54,485 nt of DNA from Verrucomicrobiota bacterium (lineage in GTDB: Bacteria > Verrucomicrobiota > Verrucomicrobiia > Verrucomicrobiales > Akkermansiaceae). The notes beneath the pieces were generated by a model. It was not told the origin of the DNA and ran no database searches. It saw nothing but the letters and a program-made list of their open reading frames with translations. Of this stretch, positions 1 through 54,485 are shown in pieces (position 1 is the first letter of the stretch; every line of letters begins with the position of its first letter). The position numbers and the translations under genes were made by a program. The DNA lies in contig RDZR01000037.1 of the NCBI GenBank assembly GCA_004294095.1, positions 1 through 54,485 on the forward strand, given 5' to 3'.

Positions 1-248
1 GATGATCCGCTACCATAACGAGGGCGCGCCAATGCGATGATCAGTAACGCCAATCCTAACAGAAAAATTCCTAACAAAATGCTTCCTGCGCGCGAGCGGG
101 ATTGCTTGCCTAGAGCCGCTGCATCAATGGTGGATGGAATCACCAACGCGGTGCTGCTACCCGTGCGTGAGCGCCACCAAGCGATGATCGGCAACAGCGC
201 GAGAAATCCCAACCATTGCGGATGCATGAATTCAAAGCCGGTGGTCAT
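1..248 (-). CDS. BatA-like aerotolerance protein, N-terminal part (runs off window)
   Basis: The reverse complement opens with ATG at 248 and stays open to the window edge, giving 82 residues. It begins MTTGFEFMHPQWLGFLAL, followed by a hydrophobic stretch, a short basic loop, and a second membrane helix ending in IALARPRYG. This two-helix start with an ALARPR motif before a von Willebrand A domain is typical of BatA/BatB proteins; the VWA domain itself would lie outside the window. The start overlaps the stop of the upstream gene (ATGA at 248-245), so translation is probably coupled. The MoxR and DUF58 genes upstream are the usual partners of Bat proteins. The exact Bat paralogue is inferred. 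Confidence 0.7.
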   Translation of the reverse strand, partial: MTTGFEFMHPQWLGFLALLPIIAWWRSRTGSSTALVIPSTIDAAALGKQSRSRAGSILLGIFLLGLALLIIALARPRYGSGS

Positions 249-835
249 GATTTGCCTCCTGTGCTGTTAGATTGTTTCGTCTCCCGCACGAAGCGATCTC
301 CACACGCGTGAAGTTGCTTTTTTGCATCCAATGAGAGCCCGCTCGCCGCAAATTTCACCACGTCGCTGGTTTGTAAAAAATCTTCTAACAGCGCGTGATG
401 GCCCGCGAACTGGGCATGGTTTTTTGCTCCTGAGAGAAATTCTTCGGTCGTTTGGTTTGGTGCGGAAATGGAAAACTGCGCACGGATGTAACTGCGGATG
501 ATTTCACTCGTTCTTGCGGCGTAGTCCTCTGCCGTCGTCGCTTCGGCCTGCCGCAAGATTTGATTCAGTTCACTCAATGCACGGTCGGCTGGAGAAATGG
601 CGACTTCGGGTTGGCGCTTCATCCGCAGATAAAACCACAGTGCCAGAGCAATCAGAAGCAGTCCGCCACCGGTGTAGAGCAGTGGCTGCCATTTTTCTAA
701 CAGCGAAGGAGTCACTGGGATGTTGATGAGATCCTGTGGCCCGCGAATGTCATTTTCCGCAGCAGATTGGGCGTGGGCACTGACAATGCTCATGCTCAAC
801 GCGCTGATGATTCCTGCAATATTTCTTTGAATCAT
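245..835 (-). CDS. DUF4381-like single-pass membrane protein
   Basis: A protein of about 196 residues with an N-terminal signal-like segment, a periplasmic stretch rich in proline (GPQDLINIPVTP), one membrane helix (LLYTGGGLLLIALALWFYL), and a cytoplasmic helical tail with YAARTSEIIRSYIRAQF. Small proteins of this architecture (DUF4381) sit between the DUF58 and VWA genes in MoxR/Bat operons. The frame extends upstream to 877, but the ATG at 835 overlaps the DUF58 stop as ATGA (835-832), so that start is preferred. Function is unknown beyond operon membership; the family assignment comes from topology, position and the SxxIRxYI-type motif. Confidence 0.6.
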   Translation of the reverse strand: MIQRNIAGIISALSMSIVSAHAQSAAENDIRGPQDLINIPVTPSLLEKWQPLLYTGGGLLLIALALWFYLRMKRQPEVAISPADRALSELNQILRQAEATTAEDYAARTSEIIRSYIRAQFSISAPNQTTEEFLSGAKNHAQFAGHHALLEDFLQTSDVVKFAASGLSLDAKKQLHACGDRFVRETKQSNSTGGKS

Positions 836-1782
836 GCTCCACTGCGCTGGCGGTGAGTTTTGAAAAATGCCAACCATTCAGGCATCCATGCTTCACCATT
901 GGTCATTTCTAACATATCGATGCCGAGCGAGCGAATGGCGGTGGCGATTTGTTGGCGCCGCTCGCGAGATTTTTTTGCGTAAGCCTCTCTCACGCTGCGC
1001 TTCGCGGTGTCCAAAGTCATGGTTTCTCCGGACTCAGCATCTTGGATGCGCAGTAGGCCGACGTTGGGCAGCTCTGCTTCGCGAGCATCATTGATGGCGA
1101 CGGCGATCACATCGTGCCGCCGATACGTGATTTGTAGTTTTTTCTTAAAATCTGCTAGATTTATGGCGAGAGGTGGCGGCAGGCAAAAATCAGAAAAGAG
1201 AAAAACCACAGCGCGGCGGTGGAGCAGATGGTTCGTCACATCCAGTGCTTTGGTGAGATGAGTTCCTTGATGTTGTGGTTGAAAAAACAAAATTTCGCGT
1301 ATCAAGCGCATCATCTGCAAGCGGCCTTTTCCGGGTGGAATGTAAAGTTCCACTTGATCAGTAAATAGCAAAAGGCCCACTCGGTCACGCGTGCGAATGG
1401 CCGATGCCGCCAGCACCGCTGCCGCCTCCGCGGCGGTCTCGCGTTTGGAACTCGCCGCAGATCCAAAATCAGCCGAGGCACTCACATCCACCGCGAGCAG
1501 AATCGTCAGCTCGCGCTCTTCGGTGAATAGCTTGATGTGGGTGTCGCCGGTGCGAGCGGTGACGTTCCAATCGATCGTGCGCACGTCATCGCCCGGCACG
1601 TAGTTGCGCACACGATCAAAGTCCATCCCGCGGCCTTTGAAAACGCTGGCAAAACGGCCTGCGAGCGCGTCGTTCACGAAGCGTTGCGTCCGTAGCTCGA
1701 TGCGCCGCACGCGCCCTAGAATTTCTGCGGCACGCATTTCAGCCTCTTTGGCTTCTGCGGCACTGATGGCGGCGTTGCTCAT
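832..1782 (-). CDS. DUF58 domain protein
   Basis: A cytoplasmic protein of 316 residues with the DUF58 signature YVPGDDVRTIDW at residues 61-72, followed by a VWA-like fold carrying DVSAS (residues 99-103), a metal-binding DxSxS motif. DUF58 proteins accompany MoxR AAA ATPases and are thought to act in MoxR-dependent assembly or maturation of envelope proteins; the precise client here is unknown. It overlaps the moxR gene upstream (1782/1779, ATGA) and the DUF4381-like gene downstream. Length and motif order are normal. Confidence 0.85.
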   Translation of the reverse strand: MSNAAISAAEAKEAEMRAAEILGRVRRIELRTQRFVNDALAGRFASVFKGRGMDFDRVRNYVPGDDVRTIDWNVTARTGDTHIKLFTEERELTILLAVDVSASADFGSAASSKRETAAEAAAVLAASAIRTRDRVGLLLFTDQVELYIPPGKGRLQMMRLIREILFFQPQHQGTHLTKALDVTNHLLHRRAVVFLFSDFCLPPPLAINLADFKKKLQITYRRHDVIAVAINDAREAELPNVGLLRIQDAESGETMTLDTAKRSVREAYAKKSRERRQQIATAIRSLGIDMLEMTNGEAWMPEWLAFFKTHRQRSGA

Positions 1783-2822
1783 GGCACGGGTAATTGATCT
1801 AACAGACGAGCGATGATTTGGCAGCTATCGAGACCCTCAGCTTCGGCCTCGTAGGTGACCGTCACCCGGTGGCGCAGGACATCATGCGCAATCGATTTTA
1901 CATCCTGCGGTGTAACGTAGCCGCGGCCTTGGAGAAATGCATGCGCACGGCTGGCAAGTGCCAAATTGATCGTGGCGCGCGGCGAGGCACCCACGCGGAT
2001 GAGTGGCGCGATCGGCACTCCAAAAGCATCCGGGCGGCGAGTTGCATGCACCAAACGCACGATGTAGCGTTTCACTTTTTCATCCAAATAAAGGCGATTC
2101 ACTACGCGGCGAGCAGTTTCAATTTCCGCAGGATCGACCATTGGCTGGGGCAGGGGAGTGGCATCGGTAATGCCTGCAAGATCCAGCACCTGCATCTCTT
2201 CATCTTCCGTCGGATAATCAACGATGACTTTCATCATGAAGCGATCGAGCTGTGCTTCGGGCAGCGGATAGGTGCCTTCCTGTTCTAACGGATTTTGCGT
2301 AGCGAGCACCAAGAATGGAGTCGGTAGAGCAAAGCTTTGCTCGCCGATCGTCACTTGGCGTTCTTGCATCGCTTCTAACAACGCACTTTGCACCTTGGCC
2401 GGCGCTCGGTTGATTTCATCTGCTAGAATGAAATTTGCAAAAACCGGGCCGTGCTTAACCCGAAAGCGCGCCTCGCGCGGATCGTAAATTTCCGTGCCCA
2501 CGATGTCTGCCGGCAGCATGTCTGGGGTAAATTGAATGCGGTGAAATTTGGAATGAACCAAAGAAGCGAGTGTCTTGAGCGCCAGCGTTTTGGCCAAACC
2601 AGGAACTCCCTCTAACAAAACGTGGCCTTTGACTAACAGAGAAATTAGCAGCCGATCCACCAACATGTGTTGACCGATCAAATGCTGCCCAATTTCGCGG
2701 CGCAGCGGAGCGATCCATTGGGAGGCTTGAGTGACTTCGGCAGCTGCTTGTTCAGGCGAAATGGCGTTGGATTGGGTCATGGGCATCAGGAAATTTTTGA
2801 GCGTCGTTGAGGAAGCGTTCAC
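1779..2822 (-). CDS. moxR: MoxR family AAA+ ATPase
   Basis: A protein of 347 residues with the MoxR version of Walker A (GVPGLAKT, about residues 72-79) and Walker B (FILADEINRAP, D135/E136), followed by the conserved LLEAMQERQVT and ATQNPLEQEGTYPLPEAQLDRF segments (sensor 1 and the MoxR insert). MoxR ATPases are chaperone-like and work with VWA-domain partners, here encoded directly downstream. It is first in a minus-strand operon of at least four genes joined by ATGA overlaps. Methionines at residues 13 and 15 are alternative starts; the first 14 residues do not look conserved. Confidence 0.9.
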   Translation of the reverse strand: MNASSTTLKNFLMPMTQSNAISPEQAAAEVTQASQWIAPLRREIGQHLIGQHMLVDRLLISLLVKGHVLLEGVPGLAKTLALKTLASLVHSKFHRIQFTPDMLPADIVGTEIYDPREARFRVKHGPVFANFILADEINRAPAKVQSALLEAMQERQVTIGEQSFALPTPFLVLATQNPLEQEGTYPLPEAQLDRFMMKVIVDYPTEDEEMQVLDLAGITDATPLPQPMVDPAEIETARRVVNRLYLDEKVKRYIVRLVHATRRPDAFGVPIAPLIRVGASPRATINLALASRAHAFLQGRGYVTPQDVKSIAHDVLRHRVTVTYEAEAEGLDSCQIIARLLDQLPVP

Positions 2823-2977
2823 TTGAGCGCGACTTGTCTAATCGGTGGCAGTTTCATATCAGGCAATCGTCGCAGGCCACGGAAAAAAATTCAGGAAGGA
2901 TAAAATTTTAAGGTTGTTACATTTCCTCGTGCGGTCAGCATGGTAGGAATCGTTTTATCAATTAAATCTCGAAAACT

Positions 2978-4294
2978 ATGAAAAAGGCGTTTTTCTTTTT
3001 GTTGATTGCTGCGGTCGCTGGACTTACCATTTGGATTCGATTATCAAATCGCATAAGCCTTGGCCAAGCGGAGATTCTTGGCGGGGTGGTAAGGACAGAA
3101 ATAGGAGATGCGGAGCGTCTTTATTATCTCACGAGCCAGTGGGAAAAGCGGATTTTTTTCACGAGCGGTCGTGCCAGTGCATCCCGAAAAACGGCGAGTT
3201 CTTTGAACATCGATCTATGGGAAATCGATGCCGCTACGGCAGAACCTTTATCGCGGCGTCGGCTCAAGCGGGCGGAGGTAAATTTGGATTCAACAGCGCT
3301 GGGCATGGAGCAGGGGATTCTTTGGGCAAGGATTCCAGAGCTGGTTGGAATTCGTCTAGCAGATGGCGTGATTGTGGTGGACCGCGAAAAAATCGCGCAG
3401 CGGAATCCGTCGATCGCTGGGGTGTTTCCGAAGCCTCCGGAAACTTTTCAAATGTTGCCCTCATCTATGCAGCCCTTGAGATTTTCTGCTGAGGGCGGGA
3501 TGGTGGTGAGATTAGACGATGCTCGCGAAGTGCGCATCGACCCGGTCACTGCAGAGGCCACGCCCTATATCGCAAAAAAGCAAGATGCTGAGCCACCCGC
3601 CGAAGCCCCCCCTGCGCCACCTCGAACTGAGGTATTTTCGCCGCGAAATGGAATGGATTGGGCCGCAATGCTCCGCGGCATCGTGCTACCGCCAAATGCA
3701 GATGGGAAAAAATGGATAGGTCTGCTAACAGAACCGGATTTAGCCATGATGTTAGAGAATAGTGCTCTTTCGAGTCAGATGGATTTTACCAAACCACAGC
3801 GCTCGCGACTCTATCGAGCAACACTTCATGAAGAAACTAGCTTCATGGGGACTAAAATTCAGCATCAAAATCCAACGGCCTTGCCGGAAAGTCCTGAGTT
3901 TTTAATGGGTGGACTGCTCATTCAAGAATCCAGTGATAGTTACACGAAGTCTGTCATGTGGCGAAGTGAACCGGACAGCGTCTTTGTGCTCTCGCGCGAC
4001 CGACTTGGCGATGAAGGGCGAATGCAGATCGCTCGTATTTCCATCGACAAGGGTGCACCCGTCTGGAGTGTCGCCCTACCGATTTCTAACTTAAGTGCTT
4101 GGCTCCCCGGTGAGCACCACGCAATCATTCTTGGGCCAGATCCCTCAGCACCACGCTCGCCGATGGCTGAGGAAAATGACAATACGGCACATCATATTCT
4201 ATCGCTCGATTTGGCGACCGGAGAATGGAAATCTTTCAACCCCGACCTGCACCGCGACTGGCCGATCGAAGGCTCTACTGAAAAATCAAAATGA
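2978..4294 (+). CDS. Membrane-anchored or secreted protein of unknown function (PA2928-like?)
   Basis: A protein of 438 residues starting with a short basic segment and one hydrophobic helix (MKKAFFFLLIAAVAGLTIWI), so it is exported or anchored with its body outside the cytoplasm. The body shows repeated beta-type segments such as LWEIDAATAEPLSRRRL and ARISIDKGAPVWSVALP, which suggest a propeller-like fold, plus a proline-rich linker near residue 205 (EPPAEAPPAPPRTE). The general pattern resembles PA2928-type proteins, but this was not verified. It overlaps the next gene by ATGA, so the two probably work together. It is divergent from moxR across a 155-bp gap. Confidence 0.6.
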   Translation: MKKAFFFLLIAAVAGLTIWIRLSNRISLGQAEILGGVVRTEIGDAERLYYLTSQWEKRIFFTSGRASASRKTASSLNIDLWEIDAATAEPLSRRRLKRAEVNLDSTALGMEQGILWARIPELVGIRLADGVIVVDREKIAQRNPSIAGVFPKPPETFQMLPSSMQPLRFSAEGGMVVRLDDAREVRIDPVTAEATPYIAKKQDAEPPAEAPPAPPRTEVFSPRNGMDWAAMLRGIVLPPNADGKKWIGLLTEPDLAMMLENSALSSQMDFTKPQRSRLYRATLHEETSFMGTKIQHQNPTALPESPEFLMGGLLIQESSDSYTKSVMWRSEPDSVFVLSRDRLGDEGRMQIARISIDKGAPVWSVALPISNLSAWLPGEHHAIILGPDPSAPRSPMAEENDNTAHHILSLDLATGEWKSFNPDLHRDWPIEGSTEKSK

Positions 4295-5001
4295 AACGGC
4301 AAATCGTGGTTTCATGCCTAAAGTTGCTGGCGTTATTCGCAAGCTCCATGCTCGTCGCCTGCAAACCTAACTCGACATCAGAGGGCGAGAAGTCTCCGGA
4401 AATCCAGGAAATTTCTTCTGCGCCTACCACCGATGCTTTCCTCATCTTGCCAGGTGACTACGCGCAAGGGACCGCCGTTACAGACCTCGAGCTCCGCTTC
4501 GGGCAGATGAATGTGCACCGCGAAAACGCGGAAGATCCAACCGTCATTCTATTTCCAAATGACCCTACCCGCCGCGCGATTGTCACCTTTTATGAAGCAT
4601 CTGCGCTAGACGAGCTATCACGCATCACCGTCAGCGAGCCCAGTTCGCTCTGGCGCGGTAAACTTGGTGTCCACGTAGGAATGACCTTTTCCAAACTCCG
4701 AGAAATCAATGGCAAGCCTTTCATGCTTACCGGCTTCGATGCACAACACCGCGCCATGGTGATCGATAGCTGGAGCCCTGCCATCGGTGATGATGCCACA
4801 CTCGGTGCGCTTGATGTCACCGAGGGCGATCGCCTTTATTTTGAAGTCGAGCTTGGGCCGATTGATACTTCCAAACTTCCCACAAAGCTGCCTGATGAAT
4901 ATCAATTATCCAGCGACGATCCGCGCTTGCTTCCCCTCGGTGAATTGATCCAAGTCACCGCCATTACCGCGAGAAGTAGCCTAGATGATGAGTGGGAATA
5001 A
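4291..5001 (+). CDS. Putative lipoprotein of unknown function
   Basis: A protein of 236 residues with a lipoprotein signal peptide: basic start MKRQ, hydrophobic core, and lipobox LVAC with the lipidated cysteine at about residue 24. The mature part is not recognised; it includes GKLGVHVGMTFSKLREINGKPF, a pattern seen in proteins that bind or sense through a small alpha/beta domain. It starts inside the stop codon of the preceding gene (ATGA, 4291-4294), so the pair is an operon. No catalytic motif is visible. Confidence 0.6.
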   Translation: MKRQIVVSCLKLLALFASSMLVACKPNSTSEGEKSPEIQEISSAPTTDAFLILPGDYAQGTAVTDLELRFGQMNVHRENAEDPTVILFPNDPTRRAIVTFYEASALDELSRITVSEPSSLWRGKLGVHVGMTFSKLREINGKPFMLTGFDAQHRAMVIDSWSPAIGDDATLGALDVTEGDRLYFEVELGPIDTSKLPTKLPDEYQLSSDDPRLLPLGELIQVTAITARSSLDDEWE

Positions 5002-5139
5002 AGAGTGAAATAAAGATAACTGGTCGCTATTTTCTGAAGTTTGTAAACAATACTTTCGGTCGCATTCAGTTTAGAATCGAGGCACCACGGAACGGAGTGT
5101 CCTACACGATCCATCACAAAACCCCAATAGGATAAGACA

Positions 5140-5245
5140 CCAATTTATAGACAAATACAGCCTTCTGAGCTATACAAGTCACGGCCAAGTGCCAACGAAC
5201 GACTCCTGCCCGCCTTTTTGGAGTCCGCAAATGCGTGGCGGAACA
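5140..5245 (+). other. Diverged second copy of the tracrRNA-region sequence
   Basis: This stretch upstream of cas12b matches the region between cas2 and the array. A 16-base identity (CGGCCAAGTGCCAACG, 5182-5197) equals 11960-11975, and both are followed 13-14 bases later by CGCCTTT and then GAGT. Upstream, both copies have TAGACA (5148 and 11912). In this copy GCAAATGCGTGGCGG follows (5227-5241), which resembles the end of the CRISPR repeat (CAAAATGCATGTGGCGG) with a two-base gap, so it could act as, or derive from, an anti-repeat. A 16-base match alone could be chance in 54 kb; the surrounding colinear similarity is the argument. Confidence 0.4.
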
Positions 5246-5577
5246 AGGAAGTTCACTCAAAATTTTTCCATATTCAGATTTCGCTTGAATCAAGTGTGAA
5301 TTCTTTGTTGATTTATTTTGTGAAGAGCTTTTCAATTCCAACCGCCGATTCCGAATTAGAGGAAATGCTTTACGGCAGCGGTGACTTCGAATCGACTCAT
5401 GATGGCCTAATCCGAAGTTTGATGCCGTTTCTTCTACTGAATGAGCCACTTGATTCCAATCAACACGAAAAACTCCTTTTTGAACATCTTGCAAAAATAG
5501 GGAGTAGGCATCTTGTCCTTACCCTTTGTGAGGAAGCGCAAGGCCACTTAACGATTATCTCTGCCCGCAGCGCCTGA
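5218..5577 (+). CDS. Doubtful small ORF or gene remnant
   Basis: An open frame of about 149 codons runs from just after a stop at 5128-5130 to the stop at 5577; the only start near its beginning is TTG at 5218 (119 residues). The peptide (for example LIRSLMPFLLLNEPLDSN, LVLTLCEEAQG) has ordinary composition but is not recognised. There is no clear ribosome-binding site. It lies between a lipoprotein gene and cas12b in an 805-bp gap and overlaps the diverged tracr-like copy. It may be the tail of a decayed gene at the edge of the island. I see nothing else in 5578-5806. Confidence 0.25.
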   Translation: MESANAWRNKEVHSKFFHIQISLESSVNSLLIYFVKSFSIPTADSELEEMLYGSGDFESTHDGLIRSLMPFLLLNEPLDSNQHEKLLFEHLAKIGSRHLVLTLCEEAQGHLTIISARSA

Positions 5578-5806
5578 GCATAAAAACCCGTCACCCAAAC
5601 AATCTGCCTAATTCTTACCAAAAACAACATCCAGCCAACCTTCGCACCCACAGAGTTCGACATCCCCTGAAAAACAAAGGGCCACGGAGATTCCCCCGTA
5701 GCCACGATGCCGGTTGAGATTTCCCAATACGGCAGGAGTTAACCACAGATCTGCTTCCCATTCAATCTTCAATCGTATTTTTTAAATTTACCCACTATTT
5801 CTAAAA

Positions 5807-8800
5807 ATGAACCGCATCTACCAAGGCCGTGTCAGCAAAATCGAACTTCTTGCAGAAGATCGCCAAAATCTGACTCCTATCGACACTTTCGAAGGCTGCG
5901 AACTCGATCAATTGAGTCCACTCTGGAAGCACCACGAAACATTCCAAGACGCGGTTAATTACTATCTTCTCAGTCTCACAGCTATGGCGCGGAGCGCGCA
6001 AGAGACGAGTATGGATCAAAGTCCTCAGCAGCGACTCGCCAGCGATTTATTGAAACAAATTGATCAATCATGGGGAAAGTTTCCTCGTTCTATCCCAGGT
6101 CCCGGGAAGCCGAAGTCTTTGCGTTGCAGTCTCCAGAAGTGGCTTTCTCTAGATTCATCTTCAAGCTTGGAGGACGCGATCAGTCGGATTCTTGATGGAA
6201 ATTCGGCACCCGCTGAGACACTCAATCATGCTTTGTCTTTGCTGCTCGAGAAGTGTGGCGGTGACTCGGCCATTCAACAAGGCGGTCGTGGTTATCTGCC
6301 GCGCCTTTGCGATGCGAGTTACTCAGGCAGTTGGGATCTCGACTCGGTCGCCACAGCTTCCACCGATGGAAAAGAGAAGCTCGCTGGAATTCTACACTCA
6401 GAATTCACGCCGATGGAACTCACGCAGGTCGCAGAAGAAATGTCGATTTCATGGGCTGGCATCAAATGCAAAGCAGATGAACAAATCGCCGGAGATACCC
6501 TCAAAAAAAGGCTCGAAAAAGCGGTCACGCATCAAATCAAGCGGCTTTCAAACCCCGATACCATTGCTCTCAGAGAATTACTCAATCAGTTTTCTGATGC
6601 GATTGAGCAGATAGAGGGTCTTAGAGAACTGATTTCGAACTTGCCCGATAACGTCGCCCTAGATCTGAACAAAGGCGGAAACATCAGCTGGGATCTGGTT
6701 CATGCTGCCTACCTTTTCAAGCTCTTCCCATCATCTTTCACCGGGAAGCTGCTTTCGCTTTCGATTAAGAAACCAACGACGAGCAAAAAGAAGAAAGAGC
6801 CGAGCAAACTCAGTGACGACCCCATCAAACTCGCCCGAGGCGAACGAGGCTATGTTTTCAGCGGTTTTACCGCACTTCCTGCGTGGAATCCTCTGTCACC
6901 TGGTAAGCCCGTTTGGAAAGAGTTCGATATCGCAGCTTTCAAGGAAGCATTAAAAGCACTCAATCAGTTCAACCAAAAAACCACAGAACGCGCTGAAACC
7001 CGCACCTATCTGAATGGCAAAATTGCGATCCTTCTCGGCTCAGAAGTCCCCGATTGGAAACCACAAAAGACCGAAGGCGGCGAATCTGAAGAGCTTCCCA
7101 AGCCACTTGATCCCAATTTATTGCAGCTTGCAGATCGGCTCGAAGCACGTCTCACGCAAGAACTAGCCGACACCGTTGTCGATTACACATCTCCCAAGAC
7201 CTTACACTTCGGTCAAGCCTCTCGGACATTGATTCCCGGCCAATGGCAGCTTTCCAATGCCTCTCTGCGCGGATTCTCCGACATCGCCAGTGAGTGGAAC
7301 AAGCTCCTCAAACAACAGGGTGATTCACTCACTGAAGAAACGCTCGCCGAGGTGGTGAAAAACCATCAGCGCAACGAGAAGAACAAAAAATCCATTGGCT
7401 CGATCCCTTTGTTTCTAGCGCTCTGTGACAGCGATTTCTGGCCGCTATGGCGCAACGAAAGAGAAGCGGAGGATGAAGACGCGGCCAAGCCTGCGAACAA
7501 TCGTTTTCTCCACCGCATCATTGATCTCCATCAGGCGATTCGTGATTATGAACGCGCTGCAGAGCCTGTGAATCTCACTCCCGCAGAACCTCGGCATTCG
7601 AGGAGGCTTTACATGTTCTCTGACATCGACGGTAAGGAGAAAGTCGTTTTCAAAGGTGAGGGCACCATTGAAAGCAGCATCGCCCTTCTTGAGGAAAAAT
7701 TTTGCCGTGTCCGGAGAGTTCGCCTCACGTTCTCCGCGCCTCGCCTCAAGCGCGATGAACTGCTAGGCGGCGAAGCCTCGCAGTGGCTTCAACCCATGGC
7801 CAAAGCACTTGGTTATACGAGTGATGATACGTCGAAAACATTTGAATCAGCCGTGTGCCTCATGCCTGATTTTGATTCGAAAAGCCATCTACGCTTTTTG
7901 TTGAATTTCCCGAAGAAAATCGACTCCGAATCGCTTCAGAACTATCTCGGAAAGTCCGCGATATGGAACGGCCAGTTCAACGGTGTGAAGGACAAGAACA
8001 TTCACCTCCATTGGCCAGCTACTGCCTCCACCAAAGCTTCGAAAGAAAATCCATGGTGGGAAAATCCGAGCGTTCTTAAAGATGGATTCACGTTCCATTC
8101 GGTTGATTTAGGCCAGCGCACGGCCGGTGCTTGGGCATTGATCCGGGTCACTCCTTGGAAACCGGATACCAATAAACCTGTCCGATCTGTAGGTCATGAT
8201 GGCGTGCGCGAGTGGTTCGCAGAAGTATTGAACACTGGCATGCACCGTTTGCCGGGTGAAGACCAAATGGTCGGCGGAGCAGGCAAGCTGAGCCGTGAGC
8301 ACTACGGGAAAGCGGGTCGAAATGCCAACGAAATCGAATACCAAGAAGCCATTGCAATTGGACAATCCCTCGGATGCTCCGGACCAGGAGAGGCGAAAGC
8401 TTGGATCGGCAAAACGGCTACTGAGAAATCATTTCCAGAACAAAACGATTCTCTCCTCACACTTGCGAATCGGCGCCTGACGCGTCTTGCCACTTTTCAT
8501 CGCTGGTCGTGTCTGCGAGTCGCACTCGCTGAGAAATCGGGTGAAGCAAAAACTCAGATTCGCATCATCGCCGCCACCTTGGCGGAGCTATCGCATTGGC
8601 AAGATGAGGACGTTGTTGCAGCTCTAACGAAATTGCTTTCGGACCATCCCTACCTTGATCAACTCATGCCCGAGGCGGGCGCAAGCAGTGCAAGCGAGAA
8701 ACCCAAAACCAAGCGCAAATCAAACGCTGCTAAATCTTGGACGGATGCCCAAATTGACGAGTGGAATCAGAACTTCCAACCCGATCATTTCACCACATTT

Positions 8801-10264
8801 AGCGACTTCTTCGGGGTCAAGTATGCATCCTATCGAGACTCCCTCTTGAGTATTCTCACCACCCTCGCAAACCGCGTCACCCCATTGCGTGGAAGAGTTT
8901 GGAAATGGCAAACGCGTCCGCTCGCTACCCCAGAAGACTTTCCATACGGCGAAATAGTGTCCGAAGAAATCAAAGGTGAAAAGACACCGCTGATACGTGG
9001 CCAACGTGGATTATCCATTGAGCGGCTCGAACAGTTAGAAACGCTTCGCACGCTCTTTCTGCGGATCAATCGCTCCATGGACAAATTTCCCGGCAAGTTA
9101 TCCAAGCCAGGCTTTGGCTTCACGAATAATGCCGGTGAACCATGCGGAGAGCTACTTGAAAAACTCAAGCGCATGAAAGACGAACGAGTCAACCAAACCG
9201 CGCATCTCATCCTTGCTCAAGCCCTCGGCGTGCGCCTCAAGGCCGATAAGATGGATGCCCATTCCCGCAGAGAAAATGACATCCACGGAGAATACGAACG
9301 CATCCCAAGTCGCAGCCCCGCTGACTTTATTGTCATTGAAAATCTCGACCGCTACCTAACCAGCCAAGGCCGCGCACCATCCGAGAATCGCCGCCTGATG
9401 AAGTGGTCTCACCGGGCCGTGCGCGACAAAATCAAAATGCTCTCAGTCGAGCCATTTGGTATTCCTGTGGTTGAAGCTCCAGCTGCCTATTCCTCCCGTT
9501 ACTGCGCTCGCACAGGTGCTCCGGGTTCCCGCTGCTTTGAGAAGTCCAGCCTTGATCCATTCCTCCAAGAACAGCTCGTCAAAAGATCCACAATCCCTCC
9601 TAACGCCGGTCATCCTGATCTACGTCATCTCTATCAAGTTTTGATTCAGCAATTTAAATTACTAGAGAAAAGAAACTCAGAGATCAACGCTTCCAATCGG
9701 AATCTAGCCCCTAACGAAAAACACAAATCACTTCACACACTCATCTTTCCAAAACCAGGAGGTCCCTTGTTTCTCTCCGCTTTGGACTCCTCGATCATCC
9801 AAGCGGATGCCAATGCTGCGATTAATATCGGACTGCGTGCCATCGCTGCACCTGAAGCGATCCACCTCATCCACAAAATCCGCACCCAAACGCATCAGGA
9901 AATTCCTTACGCCGGTAAGCGCAAACATACGGAGAAGAACGCTCGTGAAAAAGCTGCTTACCCAGATGGCACACAAATTCATACGATCGGTTCTGTGTCG
10001 AAATCTTCGAAATCCAAAGGCAGTCCGAATTTCTTCCATCTGCCATCACAAGTGGTGGGGCTCTATTCATTCGGGCATGCCACCGCAAACATCGCAGGAA
10101 AATCATGTGACCTAGTTTCCGGAGTCGCCCTGCACGCGCTGACAGATGCCGCTGTGCTATCGCGAATCGTGTCCCTGAACTCACAGCGTCTCAACAAATG
10201 GGGGCTTTCCGTTCCAGACACCATCGAGACTGACGATGACCCAGAGGATAACATCCCGATGTAA
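5807..10264 (+). CDS. cas12b: Type V-B CRISPR effector Cas12b (C2c1)
   Basis: A 1485-residue single-protein CRISPR nuclease that uses a crRNA-tracrRNA pair to cut target DNA. The three RuvC motifs are intact: SVDLGQRTAG with D767, VIENLDRYL with E1178, and IQADANAAINIG with D1334. Between RuvC II and III is the Cas12b hallmark SSRYCARTGAPGSRC (about residues 1229-1243), closely like the ARTGAPG stretch of Alicyclobacillus Cas12b. The start MNRIYQGRV and the acidic end finishing in NIPM resemble, from memory, the Opitutaceae TAV5 protein. It is long for the family (the Alicyclobacillus protein is about 1129 aa), with extra sequence in the N-terminal lobe and a lysine-rich linker near residues 325-333 and 965-971. 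The ATG is preceded by an A-rich stretch. It contains no TGTTAG/CTAACA word, unlike the surrounding genome, which fits transfer. Confidence 0.96.
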   Translation: MNRIYQGRVSKIELLAEDRQNLTPIDTFEGCELDQLSPLWKHHETFQDAVNYYLLSLTAMARSAQETSMDQSPQQRLASDLLKQIDQSWGKFPRSIPGPGKPKSLRCSLQKWLSLDSSSSLEDAISRILDGNSAPAETLNHALSLLLEKCGGDSAIQQGGRGYLPRLCDASYSGSWDLDSVATASTDGKEKLAGILHSEFTPMELTQVAEEMSISWAGIKCKADEQIAGDTLKKRLEKAVTHQIKRLSNPDTIALRELLNQFSDAIEQIEGLRELISNLPDNVALDLNKGGNISWDLVHAAYLFKLFPSSFTGKLLSLSIKKPTTSKKKKEPSKLSDDPIKLARGERGYVFSGFTALPAWNPLSPGKPVWKEFDIAAFKEALKALNQFNQKTTERAETRTYLNGKIAILLGSEVPDWKPQKTEGGESEELPKPLDPNLLQLADRLEARLTQELADTVVDYTSPKTLHFGQASRTLIPGQWQLSNASLRGFSDIASEWNKLLKQQGDSLTEETLAEVVKNHQRNEKNKKSIGSIPLFLALCDSDFWPLWRNEREAEDEDAAKPANNRFLHRIIDLHQAIRDYERAAEPVNLTPAEPRHSRRLYMFSDIDGKEKVVFKGEGTIESSIALLEEKFCRVRRVRLTFSAPRLKRDELLGGEASQWLQPMAKALGYTSDDTSKTFESAVCLMPDFDSKSHLRFLLNFPKKIDSESLQNYLGKSAIWNGQFNGVKDKNIHLHWPATASTKASKENPWWENPSVLKDGFTFHSVDLGQRTAGAWALIRVTPWKPDTNKPVRSVGHDGVREWFAEVLNTGMHRLPGEDQMVGGAGKLSREHYGKAGRNANEIEYQEAIAIGQSLGCSGPGEAKAWIGKTATEKSFPEQNDSLLTLANRRLTRLATFHRWSCLRVALAEKSGEAKTQIRIIAATLAELSHWQDEDVVAALTKLLSDHPYLDQLMPEAGASSASEKPKTKRKSNAAKSWTDAQIDEWNQNFQPDHFTTFSDFFGVKYASYRDSLLSILTTLANRVTPLRGRVWKWQTRPLATPEDFPYGEIVSEEIKGEKTPLIRGQRGLSIERLEQLETLRTLFLRINRSMDKFPGKLSKPGFGFTNNAGEPCGELLEKLKRMKDERVNQTAHLILAQALGVRLKADKMDAHSRRENDIHGEYERIPSRSPADFIVIENLDRYLTSQGRAPSENRRLMKWSHRAVRDKIKMLSVEPFGIPVVEAPAAYSSRYCARTGAPGSRCFEKSSLDPFLQEQLVKRSTIPPNAGHPDLRHLYQVLIQQFKLLEKRNSEINASNRNLAPNEKHKSLHTLIFPKPGGPLFLSALDSSIIQADANAAINIGLRAIAAPEAIHLIHKIRTQTHQEIPYAGKRKHTEKNAREKAAYPDGTQIHTIGSVSKSSKSKGSPNFFHLPSQVVGLYSFGHATANIAGKSCDLVSGVALHALTDAAVLSRIVSLNSQRLNKWGLSVPDTIETDDDPEDNIPM

Positions 10265-10267
10265 CAT

Positions 10268-10663
10268 TCACCACAACCGCTTCACTCCATATTTCTCGAA
10301 CGCACTATCCGAACCGATCACCGCGCATTTTTCCTCCAAGGCTTGGGCGATCAGCATTCGGTCGAAAGGATCTTTATGATGCAACGGCAGATCTTGAATC
10401 AGACGGCAGTGGCGAGGAGAAATCGGCAGCCAGGAAACCTGATAGCGTTCCGCGTGAGCAGGCAGCACCGTCTCCCAGTGGTCTGGAAGTTGGAAATCAA
10501 AACCCCTGCCGCTTCCCTTCAACCCGATTTCCCAGAGAGTCACCGGCGAAAGGAAAACCTGTTCGGCCTCGTCAAGAGCAGCGAGAGCCGCAGGGGTCAT
10601 CTTTGGGGCGGTCAAGCACCACCAGAGGAACGCTTGGGTGTCGAAGAGCAGATTCACTTCCAA
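10268..10663 (-). CDS. vapC: PIN-domain toxin, VapC family
   Basis: A protein of 131 residues beginning LLFDTQAFLWWCL, the PIN-domain start with the first catalytic aspartate, followed by SPVTLWEIGLK, HHKDPFDRMLIAQA and IGSDSAFEKYG, which carry the other acidic residues. VapC-type PIN toxins are ribonucleases acting on tRNA or rRNA. It overlaps its antitoxin gene by 10 bases (10654-10663) and ends 4 bases after the cas12b stop on the opposite strand. DTQAF replaces the more common DTHAL, which should not affect the metal site. The pair lies between the effector and adaptation genes of the CRISPR locus. Confidence 0.88.
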   Translation of the reverse strand: MEVNLLFDTQAFLWWCLTAPKMTPAALAALDEAEQVFLSPVTLWEIGLKGSGRGFDFQLPDHWETVLPAHAERYQVSWLPISPRHCRLIQDLPLHHKDPFDRMLIAQALEEKCAVIGSDSAFEKYGVKRLW

Positions 10664-10923
10664 TCCTCCTCAAAGCTCTCGAAATCTTCTTCAATCTGCT
10701 TGTCGAGTGCCGGATTGTTGGTGAGGTGCTCGATGAGCGCATCATTGAAATACCCAGCAAGTGCACCGCAGCCTAATGAACGCTTGATTTTTGAGGGCGA
10801 TTCGACGGCACGCAGCTCAACCACTGGCTTATCCCGCCGCGCAATAATCACTTCCTCTCCCCGTTCGACCGCTGCGATCAAACGTGAAAGATGCGTCTTC
10901 GCCTCATGGATGGTCACTTGCAT
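10654..10923 (-). CDS. Phd/YefM-type antitoxin
   Basis: A protein of 89 residues with the Phd/YefM N-terminal DNA-binding domain: MQVTIHEAKTHLSRLIAAVE, then GEEVIIARRDKPVVELR. The acidic C-terminal tail (IEEDFESFEEDWK) is the expected toxin-binding region. It is translated before the PIN toxin and overlaps it, the normal order for such modules. It probably represses its own promoter, because a perfect 17-bp palindrome lies just upstream of the start codon. Divergent from cas4. Confidence 0.9.
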   Translation of the reverse strand: MQVTIHEAKTHLSRLIAAVERGEEVIIARRDKPVVELRAVESPSKIKRSLGCGALAGYFNDALIEHLTNNPALDKQIEEDFESFEEDWK

Positions 10924-10932
10924 GCGCGTAAC

Positions 10933-10949
10933 TTAGTCAACTTGACTAA
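10933..10949. promoter_or_regulatory. Palindromic operator between antitoxin gene and cas4
   Basis: TTAGTCAA-C-TTGACTAA is a perfect 8-bp inverted repeat around one base. It lies 10 bases upstream of the antitoxin start and 25 bases upstream of the cas4 start. A possible minus-strand promoter has -35 TTGACA (10958-10953), a 17-base spacer and a weak -10 TAAGTT (10935-10930), so the palindrome covers the core promoter. The likely role is autoregulation by the toxin-antitoxin complex; because the gap is only 50 bp, binding here could also affect cas4-cas2 transcription (inference). Confidence 0.6.
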
Positions 10950-10973
10950 AATTGTCAATCTTCCCACAAAAAT

Positions 10974-11546
10974 ATGAACCAAGAACTCCCCCTCATGCCC
11001 GTGCGGCGTCTTCACAATTACTTCTACTGTCCTCGTCTTTTCTATCTGCAATGGGTCGAGGATCTGTTCGTAGAAAATGCGGACACCACTTCCGGCTCCG
11101 CCATTCACAAGCGTGTCGATGATCCTTCACACCTTCGCGATCAAGACCTCGAAATCACCGAGCGAGCCTCGCTGCGGTCCGTAGCCGTCCATTCCGAAAA
11201 ACTCGGTCTCACCGGAGTGGTCGATCTCATCGAAGACACTGGAAATGGGCGCATGCTGCTAGACTACAAACGCGGAGCACCCCGCCGCGATGATGATGGC
11301 AATCTCGCTGCCAAAGAAAACGATGCCGCCCAGCTCGCCTCTTACGCTCTGCTCCTTCGCGAGGAAGGCATCGAGATCACCCGAGCGGCCATTTACTACG
11401 CTGCTGAGAAAAAACGCGTCGCGGTTCCGCTGACCGAAGCGTTGTTTGAAAAAACTCGCGCCTCCCTTCGCGAGGCCCAAGCCGTCGCCACATCTGGAGT
11501 CTGCCCACCACCATTGCGCAATGACCCGCGCTGGCTCTTGATCTGA
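10974..11546 (+). CDS. cas4: Cas4 nuclease, truncated at the C-terminus
   Basis: A RecB-family exonuclease of 190 residues that normally trims prespacers and selects PAM-bearing ones. Visible motifs: NYFYCPRLFYLQW with the first iron-sulfur cysteine C19, H45 (IHKRV), D84 (GVVDLIE), D97 and K99 (LLDYKRG), and Q120/Y124 (QLASYALLL). The protein stops at NDPRWLLI exactly where Cas4 proteins continue NDPRC followed by the remaining three cluster cysteines. In type V-B loci Cas4 is usually fused to Cas1; here the frame breaks after NDPR, and the other frame continues as the end of Cas1. So this is the N-terminal part of a former Cas4-Cas1 fusion that has lost its C-terminal iron-sulfur ligands. 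The cas2 start overlaps its stop (TGATG). Confidence 0.88.
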   Translation: MNQELPLMPVRRLHNYFYCPRLFYLQWVEDLFVENADTTSGSAIHKRVDDPSHLRDQDLEITERASLRSVAVHSEKLGLTGVVDLIEDTGNGRMLLDYKRGAPRRDDDGNLAAKENDAAQLASYALLLREEGIEITRAAIYYAAEKKRVAVPLTEALFEKTRASLREAQAVATSGVCPPPLRNDPRWLLI

Positions 11547-11626
11547 TGGAAGAATTTCGTCCGCTGTTAGCTGACTCCGTTGCCATTTCACTGCTCAATC
11601 GCAGAGAACTCGATGTAGGGGATTTC
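11525..11626 (+). pseudogene. cas1: Remnant of cas1 (about 34 codons of the C-terminal part)
   Basis: In the frame that continues into cas2 the codons read PALALDLMEEFRPLLADSVA, ISLLNRREL and DVGDF. PALALDLMEEFRP and the following NR-E/L-DF pattern are the conserved late segment of Cas1, and the order is exact. Before it (11522-11524) is a stop in this frame. Everything earlier in Cas1, including the metal-binding Glu/His/Asp region, is missing, as are the last 60-80 residues. The left junction, ACCCGCGCTGG, can encode both DPR(C) of Cas4 and (R)PAL of Cas1, so a short homology may have guided the deletion. Confidence 0.8.
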
Positions 11627-11914
11627 ACCCGCACCCGTTACCTCGTGTGTTATGACATCTGTCATCCCAAACGCCTGCGCCAAGTGGCTAAGACCTGCGA
11701 ATCCTTCGGCCAGCGTCTCCAATACTCGGTGTTCGAGTGCCCGTTAGATGACCTTCGTTTCGAGAAACTCCGCACAGCGCTCGATGAAATCATCAAGCAC
11801 GACGACGACCAAATCCTCTTCGTCTCACTCGGGCCAGAGGGTTCCAAACAGATCTTTCGGATCGAGACTTTGGGACAACCCTACACCGAGCGCTCGCGAG
11901 TCACAATTATTTAG
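11546..11914 (+). CDS. cas2: Cas2, with a Cas1-derived N-terminal extension
   Basis: A protein of 122 residues. Residues 1-27 (MEEFRPLLAD to VGDF) are the Cas1 scrap; from about residue 29, RTRYLVCYDICHPKRLRQVAK is a standard Cas2 start with the conserved aspartate D37, followed by LQYSVFECPLDDLRF and an end IETLGQPYTERSRVTII, all typical of Cas2. No ATG or GTG lies at the usual Cas2 start, so translation must begin at the Cas1 internal methionine, coupled to the cas4 stop. Cas2 normally dimerises and bridges two Cas1 dimers; without Cas1 encoded here it has no local partner. Confidence 0.9.
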   Translation: MEEFRPLLADSVAISLLNRRELDVGDFTRTRYLVCYDICHPKRLRQVAKTCESFGQRLQYSVFECPLDDLRFEKLRTALDEIIKHDDDQILFVSLGPEGSKQIFRIETLGQPYTERSRVTII

Positions 11915-12135
11915 ACAGATTTTTCTTTCTAAAGCGGGTGGCTTTTGTTTGTTTCTCCTCGGCCAAGTGCCAACGTATCGAACCTCATCCGCCTTTGAGT
12001 GTTCCATGTTCTTTGACATCGCGAGTGCTGTGGTGGCGATCCGCTCCTAAGTGGAGCGCTCGCGGCCCATGATAAATAATAGCTTCTTGAGGTTCTCAAC
12101 CAAAAACGAACGCTTCTTCTGCAGTGGATTCTATC
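11914..12135 (+). ncRNA. Candidate tracrRNA of the type V-B system
   Basis: It lies between cas2 and the array, the position reported for the Alicyclobacillus tracrRNA, and shares words with that RNA as I recall it: GACAGATTTTTC (11914-11925), a GCGGGTG stretch, then TTGAGGTTCTCAA, AACGAACGC and CAGTGG near the 3' end. A stem can form between AAAGCGGGTG (11931-11940) and CATCCGCCTTT (11986-11996, one bulge). A second stem, CGCGAG/CTCGCG (12020-12025/12059-12064), encloses CGCTCC-TAAGT-GGAGCG. Anti-repeat parts: GTTCTCA (12092-12098) pairs with TGAGAAC, and TGCAGTGG (12120-12127) pairs with CCACATGCA (one bulge) of a crRNA read from the minus strand. Ends and promoter are not defined; GTGGAT-TCT-ATCCAC (12124-12138) is a competing hairpin. 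Confidence 0.55.
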
Positions 12136-12191
12136 CACGCTCGTGGACGTGCCGTTAATCTATTGATACGTAAGTATCGTGAAGACCCGCA

Positions 12192-12722
12192 GCCGCAGTT
12201 CTCACGATTTCAAAATGCATGTGGCGGAGTCTTTAGCCACACCACGGCGAGTCCACTCCCGCCGCAGTTCTCACGATTTCAAAATGCATGTGGCGGTTTC
12301 GCTTCGCTTGTTTTAAGCTCAAGAGCTTCGCCGCAGTTCTCACGATTTCAAAATGCATGTGGCGGGTCAATCAAATTTTGATGGAATGCAGGTCGATGGC
12401 CGCAGTTCTCACGATTTCAAAATGCATGTGGCGGGATTCCAGAATTGCGAGCACTGTCGCGGATGATCGCCGCAGTTCTCACGATTTCAAAATGCATGTG
12501 GCGGCTTATTCGCGGGCAAGTTTTCCCATTCTTGGATGAGCCGCAGTTCTCACGATTTCAAAATGCATGTGGCGGCAGCGATTGCTCTAAAAGCACCGAT
12601 GGCACCCTGTCATTGGCCGCAGTTCTCACGATTTCAAAATGCATGTGGCGGTTAAATCCAGCAGGCAACCGTGCGAGTGTGCTGCAGCCGCAGTTCTCAC
12701 GATTTCAAAATGCATGTGGCGG
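12192..12722 (-). CRISPR. CRISPR array, 8 repeats of 36 bp and 7 spacers
   Basis: All eight repeats are identical. On the plus strand they begin GCCGCAGTTCTCACGATTTC and end ATGCATGTGGCGG; their ends are partly self-complementary (CCGC/GCGG). Repeats start at 12192, 12261, 12330, 12399, 12469, 12540, 12616 and 12687. Spacers are 33, 33, 33, 34, 35, 40 and 35 bp. Strand is inferred: read on the minus strand the repeat ends GTGAGAACTGCGGC, like the 14-nt handle CTGAGAAGTGGCAC of Alicyclobacillus Cas12b (9 of 14 positions, from memory). The putative tracrRNA on the plus strand fits the same orientation. If so, the leader would be on the right, next to the transposase remnant. Confidence 0.97.
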
Positions 12723-13201
12723 CTATTGCGGTCTGTATGATTAACCCGTGCAATATTTAAGCGGCATATTGTATATGTCTGGATTTGAAGTAACTGTCTC
12801 GGTGGTCATGACTCTTGAGGCCAGCTTCGTCCGCACAATGGATCTCGCGGCCTTCTGATTCCGCCTGCTTTTTGATGGTTGGGTATTGCGTTTCCAGATT
12901 TAGTTTCCTCGCGTCTCGTTTTACCATAGAAAAGTATATCCAGCAATTCTTATGACTGGCGCATAGTAAATACTGCGCGAGTTAATATCAATCGCATTCC
13001 CTCGTTTGCGGGCGGATGTGACATACAAAGTTCGATCGAGTAATGGTCTGATCGATTGGACCACGGTGGCGACCGACCTTGGGGCACTTGGCCAGCCAAC
13101 TTTAAGGGCTGAAAACGAATTTTATCATTCAGAGCTTTGCAGGTGGCGAGTGGCTGCATATGATGCGGGGTGTTCAAAATAAAATACGCGCGAATGATCT
13201 T
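12723..13201. other. Gap right of the array: possible short leader, IS remnant, then nothing recognised
   Basis: The first 35 bases separate the array from the IS630 remnant. On the minus strand a -10-like TACAAT (12773-12768) lies about 45 bases before repeat 8; no convincing -35 is found, so it is only a candidate array promoter. A short imperfect hairpin GCGCATAGTA/TACTGCGC lies near 12959-12978. The 11-mer GGCACTTGGCC (13083-13093) is the inverse of a word in the tracr-region copies. From about 12980 to 13201 no gene or RNA is recognised. Confidence 0.35.
12757..12927 (-). pseudogene. IS630-family transposase fragment
   Basis: A 56-residue open frame from ATG at 12927 to TAA at 12757 reads ETQYPTIKKQAESEGREIH, then CADEAGLKSHDHRDSYF. 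The order YP-I--A---G-EI---DE-GL-SD/H is the region around the second catalytic aspartate of IS630/Tc1-type transposases. The N-terminal helix-turn-helix part and the end of the catalytic domain are missing, so this is a remnant. It ends 35 bases from the last CRISPR repeat and marks the right edge of the island. Confidence 0.6.
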
Positions 13202-14191
13202 ATGAAGCCGCCACCTTTTCCAAATCGAGATGCCCACGATTGGGCGCAAAAATTTCCGGTTTCTCCCAAAATGGTGCTGTTGATCCCGCTTGTGCTGTTT
13301 TTGCTCATCGGGTTGTTCATGTCCTATTACACCGTCAGCACCGAGTCGGTGGGTGTGGTGAAGCGATTTGGAAAATACCACCAAACGGTATCGCCTGGCC
13401 TGCATTTTAAGCTGCCATTCGGAATTGATAGCGTCGCGATCTTGCCGACGAAAAGACAGCTCAAGCTCGAATTCGGATTCAGCACCGCAAACGCGACGAA
13501 TCCCGATCAATTCAGTATGGAGCCTGAGCTTGAGCGCAACATGGTGACGGGGGATTTGAATGCGGCTCAAGTAGAATGGATTTTACAATACTCCATCACG
13601 GATCCGAAAGATTTCCTTTTTCGGTATCGAAATCCGGCTTCGACCCTACGCGACCTAACAGAAAGTGTCGTTTCTGAAGTCATTGGTGATCGCACGATTG
13701 ATGAAGTTTTGACCATTGGCCGGACGGAAATTGAGCTGCAGAGTTTAAGCCGCCTGATATCGATTTTGCAAACGGTGCGGATGGGAATCACGCCAGAGAC
13801 CATTCAGTTGAAAAATGTCAATCCGCCGGACCAAGTGCAGGCGTCCTTCAATGATGTCAACCGCGCGCAGCAGGAACGGGAAAAAAGCATCAACCAAGCC
13901 AATGGCTCCTACAATCAAGTGATCCCGAAGGCACGAGGCCAAGCGGATCAGCGGATATCTGCCGCAGATGGTTATGCCTTGCAGCGCATCAATGAGGCGA
14001 AGGGCGATGTCGCTCGCTTCGTGGAGTTGCTCACGTTTTATGAAAAAGCGCCCGATGTCACACGCCAGCGGTTGTATTTAGAAACGATGGAGAAATTGCT
14101 CCCTCAAATAGGCAAGAAGGTGATCATCGATGAAGACTTAAAATCGTTTTTACCATTTTTAAATCTGACCCCAACCCCTTCCGAGCAATGA
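13202..14191 (+). CDS. hflK: HflK-like SPFH/prohibitin-family membrane protein
   Basis: A protein of about 329 residues with one N-terminal membrane helix (MVLLIPLVLFLLIGLFM), then the SPFH domain (ESVGVVKRFGKYHQTVSPGL), and a coiled-coil region (NDVNRAQQEREKSINQANG, RISAADGYALQRI). HflK and HflC form a membrane complex that controls the FtsH protease. The frame extends to an ATG at 13160, but the ATG at 13202 (MKPPPFPNRDAHDW) gives a family-like N-terminus; neither has a strong ribosome-binding site. It overlaps hflC by ATGA. It is the first host-type gene after the CRISPR island. Confidence 0.88.
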   Translation: MKPPPFPNRDAHDWAQKFPVSPKMVLLIPLVLFLLIGLFMSYYTVSTESVGVVKRFGKYHQTVSPGLHFKLPFGIDSVAILPTKRQLKLEFGFSTANATNPDQFSMEPELERNMVTGDLNAAQVEWILQYSITDPKDFLFRYRNPASTLRDLTESVVSEVIGDRTIDEVLTIGRTEIELQSLSRLISILQTVRMGITPETIQLKNVNPPDQVQASFNDVNRAQQEREKSINQANGSYNQVIPKARGQADQRISAADGYALQRINEAKGDVARFVELLTFYEKAPDVTRQRLYLETMEKLLPQIGKKVIIDEDLKSFLPFLNLTPTPSEQ

Positions 14192-15201
14192 AAGCCATCA
14201 TCACAGCCATTATCGCCGCGATGGTGCTCATCATCGCCAGCGGTTCACTTTTTACGGTCCATGAGACGGAGCAAGTCTTCGTCACGCAATTCGGGAAAAT
14301 TGTGGGCACGCCGATCAATTCAGATCCTGCGAAAAATGAAGCGGGATTGCATTTCAAAGCCCCATTTATTCAGCAGATCAATCGCATCGATAAACGAGTG
14401 TTAGAGTGGGATGGCCCAGCCACCGAAATGCCGACGCGGGATAAACTTTACATCACGGTGGATTGTTTTGCGCGCTGGAGAATCGCCAATCCGCGGGTGT
14501 ATTTTGAAAAGCTCAGAGATGAGCGCAGCGCGCAGTCCAGGTTGGACGACATCATCGGCAGTGAGACGCGCAACGTGATCGCCTCCAATGATTTGATTGA
14601 GGTGATTCGCAATGAAGTGGGCCGCAAACCGATGGTGGATGCGGCGCTCGCGGAAGCCAGCGATCAGCTTAGCAAGTTGGCTAACATACGCACTGGGCGG
14701 ATGGCATTGAGCCAGCAAATTTTGAAAGCATCGCAGCCGAAAGTGTTAGGCTGGGGAATCGAGCTGATCGATATCCGCTTCAAGAGGATCAATTACAAGT
14801 CCGATGTGATCGCTAAAATTTATGAACGCATGGCATCAGAGCGTTTGCAAATTGCAGATCGTTTTCGTTCCGAAGGTGCCGGAGAGGCTGCCAAAATTTT
14901 AGGACGGCGGGATCGTGATTTATTGCAAATTGAGTCCGAGGCCTATCGCCGCGAGCAGGAGATCCGCGGTAAGGCGGATGCGGAGGCCACCGGCATTTAT
15001 GCCCAAGCGTATAACAGCAGTCCGCTCGCTGCGGATTTCTATCAGTTTATGAAAACGCTGGAGACCTATCAGAAAGCACTGCAAAAGGACACCACCTTGG
15101 TGCTTTCATCCGATAGCGAGATTTTTCGTCTTATGAAATCGATCGATCCGAAAAAGAAGGTCAAAACGCCCACAGAAACCGATGCGAGTCTTGGCGATTG
15201 A
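14188..15201 (+). CDS. hflC: HflC-like SPFH-family membrane protein
   Basis: A protein of 337 residues: N-terminal membrane helix (IITAIIAAMVLIIASGSLF), HETEQVFVTQFGKIVG start of the SPFH domain, GLHFKAPFIQQINRIDKRVLEW and the late ERMASERLQIADRFRSEGAGE motif that is strongly conserved in HflC. It is the partner of the preceding HflK and probably modulates FtsH in the membrane. The last 20 bases overlap the ruvC start (15182-15201). Length is normal. Confidence 0.93.
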   Translation: MKAIITAIIAAMVLIIASGSLFTVHETEQVFVTQFGKIVGTPINSDPAKNEAGLHFKAPFIQQINRIDKRVLEWDGPATEMPTRDKLYITVDCFARWRIANPRVYFEKLRDERSAQSRLDDIIGSETRNVIASNDLIEVIRNEVGRKPMVDAALAEASDQLSKLANIRTGRMALSQQILKASQPKVLGWGIELIDIRFKRINYKSDVIAKIYERMASERLQIADRFRSEGAGEAAKILGRRDRDLLQIESEAYRREQEIRGKADAEATGIYAQAYNSSPLAADFYQFMKTLETYQKALQKDTTLVLSSDSEIFRLMKSIDPKKKVKTPTETDASLGD

Positions 15202-15685
15202 TCCGGCGGTTCGCAATACGGGTTACGCAGTGTTAGAAGGCGATGCGCAGAGGCAAGTGCTGGTTTGTTATGATGTGATCACCATTCCGAAAATGATCGT
15301 TCAGTCTGCGGCTCTGGCTGCGGTGCGATTGCATCTGGTTCACGTCATCGAGCAATACCAGCCGGATGAAGTCGCCGTCGAAGGAATCATTTACGTGCAA
15401 TCCCATCAAACGGCGATTTCCATGGGAGCAGCTCGGGCGGCGACGTTGATTGCGGCGGCGGACCGTGGCTTGCCCGTTTACGAGTATTCTCCCAAAAAGG
15501 TAAAAATGGCGGTGGTAGGAAATGGCAATGCCGATAAAGCGCAAGTGGCCTACATGGTGCGTGCGCTGTTAGGTTTGCAAGAAACGCCGCCTGCGGACGC
15601 GGCAGATGCCTTGGCGATTGCCATCGCGCATTTCCAAGCGTCCGATCCACGGCGGCAGCATTTGTTAGACCGGCGGCTAATCTAA
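15182..15685 (+). CDS. ruvC: Crossover junction endodeoxyribonuclease RuvC
   Basis: A protein of 167 residues. It resolves Holliday junctions together with RuvAB. The catalytic acidic residues are visible in RVLAIDPAVRNTGYAVLE (D7), VAVEGIIYVQSHQTAISMG (the glutamate) and PADAADALAIAIAH (the paired aspartates). The usual FGxNRxx loop is shortened. The start ATG lies inside the end of hflC. Size is as expected. Confidence 0.93.
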   Translation: MRVLAIDPAVRNTGYAVLEGDAQRQVLVCYDVITIPKMIVQSAALAAVRLHLVHVIEQYQPDEVAVEGIIYVQSHQTAISMGAARAATLIAAADRGLPVYEYSPKKVKMAVVGNGNADKAQVAYMVRALLGLQETPPADAADALAIAIAHFQASDPRRQHLLDRRLI

Positions 15686-15701
15686 CCATTTGATAGAAAC
15701 G

Positions 15702-16334
15702 ATGGCATCGATCAAGATACTTTCCGGATACATTGGCTACCAAGAGGCGTTGCGCATGCAAGAGGAGCAGGCGGTGGCATTGATCGATGGCACGGGCGAG
15801 GAGCAAATTTTTTTGTTAGAGCACGAGCCGGTTTACACCATCGGGCGTCTGCGGGATCAATCGTCATTAGGGACTGCCGCGGAAATGCCCTATCCGGTGT
15901 TTGAGATTAGCCGTGGGGGCCAAGCGACGTATCATGGCCCCGGCCAATGGGTGGGCTATCCGATTTTGGATTTAACCAAGCGTGGGCGCGATTTGCATGG
16001 ATACTTGCGCGGGATTGAGGCGAGTTTGATCGAAATGTGCCGGACATTTGGCGTGATGGCGGAGCGGCGCGATGGCTTTACCGGCGTGTGGGTTGGCCAA
16101 CAGAAATTGGCATCCATCGGCGTGGGCGTGCGCAAGTGGGTGACGCAGCATGGCTTTGCGATCAATATCATGCCGGAGTCGCTGCCGCCATTTTTGGCGA
16201 TCACCCCATGTGGCTTAGCTGGCGTGAGCATGACCTGCTTGGCCGATGAGACGGACATGCCAATTTCGATGGCGCAAGTGGCAGATGTGTTAGGCGCAGT
16301 TTTATCTGCTGAGTTTTCTCCAAACGCCACATGA
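15702..16334 (+). CDS. lipB: Lipoyl(octanoyl) transferase LipB
   Basis: A protein of 210 residues that moves octanoyl groups from acyl carrier protein to lipoate-dependent enzymes. Signature RGGQATYHGPGQWVGYPI, the catalytic lysine in KLASIGVGVRKW and the catalytic cysteine in ITPCGLAGVSMTCL are all present. The frame is open from TTG at 15690, but ATG at 15702 (MASIKILSGYIGYQEAL) is the likely start. It follows ruvC by 16 bases. The 114 bases before acs show no gene. Confidence 0.93.
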   Translation: MASIKILSGYIGYQEALRMQEEQAVALIDGTGEEQIFLLEHEPVYTIGRLRDQSSLGTAAEMPYPVFEISRGGQATYHGPGQWVGYPILDLTKRGRDLHGYLRGIEASLIEMCRTFGVMAERRDGFTGVWVGQQKLASIGVGVRKWVTQHGFAINIMPESLPPFLAITPCGLAGVSMTCLADETDMPISMAQVADVLGAVLSAEFSPNAT

Positions 16335-16448
16335 GGAAGAATTGATTTCTGGCTTCTCTTTGCTTGCGGTGGGTGGTGAGTCTTCTTTAGCGTGTGCCCG
16401 CGCAGCTTGGCATGATTGAGTGCGCGTTCCAGTTTTAGAAGATTTTTC

Positions 16449-18407
16449 ATGAGTGCTAAAAAACCGAATCCACCCTCCAGCCTCGATGCTTATTACGAGC
16501 CGAGCAAAGCATTTTCCAAAGCAGCGAGAATTCCTAACAAGGCAGCCTATAAAAAGCTCTACAACGAATCCATTTCCAAGCCGAAAGAATTCTGGGCCAA
16601 GCAAGCGAAGGAATTGGTTTGGAGAAAAAAATGGTCCAAGGTGTTAGACTGGAAAGCACCATTCGCGCAATGGTTCGTCGGTGGTAAAATCAACATCTGT
16701 GAAAATTGTGTGGACCGCCATGCGCTGAGTGGACGCAAGAACAAAGTGGCGATTCATTGGGAAGGTGAGCCGGGAGATCAACGCTCAATTACCTATGATC
16801 AATTGCATAAATTGGTCTGCCGTTTTGCAAATGTGTTAGAAACACAAGGGGTCAAAAAGAACGACTGCGTGATGATTTACATGCCGATGGTGCCCGAGGC
16901 TGCGGTGGCGATGCTTGCCTGCGCCCGCATCGGTGCCGTGCACACGGTGGTCTTTGGTGGATTTGCTTCTGAGTCCATCGTCGATCGGTTAGAAGACTCC
17001 GGTGCGAAATTTATTATCACGGCTGACGGTGGCTGGCGGCGCGGGAAAATTGTCCCACTCAAGCCAGTGATCGATCATGCCTTGGAGAAAATCACCGACG
17101 TGAAAAAAGTGATCACCCTCCAGCGCTGCGGCAATCCGGTTGAGATGTTAGAAGGCCGCGATCTTTGGTGGCACGATGTGATGGCCACCGCCAGCACCAA
17201 GCATGAAGCCGCCGCCCTTGATTCTGAGCACCCGCTTTTTGTGCTCTACACCTCGGGTTCTACGGGAAAACCAAAAGGCATTTTACACACCACCGCCGGC
17301 TACCTCTTAGGCACTTACACCACCTGCAAATATGTTTTTGATATGCGGGATGAGGACATTTACTGGTGCACCGCAGACATCGGTTGGATCACGGGGCATT
17401 CCTACATTGTCTATGGTCCGATGGCAATGGGCGCGACCCAAGTGATGTATGAAGGCGCTCCGAATTTCCCAGACTTCGGTCGTTTCTGGCGGATGATCGA
17501 GCACTTTGGGGTGACGATTTTTTACACCGCGCCGACGGCGATTCGCGCGTTTATGAAAGCAGGCGAAGAACTTCCTGCCGCGAGCGATCTAACATCACTG
17601 CGGCTGTTAGGCTCTGTGGGTGAGCCGATCAATCCGGAAGCATGGACTTGGTATCACAAACACATCGGCGGCGGACGTTGCCCGATCGTTGATACTTGGT
17701 GGCAGACTGAAACAGGCTCAATCATGATCACTCCCTTGCCCGGCGCGACGTCATGCCGCCCAGGCACGGCGACGTGGCCGTTTTTCGGCGTGGATGCCGC
17801 GATTCTTGACGATGCAGGCCAAGAGTGTAAAGCGGGTGAAGACGGGCGTTTGGTGATTCGCAAGCCATGGCCGGCGATGGCCCGCACGATTTTTGGCGAT
17901 AAACAACGCTACCGGAAAACGTATTGGTCTGACTACGAGGGGATCTACACCGCGGGCGATGGCGCGCGGCGCGATAAGGATGGAAATTTCTGGATCATTG
18001 GGCGTTTAGACGATGTCCTCAACGTTTCCGGCCACCGACTTGGCACTGCGGAAATTGAAAGTGCGTTGGTCGCGCATCCGGCGGTGGCAGAAGCCGCGGC
18101 AGTTGGCAGGCCGCATGATTTAAAAGGCCAAGCCGTGGCGGTTTTTGTGACGCTCAAAGCTGGGTTTGAGGAATCCGACGCGCTGCACGACGAGCTTATC
18201 AGGCACGTGGGCGAATTCATCGGAGCCATCGCCAAGCCGGATGATTTGTATTTCGCTGCAGGCTTGCCAAAGACGCGATCTGGTAAAATCATGCGTCGCC
18301 TCTTGAAAGAACTGGTTTGCCAAGGCACGATTTCTGGAAATATTACCACCTTAGAAGACATTTCCGTGCTCGAAGCACTGCAAGCCAAGGTTGTTGCGAT
18401 TGATTAA
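16449..18407 (+). CDS. acs: Acetyl-CoA synthetase, AMP-forming
   Basis: A protein of 652 residues that activates acetate to acetyl-CoA through acetyl-AMP. Motifs in order: [14 protein letters not shown], the P-loop-like [30 protein letters not shown], the hinge [21 protein letters not shown], and the catalytic lysine near the end in [16 protein letters not shown]. The start at ATG 16449 gives the standard family length; an in-frame TTG upstream (16416) is not needed. A coiled-coil gene follows after 6 bases, probably co-transcribed. Confidence 0.97.
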
Positions 18408-18413
18408 AATGAC

Positions 18414-19295
18414 ATGACTACTACACGTTACTATGTTGCACGGGTTGCCCAAGCATTCGGGCTTTTTCGCCGCACCCAGCGGATGGGCGATGCGGCGGCT
18501 GAAATGCATTTATTGCGAGATGCCGAAGTCCACCTTGGACATGCCGTTTGGAAACATTGCGAAAACATCGAACCCATTTCCGTGGAATATTGGAATTTGC
18601 GCAAATACTCGAAAGAAAAAGAAGCACTGATCGCCGAGCTTGAGGCTCACCAGCGGGAGCTCGCGCATGCTCATGAAGAACGAGCCGCATTTTTAACCAG
18701 CACTCCAGAAGTAGATGAAAAACTGCACGAAGAGCGTATCGAATTGCTTAGAAAATTAGAGGATCTTGCCGTCAAGCGCGATCGTGTGGTCGCCCAAGCG
18801 CGCGACATCAAGCGCAGCTACGAAGGGCTCAAAATGAAGCTCGAAGTTTTGACATCCGATGTCGAGCAAGTTCCAGACATCGATGACAAAGTCGTAACGC
18901 TGAAAGAAGAGCTAAAGGCACTTAAACTTACTTTCCAAGATTTGAAAAATGAGAAAAGCTCCGTGGCAGAAGAAATTGCCGAGGGTGACGCGGTGCTTGA
19001 CGGCATTGATGCTCAAATTCAAGAAAAGCGCAAGGAGCGTCGTAGTTACGTGTCAGAAGCGTTCCAGACGATTGGTGATGGCAACAAAGAAATTTCACGA
19101 ATCCGCTCAGAAATTGGCATCATCGATATTCAGATGCGTCAGTTGTATTCGGAAATCGGCCGTTACGTGAGCCGCAATAGCCATCAGAATGCACAATGCA
19201 AGAAAGCGGTGCAATCTTGCCAAGCGATGGTTGAAGTGATGCGCTCGCTGCGAAGATCCATTTCCTTAAATCACCGCCTCGCTGGCACCACGTGA
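18414..19295 (+). CDS. Coiled-coil protein of unknown function
   Basis: A protein of 293 residues, not recognised. From about residue 60 to 245 it is almost entirely heptad-like and highly charged (for example KEKEALIAELEAHQRELAHA, KEELKALKLTFQDLKNEKS), with a short break at EQVPDIDDK. The first 50 residues (RYYVARVAQAFGLFRRTQRM) are compact and not coiled. No signal peptide or membrane helix. It lies 6 bases after acs and 20 bases before the helicase gene; a structural or scaffolding role is only a guess. Confidence 0.75.
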   Translation: MTTTRYYVARVAQAFGLFRRTQRMGDAAAEMHLLRDAEVHLGHAVWKHCENIEPISVEYWNLRKYSKEKEALIAELEAHQRELAHAHEERAAFLTSTPEVDEKLHEERIELLRKLEDLAVKRDRVVAQARDIKRSYEGLKMKLEVLTSDVEQVPDIDDKVVTLKEELKALKLTFQDLKNEKSSVAEEIAEGDAVLDGIDAQIQEKRKERRSYVSEAFQTIGDGNKEISRIRSEIGIIDIQMRQLYSEIGRYVSRNSHQNAQCKKAVQSCQAMVEVMRSLRRSISLNHRLAGTT

Positions 19296-19315
19296 TCTCG
19301 TTTTAATGCACGGCC

Positions 19316-21319
19316 ATGATCGCTCTATCAGATGGCCACCCATTGCCGAATTTCCATCAAAGCATTGAGGAGATGTTTTCCCGCAAGGGATTGTTGTCGA
19401 AGTCAAAAGATTTTCAATACCGGCCGCAGCAGCAAGAGCTGGCGGTGGCAGTGGCAGAGGCGATCGTCGCTGGCAATCCACTGGTGGCTGAGGCAGGCAC
19501 TGGAGTGGGAAAATCGTTGGCTTATCTTCTCCCTGCCGCGCGATTCGCGATCGAAACTGGCCGCCGTGGAATCATTTCCACTCATACGATCAATTTGCAG
19601 GAACAATTGATCCGCAAAGACATTCCGATTGTTAGGAAATTGTTAGATGATCCGCTGCCGGCCGTTTTGCTCAAAGGGCGGCAAAATTATCTATGCCCGA
19701 GGCGTTTGCGCAGTGCCTTAGAGCAGGCTGAAGATCTGTTCACCACCAGCGAGGTTGAAGAACTCAGAGCGATTCGAAAATGGTCTGAGCATACGCGCGA
19801 TGGCACTTTGAGTGATTTGGATTTCCAGCCGCAGATGAAAGTCTGGTTGCAAGTATGCAGTGAGGCTTTTTCTTGCACCGCGCGTCATTGTGGCGCGCGA
19901 GGGGATTGTTTTTTCCAAGAAGCGCGAAAAGCGGCGGCGGATGCACGTTTGATCGTGGTGAATCACACGTTGTTTTTTGCATTGCTGCATACGGAAAATT
20001 TGAATGAGTCCGATGATCAAAATAAGATCGAAGGGTTTTTATTTCCTAACGATTTTGCGGTGTTAGATGAGGCCCACACCATTGAGCAAGTCGCCGCGAG
20101 CCAGCTTGGGTTGCGTGTTTCAGAATCGGGTCTGCGCTTCGATCTCCAGCGCTTGTATCATCCGACGACGCGCAAGGGCATGCTCAAAACGTTTCGCAAA
20201 GCATCGGTTTTGCAAGCGGTGGAGCGCGCCTTGCATGCCACCAGCGATTTTTTTTCCACGGTAGGCGAGAGGGCACACTTTGGTGAGTATTCCAAAGAAT
20301 GCCGCGTGCGTGAATCCGATTGGGTGGAAAATCGCCTCGGCGGCCCTCTGCGTGAATTATGGCAAGAAATCGATACTCTAGCAGATGAGGTGAAAAGTGA
20401 AAATACGCGCTCGGAGCTGCAGGAGGCCTCCCAGCGCTTGCGCGAGACTCATGGCGCACTGGCTATTTTTTTAGATCAATCAGACGAAGATAATGTTTAC
20501 TGGGTGGAAAGTAGCGGCCGCGAGCAGCCGCAGTTTTCTTTGTTAGCCGCGCCGATCAATGTGGCGACGAAGCTAAAGCCATTGCTTTTCGAGGGGAAAA
20601 AAAGTCTGGTTCTAACAAGCGCGACGTTGGCGGTGGGAGATCCCCAGTTGAACTATTTTCGCAAGCGCGTGGGTGCCGATCAAGCGCGCGCGCTATGCAT
20701 TGGTAGCCCCTTCGATTACTCGCGGCAAATGCAAGTGCGGATCTATCAATCAGTGCCGGATCCGGGCACACCGCGCTACGATGAGCAGTTAGCAGACGGC
20801 ATCCAACAAGCGCTGTTAGAAAGTCAAGGCCGAGCCTTTGTCTTATTTACCAGCTACCGCACGATGCGAGATGCTGCAAAACGAGTGGCACCATTTTTGA
20901 AAAAACAAGGATGGCAGATGATCTTGCAAGGCGAGGGGATGGCGCGCCACAAAATGATTGAGGAATTTCGTAAAGACACCCACAGCGTCTTGTTTGGCAC
21001 AGATAGTTTTTGGACCGGTGTGGATGTGCCGGGTGAGGCACTCTCGAATGTGATCGTCACACGCTTGCCATTTGCAGTGCCGGATCATCCATTGGTTGCT
21101 TCCCGCCTAGAGGCGATTCAAGCCGCAGGTGGCAACTCGTTTATGGATTACTCAGTTCCTGAAGCAATTCTCAAGCTGCGCCAGGGGATTGGTCGCTTGA
21201 TTCGCACGGAGAGCGATCAAGGATGGGTTTGTATTTTGGATAACCGGATCCACACGAAGCGCTACGGGCAAGCATTTATGAAAGCACTGCCAGATGCACC
21301 AGTTGTTTATGTTAGATAG
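19316..21319 (+). CDS. dinG: DinG/XPD-type ATP-dependent DNA helicase
   Basis: A protein of 667 residues, superfamily 2 helicase. Walker A EAGTGVGKSLAYLLPAA, then an iron-sulfur cysteine set (NYLCPRRL, FSCTARHCGARGDCFF), DEAH box (VLDEAHTIEQ), and late motifs GTDSFWTGVDVPGEALSNV and RQGIGRLIRTESDQG. These are the DinG family features; such enzymes unwind DNA with 5'-3' polarity, including damaged or RNA-DNA substrates. The gene ends convergently with aroD, overlapping it by 8 bases. Confidence 0.93.
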   Translation: MIALSDGHPLPNFHQSIEEMFSRKGLLSKSKDFQYRPQQQELAVAVAEAIVAGNPLVAEAGTGVGKSLAYLLPAARFAIETGRRGIISTHTINLQEQLIRKDIPIVRKLLDDPLPAVLLKGRQNYLCPRRLRSALEQAEDLFTTSEVEELRAIRKWSEHTRDGTLSDLDFQPQMKVWLQVCSEAFSCTARHCGARGDCFFQEARKAAADARLIVVNHTLFFALLHTENLNESDDQNKIEGFLFPNDFAVLDEAHTIEQVAASQLGLRVSESGLRFDLQRLYHPTTRKGMLKTFRKASVLQAVERALHATSDFFSTVGERAHFGEYSKECRVRESDWVENRLGGPLRELWQEIDTLADEVKSENTRSELQEASQRLRETHGALAIFLDQSDEDNVYWVESSGREQPQFSLLAAPINVATKLKPLLFEGKKSLVLTSATLAVGDPQLNYFRKRVGADQARALCIGSPFDYSRQMQVRIYQSVPDPGTPRYDEQLADGIQQALLESQGRAFVLFTSYRTMRDAAKRVAPFLKKQGWQMILQGEGMARHKMIEEFRKDTHSVLFGTDSFWTGVDVPGEALSNVIVTRLPFAVPDHPLVASRLEAIQAAGGNSFMDYSVPEAILKLRQGIGRLIRTESDQGWVCILDNRIHTKRYGQAFMKALPDAPVVYVR

Positions 21320-22031
21320 AAATAGTTTCTAACAGATCAATGCCATTTTTGAGCAATGCCGCCGGCCATTGTCCTGGTGCCGTCGCCCGCTCACCTAAGA
21401 ATCCATAATTTAAGACGCTGCCGTATTGGGCACAAAGAAGCCTCGATGCAGGTGCTAATTTGCCCATGCCCATGGTGGCCACTGGGATGCCGTGATTTGC
21501 TTTTTGAAAATCTGTTAGCTTAACGATGTCATCCACCGAGTGCAGCATGGCCGCGATTTTAAACGCATGTGCACCTGCTTCTTTTGCGTGCGCTACGGCA
21601 TCTGTTAGAATTCCGAGTTCTGGTAATTTGTCAAAGAAATGACTCGATGCAATCCATGGCAAACCACGCGACCTAACAGAATCTATCAGATTTTTCATGT
21701 GCTCTACACTGGCGAGTTCAATATCGATAAGCGCGGCATCATCTAATGCTTCTAACAGCCATGCTGTGCGCTCACCCGCAGTGGCCATGGTCGCACCTCC
21801 TTCGCTCTGGCAGCGCGCGGTAAACAACAACGGCAGAGCGCGGAGATGATCCCAAGTGGACTTTTGAATTGGTGCGCCGTCACGGGCTAAAATGTCCATG
21901 CGGATTTCTAACAAATCGAACTGACTCGGCCAGCACGACTCATCGCATGCCGCCAGTTCTGCGGCACTGCCCGCACTGGCAACGACGAGCGGTTGGCACC
22001 AAGAGATGATGGAAAAATCGACGTTTGCCAT
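21312..22031 (-). CDS. aroD: 3-dehydroquinate dehydratase, type I
   Basis: A protein of 239 residues acting in the shikimate pathway. Type I features: FDLLEIRMDIL near the start, LLFTARCQSEGG, IDIELAS, WIASSHFFDK (the catalytic histidine region) and AHAFKIAAM with the Schiff-base lysine, ending MGKLAPASRLLCAQYGS and APGQWPA. The frame continues upstream to 22121, but ATG at 22031 (MANVDFSIISWCQPLVVAS) matches the expected N-terminus. Convergent with dinG. Confidence 0.88.
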   Translation of the reverse strand: MANVDFSIISWCQPLVVASAGSAAELAACDESCWPSQFDLLEIRMDILARDGAPIQKSTWDHLRALPLLFTARCQSEGGATMATAGERTAWLLEALDDAALIDIELASVEHMKNLIDSVRSRGLPWIASSHFFDKLPELGILTDAVAHAKEAGAHAFKIAAMLHSVDDIVKLTDFQKANHGIPVATMGMGKLAPASRLLCAQYGSVLNYGFLGERATAPGQWPAALLKNGIDLLETISI

Positions 22032-22193
22032 GCCCGAGTGATGCTCGCCAAAGTGATTGGAGTCAATCGCTTGTGTAGGCGAGATATGGGCGATTTGCGT
22101 AATCTGATGAAAAATTGCCAAAAATCGACATTTTTCTGGTCAACCTAAGAAGCAATTCCCTAGCGTCTTTCTAAACCCAACTCATCACGCCAT

Positions 22194-22805
22194 ATGAAAC
22201 GCATTTTACTGTCTGTATGTCTGATCTTTGCCACGACTGGCACGCTGCCTTTGATGGCTCAAGCATTCCGAGTGGTGCCGCAGAAACTTGCGTTTGAAGA
22301 GCTGCCATCACCCGAATTTAGCGGCGGCAAGCAAAAAGGATTTAAGCCGAAAAATTGGTTAGAGGTGGAGACAGAGGTAACCGTCTCGATGAGTCCAGCA
22401 CCGCCATCTAAGACGGCAGATAAAATTACAGTGAAGTGGTTTATTGCAGTGAAGAATCCAGATAAGCCGGGCACATTTTTGCTTTTGTCCAAAGATATTG
22501 ATTACGTTAATATTCCGTTAGAGGAGCCAATTTTTTGTTCTGTCTATTTATCGCCTGCTTCGATCATGCGGCTGACTGGATCTGCGGGAAGTGCTAAAGC
22601 CGCAGTCGAGCTGGTCGGCTTCGAAGTGCACGTCAATGGTGCTAAAGTTGCAGAAGATACTAACAAGAGTAAGCCGGGTTGGTGGAACACGGCCTCTGAT
22701 AAAATTGCACGCAGCGAAGCCGTGCCTCTGCTCTCGAAAAAGGAGACCCCATTCCACGCGATGTGGTGGGACCGCTATGCGGAAGTAGGCACTTCAGCTC
22801 AATAA
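22194..22805 (+). CDS. Pilus-operon secreted protein, Amuc_1102-like
   Basis: A protein of 203 residues with a signal peptide (MKRILLSVCLIFATTGTLP, cleavage near LMAQA). The mature part begins FRVVPQKLAFEELPSPEF and contains WLEVETEVTV and TVKWFIAVKNPDKPG. Akkermansia Amuc_1102 occupies the same place before a PilM-like gene, is exported and forms an immunoglobulin-like fold; the match here is based on gene order, size and signal peptide. First gene of a five-gene plus-strand operon. Confidence 0.7.
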   Translation: MKRILLSVCLIFATTGTLPLMAQAFRVVPQKLAFEELPSPEFSGGKQKGFKPKNWLEVETEVTVSMSPAPPSKTADKITVKWFIAVKNPDKPGTFLLLSKDIDYVNIPLEEPIFCSVYLSPASIMRLTGSAGSAKAAVELVGFEVHVNGAKVAEDTNKSKPGWWNTASDKIARSEAVPLLSKKETPFHAMWWDRYAEVGTSAQ

Positions 22806-22851
22806 TTTTTCGTTCATCGACTCTAAGATTTTTTAAACCTCTCATTGCATC

Positions 22852-24729
22852 ATGGCTGATACGCAGACAACTGTCGCACTCAACATCGGATCCCAGCGCG
22901 TAAGCATGGCGATTTTCGAAGCATCTAAAAATGGTGCTCTCATTCTTAAAGGTTACGATTCGGAAAGCATTTCAGCAGATCCCTCGCTTGATGCGATGCG
23001 TGCTTCCCAAACACGCCTCGCCATCGATAGCCTGGCCAAGCGCCTCAAGGTTGGGAAGACGAAAGCTCGCTACGCGATTTCTGGGCAGTCAGTCTTCACA
23101 CGTTTTGTGAAGCTACCGCCGCTTCAAGATGATAACATCGAGCAACTCGTAACCTTTGAAGCGCAGCAGCACGTTCCATTTCCTTTGCAAGAGGTGATTT
23201 GGGATTATGAATTGCTCGAAGGCACCGGTGAGAAAGAAGTCGTCATCGTCGCCATCAAATCGGATGCCTTGGACGAGATGAATAGTGCCGTGAATGACAG
23301 CGGCTTGGCCACCATTGAAGTGGATGTGGCGCCGATGGCCATTTATAACGCATTTCGTGCGAGTTACGGCTATCCTGAAGAAACCATCTTGCTCATCGAT
23401 ATCGGTGCCAAAACGAGTAATTTGCTCTACATCGAAGGGCGTCGATTCTTCACGCGTAGCGTGCCACACGGTGGGGTTGCTGTGACTTCTGCGATTGCCA
23501 AGGAATACAACATCAGCTACGACGATGCCGAGCTGCAAAAAATCCAGAATGGCTTGGTTGCTCTAGGTGGAGGGCATACAGAGCAGTTGGATGAATCGGT
23601 TGCGGCATTGGCCACAATTATTCGTAACGCGCTGACGAAATTACCGGCTGAAGTTTCCCGCACGACGAATTTCTATCGCAGCCAGCACGGCGGCAGTGCT
23701 CCTCGCCGTGTGATGCTTGCAGGCGGCGGTTCCAATTTACCATATACGCTTGAATTGTTTAATGAGAAACTCAACTTACCCGTCGAGTATTTTAACCCAA
23801 TCGGCAATCTCGCCCTCGGTAAAGGCGTGGACGCAGAAAAGGTGCAAAGCGAAGGCCATATGATGGGAGAGCTTGTCGGCCTGGGGCTGCGCGGAATCGG
23901 CAAATCCTCTCTGCATATTGATTTGGTGCCGCACAAAGTCGCTCAGCAACGAGCAGCCGTAAAGCGCAAGCCATTCTTACTCGCCGCCGCGGCAATGTTG
24001 ATCTTAGGCGTGGCTGGCTGGGCGGTCTTCCAAAATATGGCGGCCACAAATGCGAAGTCGGAGGCGGCAAAAATGGAAGAGCAGCGGAATACATTGGCGC
24101 CGATCAAATCTCAGTTGGATCAATTGCTTCGCAAAGAGGGGGAGCTCCAGAAAATCGCCTCCAGTTACGTTGATCTAGAAATCGCCCACACATCTTGGTT
24201 GGATCTCTTGTCTGAAATTCGTGGTGCCTTTGCCAGCGATGCTGTGTGGATCACTGATTTGGATCCTATCACAAACTACAATCCACTCTCGCCACTGACC
24301 CGCACGGCGACAGGGCGCATCGACCCTACTTCTAGAACAGGAGTTTCTGTGATTAAGGAAGAGTTTCTAACTACTGCCTATGGCACATCCAACCTGATGG
24401 CAGCTGAAGAAGCCACCATTGAGGAAGATCCGAACTCGCGCCGTAGAGAAGCTCAAGAAGCAGCCCCGTCGGTGCCCATGGCCAATGCGATTCGCATCAA
24501 AGGATTTTGGCGGGCCAATCCCAAGAGCCAAAACATCGTGACAGAACTACTTAACAATCTGCGCAGTAAATCCACCATCTTTGCCTTTACGGTAAAAGAC
24601 GCAAATGGAGCGGATGTGCTGCTTGGCGATGATAAATTGTTAGACATCACCATCAGTGGAAAGTCCGGAGATTTCGGCCTTCCATTTGAAATAAACCTTC
24701 CCTTGGTCCGCAGCATCGCGATCAAATAA
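22852..24729 (+). CDS. PilM-PilN fusion protein, Amuc_1101-like
   Basis: A protein of 625 residues in two parts. Residues 1-370 have the PilM actin-like fold (VALNIGSQRVSMAIFEASK, ILLIDIGAKTSNLLYIEG with the phosphate-binding turn, VMLAGGGSNLPYTLELF). After a basic stretch there is one membrane helix (FLLAAAAMLILGVAGWAVF, about 374-392), then a coiled coil and a periplasmic region (LDQLLRKEGELQKIASSYVD, TSWLDLLSEIRG) like PilN. In classical type IV pili PilM and PilN are separate proteins joined by the PilN N-terminus; here they are one chain. Product of the second gene of the operon. Confidence 0.85.
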   Translation: MADTQTTVALNIGSQRVSMAIFEASKNGALILKGYDSESISADPSLDAMRASQTRLAIDSLAKRLKVGKTKARYAISGQSVFTRFVKLPPLQDDNIEQLVTFEAQQHVPFPLQEVIWDYELLEGTGEKEVVIVAIKSDALDEMNSAVNDSGLATIEVDVAPMAIYNAFRASYGYPEETILLIDIGAKTSNLLYIEGRRFFTRSVPHGGVAVTSAIAKEYNISYDDAELQKIQNGLVALGGGHTEQLDESVAALATIIRNALTKLPAEVSRTTNFYRSQHGGSAPRRVMLAGGGSNLPYTLELFNEKLNLPVEYFNPIGNLALGKGVDAEKVQSEGHMMGELVGLGLRGIGKSSLHIDLVPHKVAQQRAAVKRKPFLLAAAAMLILGVAGWAVFQNMAATNAKSEAAKMEEQRNTLAPIKSQLDQLLRKEGELQKIASSYVDLEIAHTSWLDLLSEIRGAFASDAVWITDLDPITNYNPLSPLTRTATGRIDPTSRTGVSVIKEEFLTTAYGTSNLMAAEEATIEEDPNSRRREAQEAAPSVPMANAIRIKGFWRANPKSQNIVTELLNNLRSKSTIFAFTVKDANGADVLLGDDKLLDITISGKSGDFGLPFEINLPLVRSIAIK

Positions 24730-24759
24730 TTTTACTGAGATTACCACTTTCCCATTATC

Positions 24760-25731
24760 ATGAGTTGGATTAAAGAGAATAAATTTGTCGCAGGCTTGAT
24801 TGGCGTGACCTTGGTCTGCATCGCTGGACTTTACTTTTTTGGATCATCTGCGGCGGGGCGTTATGAAGAGGAATTGTCTAAATTCCAGGCAGCAGCTGAT
24901 GAAGCGCGCAGCTTTGAGAGCTTGCCGCTTTATCCGAAGACGGAAAATGTCCATGGCAAAACCAAAGCCTTGGCAGAATATCGCGCGGCGGTTGAGTCCA
25001 TCCAAGCGGCCTACGGCAAGTATGTCCCCAAAGAAATCACCAATACCTCGCCCCAAGATTTCACCAATCGTTTAAAGGATGTGGATGCCGGTCTTGTCAA
25101 AGCGTTTGAAGAATCATCCACGGCCTTGCCGGAAGGTTTTTTTAGCGGATTTGAGAGCTTCCGGACATCATTGCCGGCAGCACCGGTGACAGGTTTGCTC
25201 AACTATCAACTCAACGCGTCCCAATTCGTGCTGCAGGAATTAGCCAAGGCGCGGCCAGTCAGGCTGGTTAATTTTTACCGCGAGCCACTGGCAGAGGAAA
25301 TTGGGCAGACATTTACTCCGGGTCCGGATGATGCCGCGCGCAAACATTCGTTTGAACTTTCTTTTGTTGGGTCTGAAAGATCTGTGCGCGAATTCATCGG
25401 AGCGATTTCCAATCCAAGTCCTCATTATGTGGTGATCCGCTCGATGCGTGTCATCAACATGAAGAAGGAAGCGCCGAAGGCATCGGATGCCAAATTTGAA
25501 AAAGAGGCAAAAGCTTCTACAGGATCTCCAGCGGCTGCGCCTGCGGAAGAGCAAAGTGTTTTCGGCTCGCTTCCCGGAGATGAGGCCGCTGCGTCCGAGC
25601 CAGCCGCCGCTGCGCCACAGCCTGCCGCACCCTCAGTGAGGATCTTGGCGCCTGTTCTTGGCAGCGAAGATATTCGCGTTTTTCTGCGCTACGATGTGTT
25701 GCAATTTTTGCCTGCGAAACCACTCCCTTAA
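24760..25731 (+). CDS. Pilus-associated membrane protein, Amuc_1100-like (PilO-like)
   Basis: A protein of 323 residues with a short cytoplasmic start (MSWIKENKF), one membrane helix (VAGLIGVTLVCIAGLYFFG), a coiled-coil segment, and a periplasmic domain with HSFELSFVGSERSVREFIGA that resembles PilO. The C-terminal quarter is rich in alanine and proline. Akkermansia Amuc_1100, known for its effects on the host, has the same length, topology, start (MSNW) and Ala/Pro-rich tail. Assignment rests on these features and gene order. Confidence 0.75.
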   Translation: MSWIKENKFVAGLIGVTLVCIAGLYFFGSSAAGRYEEELSKFQAAADEARSFESLPLYPKTENVHGKTKALAEYRAAVESIQAAYGKYVPKEITNTSPQDFTNRLKDVDAGLVKAFEESSTALPEGFFSGFESFRTSLPAAPVTGLLNYQLNASQFVLQELAKARPVRLVNFYREPLAEEIGQTFTPGPDDAARKHSFELSFVGSERSVREFIGAISNPSPHYVVIRSMRVINMKKEAPKASDAKFEKEAKASTGSPAAAPAEEQSVFGSLPGDEAAASEPAAAAPQPAAPSVRILAPVLGSEDIRVFLRYDVLQFLPAKPLP

Positions 25732-25758
25732 AAACCTTTCTTATCTATTTCACAAACC

Positions 25759-26811
25759 ATGTCTTGGTTCTCTCAAAATTACGAAAAAGCAGCCCTTGGC
25801 GGTGCTGCAGTGGTCGCTCTCGGTGTGCTTTACCTCGGTTGGAGCAAGTTTGCTTCAGTCAGCGAAAACTTCACCATGGATATGGCCGGTAGTGGAAATA
25901 ACAACACTGCTGTCACCAATGCCGACCATGTGCCCAAGGCCATTGCTTCCCTCAGCATGGATCGCAACTGGAAGTCAGGAGAAGTCGATGGCCGAGCAGT
26001 CGATCTTTTTGTTGGGATCCCGCTTTTTGTCGCCAGTAAAGAGCCGACCAAACCGCTCGATCCCTTCAAAGGCGAGATGATTCACCCCCCGATCCCTAAC
26101 AAATGGTGGATCGATAATCGGATTGACCCAGGTTTCTCAGACTCACCACAGCAAGATCCTGATGGCGATGGTTTCTCCAACCTCGAAGAATTCAACGCGA
26201 AAACGGACCCAAATAATCCAGCAGCGATTCCTTCGTTGATCGCTAAATTAATGTATGTCAAAGACGAGAGCTTAGGATGGGTCTTGCGTCCCAGCTATGA
26301 AAGTAACGGTAGCTTCCCATTCAGATATGAAGATACCACTCGCCGCACCAACACCACAGGCGGCATGAATCTCATCGCTCCTGGGCAAACATTTTTTGCC
26401 AAGCCGCCGATGGATAATCGCTTCAAGCTCTTAAGCTCAGAAGTTCGCAAAGAGCTGAATAAAAACATCAACGTCGAAATGGATGTGATGATTGTAAGAA
26501 TTGAAGATCAACGCCCAAACAAAAAAGGCGTGATCTATGAGTTGCCATCACCACTCCCAGAGCAACGCAAAAATGAGTTTATTCAATATGACCGCAGCGC
26601 GGTGATGTCGCTCGAAGCACTCGGTCAAAATGGTCGCCAATTCGTCATCGAAGAAAATACCGCATTTGCTGTGCCTCCCGATGCTCCGAAAAAACAATAC
26701 TTCCTGAAAAAAGTTACTCCCGAAAAAATCGAGGTCGAACACACCAATGATGCAGGTGAAAAAACACTCGTCGAAATCGAAAAAGGCAACATGCCTAAAA
26801 TAGATCCGTAA
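25759..26811 (+). CDS. Pilus-operon protein with calcium-binding-like repeat, Amuc_1099-like
   Basis: A protein of 350 residues: short start MSWFSQNYEKAA, one membrane helix (LGGAAVVALGVLYLGW), then an extracytoplasmic body. Residues about 134-147 read DPDGDGFSNLEEFN followed by KTDPNN, a thrombospondin type 3/EF-hand-like calcium-binding pattern. The rest includes FKLLSSEVRKELNKNINVEM and is not recognised. Fourth gene of the operon, between the PilO-like and secretin genes, as is Amuc_1099 in Akkermansia. Confidence 0.7.
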   Translation: MSWFSQNYEKAALGGAAVVALGVLYLGWSKFASVSENFTMDMAGSGNNNTAVTNADHVPKAIASLSMDRNWKSGEVDGRAVDLFVGIPLFVASKEPTKPLDPFKGEMIHPPIPNKWWIDNRIDPGFSDSPQQDPDGDGFSNLEEFNAKTDPNNPAAIPSLIAKLMYVKDESLGWVLRPSYESNGSFPFRYEDTTRRTNTTGGMNLIAPGQTFFAKPPMDNRFKLLSSEVRKELNKNINVEMDVMIVRIEDQRPNKKGVIYELPSPLPEQRKNEFIQYDRSAVMSLEALGQNGRQFVIEENTAFAVPPDAPKKQYFLKKVTPEKIEVEHTNDAGEKTLVEIEKGNMPKIDP

Positions 26812-26869
26812 TTCTAAGAAAAATACCTTTTCAATTCCTCAAAACATCGACAGAATCCCACAGCCAACT

Positions 26870-29494
26870 ATGCAAAAAACTCCTATTTATCGAACAAGTA
26901 GCGTTGCTCTCGCTCTCATGGCGGTCGCCGCCACCATTCCGGCCATGATTCCGGCCGCCTCAGCTGGTGAAGGCGGATATGGCATGAGCGGGCTCGCTCA
27001 GCGCGAAATGCTCCGCCGCCAAAACGCCGTTTCAGAAGCCGATGCTTTGATTCTCGAGGGGCGTGCTGCTTACGCCAAAGGTGATTACCAAATGGCTGTC
27101 GATAAGTATCGTCAAGCTGTGGATCGTCTGCCAGATGCGCCGATGGTTGCCGATCGCCGTGCAAGCTACGTTGCTCACTTGGGCGACGCGAGCGTGGCTC
27201 TATCCCAGCAGTATCGTAAAGTCGGGAAATACTCCGAAGCTCGCACGATGCTCGACCAAGTCATCACACTTGATCCGAACAATTTCGATGCAAAACGCGA
27301 ACTTGGATATTTAGACGATCCGATTCGCACCAATCCAGCATTGACCTATGAGCACACCCAAAATGTCGATCGTGTGCGTCGCGGCCTTTACATGGCCGAG
27401 GGCAATTATAACCTTGGTAAATACGATCAATCCAAGAGGGAATATGAAGAGGTTCTCCGCGTGGATCCCTACAATTCGGCTGCACGACGCGGGTTAGAAA
27501 AGCTCTCCCAAGCACGCACCGATTACTATCGTGCTGCTTATGATCACACCCGTGCTGAGCTTCTGATGCAGGTTGATCAAGCGTGGGAACTTGCCGTCCC
27601 TCCGCTCTCGCCAACCGATGGCCCTGACAACTTCACCACTGATAATTCAAACACTGGAGTAGCTTACATCACCGATAAATTACGTTCGATCATTATTCCT
27701 CAAGTTAACTTTGAAGATACCACGGTTGAAGAAGCAGTTGATTTCCTCCGCCAGCGCTCAATCGAGCTGGACACCAAAGAATTAGATCCTGAGAAAAAAG
27801 GAATTAACTTTGTGGTTCGCCGCCCGCGGACAAACACTGCGGCCCCTGCAGCGGATGCAGGTTTGGATGCAGGTGCAGCGGATGCCGCGCCCGCGCTTGG
27901 AGTTGCAGATCCATCTGCATTGCGCATCAAAGAGCTGCGTATTCGCAATGTGCCGTTGGCCGTCGCCCTGCAATACATTTGTGAGCAAACTCAACTCCAA
28001 TATAAAGTTGATGAGTTCTCGGTGACGCTTGTTTCACTTGTTGAGCAGAGCCAAGATTTGTTCACTCGCACGTTCCGCGTTCCACCTGATTTCGCAACAT
28101 CCATTTCCTCCGGAGGGGGAGCGACTGGAGCGGGCGCTGCCGCTGATGATCCATTCGGTGCTCCAGCTGGTGGCGCCAGTGCGATCGCACCGCGCCTTCC
28201 AATCATGGAGCTACTCAAGCAAAATGGAATCGCTTTTGGTGAGGGTAGTTCTGCGACTCTTAGCAACAACGGCACACTATTGGTCAACAACGTGCCGTCC
28301 GAGTTAGACAAGGTGGAGGCACTCGTGCAGGCATCCATTGCCGGCAAGCCCAAACAGGTTAAAATCACCACCAAATTTGTCGAAATTTCCCAAGAAAATA
28401 GCGACGAGCTTGGTTTTGATTGGATCATCAATCCATTCGGCCTTAGTGCAAACACACTCTTTGGCTCAGGCGGAACAATCGGTAACCAAGGTGGGCGCAC
28501 CGGAAATGATTTCGTCAGCGAAATCGATGGAGTCAGCATTCCAAGTGTCCCAGCGGACCCATCCCAATTTGTGGACAATGCCGTGACCAATGGATTGCGG
28601 AGTGGTGACCAAGCCATCAATCGTAACAGCATCGATGCAATCTTGAATAACCCGAACCGCACTGCCCAGCGCGCCAACGTCGCTCCAGGGATCATGTCAC
28701 TCACTGGACTCTTCAGTGATGGTTATGTGCAAATGATGATGCGCGGACTCTCTCAGAAAAAAGGCACGGACTTGATGACGGCGCCTTCGATTACTGCGAA
28801 ATCTGGCCAGAAAGCTTCGATTGAAATTATTCGCGAATTTATCTACCCGACAGAATATGAGCCCCCAGAACTTCCAAATAGCGTTGGTTCTACCAGCGAT
28901 TTTGGTTTAGGCCTTGGTGGTGGTGGTGGCGGTGGCTTCCCGGTCACTCCTGCAACGCCGACAGCCTTTACCACCCGCAACACGGGTGTGACATTGGAAA
29001 TTGAGCCAAATATCAGTGAAAACGATTTCATCATCGATCTGAAATTTGTCCCTGAGATTGTTGAGTTTGAAGGATTCGTCAACTACGGCAGCCCGATCCA
29101 AGCACCGTCTTCCGATGCCTTGGGCAATCCAGTGGTCTCGATCATTACTGAAAACCGCATCGAGATGCCGGTCTTCTCTACTCGTAAAGTCAATACTTCA
29201 CTGACCATTTATGATGGTTACACGGTAGCACTCGGTGGTTTGGTCCGTGAGGATGTGCAAAATATTGAGGATAAAGTGCCGATTCTTGGCGATATTCCAA
29301 TCATTGGACGTCTGTTCCAAACGAAGGCTGAAAATCGCATCAAATCGAATCTGATCATCTTCGTTTCAGCACAAATCATCGATTCCACAGGCCGTCCGCT
29401 TCGTGGGGTAGATAGTGCCTCGGCAGGATTTGGAGCTACCTCCGGCATGGATGGAGGAGTTCTTCCAGCGATCGATATGCCTCCGGCTCCATGA
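26870..29494 (+). CDS. Secretin of type II/IV pilus family with TPR domain, Amuc_1098-like
   Basis: A protein of 874 residues. Signal peptide at residues 1-33 (ending ASAGEG), then tetratricopeptide-like repeats (YAKGDYQMAVDKYRQAVDRL, YNLGKYDQSKREYEEVLRVD), N-domains (SELDKVEALVQASIAGKPKQ and the VKITTKFVEISQ beta strand), and a C-terminal secretin core (KKGTDLMTAPSITAKSGQKA, VGLG-type VALGGLVREDVQNIEDKVPI, LGDIPIIGRLFQ). A glycine run (GLGGGGGGGF) sits in the core loop. Secretins form outer-membrane channels. It is the last gene of the operon and is followed by a strong terminator. Confidence 0.9.
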   Translation: MQKTPIYRTSSVALALMAVAATIPAMIPAASAGEGGYGMSGLAQREMLRRQNAVSEADALILEGRAAYAKGDYQMAVDKYRQAVDRLPDAPMVADRRASYVAHLGDASVALSQQYRKVGKYSEARTMLDQVITLDPNNFDAKRELGYLDDPIRTNPALTYEHTQNVDRVRRGLYMAEGNYNLGKYDQSKREYEEVLRVDPYNSAARRGLEKLSQARTDYYRAAYDHTRAELLMQVDQAWELAVPPLSPTDGPDNFTTDNSNTGVAYITDKLRSIIIPQVNFEDTTVEEAVDFLRQRSIELDTKELDPEKKGINFVVRRPRTNTAAPAADAGLDAGAADAAPALGVADPSALRIKELRIRNVPLAVALQYICEQTQLQYKVDEFSVTLVSLVEQSQDLFTRTFRVPPDFATSISSGGGATGAGAAADDPFGAPAGGASAIAPRLPIMELLKQNGIAFGEGSSATLSNNGTLLVNNVPSELDKVEALVQASIAGKPKQVKITTKFVEISQENSDELGFDWIINPFGLSANTLFGSGGTIGNQGGRTGNDFVSEIDGVSIPSVPADPSQFVDNAVTNGLRSGDQAINRNSIDAILNNPNRTAQRANVAPGIMSLTGLFSDGYVQMMMRGLSQKKGTDLMTAPSITAKSGQKASIEIIREFIYPTEYEPPELPNSVGSTSDFGLGLGGGGGGGFPVTPATPTAFTTRNTGVTLEIEPNISENDFIIDLKFVPEIVEFEGFVNYGSPIQAPSSDALGNPVVSIITENRIEMPVFSTRKVNTSLTIYDGYTVALGGLVREDVQNIEDKVPILGDIPIIGRLFQTKAENRIKSNLIIFVSAQIIDSTGRPLRGVDSASAGFGATSGMDGGVLPAIDMPPAP

Positions 29495-29532
29495 GTTCTT
29501 TGTTCAATTGATGAAGATTGATTGATTATTTC

Positions 29533-29565
29533 AAAACGGCGGGGATCGCGATCCTCGCCGTTTTT
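29533..29565 (+). terminator. Rho-independent terminator of the pilus operon
   Basis: AAAACGGCGGGGATC and GATCCTCGCCGTTTTT form a long, nearly perfect stem with a tiny GC loop and a T-run, 39 bases after the secretin stop. The A-run on the left arm means it can also end transcription coming from the other strand. Confidence 0.88.
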
Positions 29566-29606
29566 CTATTGCGGGGTGCCGCTTATCCAGCAGCCTTATC
29601 CATCGT

Positions 29607-31505
29607 ATGCAAGTCATCATTCTAACAGGCGGAGTCGCAACCGGGAAATCGACCTGTGCCCAACTGTTAGAGCAAATGCTGCCAACGCCTCACCGTTTTG
29701 ATTGCGATGCCTCAGTGCACCGATTATTGGCAGAGGATGCCATCGTTCGGCAAAAAGTGATCGAAGCGTTTGGCGATGAAATGCTCGATGCCGGCGGAAC
29801 CTTGTCTCGCAAGCAACTCCGCGAGCGGGTTTTTCAGGATGAGCTGGCAAGAAACACTCTCGAAGCGATACTTCACCCACGGGTGCGCGAGGAATGTCTT
29901 GCCTTTTTGCAGCTCGCTGCTAAAAAAAGTGCGGAATTCTGCATCGTCGAGATTCCGCTTTTCTTTGAAAAGAAATTCACCATTGGGCCAGCATGTGTCC
30001 TCGTTGTCGCGTGCTCTCCTGCTACCCAAATGCAACGACTCGCAGCTCGCAACGGTCTCGATCCGGCAACTGCGCAAGCAATGGTGTCTTCTCAACTCTC
30101 AATTTTTGAAAAAATTTCCCTCGCGGATTTGGTATTTTGGAATGAAGGACCGCCTTCGCTGTTAGAATCACAAGCCCGCCGCTTTGCCCAAGAACTTATG
30201 ATGAATGATCCTGAAAATTCCGCATCCGCGGCGATCGCACCCGTCGATCCTGCCGTGATCCATCTCCAAGCATTTCGCGAAAAGCCTCTTGCTGAGTTGC
30301 AAGCGATGGCAGAAACCGTGCCTGCACGTATTTCCGCTGGTATCTCAAAAAGCCAACTGATTTACGAATTATGCTGCTTTTACGGTAGCGAGGGCACGCA
30401 GCTCGAAGCAGAAGGCATCATTGAAATTGGCAAAGATAACTTCGCCATGCTGCGCGATCCGGCCCGCAGCTTTCGTCCTGGGCAGGATGATATTCACCTT
30501 GGCAGCCATTTTCTGCGCGATCATGGCCTGCGCGTCGGCCAACTTCTCAAGGTGCGCATCAAACCACCGCGCGAACGTGGAAAATATCTATCAGTTTCTG
30601 AAATCATCGAGATCGAAGGAATCCCGCTCACTGACTATCAAGCGCCTACAGATTTTGATCGATTGACCCCGTTGTTTCCCGACCAACGCATCCATTTGGA
30701 AGGTGAAGGACCGGATTTTCTTGGCGTGCGCGTGATCGATCTTATCGCTCCACTTGGCAAAGGACAACGCGGCATCATCGTCGCTCCACCGCGCGGCGGA
30801 AAAACAATTTTACTCAAACAAATCGCTCGTTCCATCATCAGAAACCATCCGGAAGCGGTGTTGATTATTTTGCTGTTAGATGAGCGGCCTGAAGAAGTCA
30901 CCGACTTTGAAGAAACCGTCGGCTCGCAAGTTTTTGCATCGACCTTTGACGAAGCACCGAAGCGCCATGCGCAAGTTGCTGAGTTGGTCATTGAGCGTGC
31001 GAAGCGTCTGGTCGAGCAAGGCAAAGATGTGATTCTTCTGTTAGATAGTTTGACGCGTCTTGCTCGCGGATATAATTCGGCGATGCAAGGTGGCCCGATC
31101 GGCTCGGGCGGAGTGAGTCCCGCAGCTTTACAAAAATCCCGCAAATTTTTCAGCTCCGCCCGCAACGTGGAGGAAGGTGGCTCGCTCACCATTCTCGCCA
31201 CGGCATTGGTCGAAACGGAAAGTCGCCTCGATGATGTCGTCTTTGAAGAATTTAAGGGCACTGGAAATATGGAGGTGCGTCTCGATCGAGAACTTGCCGA
31301 GCGGCGTGTTTATCCCGCGATTCATATTCCACAATCCGGCACCCGCAATGATGATCGCCTCTATCATCCTGATGAATTTCTTCGCGTGGTCGATGTGCGC
31401 AAACAATTAGCTCAGCAGCCGATAGGCGATGCCATTGAAACGCTGCTTACTAACTTGCGCGCGACGAAGTCGAACGCCGAGTTCCTCTTGCGCGGTTTGC
31501 GCTGA
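29607..31505 (+). CDS. Fusion of dephospho-CoA kinase (CoaE) and transcription terminator Rho
   Basis: A 632-residue continuous frame. Residues 1-198 are CoaE: P-loop TGGVATGKSTCAQLL, FDCDASVHRLL, LHPRVREE, VEIPLFFEK, RLAARNGL, the last step of coenzyme A synthesis. Residues from about 210 are Rho: LAELQAMAE, the RNA-binding region (GIIEIGKDNFAMLR, DDIHLGSHFLRDHGLRVG), P-loop IVAPPRGGKT, LLDERPEEVTDFE, the Q-loop region YNSAMQGGPIGSGGVSPAAL and FEEFKGTGNMEVRLDREL. Internal ATGs at the junction (LMMNDPENS, about 199-200) could let Rho be made alone. Both halves look complete. It sits alone between two terminator-bounded units. Confidence 0.93.
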   Translation: MQVIILTGGVATGKSTCAQLLEQMLPTPHRFDCDASVHRLLAEDAIVRQKVIEAFGDEMLDAGGTLSRKQLRERVFQDELARNTLEAILHPRVREECLAFLQLAAKKSAEFCIVEIPLFFEKKFTIGPACVLVVACSPATQMQRLAARNGLDPATAQAMVSSQLSIFEKISLADLVFWNEGPPSLLESQARRFAQELMMNDPENSASAAIAPVDPAVIHLQAFREKPLAELQAMAETVPARISAGISKSQLIYELCCFYGSEGTQLEAEGIIEIGKDNFAMLRDPARSFRPGQDDIHLGSHFLRDHGLRVGQLLKVRIKPPRERGKYLSVSEIIEIEGIPLTDYQAPTDFDRLTPLFPDQRIHLEGEGPDFLGVRVIDLIAPLGKGQRGIIVAPPRGGKTILLKQIARSIIRNHPEAVLIILLLDERPEEVTDFEETVGSQVFASTFDEAPKRHAQVAELVIERAKRLVEQGKDVILLLDSLTRLARGYNSAMQGGPIGSGGVSPAALQKSRKFFSSARNVEEGGSLTILATALVETESRLDDVVFEEFKGTGNMEVRLDRELAERRVYPAIHIPQSGTRNDDRLYHPDEFLRVVDVRKQLAQQPIGDAIETLLTNLRATKSNAEFLLRGLR

Positions 31506-31674
31506 AGATGCCTCGCTTTTTAAGGCGGTTCTTTTTTCAAGCGCTTCTTGTAACTGGCTGATTGACACCTTGCAGCCGCCTGCATAGCCTGCCGCGCCTG
31601 CATACCTTTAGCTATTCTTCAGTTTAGTTAGAAATGGGCGATGCAGTGCTCTAAACACGATACGATCCACCAAG

Positions 31675-34467
31675 ATGGCCACCAAAAAAAAGGCTGCTAA
31701 ACCCGCAGCTAAAAAATCCGCAGTGAAGCAAACCGCTTCTAACAAAAAAGTAAAATACGTTTACAATTGGGGAGCCGGTAAGGCTGATGGCGATGGCAAA
31801 ATGAAGCCATTGCTAGGCGGCAAAGGAGCCAACCTCGCCGAGATGACGCGCATTGGTTTGCCAGTGCCTCCAGGATTCACCATTTCAACAGAAGTTTGCA
31901 CCTACTTCTACGCTAACAAGAAATCCTATCCGCTGACTCTCCAAGCTGAGATGGAAGCAGGTGTTAGAAACATGGAAAAAATCATGGGTTCCAAGTTTGG
32001 CGATGCTAAAGGCTTGCCTCTGTTAGTTGCTGTGCGCTCCGGTGCTCGTGACTCAATGCCCGGAATGATGGACACCATTCTCAACCTCGGCCTCAATGAT
32101 CAGACGGTCTTGGCTCTTGCCACCGTGACCAAAAATGAGCGCTTCGCATGGGACTGCTATCGCCGCTTTATCCAAATGTATGGCGACGTCGTGCTTGGCG
32201 TGCAAAAAGCGGAAGGTGAAGATCACGAGCCGTTTGAAACCGTCATCGAAGAATACAAACACGAAGTCTATGGAAAAGACTTGGTGGACTCTGATCTAAC
32301 AGCAGAGGATAACAAAGAGCTTGTTACCCGCTTCAAGGCGTTGGTGAAAAAGCGCACTGGAAAAACTTTCCCGAATGATCCATGGGATCAACTTCGTGGC
32401 GCAGCAGGCGCAGTCTTTAGCTCGTGGATGAATGACCGCGCGATTGTCTATCGCCGGAAATATAACATTCCTGCTGAGTGGGGCACTGCCGTCAACGTGC
32501 AGGCGATGGTTTATGGAAATACCGGAAATACTTCTGGCTCGGGCGTTGCCTTTACCCGCAATCCTGCCAACGGGGCCAACGAGTTTTATGGTGAGTTCCT
32601 CATCAATGCTCAAGGCGAAGACGTCGTCGCTGGTGTGCGCACCCCAGAGCCGGTGAGCAAATTGAAAGCTGCAATGCCGAAGCCCTACGCGGAGTTGATG
32701 AAAGTCCGCGCGATTCTTGAAAAGCATTTCAAAGATGTGCAAGACGTGGAATTCACGGTGCAAGAAGGCAAGCTGTTCATGTTGCAAACTCGCAACGGAA
32801 AACGCACGGCTGCAGCTGCACTGAAGTTCTCGATGGACATGGTGAAAGAAAAACTCATCGATTGGGAAACTGCCGTGCTTCGCAATCCGGCCGATCAGTT
32901 AGATCAATTGCTCGCACCCATTTTCGATCTAGCAGATGCGAAGAAAGCGAAAGTCATCGCTTCCGGATTACCAGCGGGCCCAGGTGCTGCATCAGGAAAA
33001 ATTTACCTCAATGCAGAACGTGCAGTGCTTGCAGAAGCTCGCGGAGAGAAAGTTCTGTTAGTCCGCACCGAGACCAGCCCAGAAGATCTTCGCGGGATGA
33101 TCGCTGCCGAAGGGATTCTAACATCCAAAGGCGGCGTCTCATCGCACGCGGCCTTGGTTGCTCGTCAAATGGGCAAAGTCTGCGTTTGTGGCGCGGCAGG
33201 TGTGGAAATTGATTACGATAAAAAAACCGTCACGGCTTCTGGCCAGACGTTCAAAGAAGGGGACTTCATGTCCATTGATGGCACCAGTGGCTCAGTCTAT
33301 GGTGGCGCACTCAAAACAGCTCCATCAGAAATTATTGCTGGCATTGTTTCCAACGATAAAGCCGCACTGAAGACTGAGAAATTCAAGAGCTTCCTGCAAC
33401 TGATGAAGTGGTGTGAGCAGGCAACACGTCTTGCTGTTAGAACCAATGCAGACACTCCAGAACAAACTCGCATCGCGATGAAATTTGGAGCGACCGGCAT
33501 CGGCCTGACTCGCACTGAGCACATGTTCTTTGAAGGCAACCGCATCGACGCCATGCGCGAGATGATCCTCGCGACGACGCTGGATGCTCGCCAAAAAGCG
33601 CTTGCGAAGTTGTTGCCGTATCAGCGTAAAGATTTCATCGGAATTTTCACCGAATTGAAAGGCTTCCCCGCTACCATTCGTTTGTTAGATCCGCCGCTGC
33701 ATGAATTTTTGCCACACAGCAAAGAGCAGCAGCTGGACTTGGCTCGAACCCTCGGCGTGAAAGTTGAGAGCATCATTCAACGTGTGCATGATTTGCACGA
33801 ATTCAATCCGATGTTAGGCCACCGCGGATGTCGCCTCGGCGTCGCGTATCCGGAAATCACCGAGATGCAAGCACGCGCCATCTTTGAAGCCGCAGCAGAA
33901 GTTGCGAAAAAGAAAATCAAAGTGAAGCCTGAGGTGATGATCCCGCTAGTTGGGTTCAAGAAAGAATTCGACCTTCAAGCTGAGATCGTCCATCGCGTTG
34001 CGAAGGAAGTGATGGCTGAGAAAAAAATCAAATTCGACTATCAAGTTGGGACCATGATTGAAGTCCCGCGTGGTGCTCTCACGGCGGATGAAATTGCCGT
34101 TGGTGCAGAATTCTTCAGCTTCGGCACGAACGATCTAACACAAACTGCGCTCGGCATCAGCCGTGATGACATGGGTTCGTTCTTGCTGCCATACACGGAA
34201 GCAGAAGTGTTTAAGAAAAATCCATTTGCCACATTGGATACCACGGGCGTTGGCCAGCTAATGGAAATCGCCGTGGCCAAAGGCCGCAAAACTCGTCCGG
34301 ACATCAAGCTCGGCATCTGCGGTGAGCACGGCGGTGATCCTGAGTCGGTTGGCTTCTGCCACAAGCTCGGCCTCGCATATGTTTCATGCTCGCCATACCG
34401 TGTGCCAGTCGCACGTTTGGCCGCTGCTCAAGCTGCGATTGAAGAGAAGCGCGCTGCTAAAAAATAA
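31675..34467 (+). CDS. ppdK: Pyruvate, phosphate dikinase
   Basis: A protein of 930 residues interconverting pyruvate and phosphoenolpyruvate with ATP and phosphate. The N-terminal ATP-grasp domain begins at [14 protein letters not shown] and [20 protein letters not shown]; the swivelling domain carries the phosphorylated histidine in [16 protein letters not shown]; the C-terminal barrel has [26 protein letters not shown] and [19 protein letters not shown]. The first 27 residues are a lysine/alanine-rich tail ([15 protein letters not shown]) not usual for the enzyme. Upstream 169 bases hold a TTGACA (31562-31567) but no good -10. Confidence 0.97.
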
Positions 34468-34496
34468 TTAGCCGTCATCTCTAAGACCTAACGCTC

Positions 34497-34530
34497 AAAT
34501 GCCGTCGTGGGTTCGCCCATGGCGGCATTT
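34497..34530 (+). terminator. Rho-independent terminator after ppdK
   Basis: AAATGCCG pairs with CGGCATTT, with an inner TGGG-TTCG-CCCA stem (a UUCG tetraloop), followed by a T-rich stretch. It lies about 30 bases after the ppdK stop. Confidence 0.85.
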
Positions 34531-34565
34531 TTGTTTTTTGCTGTAAGCCTTATTTTTCTGCTCGC

Positions 34566-34614
34566 TTGACCTCTTGGTGATGAATGCTCAATATGTTTGA
34601 ACATCAAAAAGGAG
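34566..34614 (+). promoter_or_regulatory. Possible promoter and clear ribosome-binding site of the CBS gene
   Basis: TTGACC (34566-34571) could be a -35 with a weak -10 around CAATAT (34589-34594). AAGGAG (34609-34614) is a strong Shine-Dalgarno, six bases before ATG 34621, and decides that start over the in-frame TTG at 34597. The promoter part is weak evidence. Confidence 0.4.
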
Positions 34615-34620
34615 AAACCC

Positions 34621-35070
34621 ATGGAAATTCAAGGAACTGTTTACGATTTATTGCACAACAAATCAGGTGAGGTTTGGACCACACATCCGAATGATTCGGT
34701 TTATGATGCCATCCGCCTGATGGGCGAAAAAAATATTGGTGCATTGGTCTGTGTGGAAAACGGCGAAGTAATCGGCGTGCTCTCAGAACGAGACTATAGC
34801 CGCAAAGTGGTGCTGCGTGGTAGAACCTCGCGGGACACACTTGTTGGAGAAATCGTCAGCCGCCCCGCTGTGGTGGCAAATTCCAAAGACAGCGCGGAAT
34901 CTTGCATGAAGCTGATGTTGCAGCGCCGCATCCGCCACCTGCCGGTGATGGACGATGGGCGCTTGATCGGCTTGGTTAGCATGGGAGATCTTGTGAATTG
35001 GGTGATTCGCTCGCAGCATCATACCATCCAACAATTGCAGGGCTTCATTGCGGGAGAATATCCGGGTTAG
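34621..35070 (+). CDS. CBS domain pair protein
   Basis: A protein of 149 residues made of two CBS motifs (VYDAIRLMGEKNIGALVCVE; MKLMLQRRIRHLPVMDDGRL), each followed by the typical I/VGVLSERDY or IGLVSMGDLVNWV. Such small proteins bind adenine nucleotides and regulate partners; no partner is evident here. The strong AAGGAG site fixes the start. An independent unit, after the ppdK terminator. Confidence 0.88.
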   Translation: MEIQGTVYDLLHNKSGEVWTTHPNDSVYDAIRLMGEKNIGALVCVENGEVIGVLSERDYSRKVVLRGRTSRDTLVGEIVSRPAVVANSKDSAESCMKLMLQRRIRHLPVMDDGRLIGLVSMGDLVNWVIRSQHHTIQQLQGFIAGEYPG

Positions 35071-35130
35071 CATGCCGCCATCGATGAGATTTTCTTGCTT
35101 GCAGGTGCTGGGCTGGATTTTCGTGAAGCC

Positions 35131-35958
35131 ATGAAAATCCTCCTCATCGGCCATGGCTACCTTGGCCAAGCAATCGCACAAGAATTTCGCCAGCACGGAT
35201 GCGAGGTCATCGCCACCTCACTCACAGGAAGTGAGGGCACCTTGGCATGTGATGTTTCATGCCTTGAAGAAGTCGCACGCCTGCCTCGCTGCGAGCGAAT
35301 GGTGCATTGCGCAGCTTCTGGGCGCGGAGGTGCCGAGGCCTATCAGAAAGTTTATGCGGATGGCTGCCGTCACCTCATAGCTACTTTTCCTGGCGTGCCG
35401 CTGCTTTTCACTTCGAGCACATCCGTCTATGGCCAGACTGACGGCTCATGGGTCACGGAAACCTCTGCTGCTTCACCCGATCGTGAAACAGGAAAAATTT
35501 TGTTAGAAGCGGAGTCAATTGTTCTAACAGCAAATGGATGGGTGACGCGGCTCGCTGGAATCTACGGTCCTGCACGCAGCGTGATCTTGCGCAATTTTCT
35601 AACAAACCAAGCAGTGCTCGAAGAAGATGGCAGGCGATTCCTCAATCAAATTCACCGAGATGATGCTGCGCGTGCGATTGTTCAACTCGTTCTAGCAGGT
35701 ATTTCTAACGGAAATATTTTTAATCTATCAGATTCTCATCCGTTAAGTCAGTTAGATTGTTATCAAGCATTGGCAAAAATGTTAGATTTTCCCATGCCGT
35801 TTTCTGGTCCACGCGATCTCAACCGCAAGCGCGGATGGACTCATAAGCGCGTTTCTAACGAAAAATTGCGAAATTTTGGCTGGAATCCGCAGTTTCCATG
35901 CTTCTTAGATGCGGTGCCAGGCTTGATTTCTACGATTTCTACGGATGATGGCCAGTGA
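35131..35958 (+). CDS. NAD-dependent epimerase/dehydratase-like protein (extended SDR)
   Basis: A protein of 275 residues. The N-terminus MKILLIGHGYLGQAIAQEF is a Rossmann nucleotide-binding motif (GxGxxG), followed by MVHCAASGRGG, TSSTSVYGQTDGSWVTE (serine and tyrosine of the active site, though the lysine is not in the usual YxxxK form) and RLAGIYGP. Similar to YeeZ-like proteins of the extended SDR family. The longer frame from 35095 lacks family sequence, so ATG 35131 is preferred. Substrate unknown. Confidence 0.8.
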   Translation: MKILLIGHGYLGQAIAQEFRQHGCEVIATSLTGSEGTLACDVSCLEEVARLPRCERMVHCAASGRGGAEAYQKVYADGCRHLIATFPGVPLLFTSSTSVYGQTDGSWVTETSAASPDRETGKILLEAESIVLTANGWVTRLAGIYGPARSVILRNFLTNQAVLEEDGRRFLNQIHRDDAARAIVQLVLAGISNGNIFNLSDSHPLSQLDCYQALAKMLDFPMPFSGPRDLNRKRGWTHKRVSNEKLRNFGWNPQFPCFLDAVPGLISTISTDDGQ

Positions 35959-36000
35959 GATGGGAATCGACATGGCACGCATAGCTCGCACACTGGGCAC

Positions 36001-36627
36001 GTGAATGTGCTTGTCACTGCTGGTCCGACCCGCGAACCGATCGATCCGGTGCGTTATTTGACGAATCGCTCTTCTGGCAAAATGGGGTATGCGCTGGCAA
36101 GTGCGTTTGCCGCGAGGGGACATCACGTTTTGTTGGTCTCCGGGCCGACCATTTTGGAGGTGCCCGAGGCTGTCGATTTTTTACGCATCGAAACCGCGGC
36201 TGAGATGCACGCAGCGGTGGAGCAGTCTATTTCACGACAGCAGATTGTGATTTGCGCTGCGGCGGTTGCCGACTATCGCCCGGCGATGGTTGCGGCGCAG
36301 AAAATTAAAAAACACGATGAGAGTCTGATCCTGGAATTGGTGCGCACCGTTGATATTCTGGGTTCGATCCGCCAGCCGATGGGATTTACTGGCAAGCTCA
36401 TTGGATTTGCCGCAGAAACTGAGCGGCTAGAAGAACATGCTCGCGAAAAATTGTTGGGCAAAGGCTGCGACCTGATCATTGCCAATGATGTTTCCCAGCC
36501 GGGAATTGGATTTGATGCCAACGAAAATAAAGTCCTGCTCGTCTATCGAGACCACAGTGTTTCTTTGCCTCAATCCTCAAAATCTCATCTTGCCGAAGAA
36601 CTGGCAAACATCATTCTCAACATATAA
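36001..36627 (+). CDS. coaB: Phosphopantothenate-cysteine ligase (CoaB), stand-alone
   Basis: A protein of 208 residues matching only the C-terminal half of bifunctional CoaBC. Start GTG, MNVLVTAGPTREPIDPVRYL, then NRSSGKMGYALA, AAAVADYRP, KIKK, TGKLIGFAAET, NDVSQPGIGF: the CoaB synthetase motifs in order. The flavin-containing CoaC decarboxylase half is absent from this gene and from the window, so it must be encoded elsewhere. Followed closely by suhB (9 bp). Confidence 0.9.
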   Translation: MNVLVTAGPTREPIDPVRYLTNRSSGKMGYALASAFAARGHHVLLVSGPTILEVPEAVDFLRIETAAEMHAAVEQSISRQQIVICAAAVADYRPAMVAAQKIKKHDESLILELVRTVDILGSIRQPMGFTGKLIGFAAETERLEEHAREKLLGKGCDLIIANDVSQPGIGFDANENKVLLVYRDHSVSLPQSSKSHLAEELANIILNI

Positions 36628-36635
36628 CTCAACCG

Positions 36636-37379
36636 ATGACAGACTTAGAATTAGCAACCCACGCGGCACTCGCCGCAGGCACTCTCTTGCGTGAACACTT
36701 TGGCCAGCACTTGGTGGTGGACGAGGCGACTCATCACGACATCAAACTCGCCCTCGATAAGCAATCGCAAGACCTCATCACGCAAATTTTGTTAGACGCA
36801 AGACCTGGGGATGCTCTTTATGGCGAAGAAGGAATCGCCGGTTGCTCGACATCCGAGCGCCAATGGATTGTCGATCCAATCGATGGCACCGTGAATTTTT
36901 TCTATGGCATTCCTCATTTCTGCGTATCGATCGCGCTCCGCACGGCTGGAGAAATCTGCGTGGGGGTCATTCATGATCCAATGGTGGGAGAAACGTGGAC
37001 GGTCGAAAAAGGCGGCCCAGCGATGCTCAATGGCCGCCCAGTCAAAACCAGCACGCGGGAAAATCTAGCAGAATCCATTTTATTCGTCGGCTGCGGCAAA
37101 GATGAAGAAGCCTTGCGCACCGGCATTGAGCGCTTTCACCGTGCATCGCTCAAAGCACGGAAAATGCGCATGATGGGATCCGCGGCACTCGGCATGGCCT
37201 ACATTGCTTGCGGCAGACTGGATGCCTATATCGAATCTCGCATCTCGCTTTGGGACATTGCCGCCGGCCAATTGCTGGTGGAAACGGCAGGTGGCAAAGT
37301 CGATCTGACTCCCATCAGTGATGATGCATGGTCGATTGTGGCGAGCAATGGCCGCATCCCAATCGAACAAATTATCTAA
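36636..37379 (+). CDS. suhB: Inositol monophosphatase family protein
   Basis: A protein of 247 residues with the metal-binding motifs of the family: LYGEEG, IVDPIDGTVNF and the late SLWDIAAGQLLVE. It dephosphorylates inositol phosphate or related sugar phosphates. Length normal. It is 8 bases before ispF and 9 after coaB, suggesting one operon. Confidence 0.9.
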   Translation: MTDLELATHAALAAGTLLREHFGQHLVVDEATHHDIKLALDKQSQDLITQILLDARPGDALYGEEGIAGCSTSERQWIVDPIDGTVNFFYGIPHFCVSIALRTAGEICVGVIHDPMVGETWTVEKGGPAMLNGRPVKTSTRENLAESILFVGCGKDEEALRTGIERFHRASLKARKMRMMGSAALGMAYIACGRLDAYIESRISLWDIAAGQLLVETAGGKVDLTPISDDAWSIVASNGRIPIEQII

Positions 37380-37387
37380 CAATTAAA

Positions 37388-37855
37388 ATGATAGGGATCG
37401 GTTATGATGTGCATCGATTTGCAGATGGCCGCCGCTTGGTGCTGGGGGGAATCGAGATTCCGCACACGCAGGGTCTGTTAGGTCATTCTGATGCGGATGT
37501 CGTTTGCCATGCTCTAGCCGATGCGATCTTAGGCGCGATGGGCAAGCCCGATATCGGCTTTTTTTTCCCCCCCGACGATCCTTCTTGCGAAGGGATTTGT
37601 TCGTTAGAAATTTTACAAAAGTGTCGAACTCTCGCCGATGAGGAAGGTCTGCGTATCGTCAATGTGGACGTCACTCTCATCGCTGAGGTGCCGAAAGTAT
37701 TGCCTTACCGCGAGGCGATGCGTGAAGCGATTGGCACCGCTCTTGGCATTCCTGCCGGAAAAGTAGGCATCAAGGCGACGACTCACGAGCGGCTCGGCTC
37801 GCTCGGCCGTGGTGAAGGCATTGCCGCGATGGCTGTCGCCCAGCTTGAAATCTAA
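37388..37855 (+). CDS. ispF: 2-C-methyl-D-erythritol 2,4-cyclodiphosphate synthase
   Basis: A protein of 155 residues in the MEP isoprenoid pathway. MIGIGYDVHRF (zinc-binding D and H), LGHSDADVVCHALADAILGA, DIGFFFPPDDP and the end KATTHERLGSLGRGEGIAAMAVA are the standard motifs. The start is ATG 37388, as the 20 residues before are unrelated. Convergent with hom, 8 bp apart. Confidence 0.95.
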   Translation: MIGIGYDVHRFADGRRLVLGGIEIPHTQGLLGHSDADVVCHALADAILGAMGKPDIGFFFPPDDPSCEGICSLEILQKCRTLADEEGLRIVNVDVTLIAEVPKVLPYREAMREAIGTALGIPAGKVGIKATTHERLGSLGRGEGIAAMAVAQLEI

Positions 37856-37863
37856 CAATTATT

Positions 37864-39189
37864 TTAGCTGAGACTTTCGATCCGGAAAACCACCGGGCTG
37901 CTGTTGACGCAATCAAGGGCTTTAACTTCTAACAGCGCCTCTTGCAGTTGGCCAAATGGACAGGTGTGCAGCAGAAAAACCATATCGACAAACGCGGCAT
38001 CGGGATTGTTAGGATTGACCGGCGAATGAGTGCCGGAGATTCCGATGCGATGTTCGGCAAGGATTTTAGCAATTTCAGCAATCACTCCTGGGCGATCCGT
38101 CACATCAAAGCGCACGTAATAAGCGGTGGATGTTTCGCTCACAGGCATGATCCGCCCCGATTCGCGGTAGGGTAAAAATCCACGATGCCCGCTTGCTTGG
38201 CCCAATGATCTTGCCGCTTCTACTAGATCCGCGACGACGGAAGATGCCGTTGGGTCTTGGCCCGCGCCGCGGCCATAGAAAAGTGATTCTCCCGCCGCAT
38301 CGCCGTGCACTGCGACAGCGTTGAAAACACCATGGACTGAGGCGAGGATGTTCGATTTTGGAATGAATGACGGCTGCAAGCGCAACTCCACCGAGCCATC
38401 TTCATGCTCGCGGATGACGGCTAACAATTTCACCGCGTAGCCGAGACTTTTGGCAAAATGAATATCAGTTGGCCGCACTTGATCGATGCCGCTGACGTGG
38501 ATTTCCTTGGGATCGATCGGAAAGCCGTAGGCCAGAGTTGCTAACAGAATCGCCTTATGCGCGGCATCCCATCCATTGACATCGAGGGCGGGATCTGCCT
38601 CGGCATAGCCAAGTGCTTGAGCTTCGCCAAGAGCTTCTTCAAAGGTGAGCCCCGCATCGGTCATGCGGCCAAGGATGTAATTTGAAGTGCCGTTGATGAT
38701 TCCAGAAAAAGAGAGAATGCGATTGCCGATAAACGAATCCTGCACTGTGCGAATGATTGGGATGCCACCTGCCACTGCGGCTTCAAAATGGATCGGCGTA
38801 TCATGCTCTAAGGAAAGGGCAAATAATTCGCGCCCACGTTCTGCGAGAAGTGCCTTATTTCCCGTCACCACCGGCTTTTTTGCACGCAGCGCGGCGGCCA
38901 CGATCTCGAAGGCATCTGTTGTGCCACCGATCAGTTCGACGACGATGTCCACCGCCGGATCATTGACCAACGCGTGCCAATCGGTTGTGAAAAGCTCCGT
39001 CGGCACGTCTTCATGGGTGGCGCGAGATTTGTGCAGGTCTCGCACAAGAATTCTAACAATTTCTAACAGTGTGCCGCCAGCAGTGCGCTCCGAGATAAGT
39101 TTACCATTGCGTTGCAAGGTATTCCAAACGCCTGAGCCAACTGTGCCAAACCCAGCCAGACCGATACCGATAGAAGAACAAGAATTCAC
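37864..39189 (-). CDS. hom: Homoserine dehydrogenase
   Basis: A protein of 441 residues catalysing the NAD(P)-dependent reduction of aspartate semialdehyde to homoserine. N-terminal Rossmann motif IGLAGFGTVGSGVWNTL, VVTGNKALLAERG, the catalytic core GTSNYILGRMTDAG, LGYAEADPALDVNGWDAAHK, and a C-terminal ACT domain (YYVRFDVTDRPGVIAEIAKI) for allosteric control by threonine. It follows gyrB by 27 bases, an unusual pairing. Confidence 0.95.
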   Translation of the reverse strand: MNSCSSIGIGLAGFGTVGSGVWNTLQRNGKLISERTAGGTLLEIVRILVRDLHKSRATHEDVPTELFTTDWHALVNDPAVDIVVELIGGTTDAFEIVAAALRAKKPVVTGNKALLAERGRELFALSLEHDTPIHFEAAVAGGIPIIRTVQDSFIGNRILSFSGIINGTSNYILGRMTDAGLTFEEALGEAQALGYAEADPALDVNGWDAAHKAILLATLAYGFPIDPKEIHVSGIDQVRPTDIHFAKSLGYAVKLLAVIREHEDGSVELRLQPSFIPKSNILASVHGVFNAVAVHGDAAGESLFYGRGAGQDPTASSVVADLVEAARSLGQASGHRGFLPYRESGRIMPVSETSTAYYVRFDVTDRPGVIAEIAKILAEHRIGISGTHSPVNPNNPDAAFVDMVFLLHTCPFGQLQEALLEVKALDCVNSSPVVFRIESLS

Positions 39190-39216
39190 CGTGTGAAAAT
39201 GTGAGAGATGATTAAA

Positions 39217-41775
<2,559 letters not shown>

Positions 41776-41861
41776 TCAGAAATTTGGTGTCCTGAAACAA
41801 GAAAGATCTCAAGAATTAGGCCGATTTCGCAGGAGGGAAAATTCGCGCCAATCTGCCGAGA

Positions 41862-42863
41862 TTATTTCACTTCGATCGCGGAATTTTTGAGGATTTTCGC
41901 CTTCGCCTCAGCAGATGGAACGGGCACTTTCACGCCGGATTCGGGCACTCCGTAATTTTCTGAAACCACCCAATCTTTGGCTAATTCTTGATACATCGCA
42001 GGGCGGCGTTGGCGAAATTCCCGCGCGTTGATACGGGCATTGCGCAGGGTGGCGAGATCGAGCGTGCCGGAAATGTAGCCTTCTTTCGCTTCGGTGATTT
42101 CCTGAATGCCCTTGGGCCAAGTGGCGATCATCGTGCCGGTGCCGAACGCTTTATTGGACGTGACCATGTGCACATAATTTTGATGGACGTTGGCTTTGAC
42201 AATGTAGTCCTCGATGAAGCCATGCCGCGCATTGGGCCAAATGATGATTTCTGCGCCTTTTAAACTCAGCAGGCGGAAAAGTTCCGGGAAGTAGCCATCG
42301 TAGCATGTCAGGATGCCGACTCTGCCAAAATCCAAATCAAACACCGGCGTTTCTTCACCCGGATTCATCAACCACTCAGGATCATCCGGCGTGGGTGGCC
42401 ACGAATAGGGCGGGCCGCCGACGGCTTGATAGGCTTTGAAATAACGCCCGACGATCTCGCCGCTGCGGTCAAAAATCAGCGTGGAATTGCCGTATTCTCC
42501 TTTCTCATTGATCACCTCAAAACAGCCGACCATGACGTAAATTTGGTTGCGCTTTGCAGCGGCGGCGATCGCTTTCGTCTGCGGGCTGGGCACGCGAAAC
42601 ATGCCTAGATAAAGCTCGGGGAAAACGATGAGGTCCACTTTTTCCGCGCCTGCTCGATCGATGTAGGGAATCAGCGGCGCGGCGGTATCGTTGCCCTTGC
42701 CCGTCGGAACTTGCCATTGCCAAGGTCCGGTGATTTGCACGGCGGCGACCTTGACCGATTTCTGAGCGATCTGCTCCGCGGTGAGCGGCTTGGACTCGCC
42801 CACCGTTTGCGCAACCAGCGCAGAACTTGCCATTCCTAACAGAAAAAGTGTCAGTGCTTTCAT
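41862..42863 (-). CDS. Secreted carbon-nitrogen hydrolase (nitrilase superfamily)
   Basis: A protein of 333 residues with a signal peptide (MKALTLFLLGMASSALVAQT). The nitrilase fold shows the catalytic glutamate in LIVFPELYLG and the cysteine in VGILTCYDGYFPELFR; the lysine is probably in GRYFKAYQ. Secreted nitrilase-family enzymes act on amides or N-acyl groups; the substrate is unknown. It overlaps the GH110 gene by 4 bases (ATGA), so the two are co-translated and may act on the same glycan, for example on N-acyl groups (inference). Confidence 0.85.
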   Translation of the reverse strand: MKALTLFLLGMASSALVAQTVGESKPLTAEQIAQKSVKVAAVQITGPWQWQVPTGKGNDTAAPLIPYIDRAGAEKVDLIVFPELYLGMFRVPSPQTKAIAAAAKRNQIYVMVGCFEVINEKGEYGNSTLIFDRSGEIVGRYFKAYQAVGGPPYSWPPTPDDPEWLMNPGEETPVFDLDFGRVGILTCYDGYFPELFRLLSLKGAEIIIWPNARHGFIEDYIVKANVHQNYVHMVTSNKAFGTGTMIATWPKGIQEITEAKEGYISGTLDLATLRNARINAREFRQRRPAMYQELAKDWVVSENYGVPESGVKVPVPSAEAKAKILKNSAIEVK

Positions 42864-44764
42864 GGCTTGATCTTGATGTTTTGATTGTTTTCTAACTTGG
42901 GCATTGCGGCAGGTGTGCCGGCGTGGATATCGAGATATGGCACTTGCTCGTTGCCTTCAAAGATGTTTCCAGAAATCACCATATTTCGTCCTGAGTTAAA
43001 TGCAAATGAGGCGAGTTCCGGATCGTATGGCGGCGCAAAATCGGTGAGCCGGATCCGATTGTTGCGGAAAATCAGACCATCAATCGCTTGGCCTTCGACG
43101 ATTTTCCCATGGTAGGTCTCGATCAAGTTATCTTCAAAAATAATCCCTCCGTGGTAAACGGCATCTGGATATTTTTTGGCATCCACCTCGGCCGACATGC
43201 GCAGCACGGCGGACGCGTTATTGTGAAACACATTATTGCGAATGAGCACATTGCGCGATGGGCCAGACTCCCACCAAAATCCATTATCGCCTTCCATCTG
43301 AATGCCAGCCATCGACGAATGCTCGAAGCGGTTGCCCTCGATCACTACTTTTCCCGAAGTGGCGATGAGCATCGTCCGCGCGCGGTGATTGCGCACGATG
43401 CTATTGCGGAAGGTGAGATTCGCTTGCCACGATAAATTATACAGGCCTGACAAATCTCTCACCCCGCCTTCGGGTAATTTGTCCACCGTGAGCTCAAAAC
43501 GGTCGGAATTCAATTCCCTAACAGAAACAACTTTGGTGTCGTGATAGCCTTGGAGATTTGAGCTCGTTACAAAGCGCACCTCATCGCCCGCTTCGGCAAT
43601 TTCTAGGCCGCGCTGCTGGCTGTGCACGCGCACGCAGATCAGGGTGTTGCCGTAGTGTTTTTCAATTTTGACGAAGCAACCATGGACGTTGGTGGCATCA
43701 TCTAACATATTTTCAAACAAGCAATCCTCGATCAAAATATCGCCGCGGCAGCCATTGAAGTGCGTGGCATCCGCAGTGGTCGTGACGTAGCGATTTTTTC
43801 CTTCAGGCAGCACTGCTTGGTAGCGCCGCAGGGTGAAATTTTCCGAGCGTTGGCCAATCAAGCCCATGCCGCCCGCGTGGTGAATTTTCACATCTTCTAA
43901 CAAAATATTTTTGGAGTCGGAAACGCGAATCGCCGGCGAGGTGCGGTTGGGATCTAACATGCCATTGACGATGACGACCATGCCCGGCTCTGGCATCACG
44001 CGGGTGGACTCAAAAATCCGGATCAAATGCGGCCCGAGTTCTTCGACTTTCGGATCCGGCTCCATCGCCAGCATGTGCTCGCCCGGCACTGGGCGGCGAT
44101 CTTCGCGGAACCACATATTCCACTGCAAATTGCGCTCCCACGCCAGCGTGGCGGTGACGGGTGGCGCCCATTCTTTCCACGTATTGGCATTCGGGCTCGG
44201 CTTTTCTCGGAAAATAAATCGAGTGCCGCGCATCTCGTAGCAAACTTCTGGATGAAGCTTCAAATCGAATGCATTTTTTTCCGGATGCACGGCGACGACT
44301 TGGCCTTGCAAACTAAACGGGCGCTGCCAATCGATGCTGAATCCTTTGAGCACCACATCTTGCGAATTTTCCACACTGATCGGAATGATTTCTCCATGGC
44401 AAACAAACTGCACACCCGCCGCATCGAGTGTGAATCCATTGAAGTGATCGATCGGGAAAATCACGCGCTTGATGCCCGGATCGTTATTCGCAACGGCGAG
44501 GTTTTGCTCGTAGGCAAAATCGGCATGCAGATGGTAAGTGCCCGCCGGAATTTTTAAGCCGCCGGCGTTGCGTGCTCGGGCGGCATCCATCGCTGTGCGG
44601 AAAATCGGTGTGGCATCTTGCTCCGGTTTTAATTCTGTTAGGCCATAGCTGGCGAGATCGATCAACTCGCCCGGCGCGGCCAAGCTGATGCTTCCTAACG
44701 ATAAAACAGTGGTTGTTAGAGCGGTCATGAAAGTCCTAAGACATGAGGTGTGGCGAGGGAACAT
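42860..44764 (-). CDS. GH110 family alpha-1,3-galactosidase, secreted
   Basis: A 634-residue right-handed beta-helix protein with a signal peptide (n-region MFPRHTSCLRTF, core to LAAPG). The segment ADATHFNGCRGDILIEDC followed by ENMLDDATNVHG has three aspartates D332, D355 and D356, with the same spacing as the active-site aspartates I recall for a GH110 enzyme (321, 344, 345). Many short NVLIRNNVFHNN-type coils confirm the beta-helix. GH110 enzymes remove alpha-1,3-galactose, as in blood-group B or linear B glycans or algal galactans. Operon with the nitrilase. A plain parallel beta-helix protein of other function is the alternative. Confidence 0.78.
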   Translation of the reverse strand: MFPRHTSCLRTFMTALTTTVLSLGSISLAAPGELIDLASYGLTELKPEQDATPIFRTAMDAARARNAGGLKIPAGTYHLHADFAYEQNLAVANNDPGIKRVIFPIDHFNGFTLDAAGVQFVCHGEIIPISVENSQDVVLKGFSIDWQRPFSLQGQVVAVHPEKNAFDLKLHPEVCYEMRGTRFIFREKPSPNANTWKEWAPPVTATLAWERNLQWNMWFREDRRPVPGEHMLAMEPDPKVEELGPHLIRIFESTRVMPEPGMVVIVNGMLDPNRTSPAIRVSDSKNILLEDVKIHHAGGMGLIGQRSENFTLRRYQAVLPEGKNRYVTTTADATHFNGCRGDILIEDCLFENMLDDATNVHGCFVKIEKHYGNTLICVRVHSQQRGLEIAEAGDEVRFVTSSNLQGYHDTKVVSVRELNSDRFELTVDKLPEGGVRDLSGLYNLSWQANLTFRNSIVRNHRARTMLIATSGKVVIEGNRFEHSSMAGIQMEGDNGFWWESGPSRNVLIRNNVFHNNASAVLRMSAEVDAKKYPDAVYHGGIIFEDNLIETYHGKIVEGQAIDGLIFRNNRIRLTDFAPPYDPELASFAFNSGRNMVISGNIFEGNEQVPYLDIHAGTPAAMPKLENNQNIKIKP

Positions 44765-44779
44765 GGCGATTCAATGGTC

Positions 44780-44798
44780 ACTCATTCTCATAATGAGT
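44780..44798. promoter_or_regulatory. Inverted repeat upstream of the GH110 operon
   Basis: ACTCATT-CTCAT-AATGAGT is a 7-bp inverted repeat with a 5-base loop, 15 bases upstream of the GH110 start. It may be an operator for the two-gene operon, or part of the leuS end. No T-run follows, so a terminator is unlikely. A second weak hairpin, CGGAC/GTCCG, is at 44838-44857. Confidence 0.35.
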
Positions 44799-44870
44799 CC
44801 GCTTAGCCTGCTCTGAAATACGCGTGCTTACAATACGGACTTTCGGATAGGTCCGAGCGTGATGCCGCGT

Positions 44871-47800
44871 TTAATTGGCCACGATATTGAGAATTTTTCC
44901 TGGGATAAAAATCACTTTGCGCAAAGTTTTACCGGCGAGGTGCTCGCTGATTTTTGGGCTGGCAAATGCAATTTCCTCAATCGCAGGTTGCTCCAAATCT
45001 AACGGCACCACGATGCGATCGCGCAGCTTACCATTGACTTGAATGACGAGCTCCACTTCGGATTTTACCAATGCGGCTTCATCATATTGTGGCCATGATC
45101 CTTCGCACAACATGCCATTGCCACCGAGCTTGGCGTGAATTTCTTCAGTGAGATGCGGCGCAAATGGATTGAGCAATTGCAGCAAGATGAAAAATTCCGC
45201 GCGTGGCACCACCGTCGCTTGCGTGAAGGCGTTGGTGCAGATCATCATTTGGGAGATGGCTGTGTTGAAGCTGAGCTTCTCGATGTCCTCTGAAACTTTT
45301 TTGATCGTTTCATGCACGACGCGGCGCAGCGTGAGATCGGAGCACGGCACGTCTTGGACTTTTTGTGAAATTGCCCACGAGCCATCTTCTTTTTCCTCAA
45401 AGGCCAAGCGCCAGACGCGGGCCAGAAAGCGCGAAACTCCTTCAACACCTTTCATCTGCCACGGCTTCACTTGCTCAAGCGGGCCCATGAACATTTCATA
45501 AAGCCGCAAGGCATCCGCTCCATACTCGCGAATCACATCATCCGGATTGACCACATTGCCGCGGGATTTGGACATTTTTTGCCCGTCTTCGCCGAGGATC
45601 AGGCCTTGATTGATGAGTTTTTGAAATGGCTCAGGCGTGCTCACTTCACCAAGATCAAACAACACTTTATGCCAAAATCTCGCGTAGAGCAGATGCAGGA
45701 CCGCGTGCTCGGTGCCGCCTACGTAAAGATCAACCATGCCAGATTTTTCCTCAGATCCGCCGGACCAATACGTTTCCGCTTCGCGGGAAATGAATCGGTT
45801 TTTATGACTAGGATCACAGTAGCGAAGGTAATACCAGCATGAGCCAGCCCACTGCGGCATGGTATTGGTTTCGCGCGCGCTGCCATCTGCAAGCTCAACC
45901 CACTCACGGGCTTTGGATAAAATAGGATCTGGCGTGCCTGTTGGCTTGTAGTCTTCTAACGGAGGGGCAAGCAACGGCAACTCTGATTCTGCTAGGCCGT
46001 GGTGCTGGCCGTTTTTCCAGACGAGCGGGAATGGCTCGCCCCAGTAACGCTGGCGCGAGAAGAGCCAATCGCGCAATTTGTATTGAACGCGGCATTTCCC
46101 TAACTGCTTGGCCTCTAACCACGCAATCATTTCACGCTTGGCATCCGCCGTGGCAAGACCATCGAGGAATCCAGAGTTGACTGCGATGCCCGGGCCATCA
46201 AGGAGCGTGGGCGTCCCGCCCACATCTTCATCATGAGTGGGCGAGACGCCCACGCTCCTTGACCAGTGCACGAACGCTCCTTCTTTAAGTCTAGCCCGCT
46301 TAGGATTCTCAGCAATGTAAGTCTGCAAGTGATCGTGATGATCCCGATCACGCACGATTCGGTCCCAATAATCTTTTTGCCATACCTCGCCAGAGGTGCT
46401 GCGAGCCTTATTGATTTCCTTCGCGGAAAAACTTTTCCATGAATGAATCACGTCTTCTAACAAGTGATCTGGAGAAAGCCGGAAAAGCACATGCACATGG
46501 TTCGGCATGATCACGAAGGATTCCAAAAAATAGCGATCCCCATCAAAATGATGCATGGCATCGGCGACGATTTTTGAAATAGAAGAGTTCTGAAGAATAC
46601 ATTCGCCGCTTCCGGAATCTAACCATTCATCGATGGATTTTGAAAAGCGTTGGTGGTATTCGTTCTCGGTATCCGTATCCCATGGTTCGGGATGAATAGC
46701 CGTCCATGCGTCCCTTTCGGCGCGCCATTGATTGAGTTTTTCTTGAGGAATACTATCTGCTAGGCGCCAGGTTGCGAAAATGAGTTTACCTTTCTGTTGC
46801 CAGTGCGGCAGTTCGAAGGTGACGTGCTTCTGGATTTCTTTTTCGGGATTGAAATAGGGGGAAGATGTGGGCGAGACGCCCACGCTCCTTGTGACAACCG
46901 TCTTGATCGGCAGGCTAAACTTGCTTGCAAACTCAAAGTCCCGCTCATCATGCGCGGGCACGGCCATGATCGCTCCGGTGCCGTAACTCATCATCACGTA
47001 ATCGGCAATCCAGATCGGGAGCTGCTCTCCGTTGACCGGATTGATCGCATACGCGCCGGTGAAGACGCCGGATTTGTCTTTATTCAAATCTCCACGATCG
47101 AGATCGGATTTCGCTGAGCATGATTTCTGATAGATCGCCACAGCTTCTTGTTGACCGGCGGTGGTGATTTGCGGAACGAAGGGATGCTCCGGCGCAAGCA
47201 CCATGTAGGTCGCACCAAAAAGTGTATCGGGCCGAGTGGTGAAAACTTCGATTTGAAATGGGTGATCTGAAATATCAAATTGCACGGATGCGCCTTCGCT
47301 GCGCCCGATCCAATTTTTTTGCAAAAGTTTAATCCCTTCCGGCCAATCGAGCGTGTCGAGTTCATCGATCAAACGTTGAGCGTATTTGGTGATGCGCAGC
47401 ATCCATTGGCGCAGTGGCCGCCGCTCGACTTGGTGGCCCTTGGCTTTCCATTCCTCGACTTCTTCATTGGCCAGCACGGTGCCCAAATCGGGCGACCACC
47501 AGACCGGTGTGTCCGCGACGTATGCAAGCCGCACGTCATCGATTTGCTCACGCGTCCAACCTTTTTCTAACAACTCGGAAACGGGCCTCGCACGTTGTGT
47601 TTCTTCGCAGAAATACGACTGATAGATTTGCAGAAAAATCCACTGCGTCCAACGCACATATTCGGGATCGGTGGTGGCGATTTCGCGGTCCCAATCGTAG
47701 CCGAAGCCGAGTGCTTTGAGTTGGCGGCGATATGTCTCAATGTTCTGAGCGGTGGTGATCGCCGGGTGCTGGCCAGTCTTGATCGCGTATTGCTCGGCAG

Positions 47801-48086
47801 GCAGGCCGAACGAATCGTAACCCATCGGGTGCAAGACGTTGAAGCCATTCATTTTTCGATAGCGCCCGATGATATCCGTCGCCGTGTATCCTAATGGATG
47901 GCCGACGTGTAGGCCCGCACCGCTTGGGTAGGGAAACATGTCCAGAACGTAAAATTTAGGCTTCGCGGCATCAAATCCTTCCTCACCCGGGCCCGGGGTG
48001 CGGAACGTTTTTTCCTGATCCCAGCGGCTTTGCCAGAAGGGTTCAAACTCACGAAATGGGAATGGCTTGCGAACGGTGGTGGACAT
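44871..48086 (-). CDS. leuS: Leucyl-tRNA synthetase with an in-frame RAYT transposase insertion
   Basis: A 1071-residue frame. LeuRS parts: catalytic [17 protein letters not shown], the editing domain with [19 protein letters not shown] and [19 protein letters not shown], then [13 protein letters not shown]; after the insertion [14 protein letters not shown], the [11 protein letters not shown] loop, anticodon-binding and C-terminal domains ([15 protein letters not shown]). Residues about 400-629 are foreign: a Y1 transposase domain with MPNHVHVLF (H530/H532) and a candidate catalytic Y590. Removing them leaves 841 residues, the normal length. The frame is open throughout, so the protein may be made with the insert. 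The start is ATG 48086 ([19 protein letters not shown]), not the longer frame to 48215. Confidence 0.93.
46200..46223 (+). repeat. REP palindrome, inner right end of the RAYT element
   Basis: AAGGAGCGTGGGCG, TC, CCGCCCAC: a head of five bases and a GTGGGCG/CGCCCAC-type stem. Inverted relative to the other two copies; together with the copy at 46237 it makes a head-to-head pair like a BIME. Confidence 0.8.
46237..46260 (-). repeat. REP palindrome, middle copy
   Basis: GTGGGCGAGACGCCCACGCT then CCTT, identical to the copy at 46867-46890 and 13 bases from the inverted copy at 46200. Within leuS it encodes RSVGVSPT. Confidence 0.8.
46867..46890 (-). repeat. REP palindrome, left end (in leuS reading direction) of the RAYT element
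   Basis: Same 24 bases as 46237-46260. It marks the point where the leuS product changes from LPIKTVVT to RSVGVSPT. Confidence 0.8.
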
Positions 48087-48206
48087 GATGAAGCGCGGTG
48101 CGGCAATTTGCATGGGCAGCTTGCTCTTGGAAAGAAAAACTCCGAGCGATGCCGCTTCTGGTAGATTCGGGCGTGCAATTTTTCCGAGCACTATCATGCT
48201 GGTGGC

Positions 48207-50234
48207 GTGTTGCAAATTCGTGAAATGGCTGAGCGCGTCCTGTTTTCAGAAACGCTCGAGCAAAAGCTCCAGTTAGTGCCGCTCGCCATCGTGGATGACT
48301 CGCCGGGTGCTGCCTTGGCCACGCCTGCCGCGCCCGGGCGGCCGCTGGAGCTGCGCATGCGGTCTGGCAAGGAGCGCATCGATTTTCCGCATGGTGCACG
48401 GCTTGAGCAGGATCGCGAGCGTGGCGTGTTGCTGCATTTTTTGGCCAATCACGAACTGTTAGCTGCTGAGCTGATGGCGCTTGTTTTGTTGAAATTTCCC
48501 GACGCGCCCAAAGCCTACCGAGCGGGTGTTTACGAAGCGATGCGCGAGGAACAATCCCACGCGCTGATGTATCTGCGGCGGATGAAGGAAGTGGGCGTGC
48601 AGTTGGGAGATTATCCGGTGAATGATTATTTTTGGCGGATTGTTGCGCCGATGGAGACCCCGCTGGATTTTGTGACGCGGCTCAACCTCACTTTCGAGCA
48701 GGCGAATTTGGATTTCTCGAAATATTATGCAGGTTTGTTCCGCCAAGTGGGCGATGCGGCGACGGCGGCGGTGTTAGAAAAAATTCACTTGGATGAAATC
48801 GGTCACGTCGGCCACGGATTGAGGTGGTTCCGCCAATGGAAGGCACAAGGCGAAACTGATTGGCACGGCTATCAGCGCTGCTTGAGTTTTCCGCTCACGC
48901 CTGCGCGGGCGAAGGGTAACGCGCCGTTCAACGCCGCAAGCCGCCGCCTCGCGGGCATGGACGAGGAGTTCATCCGCGCTCTGCAAGTGTGCTCATTTTC
49001 GCGTGGCAGAACTCCCGTGTTGCATTGGTTTAACCCAAATGCAGAAGGTCACGCCCGCGCCGCGTGGGCTGGAAAACCATGGCAGCCAAATGCCAATGCC
49101 GTCTCGCTGGAGCAAGATCTCGAGTTACTCATGCTCGGCCAATGCAAGCGGGATGATGCTCTCTTGCTGCGGCGCATGCCATCCATCGAGCATCTGGAAC
49201 GTTTGCAAAATGCAGGTTTTGTCTTGCCTGAATTGTGGCCTCAAGATTGCCCGCCAGGACGCAAACTCGGCGGCGTGAGGCCTTGGGCATGGTCGCCAGA
49301 AGCAATCGCTCAACTGCGTCCTTACGCGGCGGACGTATCATCAGCATTGCCGATGCCGCCCTCGAAAGCATGGCCGCATGCTTGGTTTTCCAAGGCGATT
49401 GGTCTTCAGTTAGAAAAACGGTTAGGCAGCCAAGATCAAACGGCAACGTGGTGCACAACACTGGATGATGTTCTCATTCATGTTAGAAAATGGTTAGAAA
49501 ATGGCCAAGCATTATTGAAGGCACCTTTCGCCTGCGCGGGCAAAGGCCACCTACGAGTTAATAGCGAAACGGATCTCAAAAAAATGAGCGCGTGGGTCGT
49601 CAATACCTTGCGTGATCACGGAGGCGTTGTGGTCGAGCCATGGCTTGAGCGAGTGATGGATTTTTCTGCGCTCTATGAAATGCATGCTTCTAACAGCCAA
49701 CGAAGAGTCGAGCTAATTGGCATGACGCGCATGCACAACGACGCGGCAGGTCGTTTTCAAGGCATTCAAGTAAGTCGCAAATGGGGATCGATCTTGGATG
49801 ATTCGATTGCCGCATTTTTATTTCGTGAAGCCAAGGTTCTGGACGTTTATGAAAAGCAGATACCGAGCATGTTAAATTCTTTATTACCCGGCTACCAAGG
49901 CGCGGTGGGAGTGGATGCGATGGTGCACCGGCTCGATGACGGCAGTTTGGCACTTAAGCGAGTGATCGAAGTCAACGTCCGCCAAACCATGGGCCGAATT
50001 GCTTGGGATTGGATGCAACACCGCGCAGGTATGCAAAATGGCTTCCTCCGTATTTTGCGTAAAAAAGATCTCGGGAAAAATCAAATCTATCAGTTAGATT
50101 CCGAGTCAGGTATTTTTCTCAACGATCCAGCTCACGCAGATGCCTTTCTCGCGCACATGGAATTTTCTGCGGGGCAGGGGAGAGTGACATGCGTTGAAAG
50201 TTCCCAGAGAGAAAAACAAGACTGTCGTTTCTAA
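48207..50234 (+). CDS. DUF455 ferritin-like protein fused to an ATP-grasp-like domain
   Basis: A 675-residue protein. Residues about 60-260 form a helical ferritin-like domain (DUF455): [69 protein letters not shown] carry the E/H residues for a diiron site. Residues about 430-650 look like ATP-grasp: [41 protein letters not shown] and [17 protein letters not shown] (metal-binding ExN). The start is GTG 48207 or ATG 48225. Divergent from leuS with about 120 bp between. DUF455 is related to diiron oxygenases such as MiaE; the function of the fusion is unknown. Confidence 0.8.
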
Positions 50235-50251
50235 CACTTTTCCCAACCCTG

Positions 50252-51019
50252 ATGCAAAGCTTAACCAAGATCCTGAAGCGCCATCCGTTTCCGGTCTTGG
50301 CGAAGTTTGATCGAGTCGTCGCCGTATCCTTTGCCTTTCCAGAAGCCACGCTCAAGCCGCTGGTGCCGGCAGGTTTGGAGCTCGACTGTTATGAAGGCCT
50401 CGGATTTCTAACAGCAGCATTGGTATGGACGCGAGATTTGCGGCCTGCTGGATTCCCGACTTGGCTAGGAAATGATTTTTTTCTAGCAGGATATCGGATT
50501 TTCACCCGATTGCGCGACGAAACCGGCCGAAATTTGCGGGGCTTAAAGATCATCCGCAGTGAAACGGACAAGCGTAAGATGGTGATTCTCGGAAATCTCA
50601 TGACGGGATACAATTACCGGCAAGTCCATGTGAAAATTGAGCAACTTGGCACTGACACGCGTGTTCTAACATCTTTACCTAACAGCGAGGCGACACTGGA
50701 CATCACCTTTGATTCGCAAACTCAGAAAGCGGAATTGCCGAGCAACTCACCTTTTCCAGATTGGCGAACTGCGCGGAGATTTGCAGGACCCATGCCATTT
50801 ACCTTCAGCCCAGAGGCGGATCGAAAATTCGTGGTGATCGAAGGCAAGCGCACCGACTGGACTCCGCGGCCAGTTACTGTTAAAAAATGGCATGTCGGTC
50901 TATTCAACGAAGGTCCGTTGCAAGGAGTGGATCCGATTCTTGCAAATGCGTTTGCAGTCGAAAATATCGATTATCGTTGGAATAAAGGGCGGATGATTCG
51001 GATAGGAGGTAAGCCATGA
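50252..51019 (+). CDS. DUF2071 family protein
   Basis: A 255-residue protein. VVAVSFAFPEATLKPLVPAG, LGFLTAALVWTRDLRP and the long beta-rich region resemble DUF2071/YqjF-like proteins, which share the acetoacetate decarboxylase-like fold. No catalytic lysine could be assigned with confidence. It overlaps the next gene by ATGA and is 17 bases after the DUF455 fusion. Confidence 0.65.
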   Translation: MQSLTKILKRHPFPVLAKFDRVVAVSFAFPEATLKPLVPAGLELDCYEGLGFLTAALVWTRDLRPAGFPTWLGNDFFLAGYRIFTRLRDETGRNLRGLKIIRSETDKRKMVILGNLMTGYNYRQVHVKIEQLGTDTRVLTSLPNSEATLDITFDSQTQKAELPSNSPFPDWRTARRFAGPMPFTFSPEADRKFVVIEGKRTDWTPRPVTVKKWHVGLFNEGPLQGVDPILANAFAVENIDYRWNKGRMIRIGGKP

Positions 51020-51771
51020 GCGAACGAGGTAAATGGCAGGGAATGTGGACGATTGTCCGTTTCAATTGGCCGTTCTATCTGATAGCGATGCTAGTTCTCA
51101 TCGCTGCGGGAGCGGGTATTTTATTGAGTCATGCACTGTGGCTGAAGATTGGCTTTGGTTTCGCTTTATTCGGATCTACGTATTTCCTAGTAGGTTCACT
51201 CGGCGTTTCCCATCAGGTGTATGACCGCTCGGATCTTTACAAGTGGAAATGGCTGGAACGCGCACTCTCTGGGCTGAATGCGAAGCAAATTGTTTTCTGC
51301 CATTCTGGGTTTGACGAAGCGTCGCAGGACTTGATCGAGCGCTATCCGAGTGCAGATTGGATTCTGTTAGATCATTACGATCCGGCGCAAATGACTGAGG
51401 CATCGATCCAGCGGGCGAGGAAGCGCTACCCACCTACCCAAGGAACTCAAGCGGCACCTTATGATCGTTGGCCAGTGGTTGGGGAATCGGCGGATTTGGT
51501 TTTCGGGCTGTTAGCGATTCATGAATTGAGAAGTGAGGCTGAGCGCAGCGCGTGGTTTGCTGAGGCCCAGCGCTGTCTCAAGCCCGGCGGGCGAGTGGTG
51601 CTCGCAGAACACGTCCGAGATTTCGCTAACTTCGTGGCGTTTGGTCCCGGGTTTTTACATTTTCATTCCGTCGGGAGTTGGCAAAGGTGTTGGGAAATTG
51701 CCGGATTTCAGATGATTGATCATTTCCGCGTCACTCCATGGGTTCGTATTTTTGTGATCTTTAAGCCATGA
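51016..51771 (+). CDS. Membrane-anchored SAM-dependent methyltransferase
   Basis: A 251-residue protein with two membrane helices near the start (FYLIAMLVLIAAGAGILLS; IGFGFALFGSTYFLVGSL) and a methyltransferase domain: IVFCHSGFDEASQDLIERYP, then ADLVFGLLAIHELRSEAE, LKPGGRVVLAEHVRDF, FQMIDHFRVTPW. The glycine-rich motif I is degenerate (HSGFDE). Between a DUF2071 protein and a small membrane protein, overlapping both by 4 bases. Confidence 0.78.
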   Translation: MSERGKWQGMWTIVRFNWPFYLIAMLVLIAAGAGILLSHALWLKIGFGFALFGSTYFLVGSLGVSHQVYDRSDLYKWKWLERALSGLNAKQIVFCHSGFDEASQDLIERYPSADWILLDHYDPAQMTEASIQRARKRYPPTQGTQAAPYDRWPVVGESADLVFGLLAIHELRSEAERSAWFAEAQRCLKPGGRVVLAEHVRDFANFVAFGPGFLHFHSVGSWQRCWEIAGFQMIDHFRVTPWVRIFVIFKP

Positions 51772-52202
51772 TCGATCTGCTCACGTTGTTGCTGCGCATT
51801 GCAGGTGGAGGATTGCTTCTGTTAGCCATTCTTCATGTTCCGATCGGCAAGCAGTTAAAATGGAGCGAAGAAGCCAGGCGCATGAGCCGGACAAACGAGT
51901 CCATTTTTCACGTTCATACGTTTTTCATTTGTGTTGTGTTGGTGATGATGGGACTTCCCAGTCTGTTAGAGCCGTCGATTTTTCTCCAATCTTCACGAGC
52001 TAGCTTGTGGCTTTCATGGTCGATATCGGTTTTTTGGTGGATGCGATTATACTTCCAATGGTTCGTCTATCCGGCGGAGTTATGGCGTGGAAAACGGATG
52101 GAAACTGCGGTCCATCTCTGGTTCACTTTTGTTTGGACCGCTCTTGCCCTGCTATTTGCCGCTTGCGGAATGTTTCAAGCTGGATGGTGGCTCATGCCGT
52201 GA
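51768..52202 (+). CDS. Small integral membrane protein, unknown function
   Basis: A 144-residue protein with four predicted membrane helices (LLTLLLRIAGGGLLLLAILH; FFICVVLVMMGLP; LWLSWSISVFWWMRLYF; FTFVWTALALLFAACGMFQ). Starts in the methyltransferase stop (ATGA) and overlaps the DoxX-like gene end by 11 bases on the other strand. The family is not recognised. Confidence 0.7.
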   Translation: MIDLLTLLLRIAGGGLLLLAILHVPIGKQLKWSEEARRMSRTNESIFHVHTFFICVVLVMMGLPSLLEPSIFLQSSRASLWLSWSISVFWWMRLYFQWFVYPAELWRGKRMETAVHLWFTFVWTALALLFAACGMFQAGWWLMP

Positions 52203-52590
52203 CATCGCTTTTGGGCTGATAAATCGCCCAATACCACACCAGCGAGAGAAATGCGAGATTGAGCACGACCATGCCCGGCGCGGAAACTAAGAGGTCTTTT
52301 GCTAACCGTATTTCCAAAATATTCATAGAAACCAAAGCCAAAGTTTGGACCAGAGCACAACATTTCCGCCAAATCCGGCTGAAAATCCACAGACCTAACA
52401 TCACCTCAAGGATCCCGATCGAGAGTGTCGCAACATCCCGCATCTCCTCGCCTAAAATCCGCTCAACAATTTGCCGATGGCGCGGGATCCCGTCGGATAT
52501 TTTACTGTAAAGACCGTGGAAGATCCAAACAGACCCAATGATAAAGCTCAGATAAAGATGAAAATGCTTAGATTTTAAAACATGTTTCAT
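52192..52590 (-). CDS. DoxX-like membrane protein
   Basis: A 132-residue protein with four helices (LYLSFIIGSVWIFHGLYSKI; TLSIGILEVMLGLWIFS; LVQTLALVSMNILE; MVVLNLAFLSLVWYWAIY). The pattern WIFHGLYSKI...GILEVMLGLW is that of DoxX-like family proteins. The start is ATG 52590; the frame to 52596 uses a TTG. The 195 bases to the next gene show nothing definite. Confidence 0.7.
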   Translation of the reverse strand: MKHVLKSKHFHLYLSFIIGSVWIFHGLYSKISDGIPRHRQIVERILGEEMRDVATLSIGILEVMLGLWIFSRIWRKCCALVQTLALVSMNILEIRLAKDLLVSAPGMVVLNLAFLSLVWYWAIYQPKSDVTA

Positions 52591-52785
52591 AATCAATATT
52601 TAAGCCTACAACCATCGAGCATCACAGACAAGTAGCATCTATCAGAGCCGATCGAGTTATGTGATTTTTTAATAGGCATTATTGATTATCTAACTGATAG
52701 AAGCCGGCATTGTTATTTGGTCTTTTTATGAATCTGCCAATTTTTCGAGTTGCTGCAAAGTTAGATCCCACTACGGTTTGCTAAA

Positions 52786-54324
52786 ATGCGCCAGATGTCT
52801 CGTTTTTTTCTACCATTATTATTCGCTGCGCTGGTCACAGATTTGCATGCTGGACTCAGGCTTTCGGCGTTGATCGGGGAGCATATGGTTTTGCAACGAG
52901 ATCATGCCAATTCGATATGGGGCTGGGCGGAGCCGGGCGCAGAAGTGGCCGTGAAAATCGCTGGGCAGAGCTTGAAGACGCAGGCGGATGAGCATGGAAA
53001 ATGGAGGGTCGCGCTCCAGCCGATGGCCGTTTCCAATCGCCCGCTGCGCATGCAGATTTGGTCTCGGTATGAGTCAATCGTGCTCTCGAACATCCTCGTG
53101 GGTGAAGTGTGGGTCTGCTCCGGACAGTCGAATATGCAATGGTCGGTGGCTTACTCAAAAGATGCGGATCTTGAGGTTCCGGCGGCCAATTACCCTCAAA
53201 TCCGCTTGATGACGGTGCCGAATTTGGGCACGCAGGAAAAGCAGGATGACTTCCGTGCACGCTGGGAAATTTGCACGCCAGAGTCGGCCGCGGGATTCTC
53301 CGCCGTAGGATACTTTTTTGGGCGGCAACTTCACCAAACGCTAGATGTGCCAATCGGCCTGATTCACAATGCATGGGGTGGTTCCGCTGCAGAAGCATGG
53401 ATTCCTCGCGAAGCGATCGATGCCGACCGTCGCCTAGAGAATGTCTCGCTGGAGTGGAAAAATCTGGAAGCAACCTATCAGCACGATCAGGTCGTGGCTG
53501 ATTGGCAAAAAAAGGCGAGCGAAGCAAAGACGGCCGGCCAGCCTGAGCCGCCTAAGCCCGAAAACCTTCTCACCGGAAACCAGCGCCCAGGCAACCTTTG
53601 GGCCGGCGTGCTGCATCCGCTACTTGGTTATGGAATCCGTGGCGTTATTTGGTATCAGGGCGAGTCCAATGCTGGGCGTGCTTATCAATACGACGAAGTA
53701 TTTTCCATGATGATTCATGAATGGCGCAAAGCCTGGGGCATTGGCGATTTTCCTTTTTACTGGGTGCAGCTCGCCGATTTTATGGAGGAGAAAAAGCAGC
53801 CGAGCGAGTCAGGATGGGCAGAGCTGCGCGAGGCGCAAACCAAGACGTTGGCTCTCGCAAATACCGCGCAGGCAGTTATTCACGATCTAGGCGAAGGACG
53901 CGATATTCACCCTCGAAATAAGCAGGAGGTGGCAATGCGTCTCGCCCGCATTGCGCTCGCGCGTGACTATGGGAAAACGCTTGAATTCCAAAGCCCAAGT
54001 TATCATGCCATGGCGATCAATCATGGGAAAATCACGCTGACATTTGAGAACTCAGGCAAGGCCGGACTTTATGCTTTTGATCAGGAAGAAGTCAGCGGCT
54101 TTGCGGTGGCGGGAGAAGATCAAATCTGGCATTGGGCTCGCGGTCACATCATCGCAGCCAATCAAGTGGAAGTCACTTGCGAAGCGGTGCCCCAGCCCGT
54201 GGCGGTGCGTTACGCATGGGCTGACAATCCAGTAGCAAATCTATACGGCGGAAATGGCCTGCCGGTTGTGCCATTTCGCACGGACGATTGGTCGATGGTG
54301 ACGCAGCCGCAAGGCGCGAGGTAA
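52786..54324 (+). CDS. Sialate O-acetylesterase, secreted (SGNH family)
   Basis: A 512-residue protein with a signal peptide (MSRFFLPLLFAALVTDLHA, from ATG 52795; an earlier ATG at 52786 is possible). Beta-rich N-domain LSALIGEHMVLQRD, catalytic serine in VCSGQSNMQWSV, and block with Asp/His GRDIHPRNKQEVAMRLA; IGLIHNAWGGSAAEAWI and VIWYQGESNAG complete the family signature. It removes O-acetyl groups from sialic acid or plant/algal sugars. With GH110 nearby it suggests use of host or algal glycans. Confidence 0.9.
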   Translation: MRQMSRFFLPLLFAALVTDLHAGLRLSALIGEHMVLQRDHANSIWGWAEPGAEVAVKIAGQSLKTQADEHGKWRVALQPMAVSNRPLRMQIWSRYESIVLSNILVGEVWVCSGQSNMQWSVAYSKDADLEVPAANYPQIRLMTVPNLGTQEKQDDFRARWEICTPESAAGFSAVGYFFGRQLHQTLDVPIGLIHNAWGGSAAEAWIPREAIDADRRLENVSLEWKNLEATYQHDQVVADWQKKASEAKTAGQPEPPKPENLLTGNQRPGNLWAGVLHPLLGYGIRGVIWYQGESNAGRAYQYDEVFSMMIHEWRKAWGIGDFPFYWVQLADFMEEKKQPSESGWAELREAQTKTLALANTAQAVIHDLGEGRDIHPRNKQEVAMRLARIALARDYGKTLEFQSPSYHAMAINHGKITLTFENSGKAGLYAFDQEEVSGFAVAGEDQIWHWARGHIIAANQVEVTCEAVPQPVAVRYAWADNPVANLYGGNGLPVVPFRTDDWSMVTQPQGAR

Positions 54325-54344
54325 TCGTTCTTATTTGCTGAAAT

Positions 54345-54485
54345 CTATTTGATCCCGTGCTCTTGCTTGAAGGCTTCTTTGGCGGAGGGATCATCGTCTG
54401 GCCAGTTTTGATAGATGGTCGTCAGCGTCCTGTTGCGGTCTTCACCGGGAGGGAGAGTCATGGCCCATCGCGCGGCGGCGGCTGG
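54345..54485 (-). CDS. C-terminal end of a gene (runs off window)
   Basis: The minus strand is open from the window edge to a TAG at 54345 and encodes the last 46 residues: PAAAARWAMTLPPGEDR, then LTTIYQNWPDDDPSAKEAF, ending HGIK. The repeated unit of A-WA--LP-G--R---L--I---W---DP--A is common in secreted Verrucomicrobiota proteins of unknown function. Opposite to the acetylesterase gene. Confidence 0.55.
   Translation of the reverse strand, partial: PAAAARWAMTLPPGEDRNRTLTTIYQNWPDDDPSAKEAFKQEHGIK

Follow-up and report, generated by a model that had tools for sequence, protein, structure and literature searches.

In the stretch of DNA analyzed here (the window, 54,485 nucleotides), leuS (44871-48086, minus strand) is one frame of 1071 codons, open from its ATG, which encodes a complete bacterial leucyl-tRNA synthetase (LeuRS) together with a RAYT/REP element of 230 residues, which lies in a variable CP1 loop. 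The REP ends of this element are open in the frame of the host, and both its HUH site and its amino acid sequence are conserved; the orthologous site appears as empty, occupied, or scarred among related species, and in a number of cases the history of the element differs from that of its host. From these comparisons we consider it likely that the mobile element is an in-frame, unspliced passenger domain of LeuRS, spreading horizontally into fixed sites.

Anatomy of the Interrupted leuS

The frame is matched by both Pfam and NCBIfam models. Its N-terminal part (46890-48086, minus strand) comprises the catalytic N half with HVGH and CP1 as far as IKTVVT, and its C-terminal part (44871-46199, minus strand) comprises the end of CP1, the KMSKS motif, and the anticodon-binding domain. 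That the residues outside the insert make up a complete LeuRS, as the sequence-only reading had claimed, is supported by the LeuRS domains that Pfam detects on both sides of the insert in the 1071-residue protein and by the score of the fused protein against TIGR00396 (leuS_bact; 959 bits, with a cut-off of 548). HVGH (residues 60-63), KMSK (837-840), and the CP1 residues H379, D380, R382, and D383 are invariant in a 27-row LeuRS alignment. The element itself (46200-46889, minus strand) is read in frame over 230 codons as residues 400-629, and alignment with an empty relative (L022) places the insertion in the loop after KKVIE, at approximately residues 364-375 of the Thermus thermophilus LeuRS (1h3n). 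Both the uninterrupted frame and the position within CP1 given by that reading, between IKTVVT and a ten-residue segment downstream, are upheld.

The same reading had named the insert a RAYT-like Y1/HUH transposase, and on this Pfam, motifs, REPs, and fold agree. Y1_Tnp (PF01797) matches residues 519-593 above the cut-off, with E values of about 6e-9 to 6e-10, and the RAYT domain proper, delimited by its match to our A1 profile, spans 46260-46856 (minus strand). The HUH motif HVH (residues 530-532; 46491-46499, minus strand) and Tyr590 (46317-46319, minus strand), both located by the RAYT alignment, are invariant across its 28 rows; from knowledge of the RAYT family we take Tyr590 to be the catalytic residue. 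The insert is divergent by the NCBIfam model REP_Tyr_transpos, its best match in that collection (E = 3e-19), which it meets with 69.3 bits, below the curated cut-off of 80; we name it a RAYT because the fold, the motifs, and the REPs fit. Modeled alone, the RAYT domain reaches a pLDDT of 89 and a pTM of 0.81, and the best solved structural match of the insert model is TnpA-REP of Escherichia coli (4er8_A; Z 13.4, rmsd 3.1, 138 aligned residues). The model of the whole fused LeuRS is poor (pLDDT 61, pTM 0.37), its RAYT part lying for the most part at 70-91 and a large share of the LeuRS core being poor because the alignment is shallow; a Foldseek search with this model returned only LeuRS chains among the 50 matches listed.

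The element is bounded by inverted repeats, as had been noticed, although the length of 24 bp first assigned to them was too short: The arms measure 31 nt, are 97% complementary, and lie at 46199-46229 and 46861-46891, and the 3' end of the element has another REP, which adds a 26-nt inverted pair (46198-46223 and 46237-46262). The 5' REP (46861-46891, minus strand) encodes a peptide resembling a characteristic 11-residue sequence, and the 3' inverted pair (46198-46262, no strand assigned) encodes 21 residues. This REP belongs to a genomic family with 23 matches at three mismatches or fewer, three of them within leuS, against none for the reversed control, and two REP pairs elsewhere in the source genome are perfect. 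Transposase-less REP pairs also lie in frame in that genome, at C73:15267-15327 (L039) and C58:1049-1105 (L047); one of the two frames is haloacid dehalogenase-like and the other is of the Eco57I type.

Removal of the insert at the RNA or protein level, by an intron, an IStron-like or an intein-like process, or its bypass by the ribosome, would account for its tolerance by essential enzymes. We regard this as very improbable, given that, to the extent of the contigs, the insert is in frame and stop-free in each of the 21 occupied LeuRS; the same is seen in other hosts, where the open frame helped us to recognize the inserts. Pfam finds no Hint or other splicing domain in the fused protein up to an E value of 0.01, and the eight Rfam matches around the insert all lie below their gathering scores, with none an intron (miRNA hairpins, 7SK). 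Splicing or bypass would not need stop-free in-frame inserts, and for this reason we favor another option raised by the sequence-only reading, namely that the enzyme works with the extra domain. A Rickettsia palindromic element, a short palindromic insert without a gene, was also considered and rejected, as the insert encodes a transposase domain.

The leuS Site in Relatives and RAYTs in Other Host Enzymes

A search with the fused LeuRS, of the kind that the earlier reading had advised, recovered the same in-frame insertion in many of 99 relatives from three families of the order. Among the 62 proteins compared at this site, 21 are occupied, 24 are empty (a plain gap of 29 residues), 8 carry scars, that is, short REP-like peptides assigned by our own motif list, and 9 have other extensions; two further loci (L026 and L232) were left unclassed. 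Four LeuRS (L205, L217, L201, and L211) have the same loop extended without a REP-like motif, the gap being 38-71 residues as against 29. The types of RAYT and REP vary among the occupied genes, and the occupied alleles lack approximately 9-10 residues of the empty loop, which points to replacement rather than a clean insertion.

This recurrence also bears on whether the locus is an assembly artefact, or a dying gene with an intact copy elsewhere. Some contigs do stop inside the insert, in the manner of a repeat (L017 and L019), and the source genome consists of 113 contigs; yet the same-site insert recurs in many separate assemblies, which makes chance and assembly error unlikely, and the LeuRS motifs are intact. 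Contigs with an occupied leuS reach 259 kb in length (G018). The leuS genes read from three one-contig genomes (G004, G049, and G065) are all empty at the site, and one-contig genomes carry an insert in other hosts (metH in G004, ispG in G477). No second leuS, which the sequence-only reading had named as the finding that would speak against it, was detected in the source genome, rated 97% complete: PF13603 gives one strong match (206 bits), the two others being weak (37 and 25 bits). An artefact of either kind is thus of negligible probability.

The embedded RAYT had been presented as a single oddity, a view that does not hold: RAYTs lie within enzymes of the relatives and of other phyla, often at one site per orthologue and sometimes twice per gene. 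The source genome encodes five RAYTs at E values of 0.01 or less, four of them in frame inside enzymes, namely LeuRS, the type I restriction R subunit HsdR (C14), MetH (C86), and AlaRS (C61), and the fifth free-standing in a frame of 217 residues (C55); these hosts were read from the frames, with a Pfam check made directly for alaS and through relatives for HsdR (L067) and metH (L185 and L187). Across 20 genomes of the same genus, the open frames of 63 RAYT rows have a bimodal length distribution: 34 do not exceed 320, 28 reach at least 580, and a single one, of 501, lies between. In the phylum, at least 93 of 387 genomes have a RAYT match at 1e-40, and frames of 450 or more hold 54 of the 150 matches listed, a long frame not always being a host; up to eight candidates were scored per genome, so that these counts are lower bounds.

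For ispG, a single match runs through host, RAYT, and host again in 26 of 73 genus genomes, and in the 30 loci read the IspG motifs flank the RAYT on both sides within one frame in 26 and on one side in 4. Two RAYTs occupy two different sites of one open frame in metH of G055 and G057 and in ispG of G054 (L298:1215-5570, minus strand; L299:1508-5782, minus strand; L300:508-3882, plus strand), Pfam having confirmed the hosts for G057 and G054. In the named genomes, reading the best 80 of 428 loci yielded 37 host-frame RAYTs, including four that are one-sided at a contig end (L071, L126, L140, and L143) and one with a frameshifted RAYT (L122). Judged by their record titles, they include the Verrucomicrobia, Kiritimatiellales, Lentisphaerae, Planctomycetota, Bacteroidota, Ignavibacteriales, Chlorobiaceae, Chloroflexales, Methylomirabilis, and Proteobacteria. 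Pfam named the host enzyme in all 25 fused proteins tested, from named genomes and relatives: HsdR, MmeI, a PLP decarboxylase, an Eco57I-type enzyme, the large subunit of exonuclease VII (XseA), CarB, a zinc dehydrogenase, ValRS, adenosine deaminase, SNF2, CCA/poly(A) polymerase, UxaC, a FabA-like protein, a radical SAM enzyme, IspG, MetH, and AlaRS. In 6 of the 25 (L088, L107, L181, L187, L064, and L179) Y1_Tnp falls short of 1e-5 and the RAYT was recognized by the A1 profile. The ValRS insert lies at the same place in two genomes (L095 and L310).

Three further observations concern particular loci. In type II restriction-modification enzymes from several phyla (L088, L102, L117, L129, L130, L133, and L140), the embedded RAYT lies slightly past the YTPREIV-YM motif, a favored region. 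In a gammaproteobacterial MAG (L123), a RAYT is embedded in an adenosine deaminase frame that also has a Cas_NE0113-like part, and in Luteolibacter marinus NBU1238, judging by the title a named strain from the same order, a RAYT is split across two frames (L138).

Embedded RAYTs are under purifying selection and usually have no ATG of their own. Of the embedded RAYTs, 9 of 75 have an ATG within the 30 codons ahead of the LPHW motif, compared with 47 of 56 among the free ones (Fisher p = 2e-17). Ten rows without LPHW are left out of this count, the labels free and embedded were partly assigned by hand, and GTG or TTG starts are possible. All 75 embedded copies retain HxH, as do 55 of the 56 free ones; a loose tyrosine motif is present in 70 embedded and 50 free copies, and one of the five embedded misses (L017) is cut by a contig end. 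Values of dN/dS for the element are 0.059-0.302 in 17 of 20 pairs, with three saturated, and those for the hosts are 0.030-0.275.

Histories of Element and Host

A RAYT tree of 141 rows, built without three long frames that have no clear host (L084, L113, and L198) and three short pieces of broken RAYTs, requires 29 changes for 14 host groups, compared with 76 when shuffled. The RAYTs of ispG (10 rows), metH (7), hsdR site A (6), and carB (5) each fall to one side of a branch, as do those of the CCA enzyme, alaS, the deaminase, and the dehydrogenase; those of leuS fall into 4 changes for 22 rows (20.6 shuffled), and the RAYTs of type IIG enzymes (9 rows, 5 changes), of other HsdR sites, and of MmeI form no one-branch grouping. 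This tracking of host genes by RAYT lineages, together with a correlation of 0.43 between RAYT and LeuRS identities over 210 pairs, is what an old domesticated domain, inherited vertically with many losses, would leave behind. We nevertheless judge such an origin improbable: The loop of the empty alleles is not one that deletion of the insert would recreate, and both tree tests and synonymous divergence set some elements apart from their hosts.

Occupancy of leuS is scattered on the LeuRS tree, with clustering no greater than chance (17 changes against a shuffled mean of 17.8, a count as low being reached in 213 of 500 shuffles; at least 11 changes by the starred branches). In AU tests, made on 26 chosen rows under a simpler model and with groups named from the RAYT tree after both trees had been inspected, the LeuRS data reject the RAYT groupings {L004, L013, L228, L017} (p = 8e-7) and {L009, L010} (p = 1e-12); the pair {L008, L016} stays unrejected (p = 0.134). 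As this pair is unrejected and the groups were picked after inspection, part of the history of the element may be vertical.

Synonymous differences, compared over all 20 pairs, are clearly lower in the element than in the host in 5, higher in 7, and equal in 8, the last in keeping with vertical inheritance. Examples of the lower pairs are leuS L006/L019 (0.024 vs. 0.181), ispG (0.077 vs. 0.274), and a type II enzyme (0.299 vs. 0.684); all five stem from these three genes and are not all independent, two of them sharing the ispG of L182. A first look at 10 of the 20 pairs, picked after seeing dS, had given 5 lower, 3 higher, and 2 equal, so that the result for all 20 is less one-sided. For the seven higher pairs, part of the explanation may be that synonymous sites are less constrained. 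The five lower pairs, in which the age of the element is clearly less than that of the split between the hosts, are a clear sign that it entered, or was exchanged, after the hosts had diverged, and in part of the cases the element thus appears to have moved between species into the same site. The RAYT may be the driver of this movement.

Horizontal spread could also come about with no activity of the RAYT, if homologous recombination between the alleles of related species carried the insert along, an explanation that we find rather unlikely. The flanks are conserved, and occupied alleles share them somewhat beyond expectation, the observed level being reached in 104 of 5000 shuffles; in the type II enzymes L133/L140, moreover, identity begins to climb ahead of the element, as recombination would predict. 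In leuS L006/L019, where the profile covers the 5' side only since L019 ends within the element, and roughly in ispG L181/L182, the rise in identity coincides with the element and high identity is confined to it, with no longer tract. Nor would a mere hitchhiker need the HxH that every embedded copy retains, or show such low dN/dS. Among the closest pairs, identity over the first 60 nt drops by a mean of 18 points in 8 pairs of an occupied or scarred with an empty allele and by 5 points in 5 pairs of two empty alleles (p = 0.004). Even among empty alleles the 60 nt next to the leuS site vary, and we take this co-conversion footprint as a hint only, because the pairs are non-independent, the difference shrinks at lower thresholds (p = 0.02 and 0.10), and shuffling reaches the observed flank sharing at the frequency given above.

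Under the reading that we prefer, that of an unspliced passenger spreading horizontally, the ribosome would read through the insert and LeuRS would fold around a separately folding transposase domain in the permissive CP1 loop. The RAYT, either fused or released by proteolysis, may nick single-stranded REP DNA, and copying or recombination would bring the element into the empty alleles of orthologues in other species, its route to exactly the same site being either nicking by the RAYT or plain homologous recombination between alleles; in-frame deletions would remove it again, with scars remaining. A host gene that does not tolerate disruption would protect the element, because only a precise in-frame loss is permitted and the host supplies expression. 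More tentatively, and as a possibility to which we give somewhat less than even weight, these may be splicing-free homing elements, in which a Y1 HUH nickase has become a translated domain of essential enzymes and lost its own start codon, each lineage being tied to one site in one gene (LeuRS, AlaRS, ValRS, IspG, CarB, MetH, HsdR, and others). Such a nickase would convert the empty alleles of other species by nicking them, and would mobilize dispersed REP pairs in trans from within the host enzyme.

Relation to Known Elements

The elements share with RAYT/TnpA-REP and REPtrons the HUH-Y1 fold, the tyrosine, the flanking REPs, and dispersed REP pairs in the genome. In the available parts of two accounts (PMC3733652; PMC6006769), RAYTs are described as genes of their own; unlike those, the elements found here are domains of other proteins, mostly lack an ATG, and form host-specific lineages. 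The survey in PMC6006769 mentions, in the same parts, that a few unexpectedly long family members were discarded as gene fusions or annotation errors. Rickettsia palindromic elements (RPEs) and intragenic REPs are likewise palindromic selfish DNA in frame in protein genes, and are short according to the available text (20 to 82 residues for in-frame REP inserts, approximately 150 bp for RPEs); they differ in that this text mentions neither an inner transposase nor site-specific spread for them (PMC10969869; PMC3733652). A further paper, PMC8813620, is in its available part unrelated to embedded RAYTs.

Three features of homing elements, the same site in orthologues, a lineage tied to its host, and horizontal spread, were found here in part of the cases only. 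Inteins with homing endonucleases place a nuclease in frame within conserved enzymes, at the same site of orthologues, with a patchy distribution and horizontal spread. The elements described here resemble them as in-frame DNA nucleases that occupy the same site, are patchily distributed, and appear to spread horizontally, and differ in that no splicing domain was found in the fused LeuRS, the nuclease is of the HUH-Y1 type, the ends are REPs, and scars are left. Yeast WHO elements, which likewise do without protein splicing, target the gene of an enzyme (FBA1) by homing, but according to the available part of the account they replace the 3' end of the gene, use an intein-related endonuclease, and are eukaryotic (PMC7282813).

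In-frame REPs and RPEs are thus known already, and what seems to be new is that an entire RAYT forms a domain of a host enzyme; our searches of the open-licence PubMed Central literature, preprints excluded, gave no account of complete RAYTs lying within other proteins. The "long" transposase proteins put aside as fusions or annotation errors are suggested to hold a real class, and the embedded RAYTs provide a natural catalogue of positions at which tRNA synthetases and metabolic enzymes tolerate insertions. If the interpretation is true, an entire transposase can be maintained inside essential enzymes, as one of their domains and with no splicing, and the known range of intein-like parasitism would be widened.
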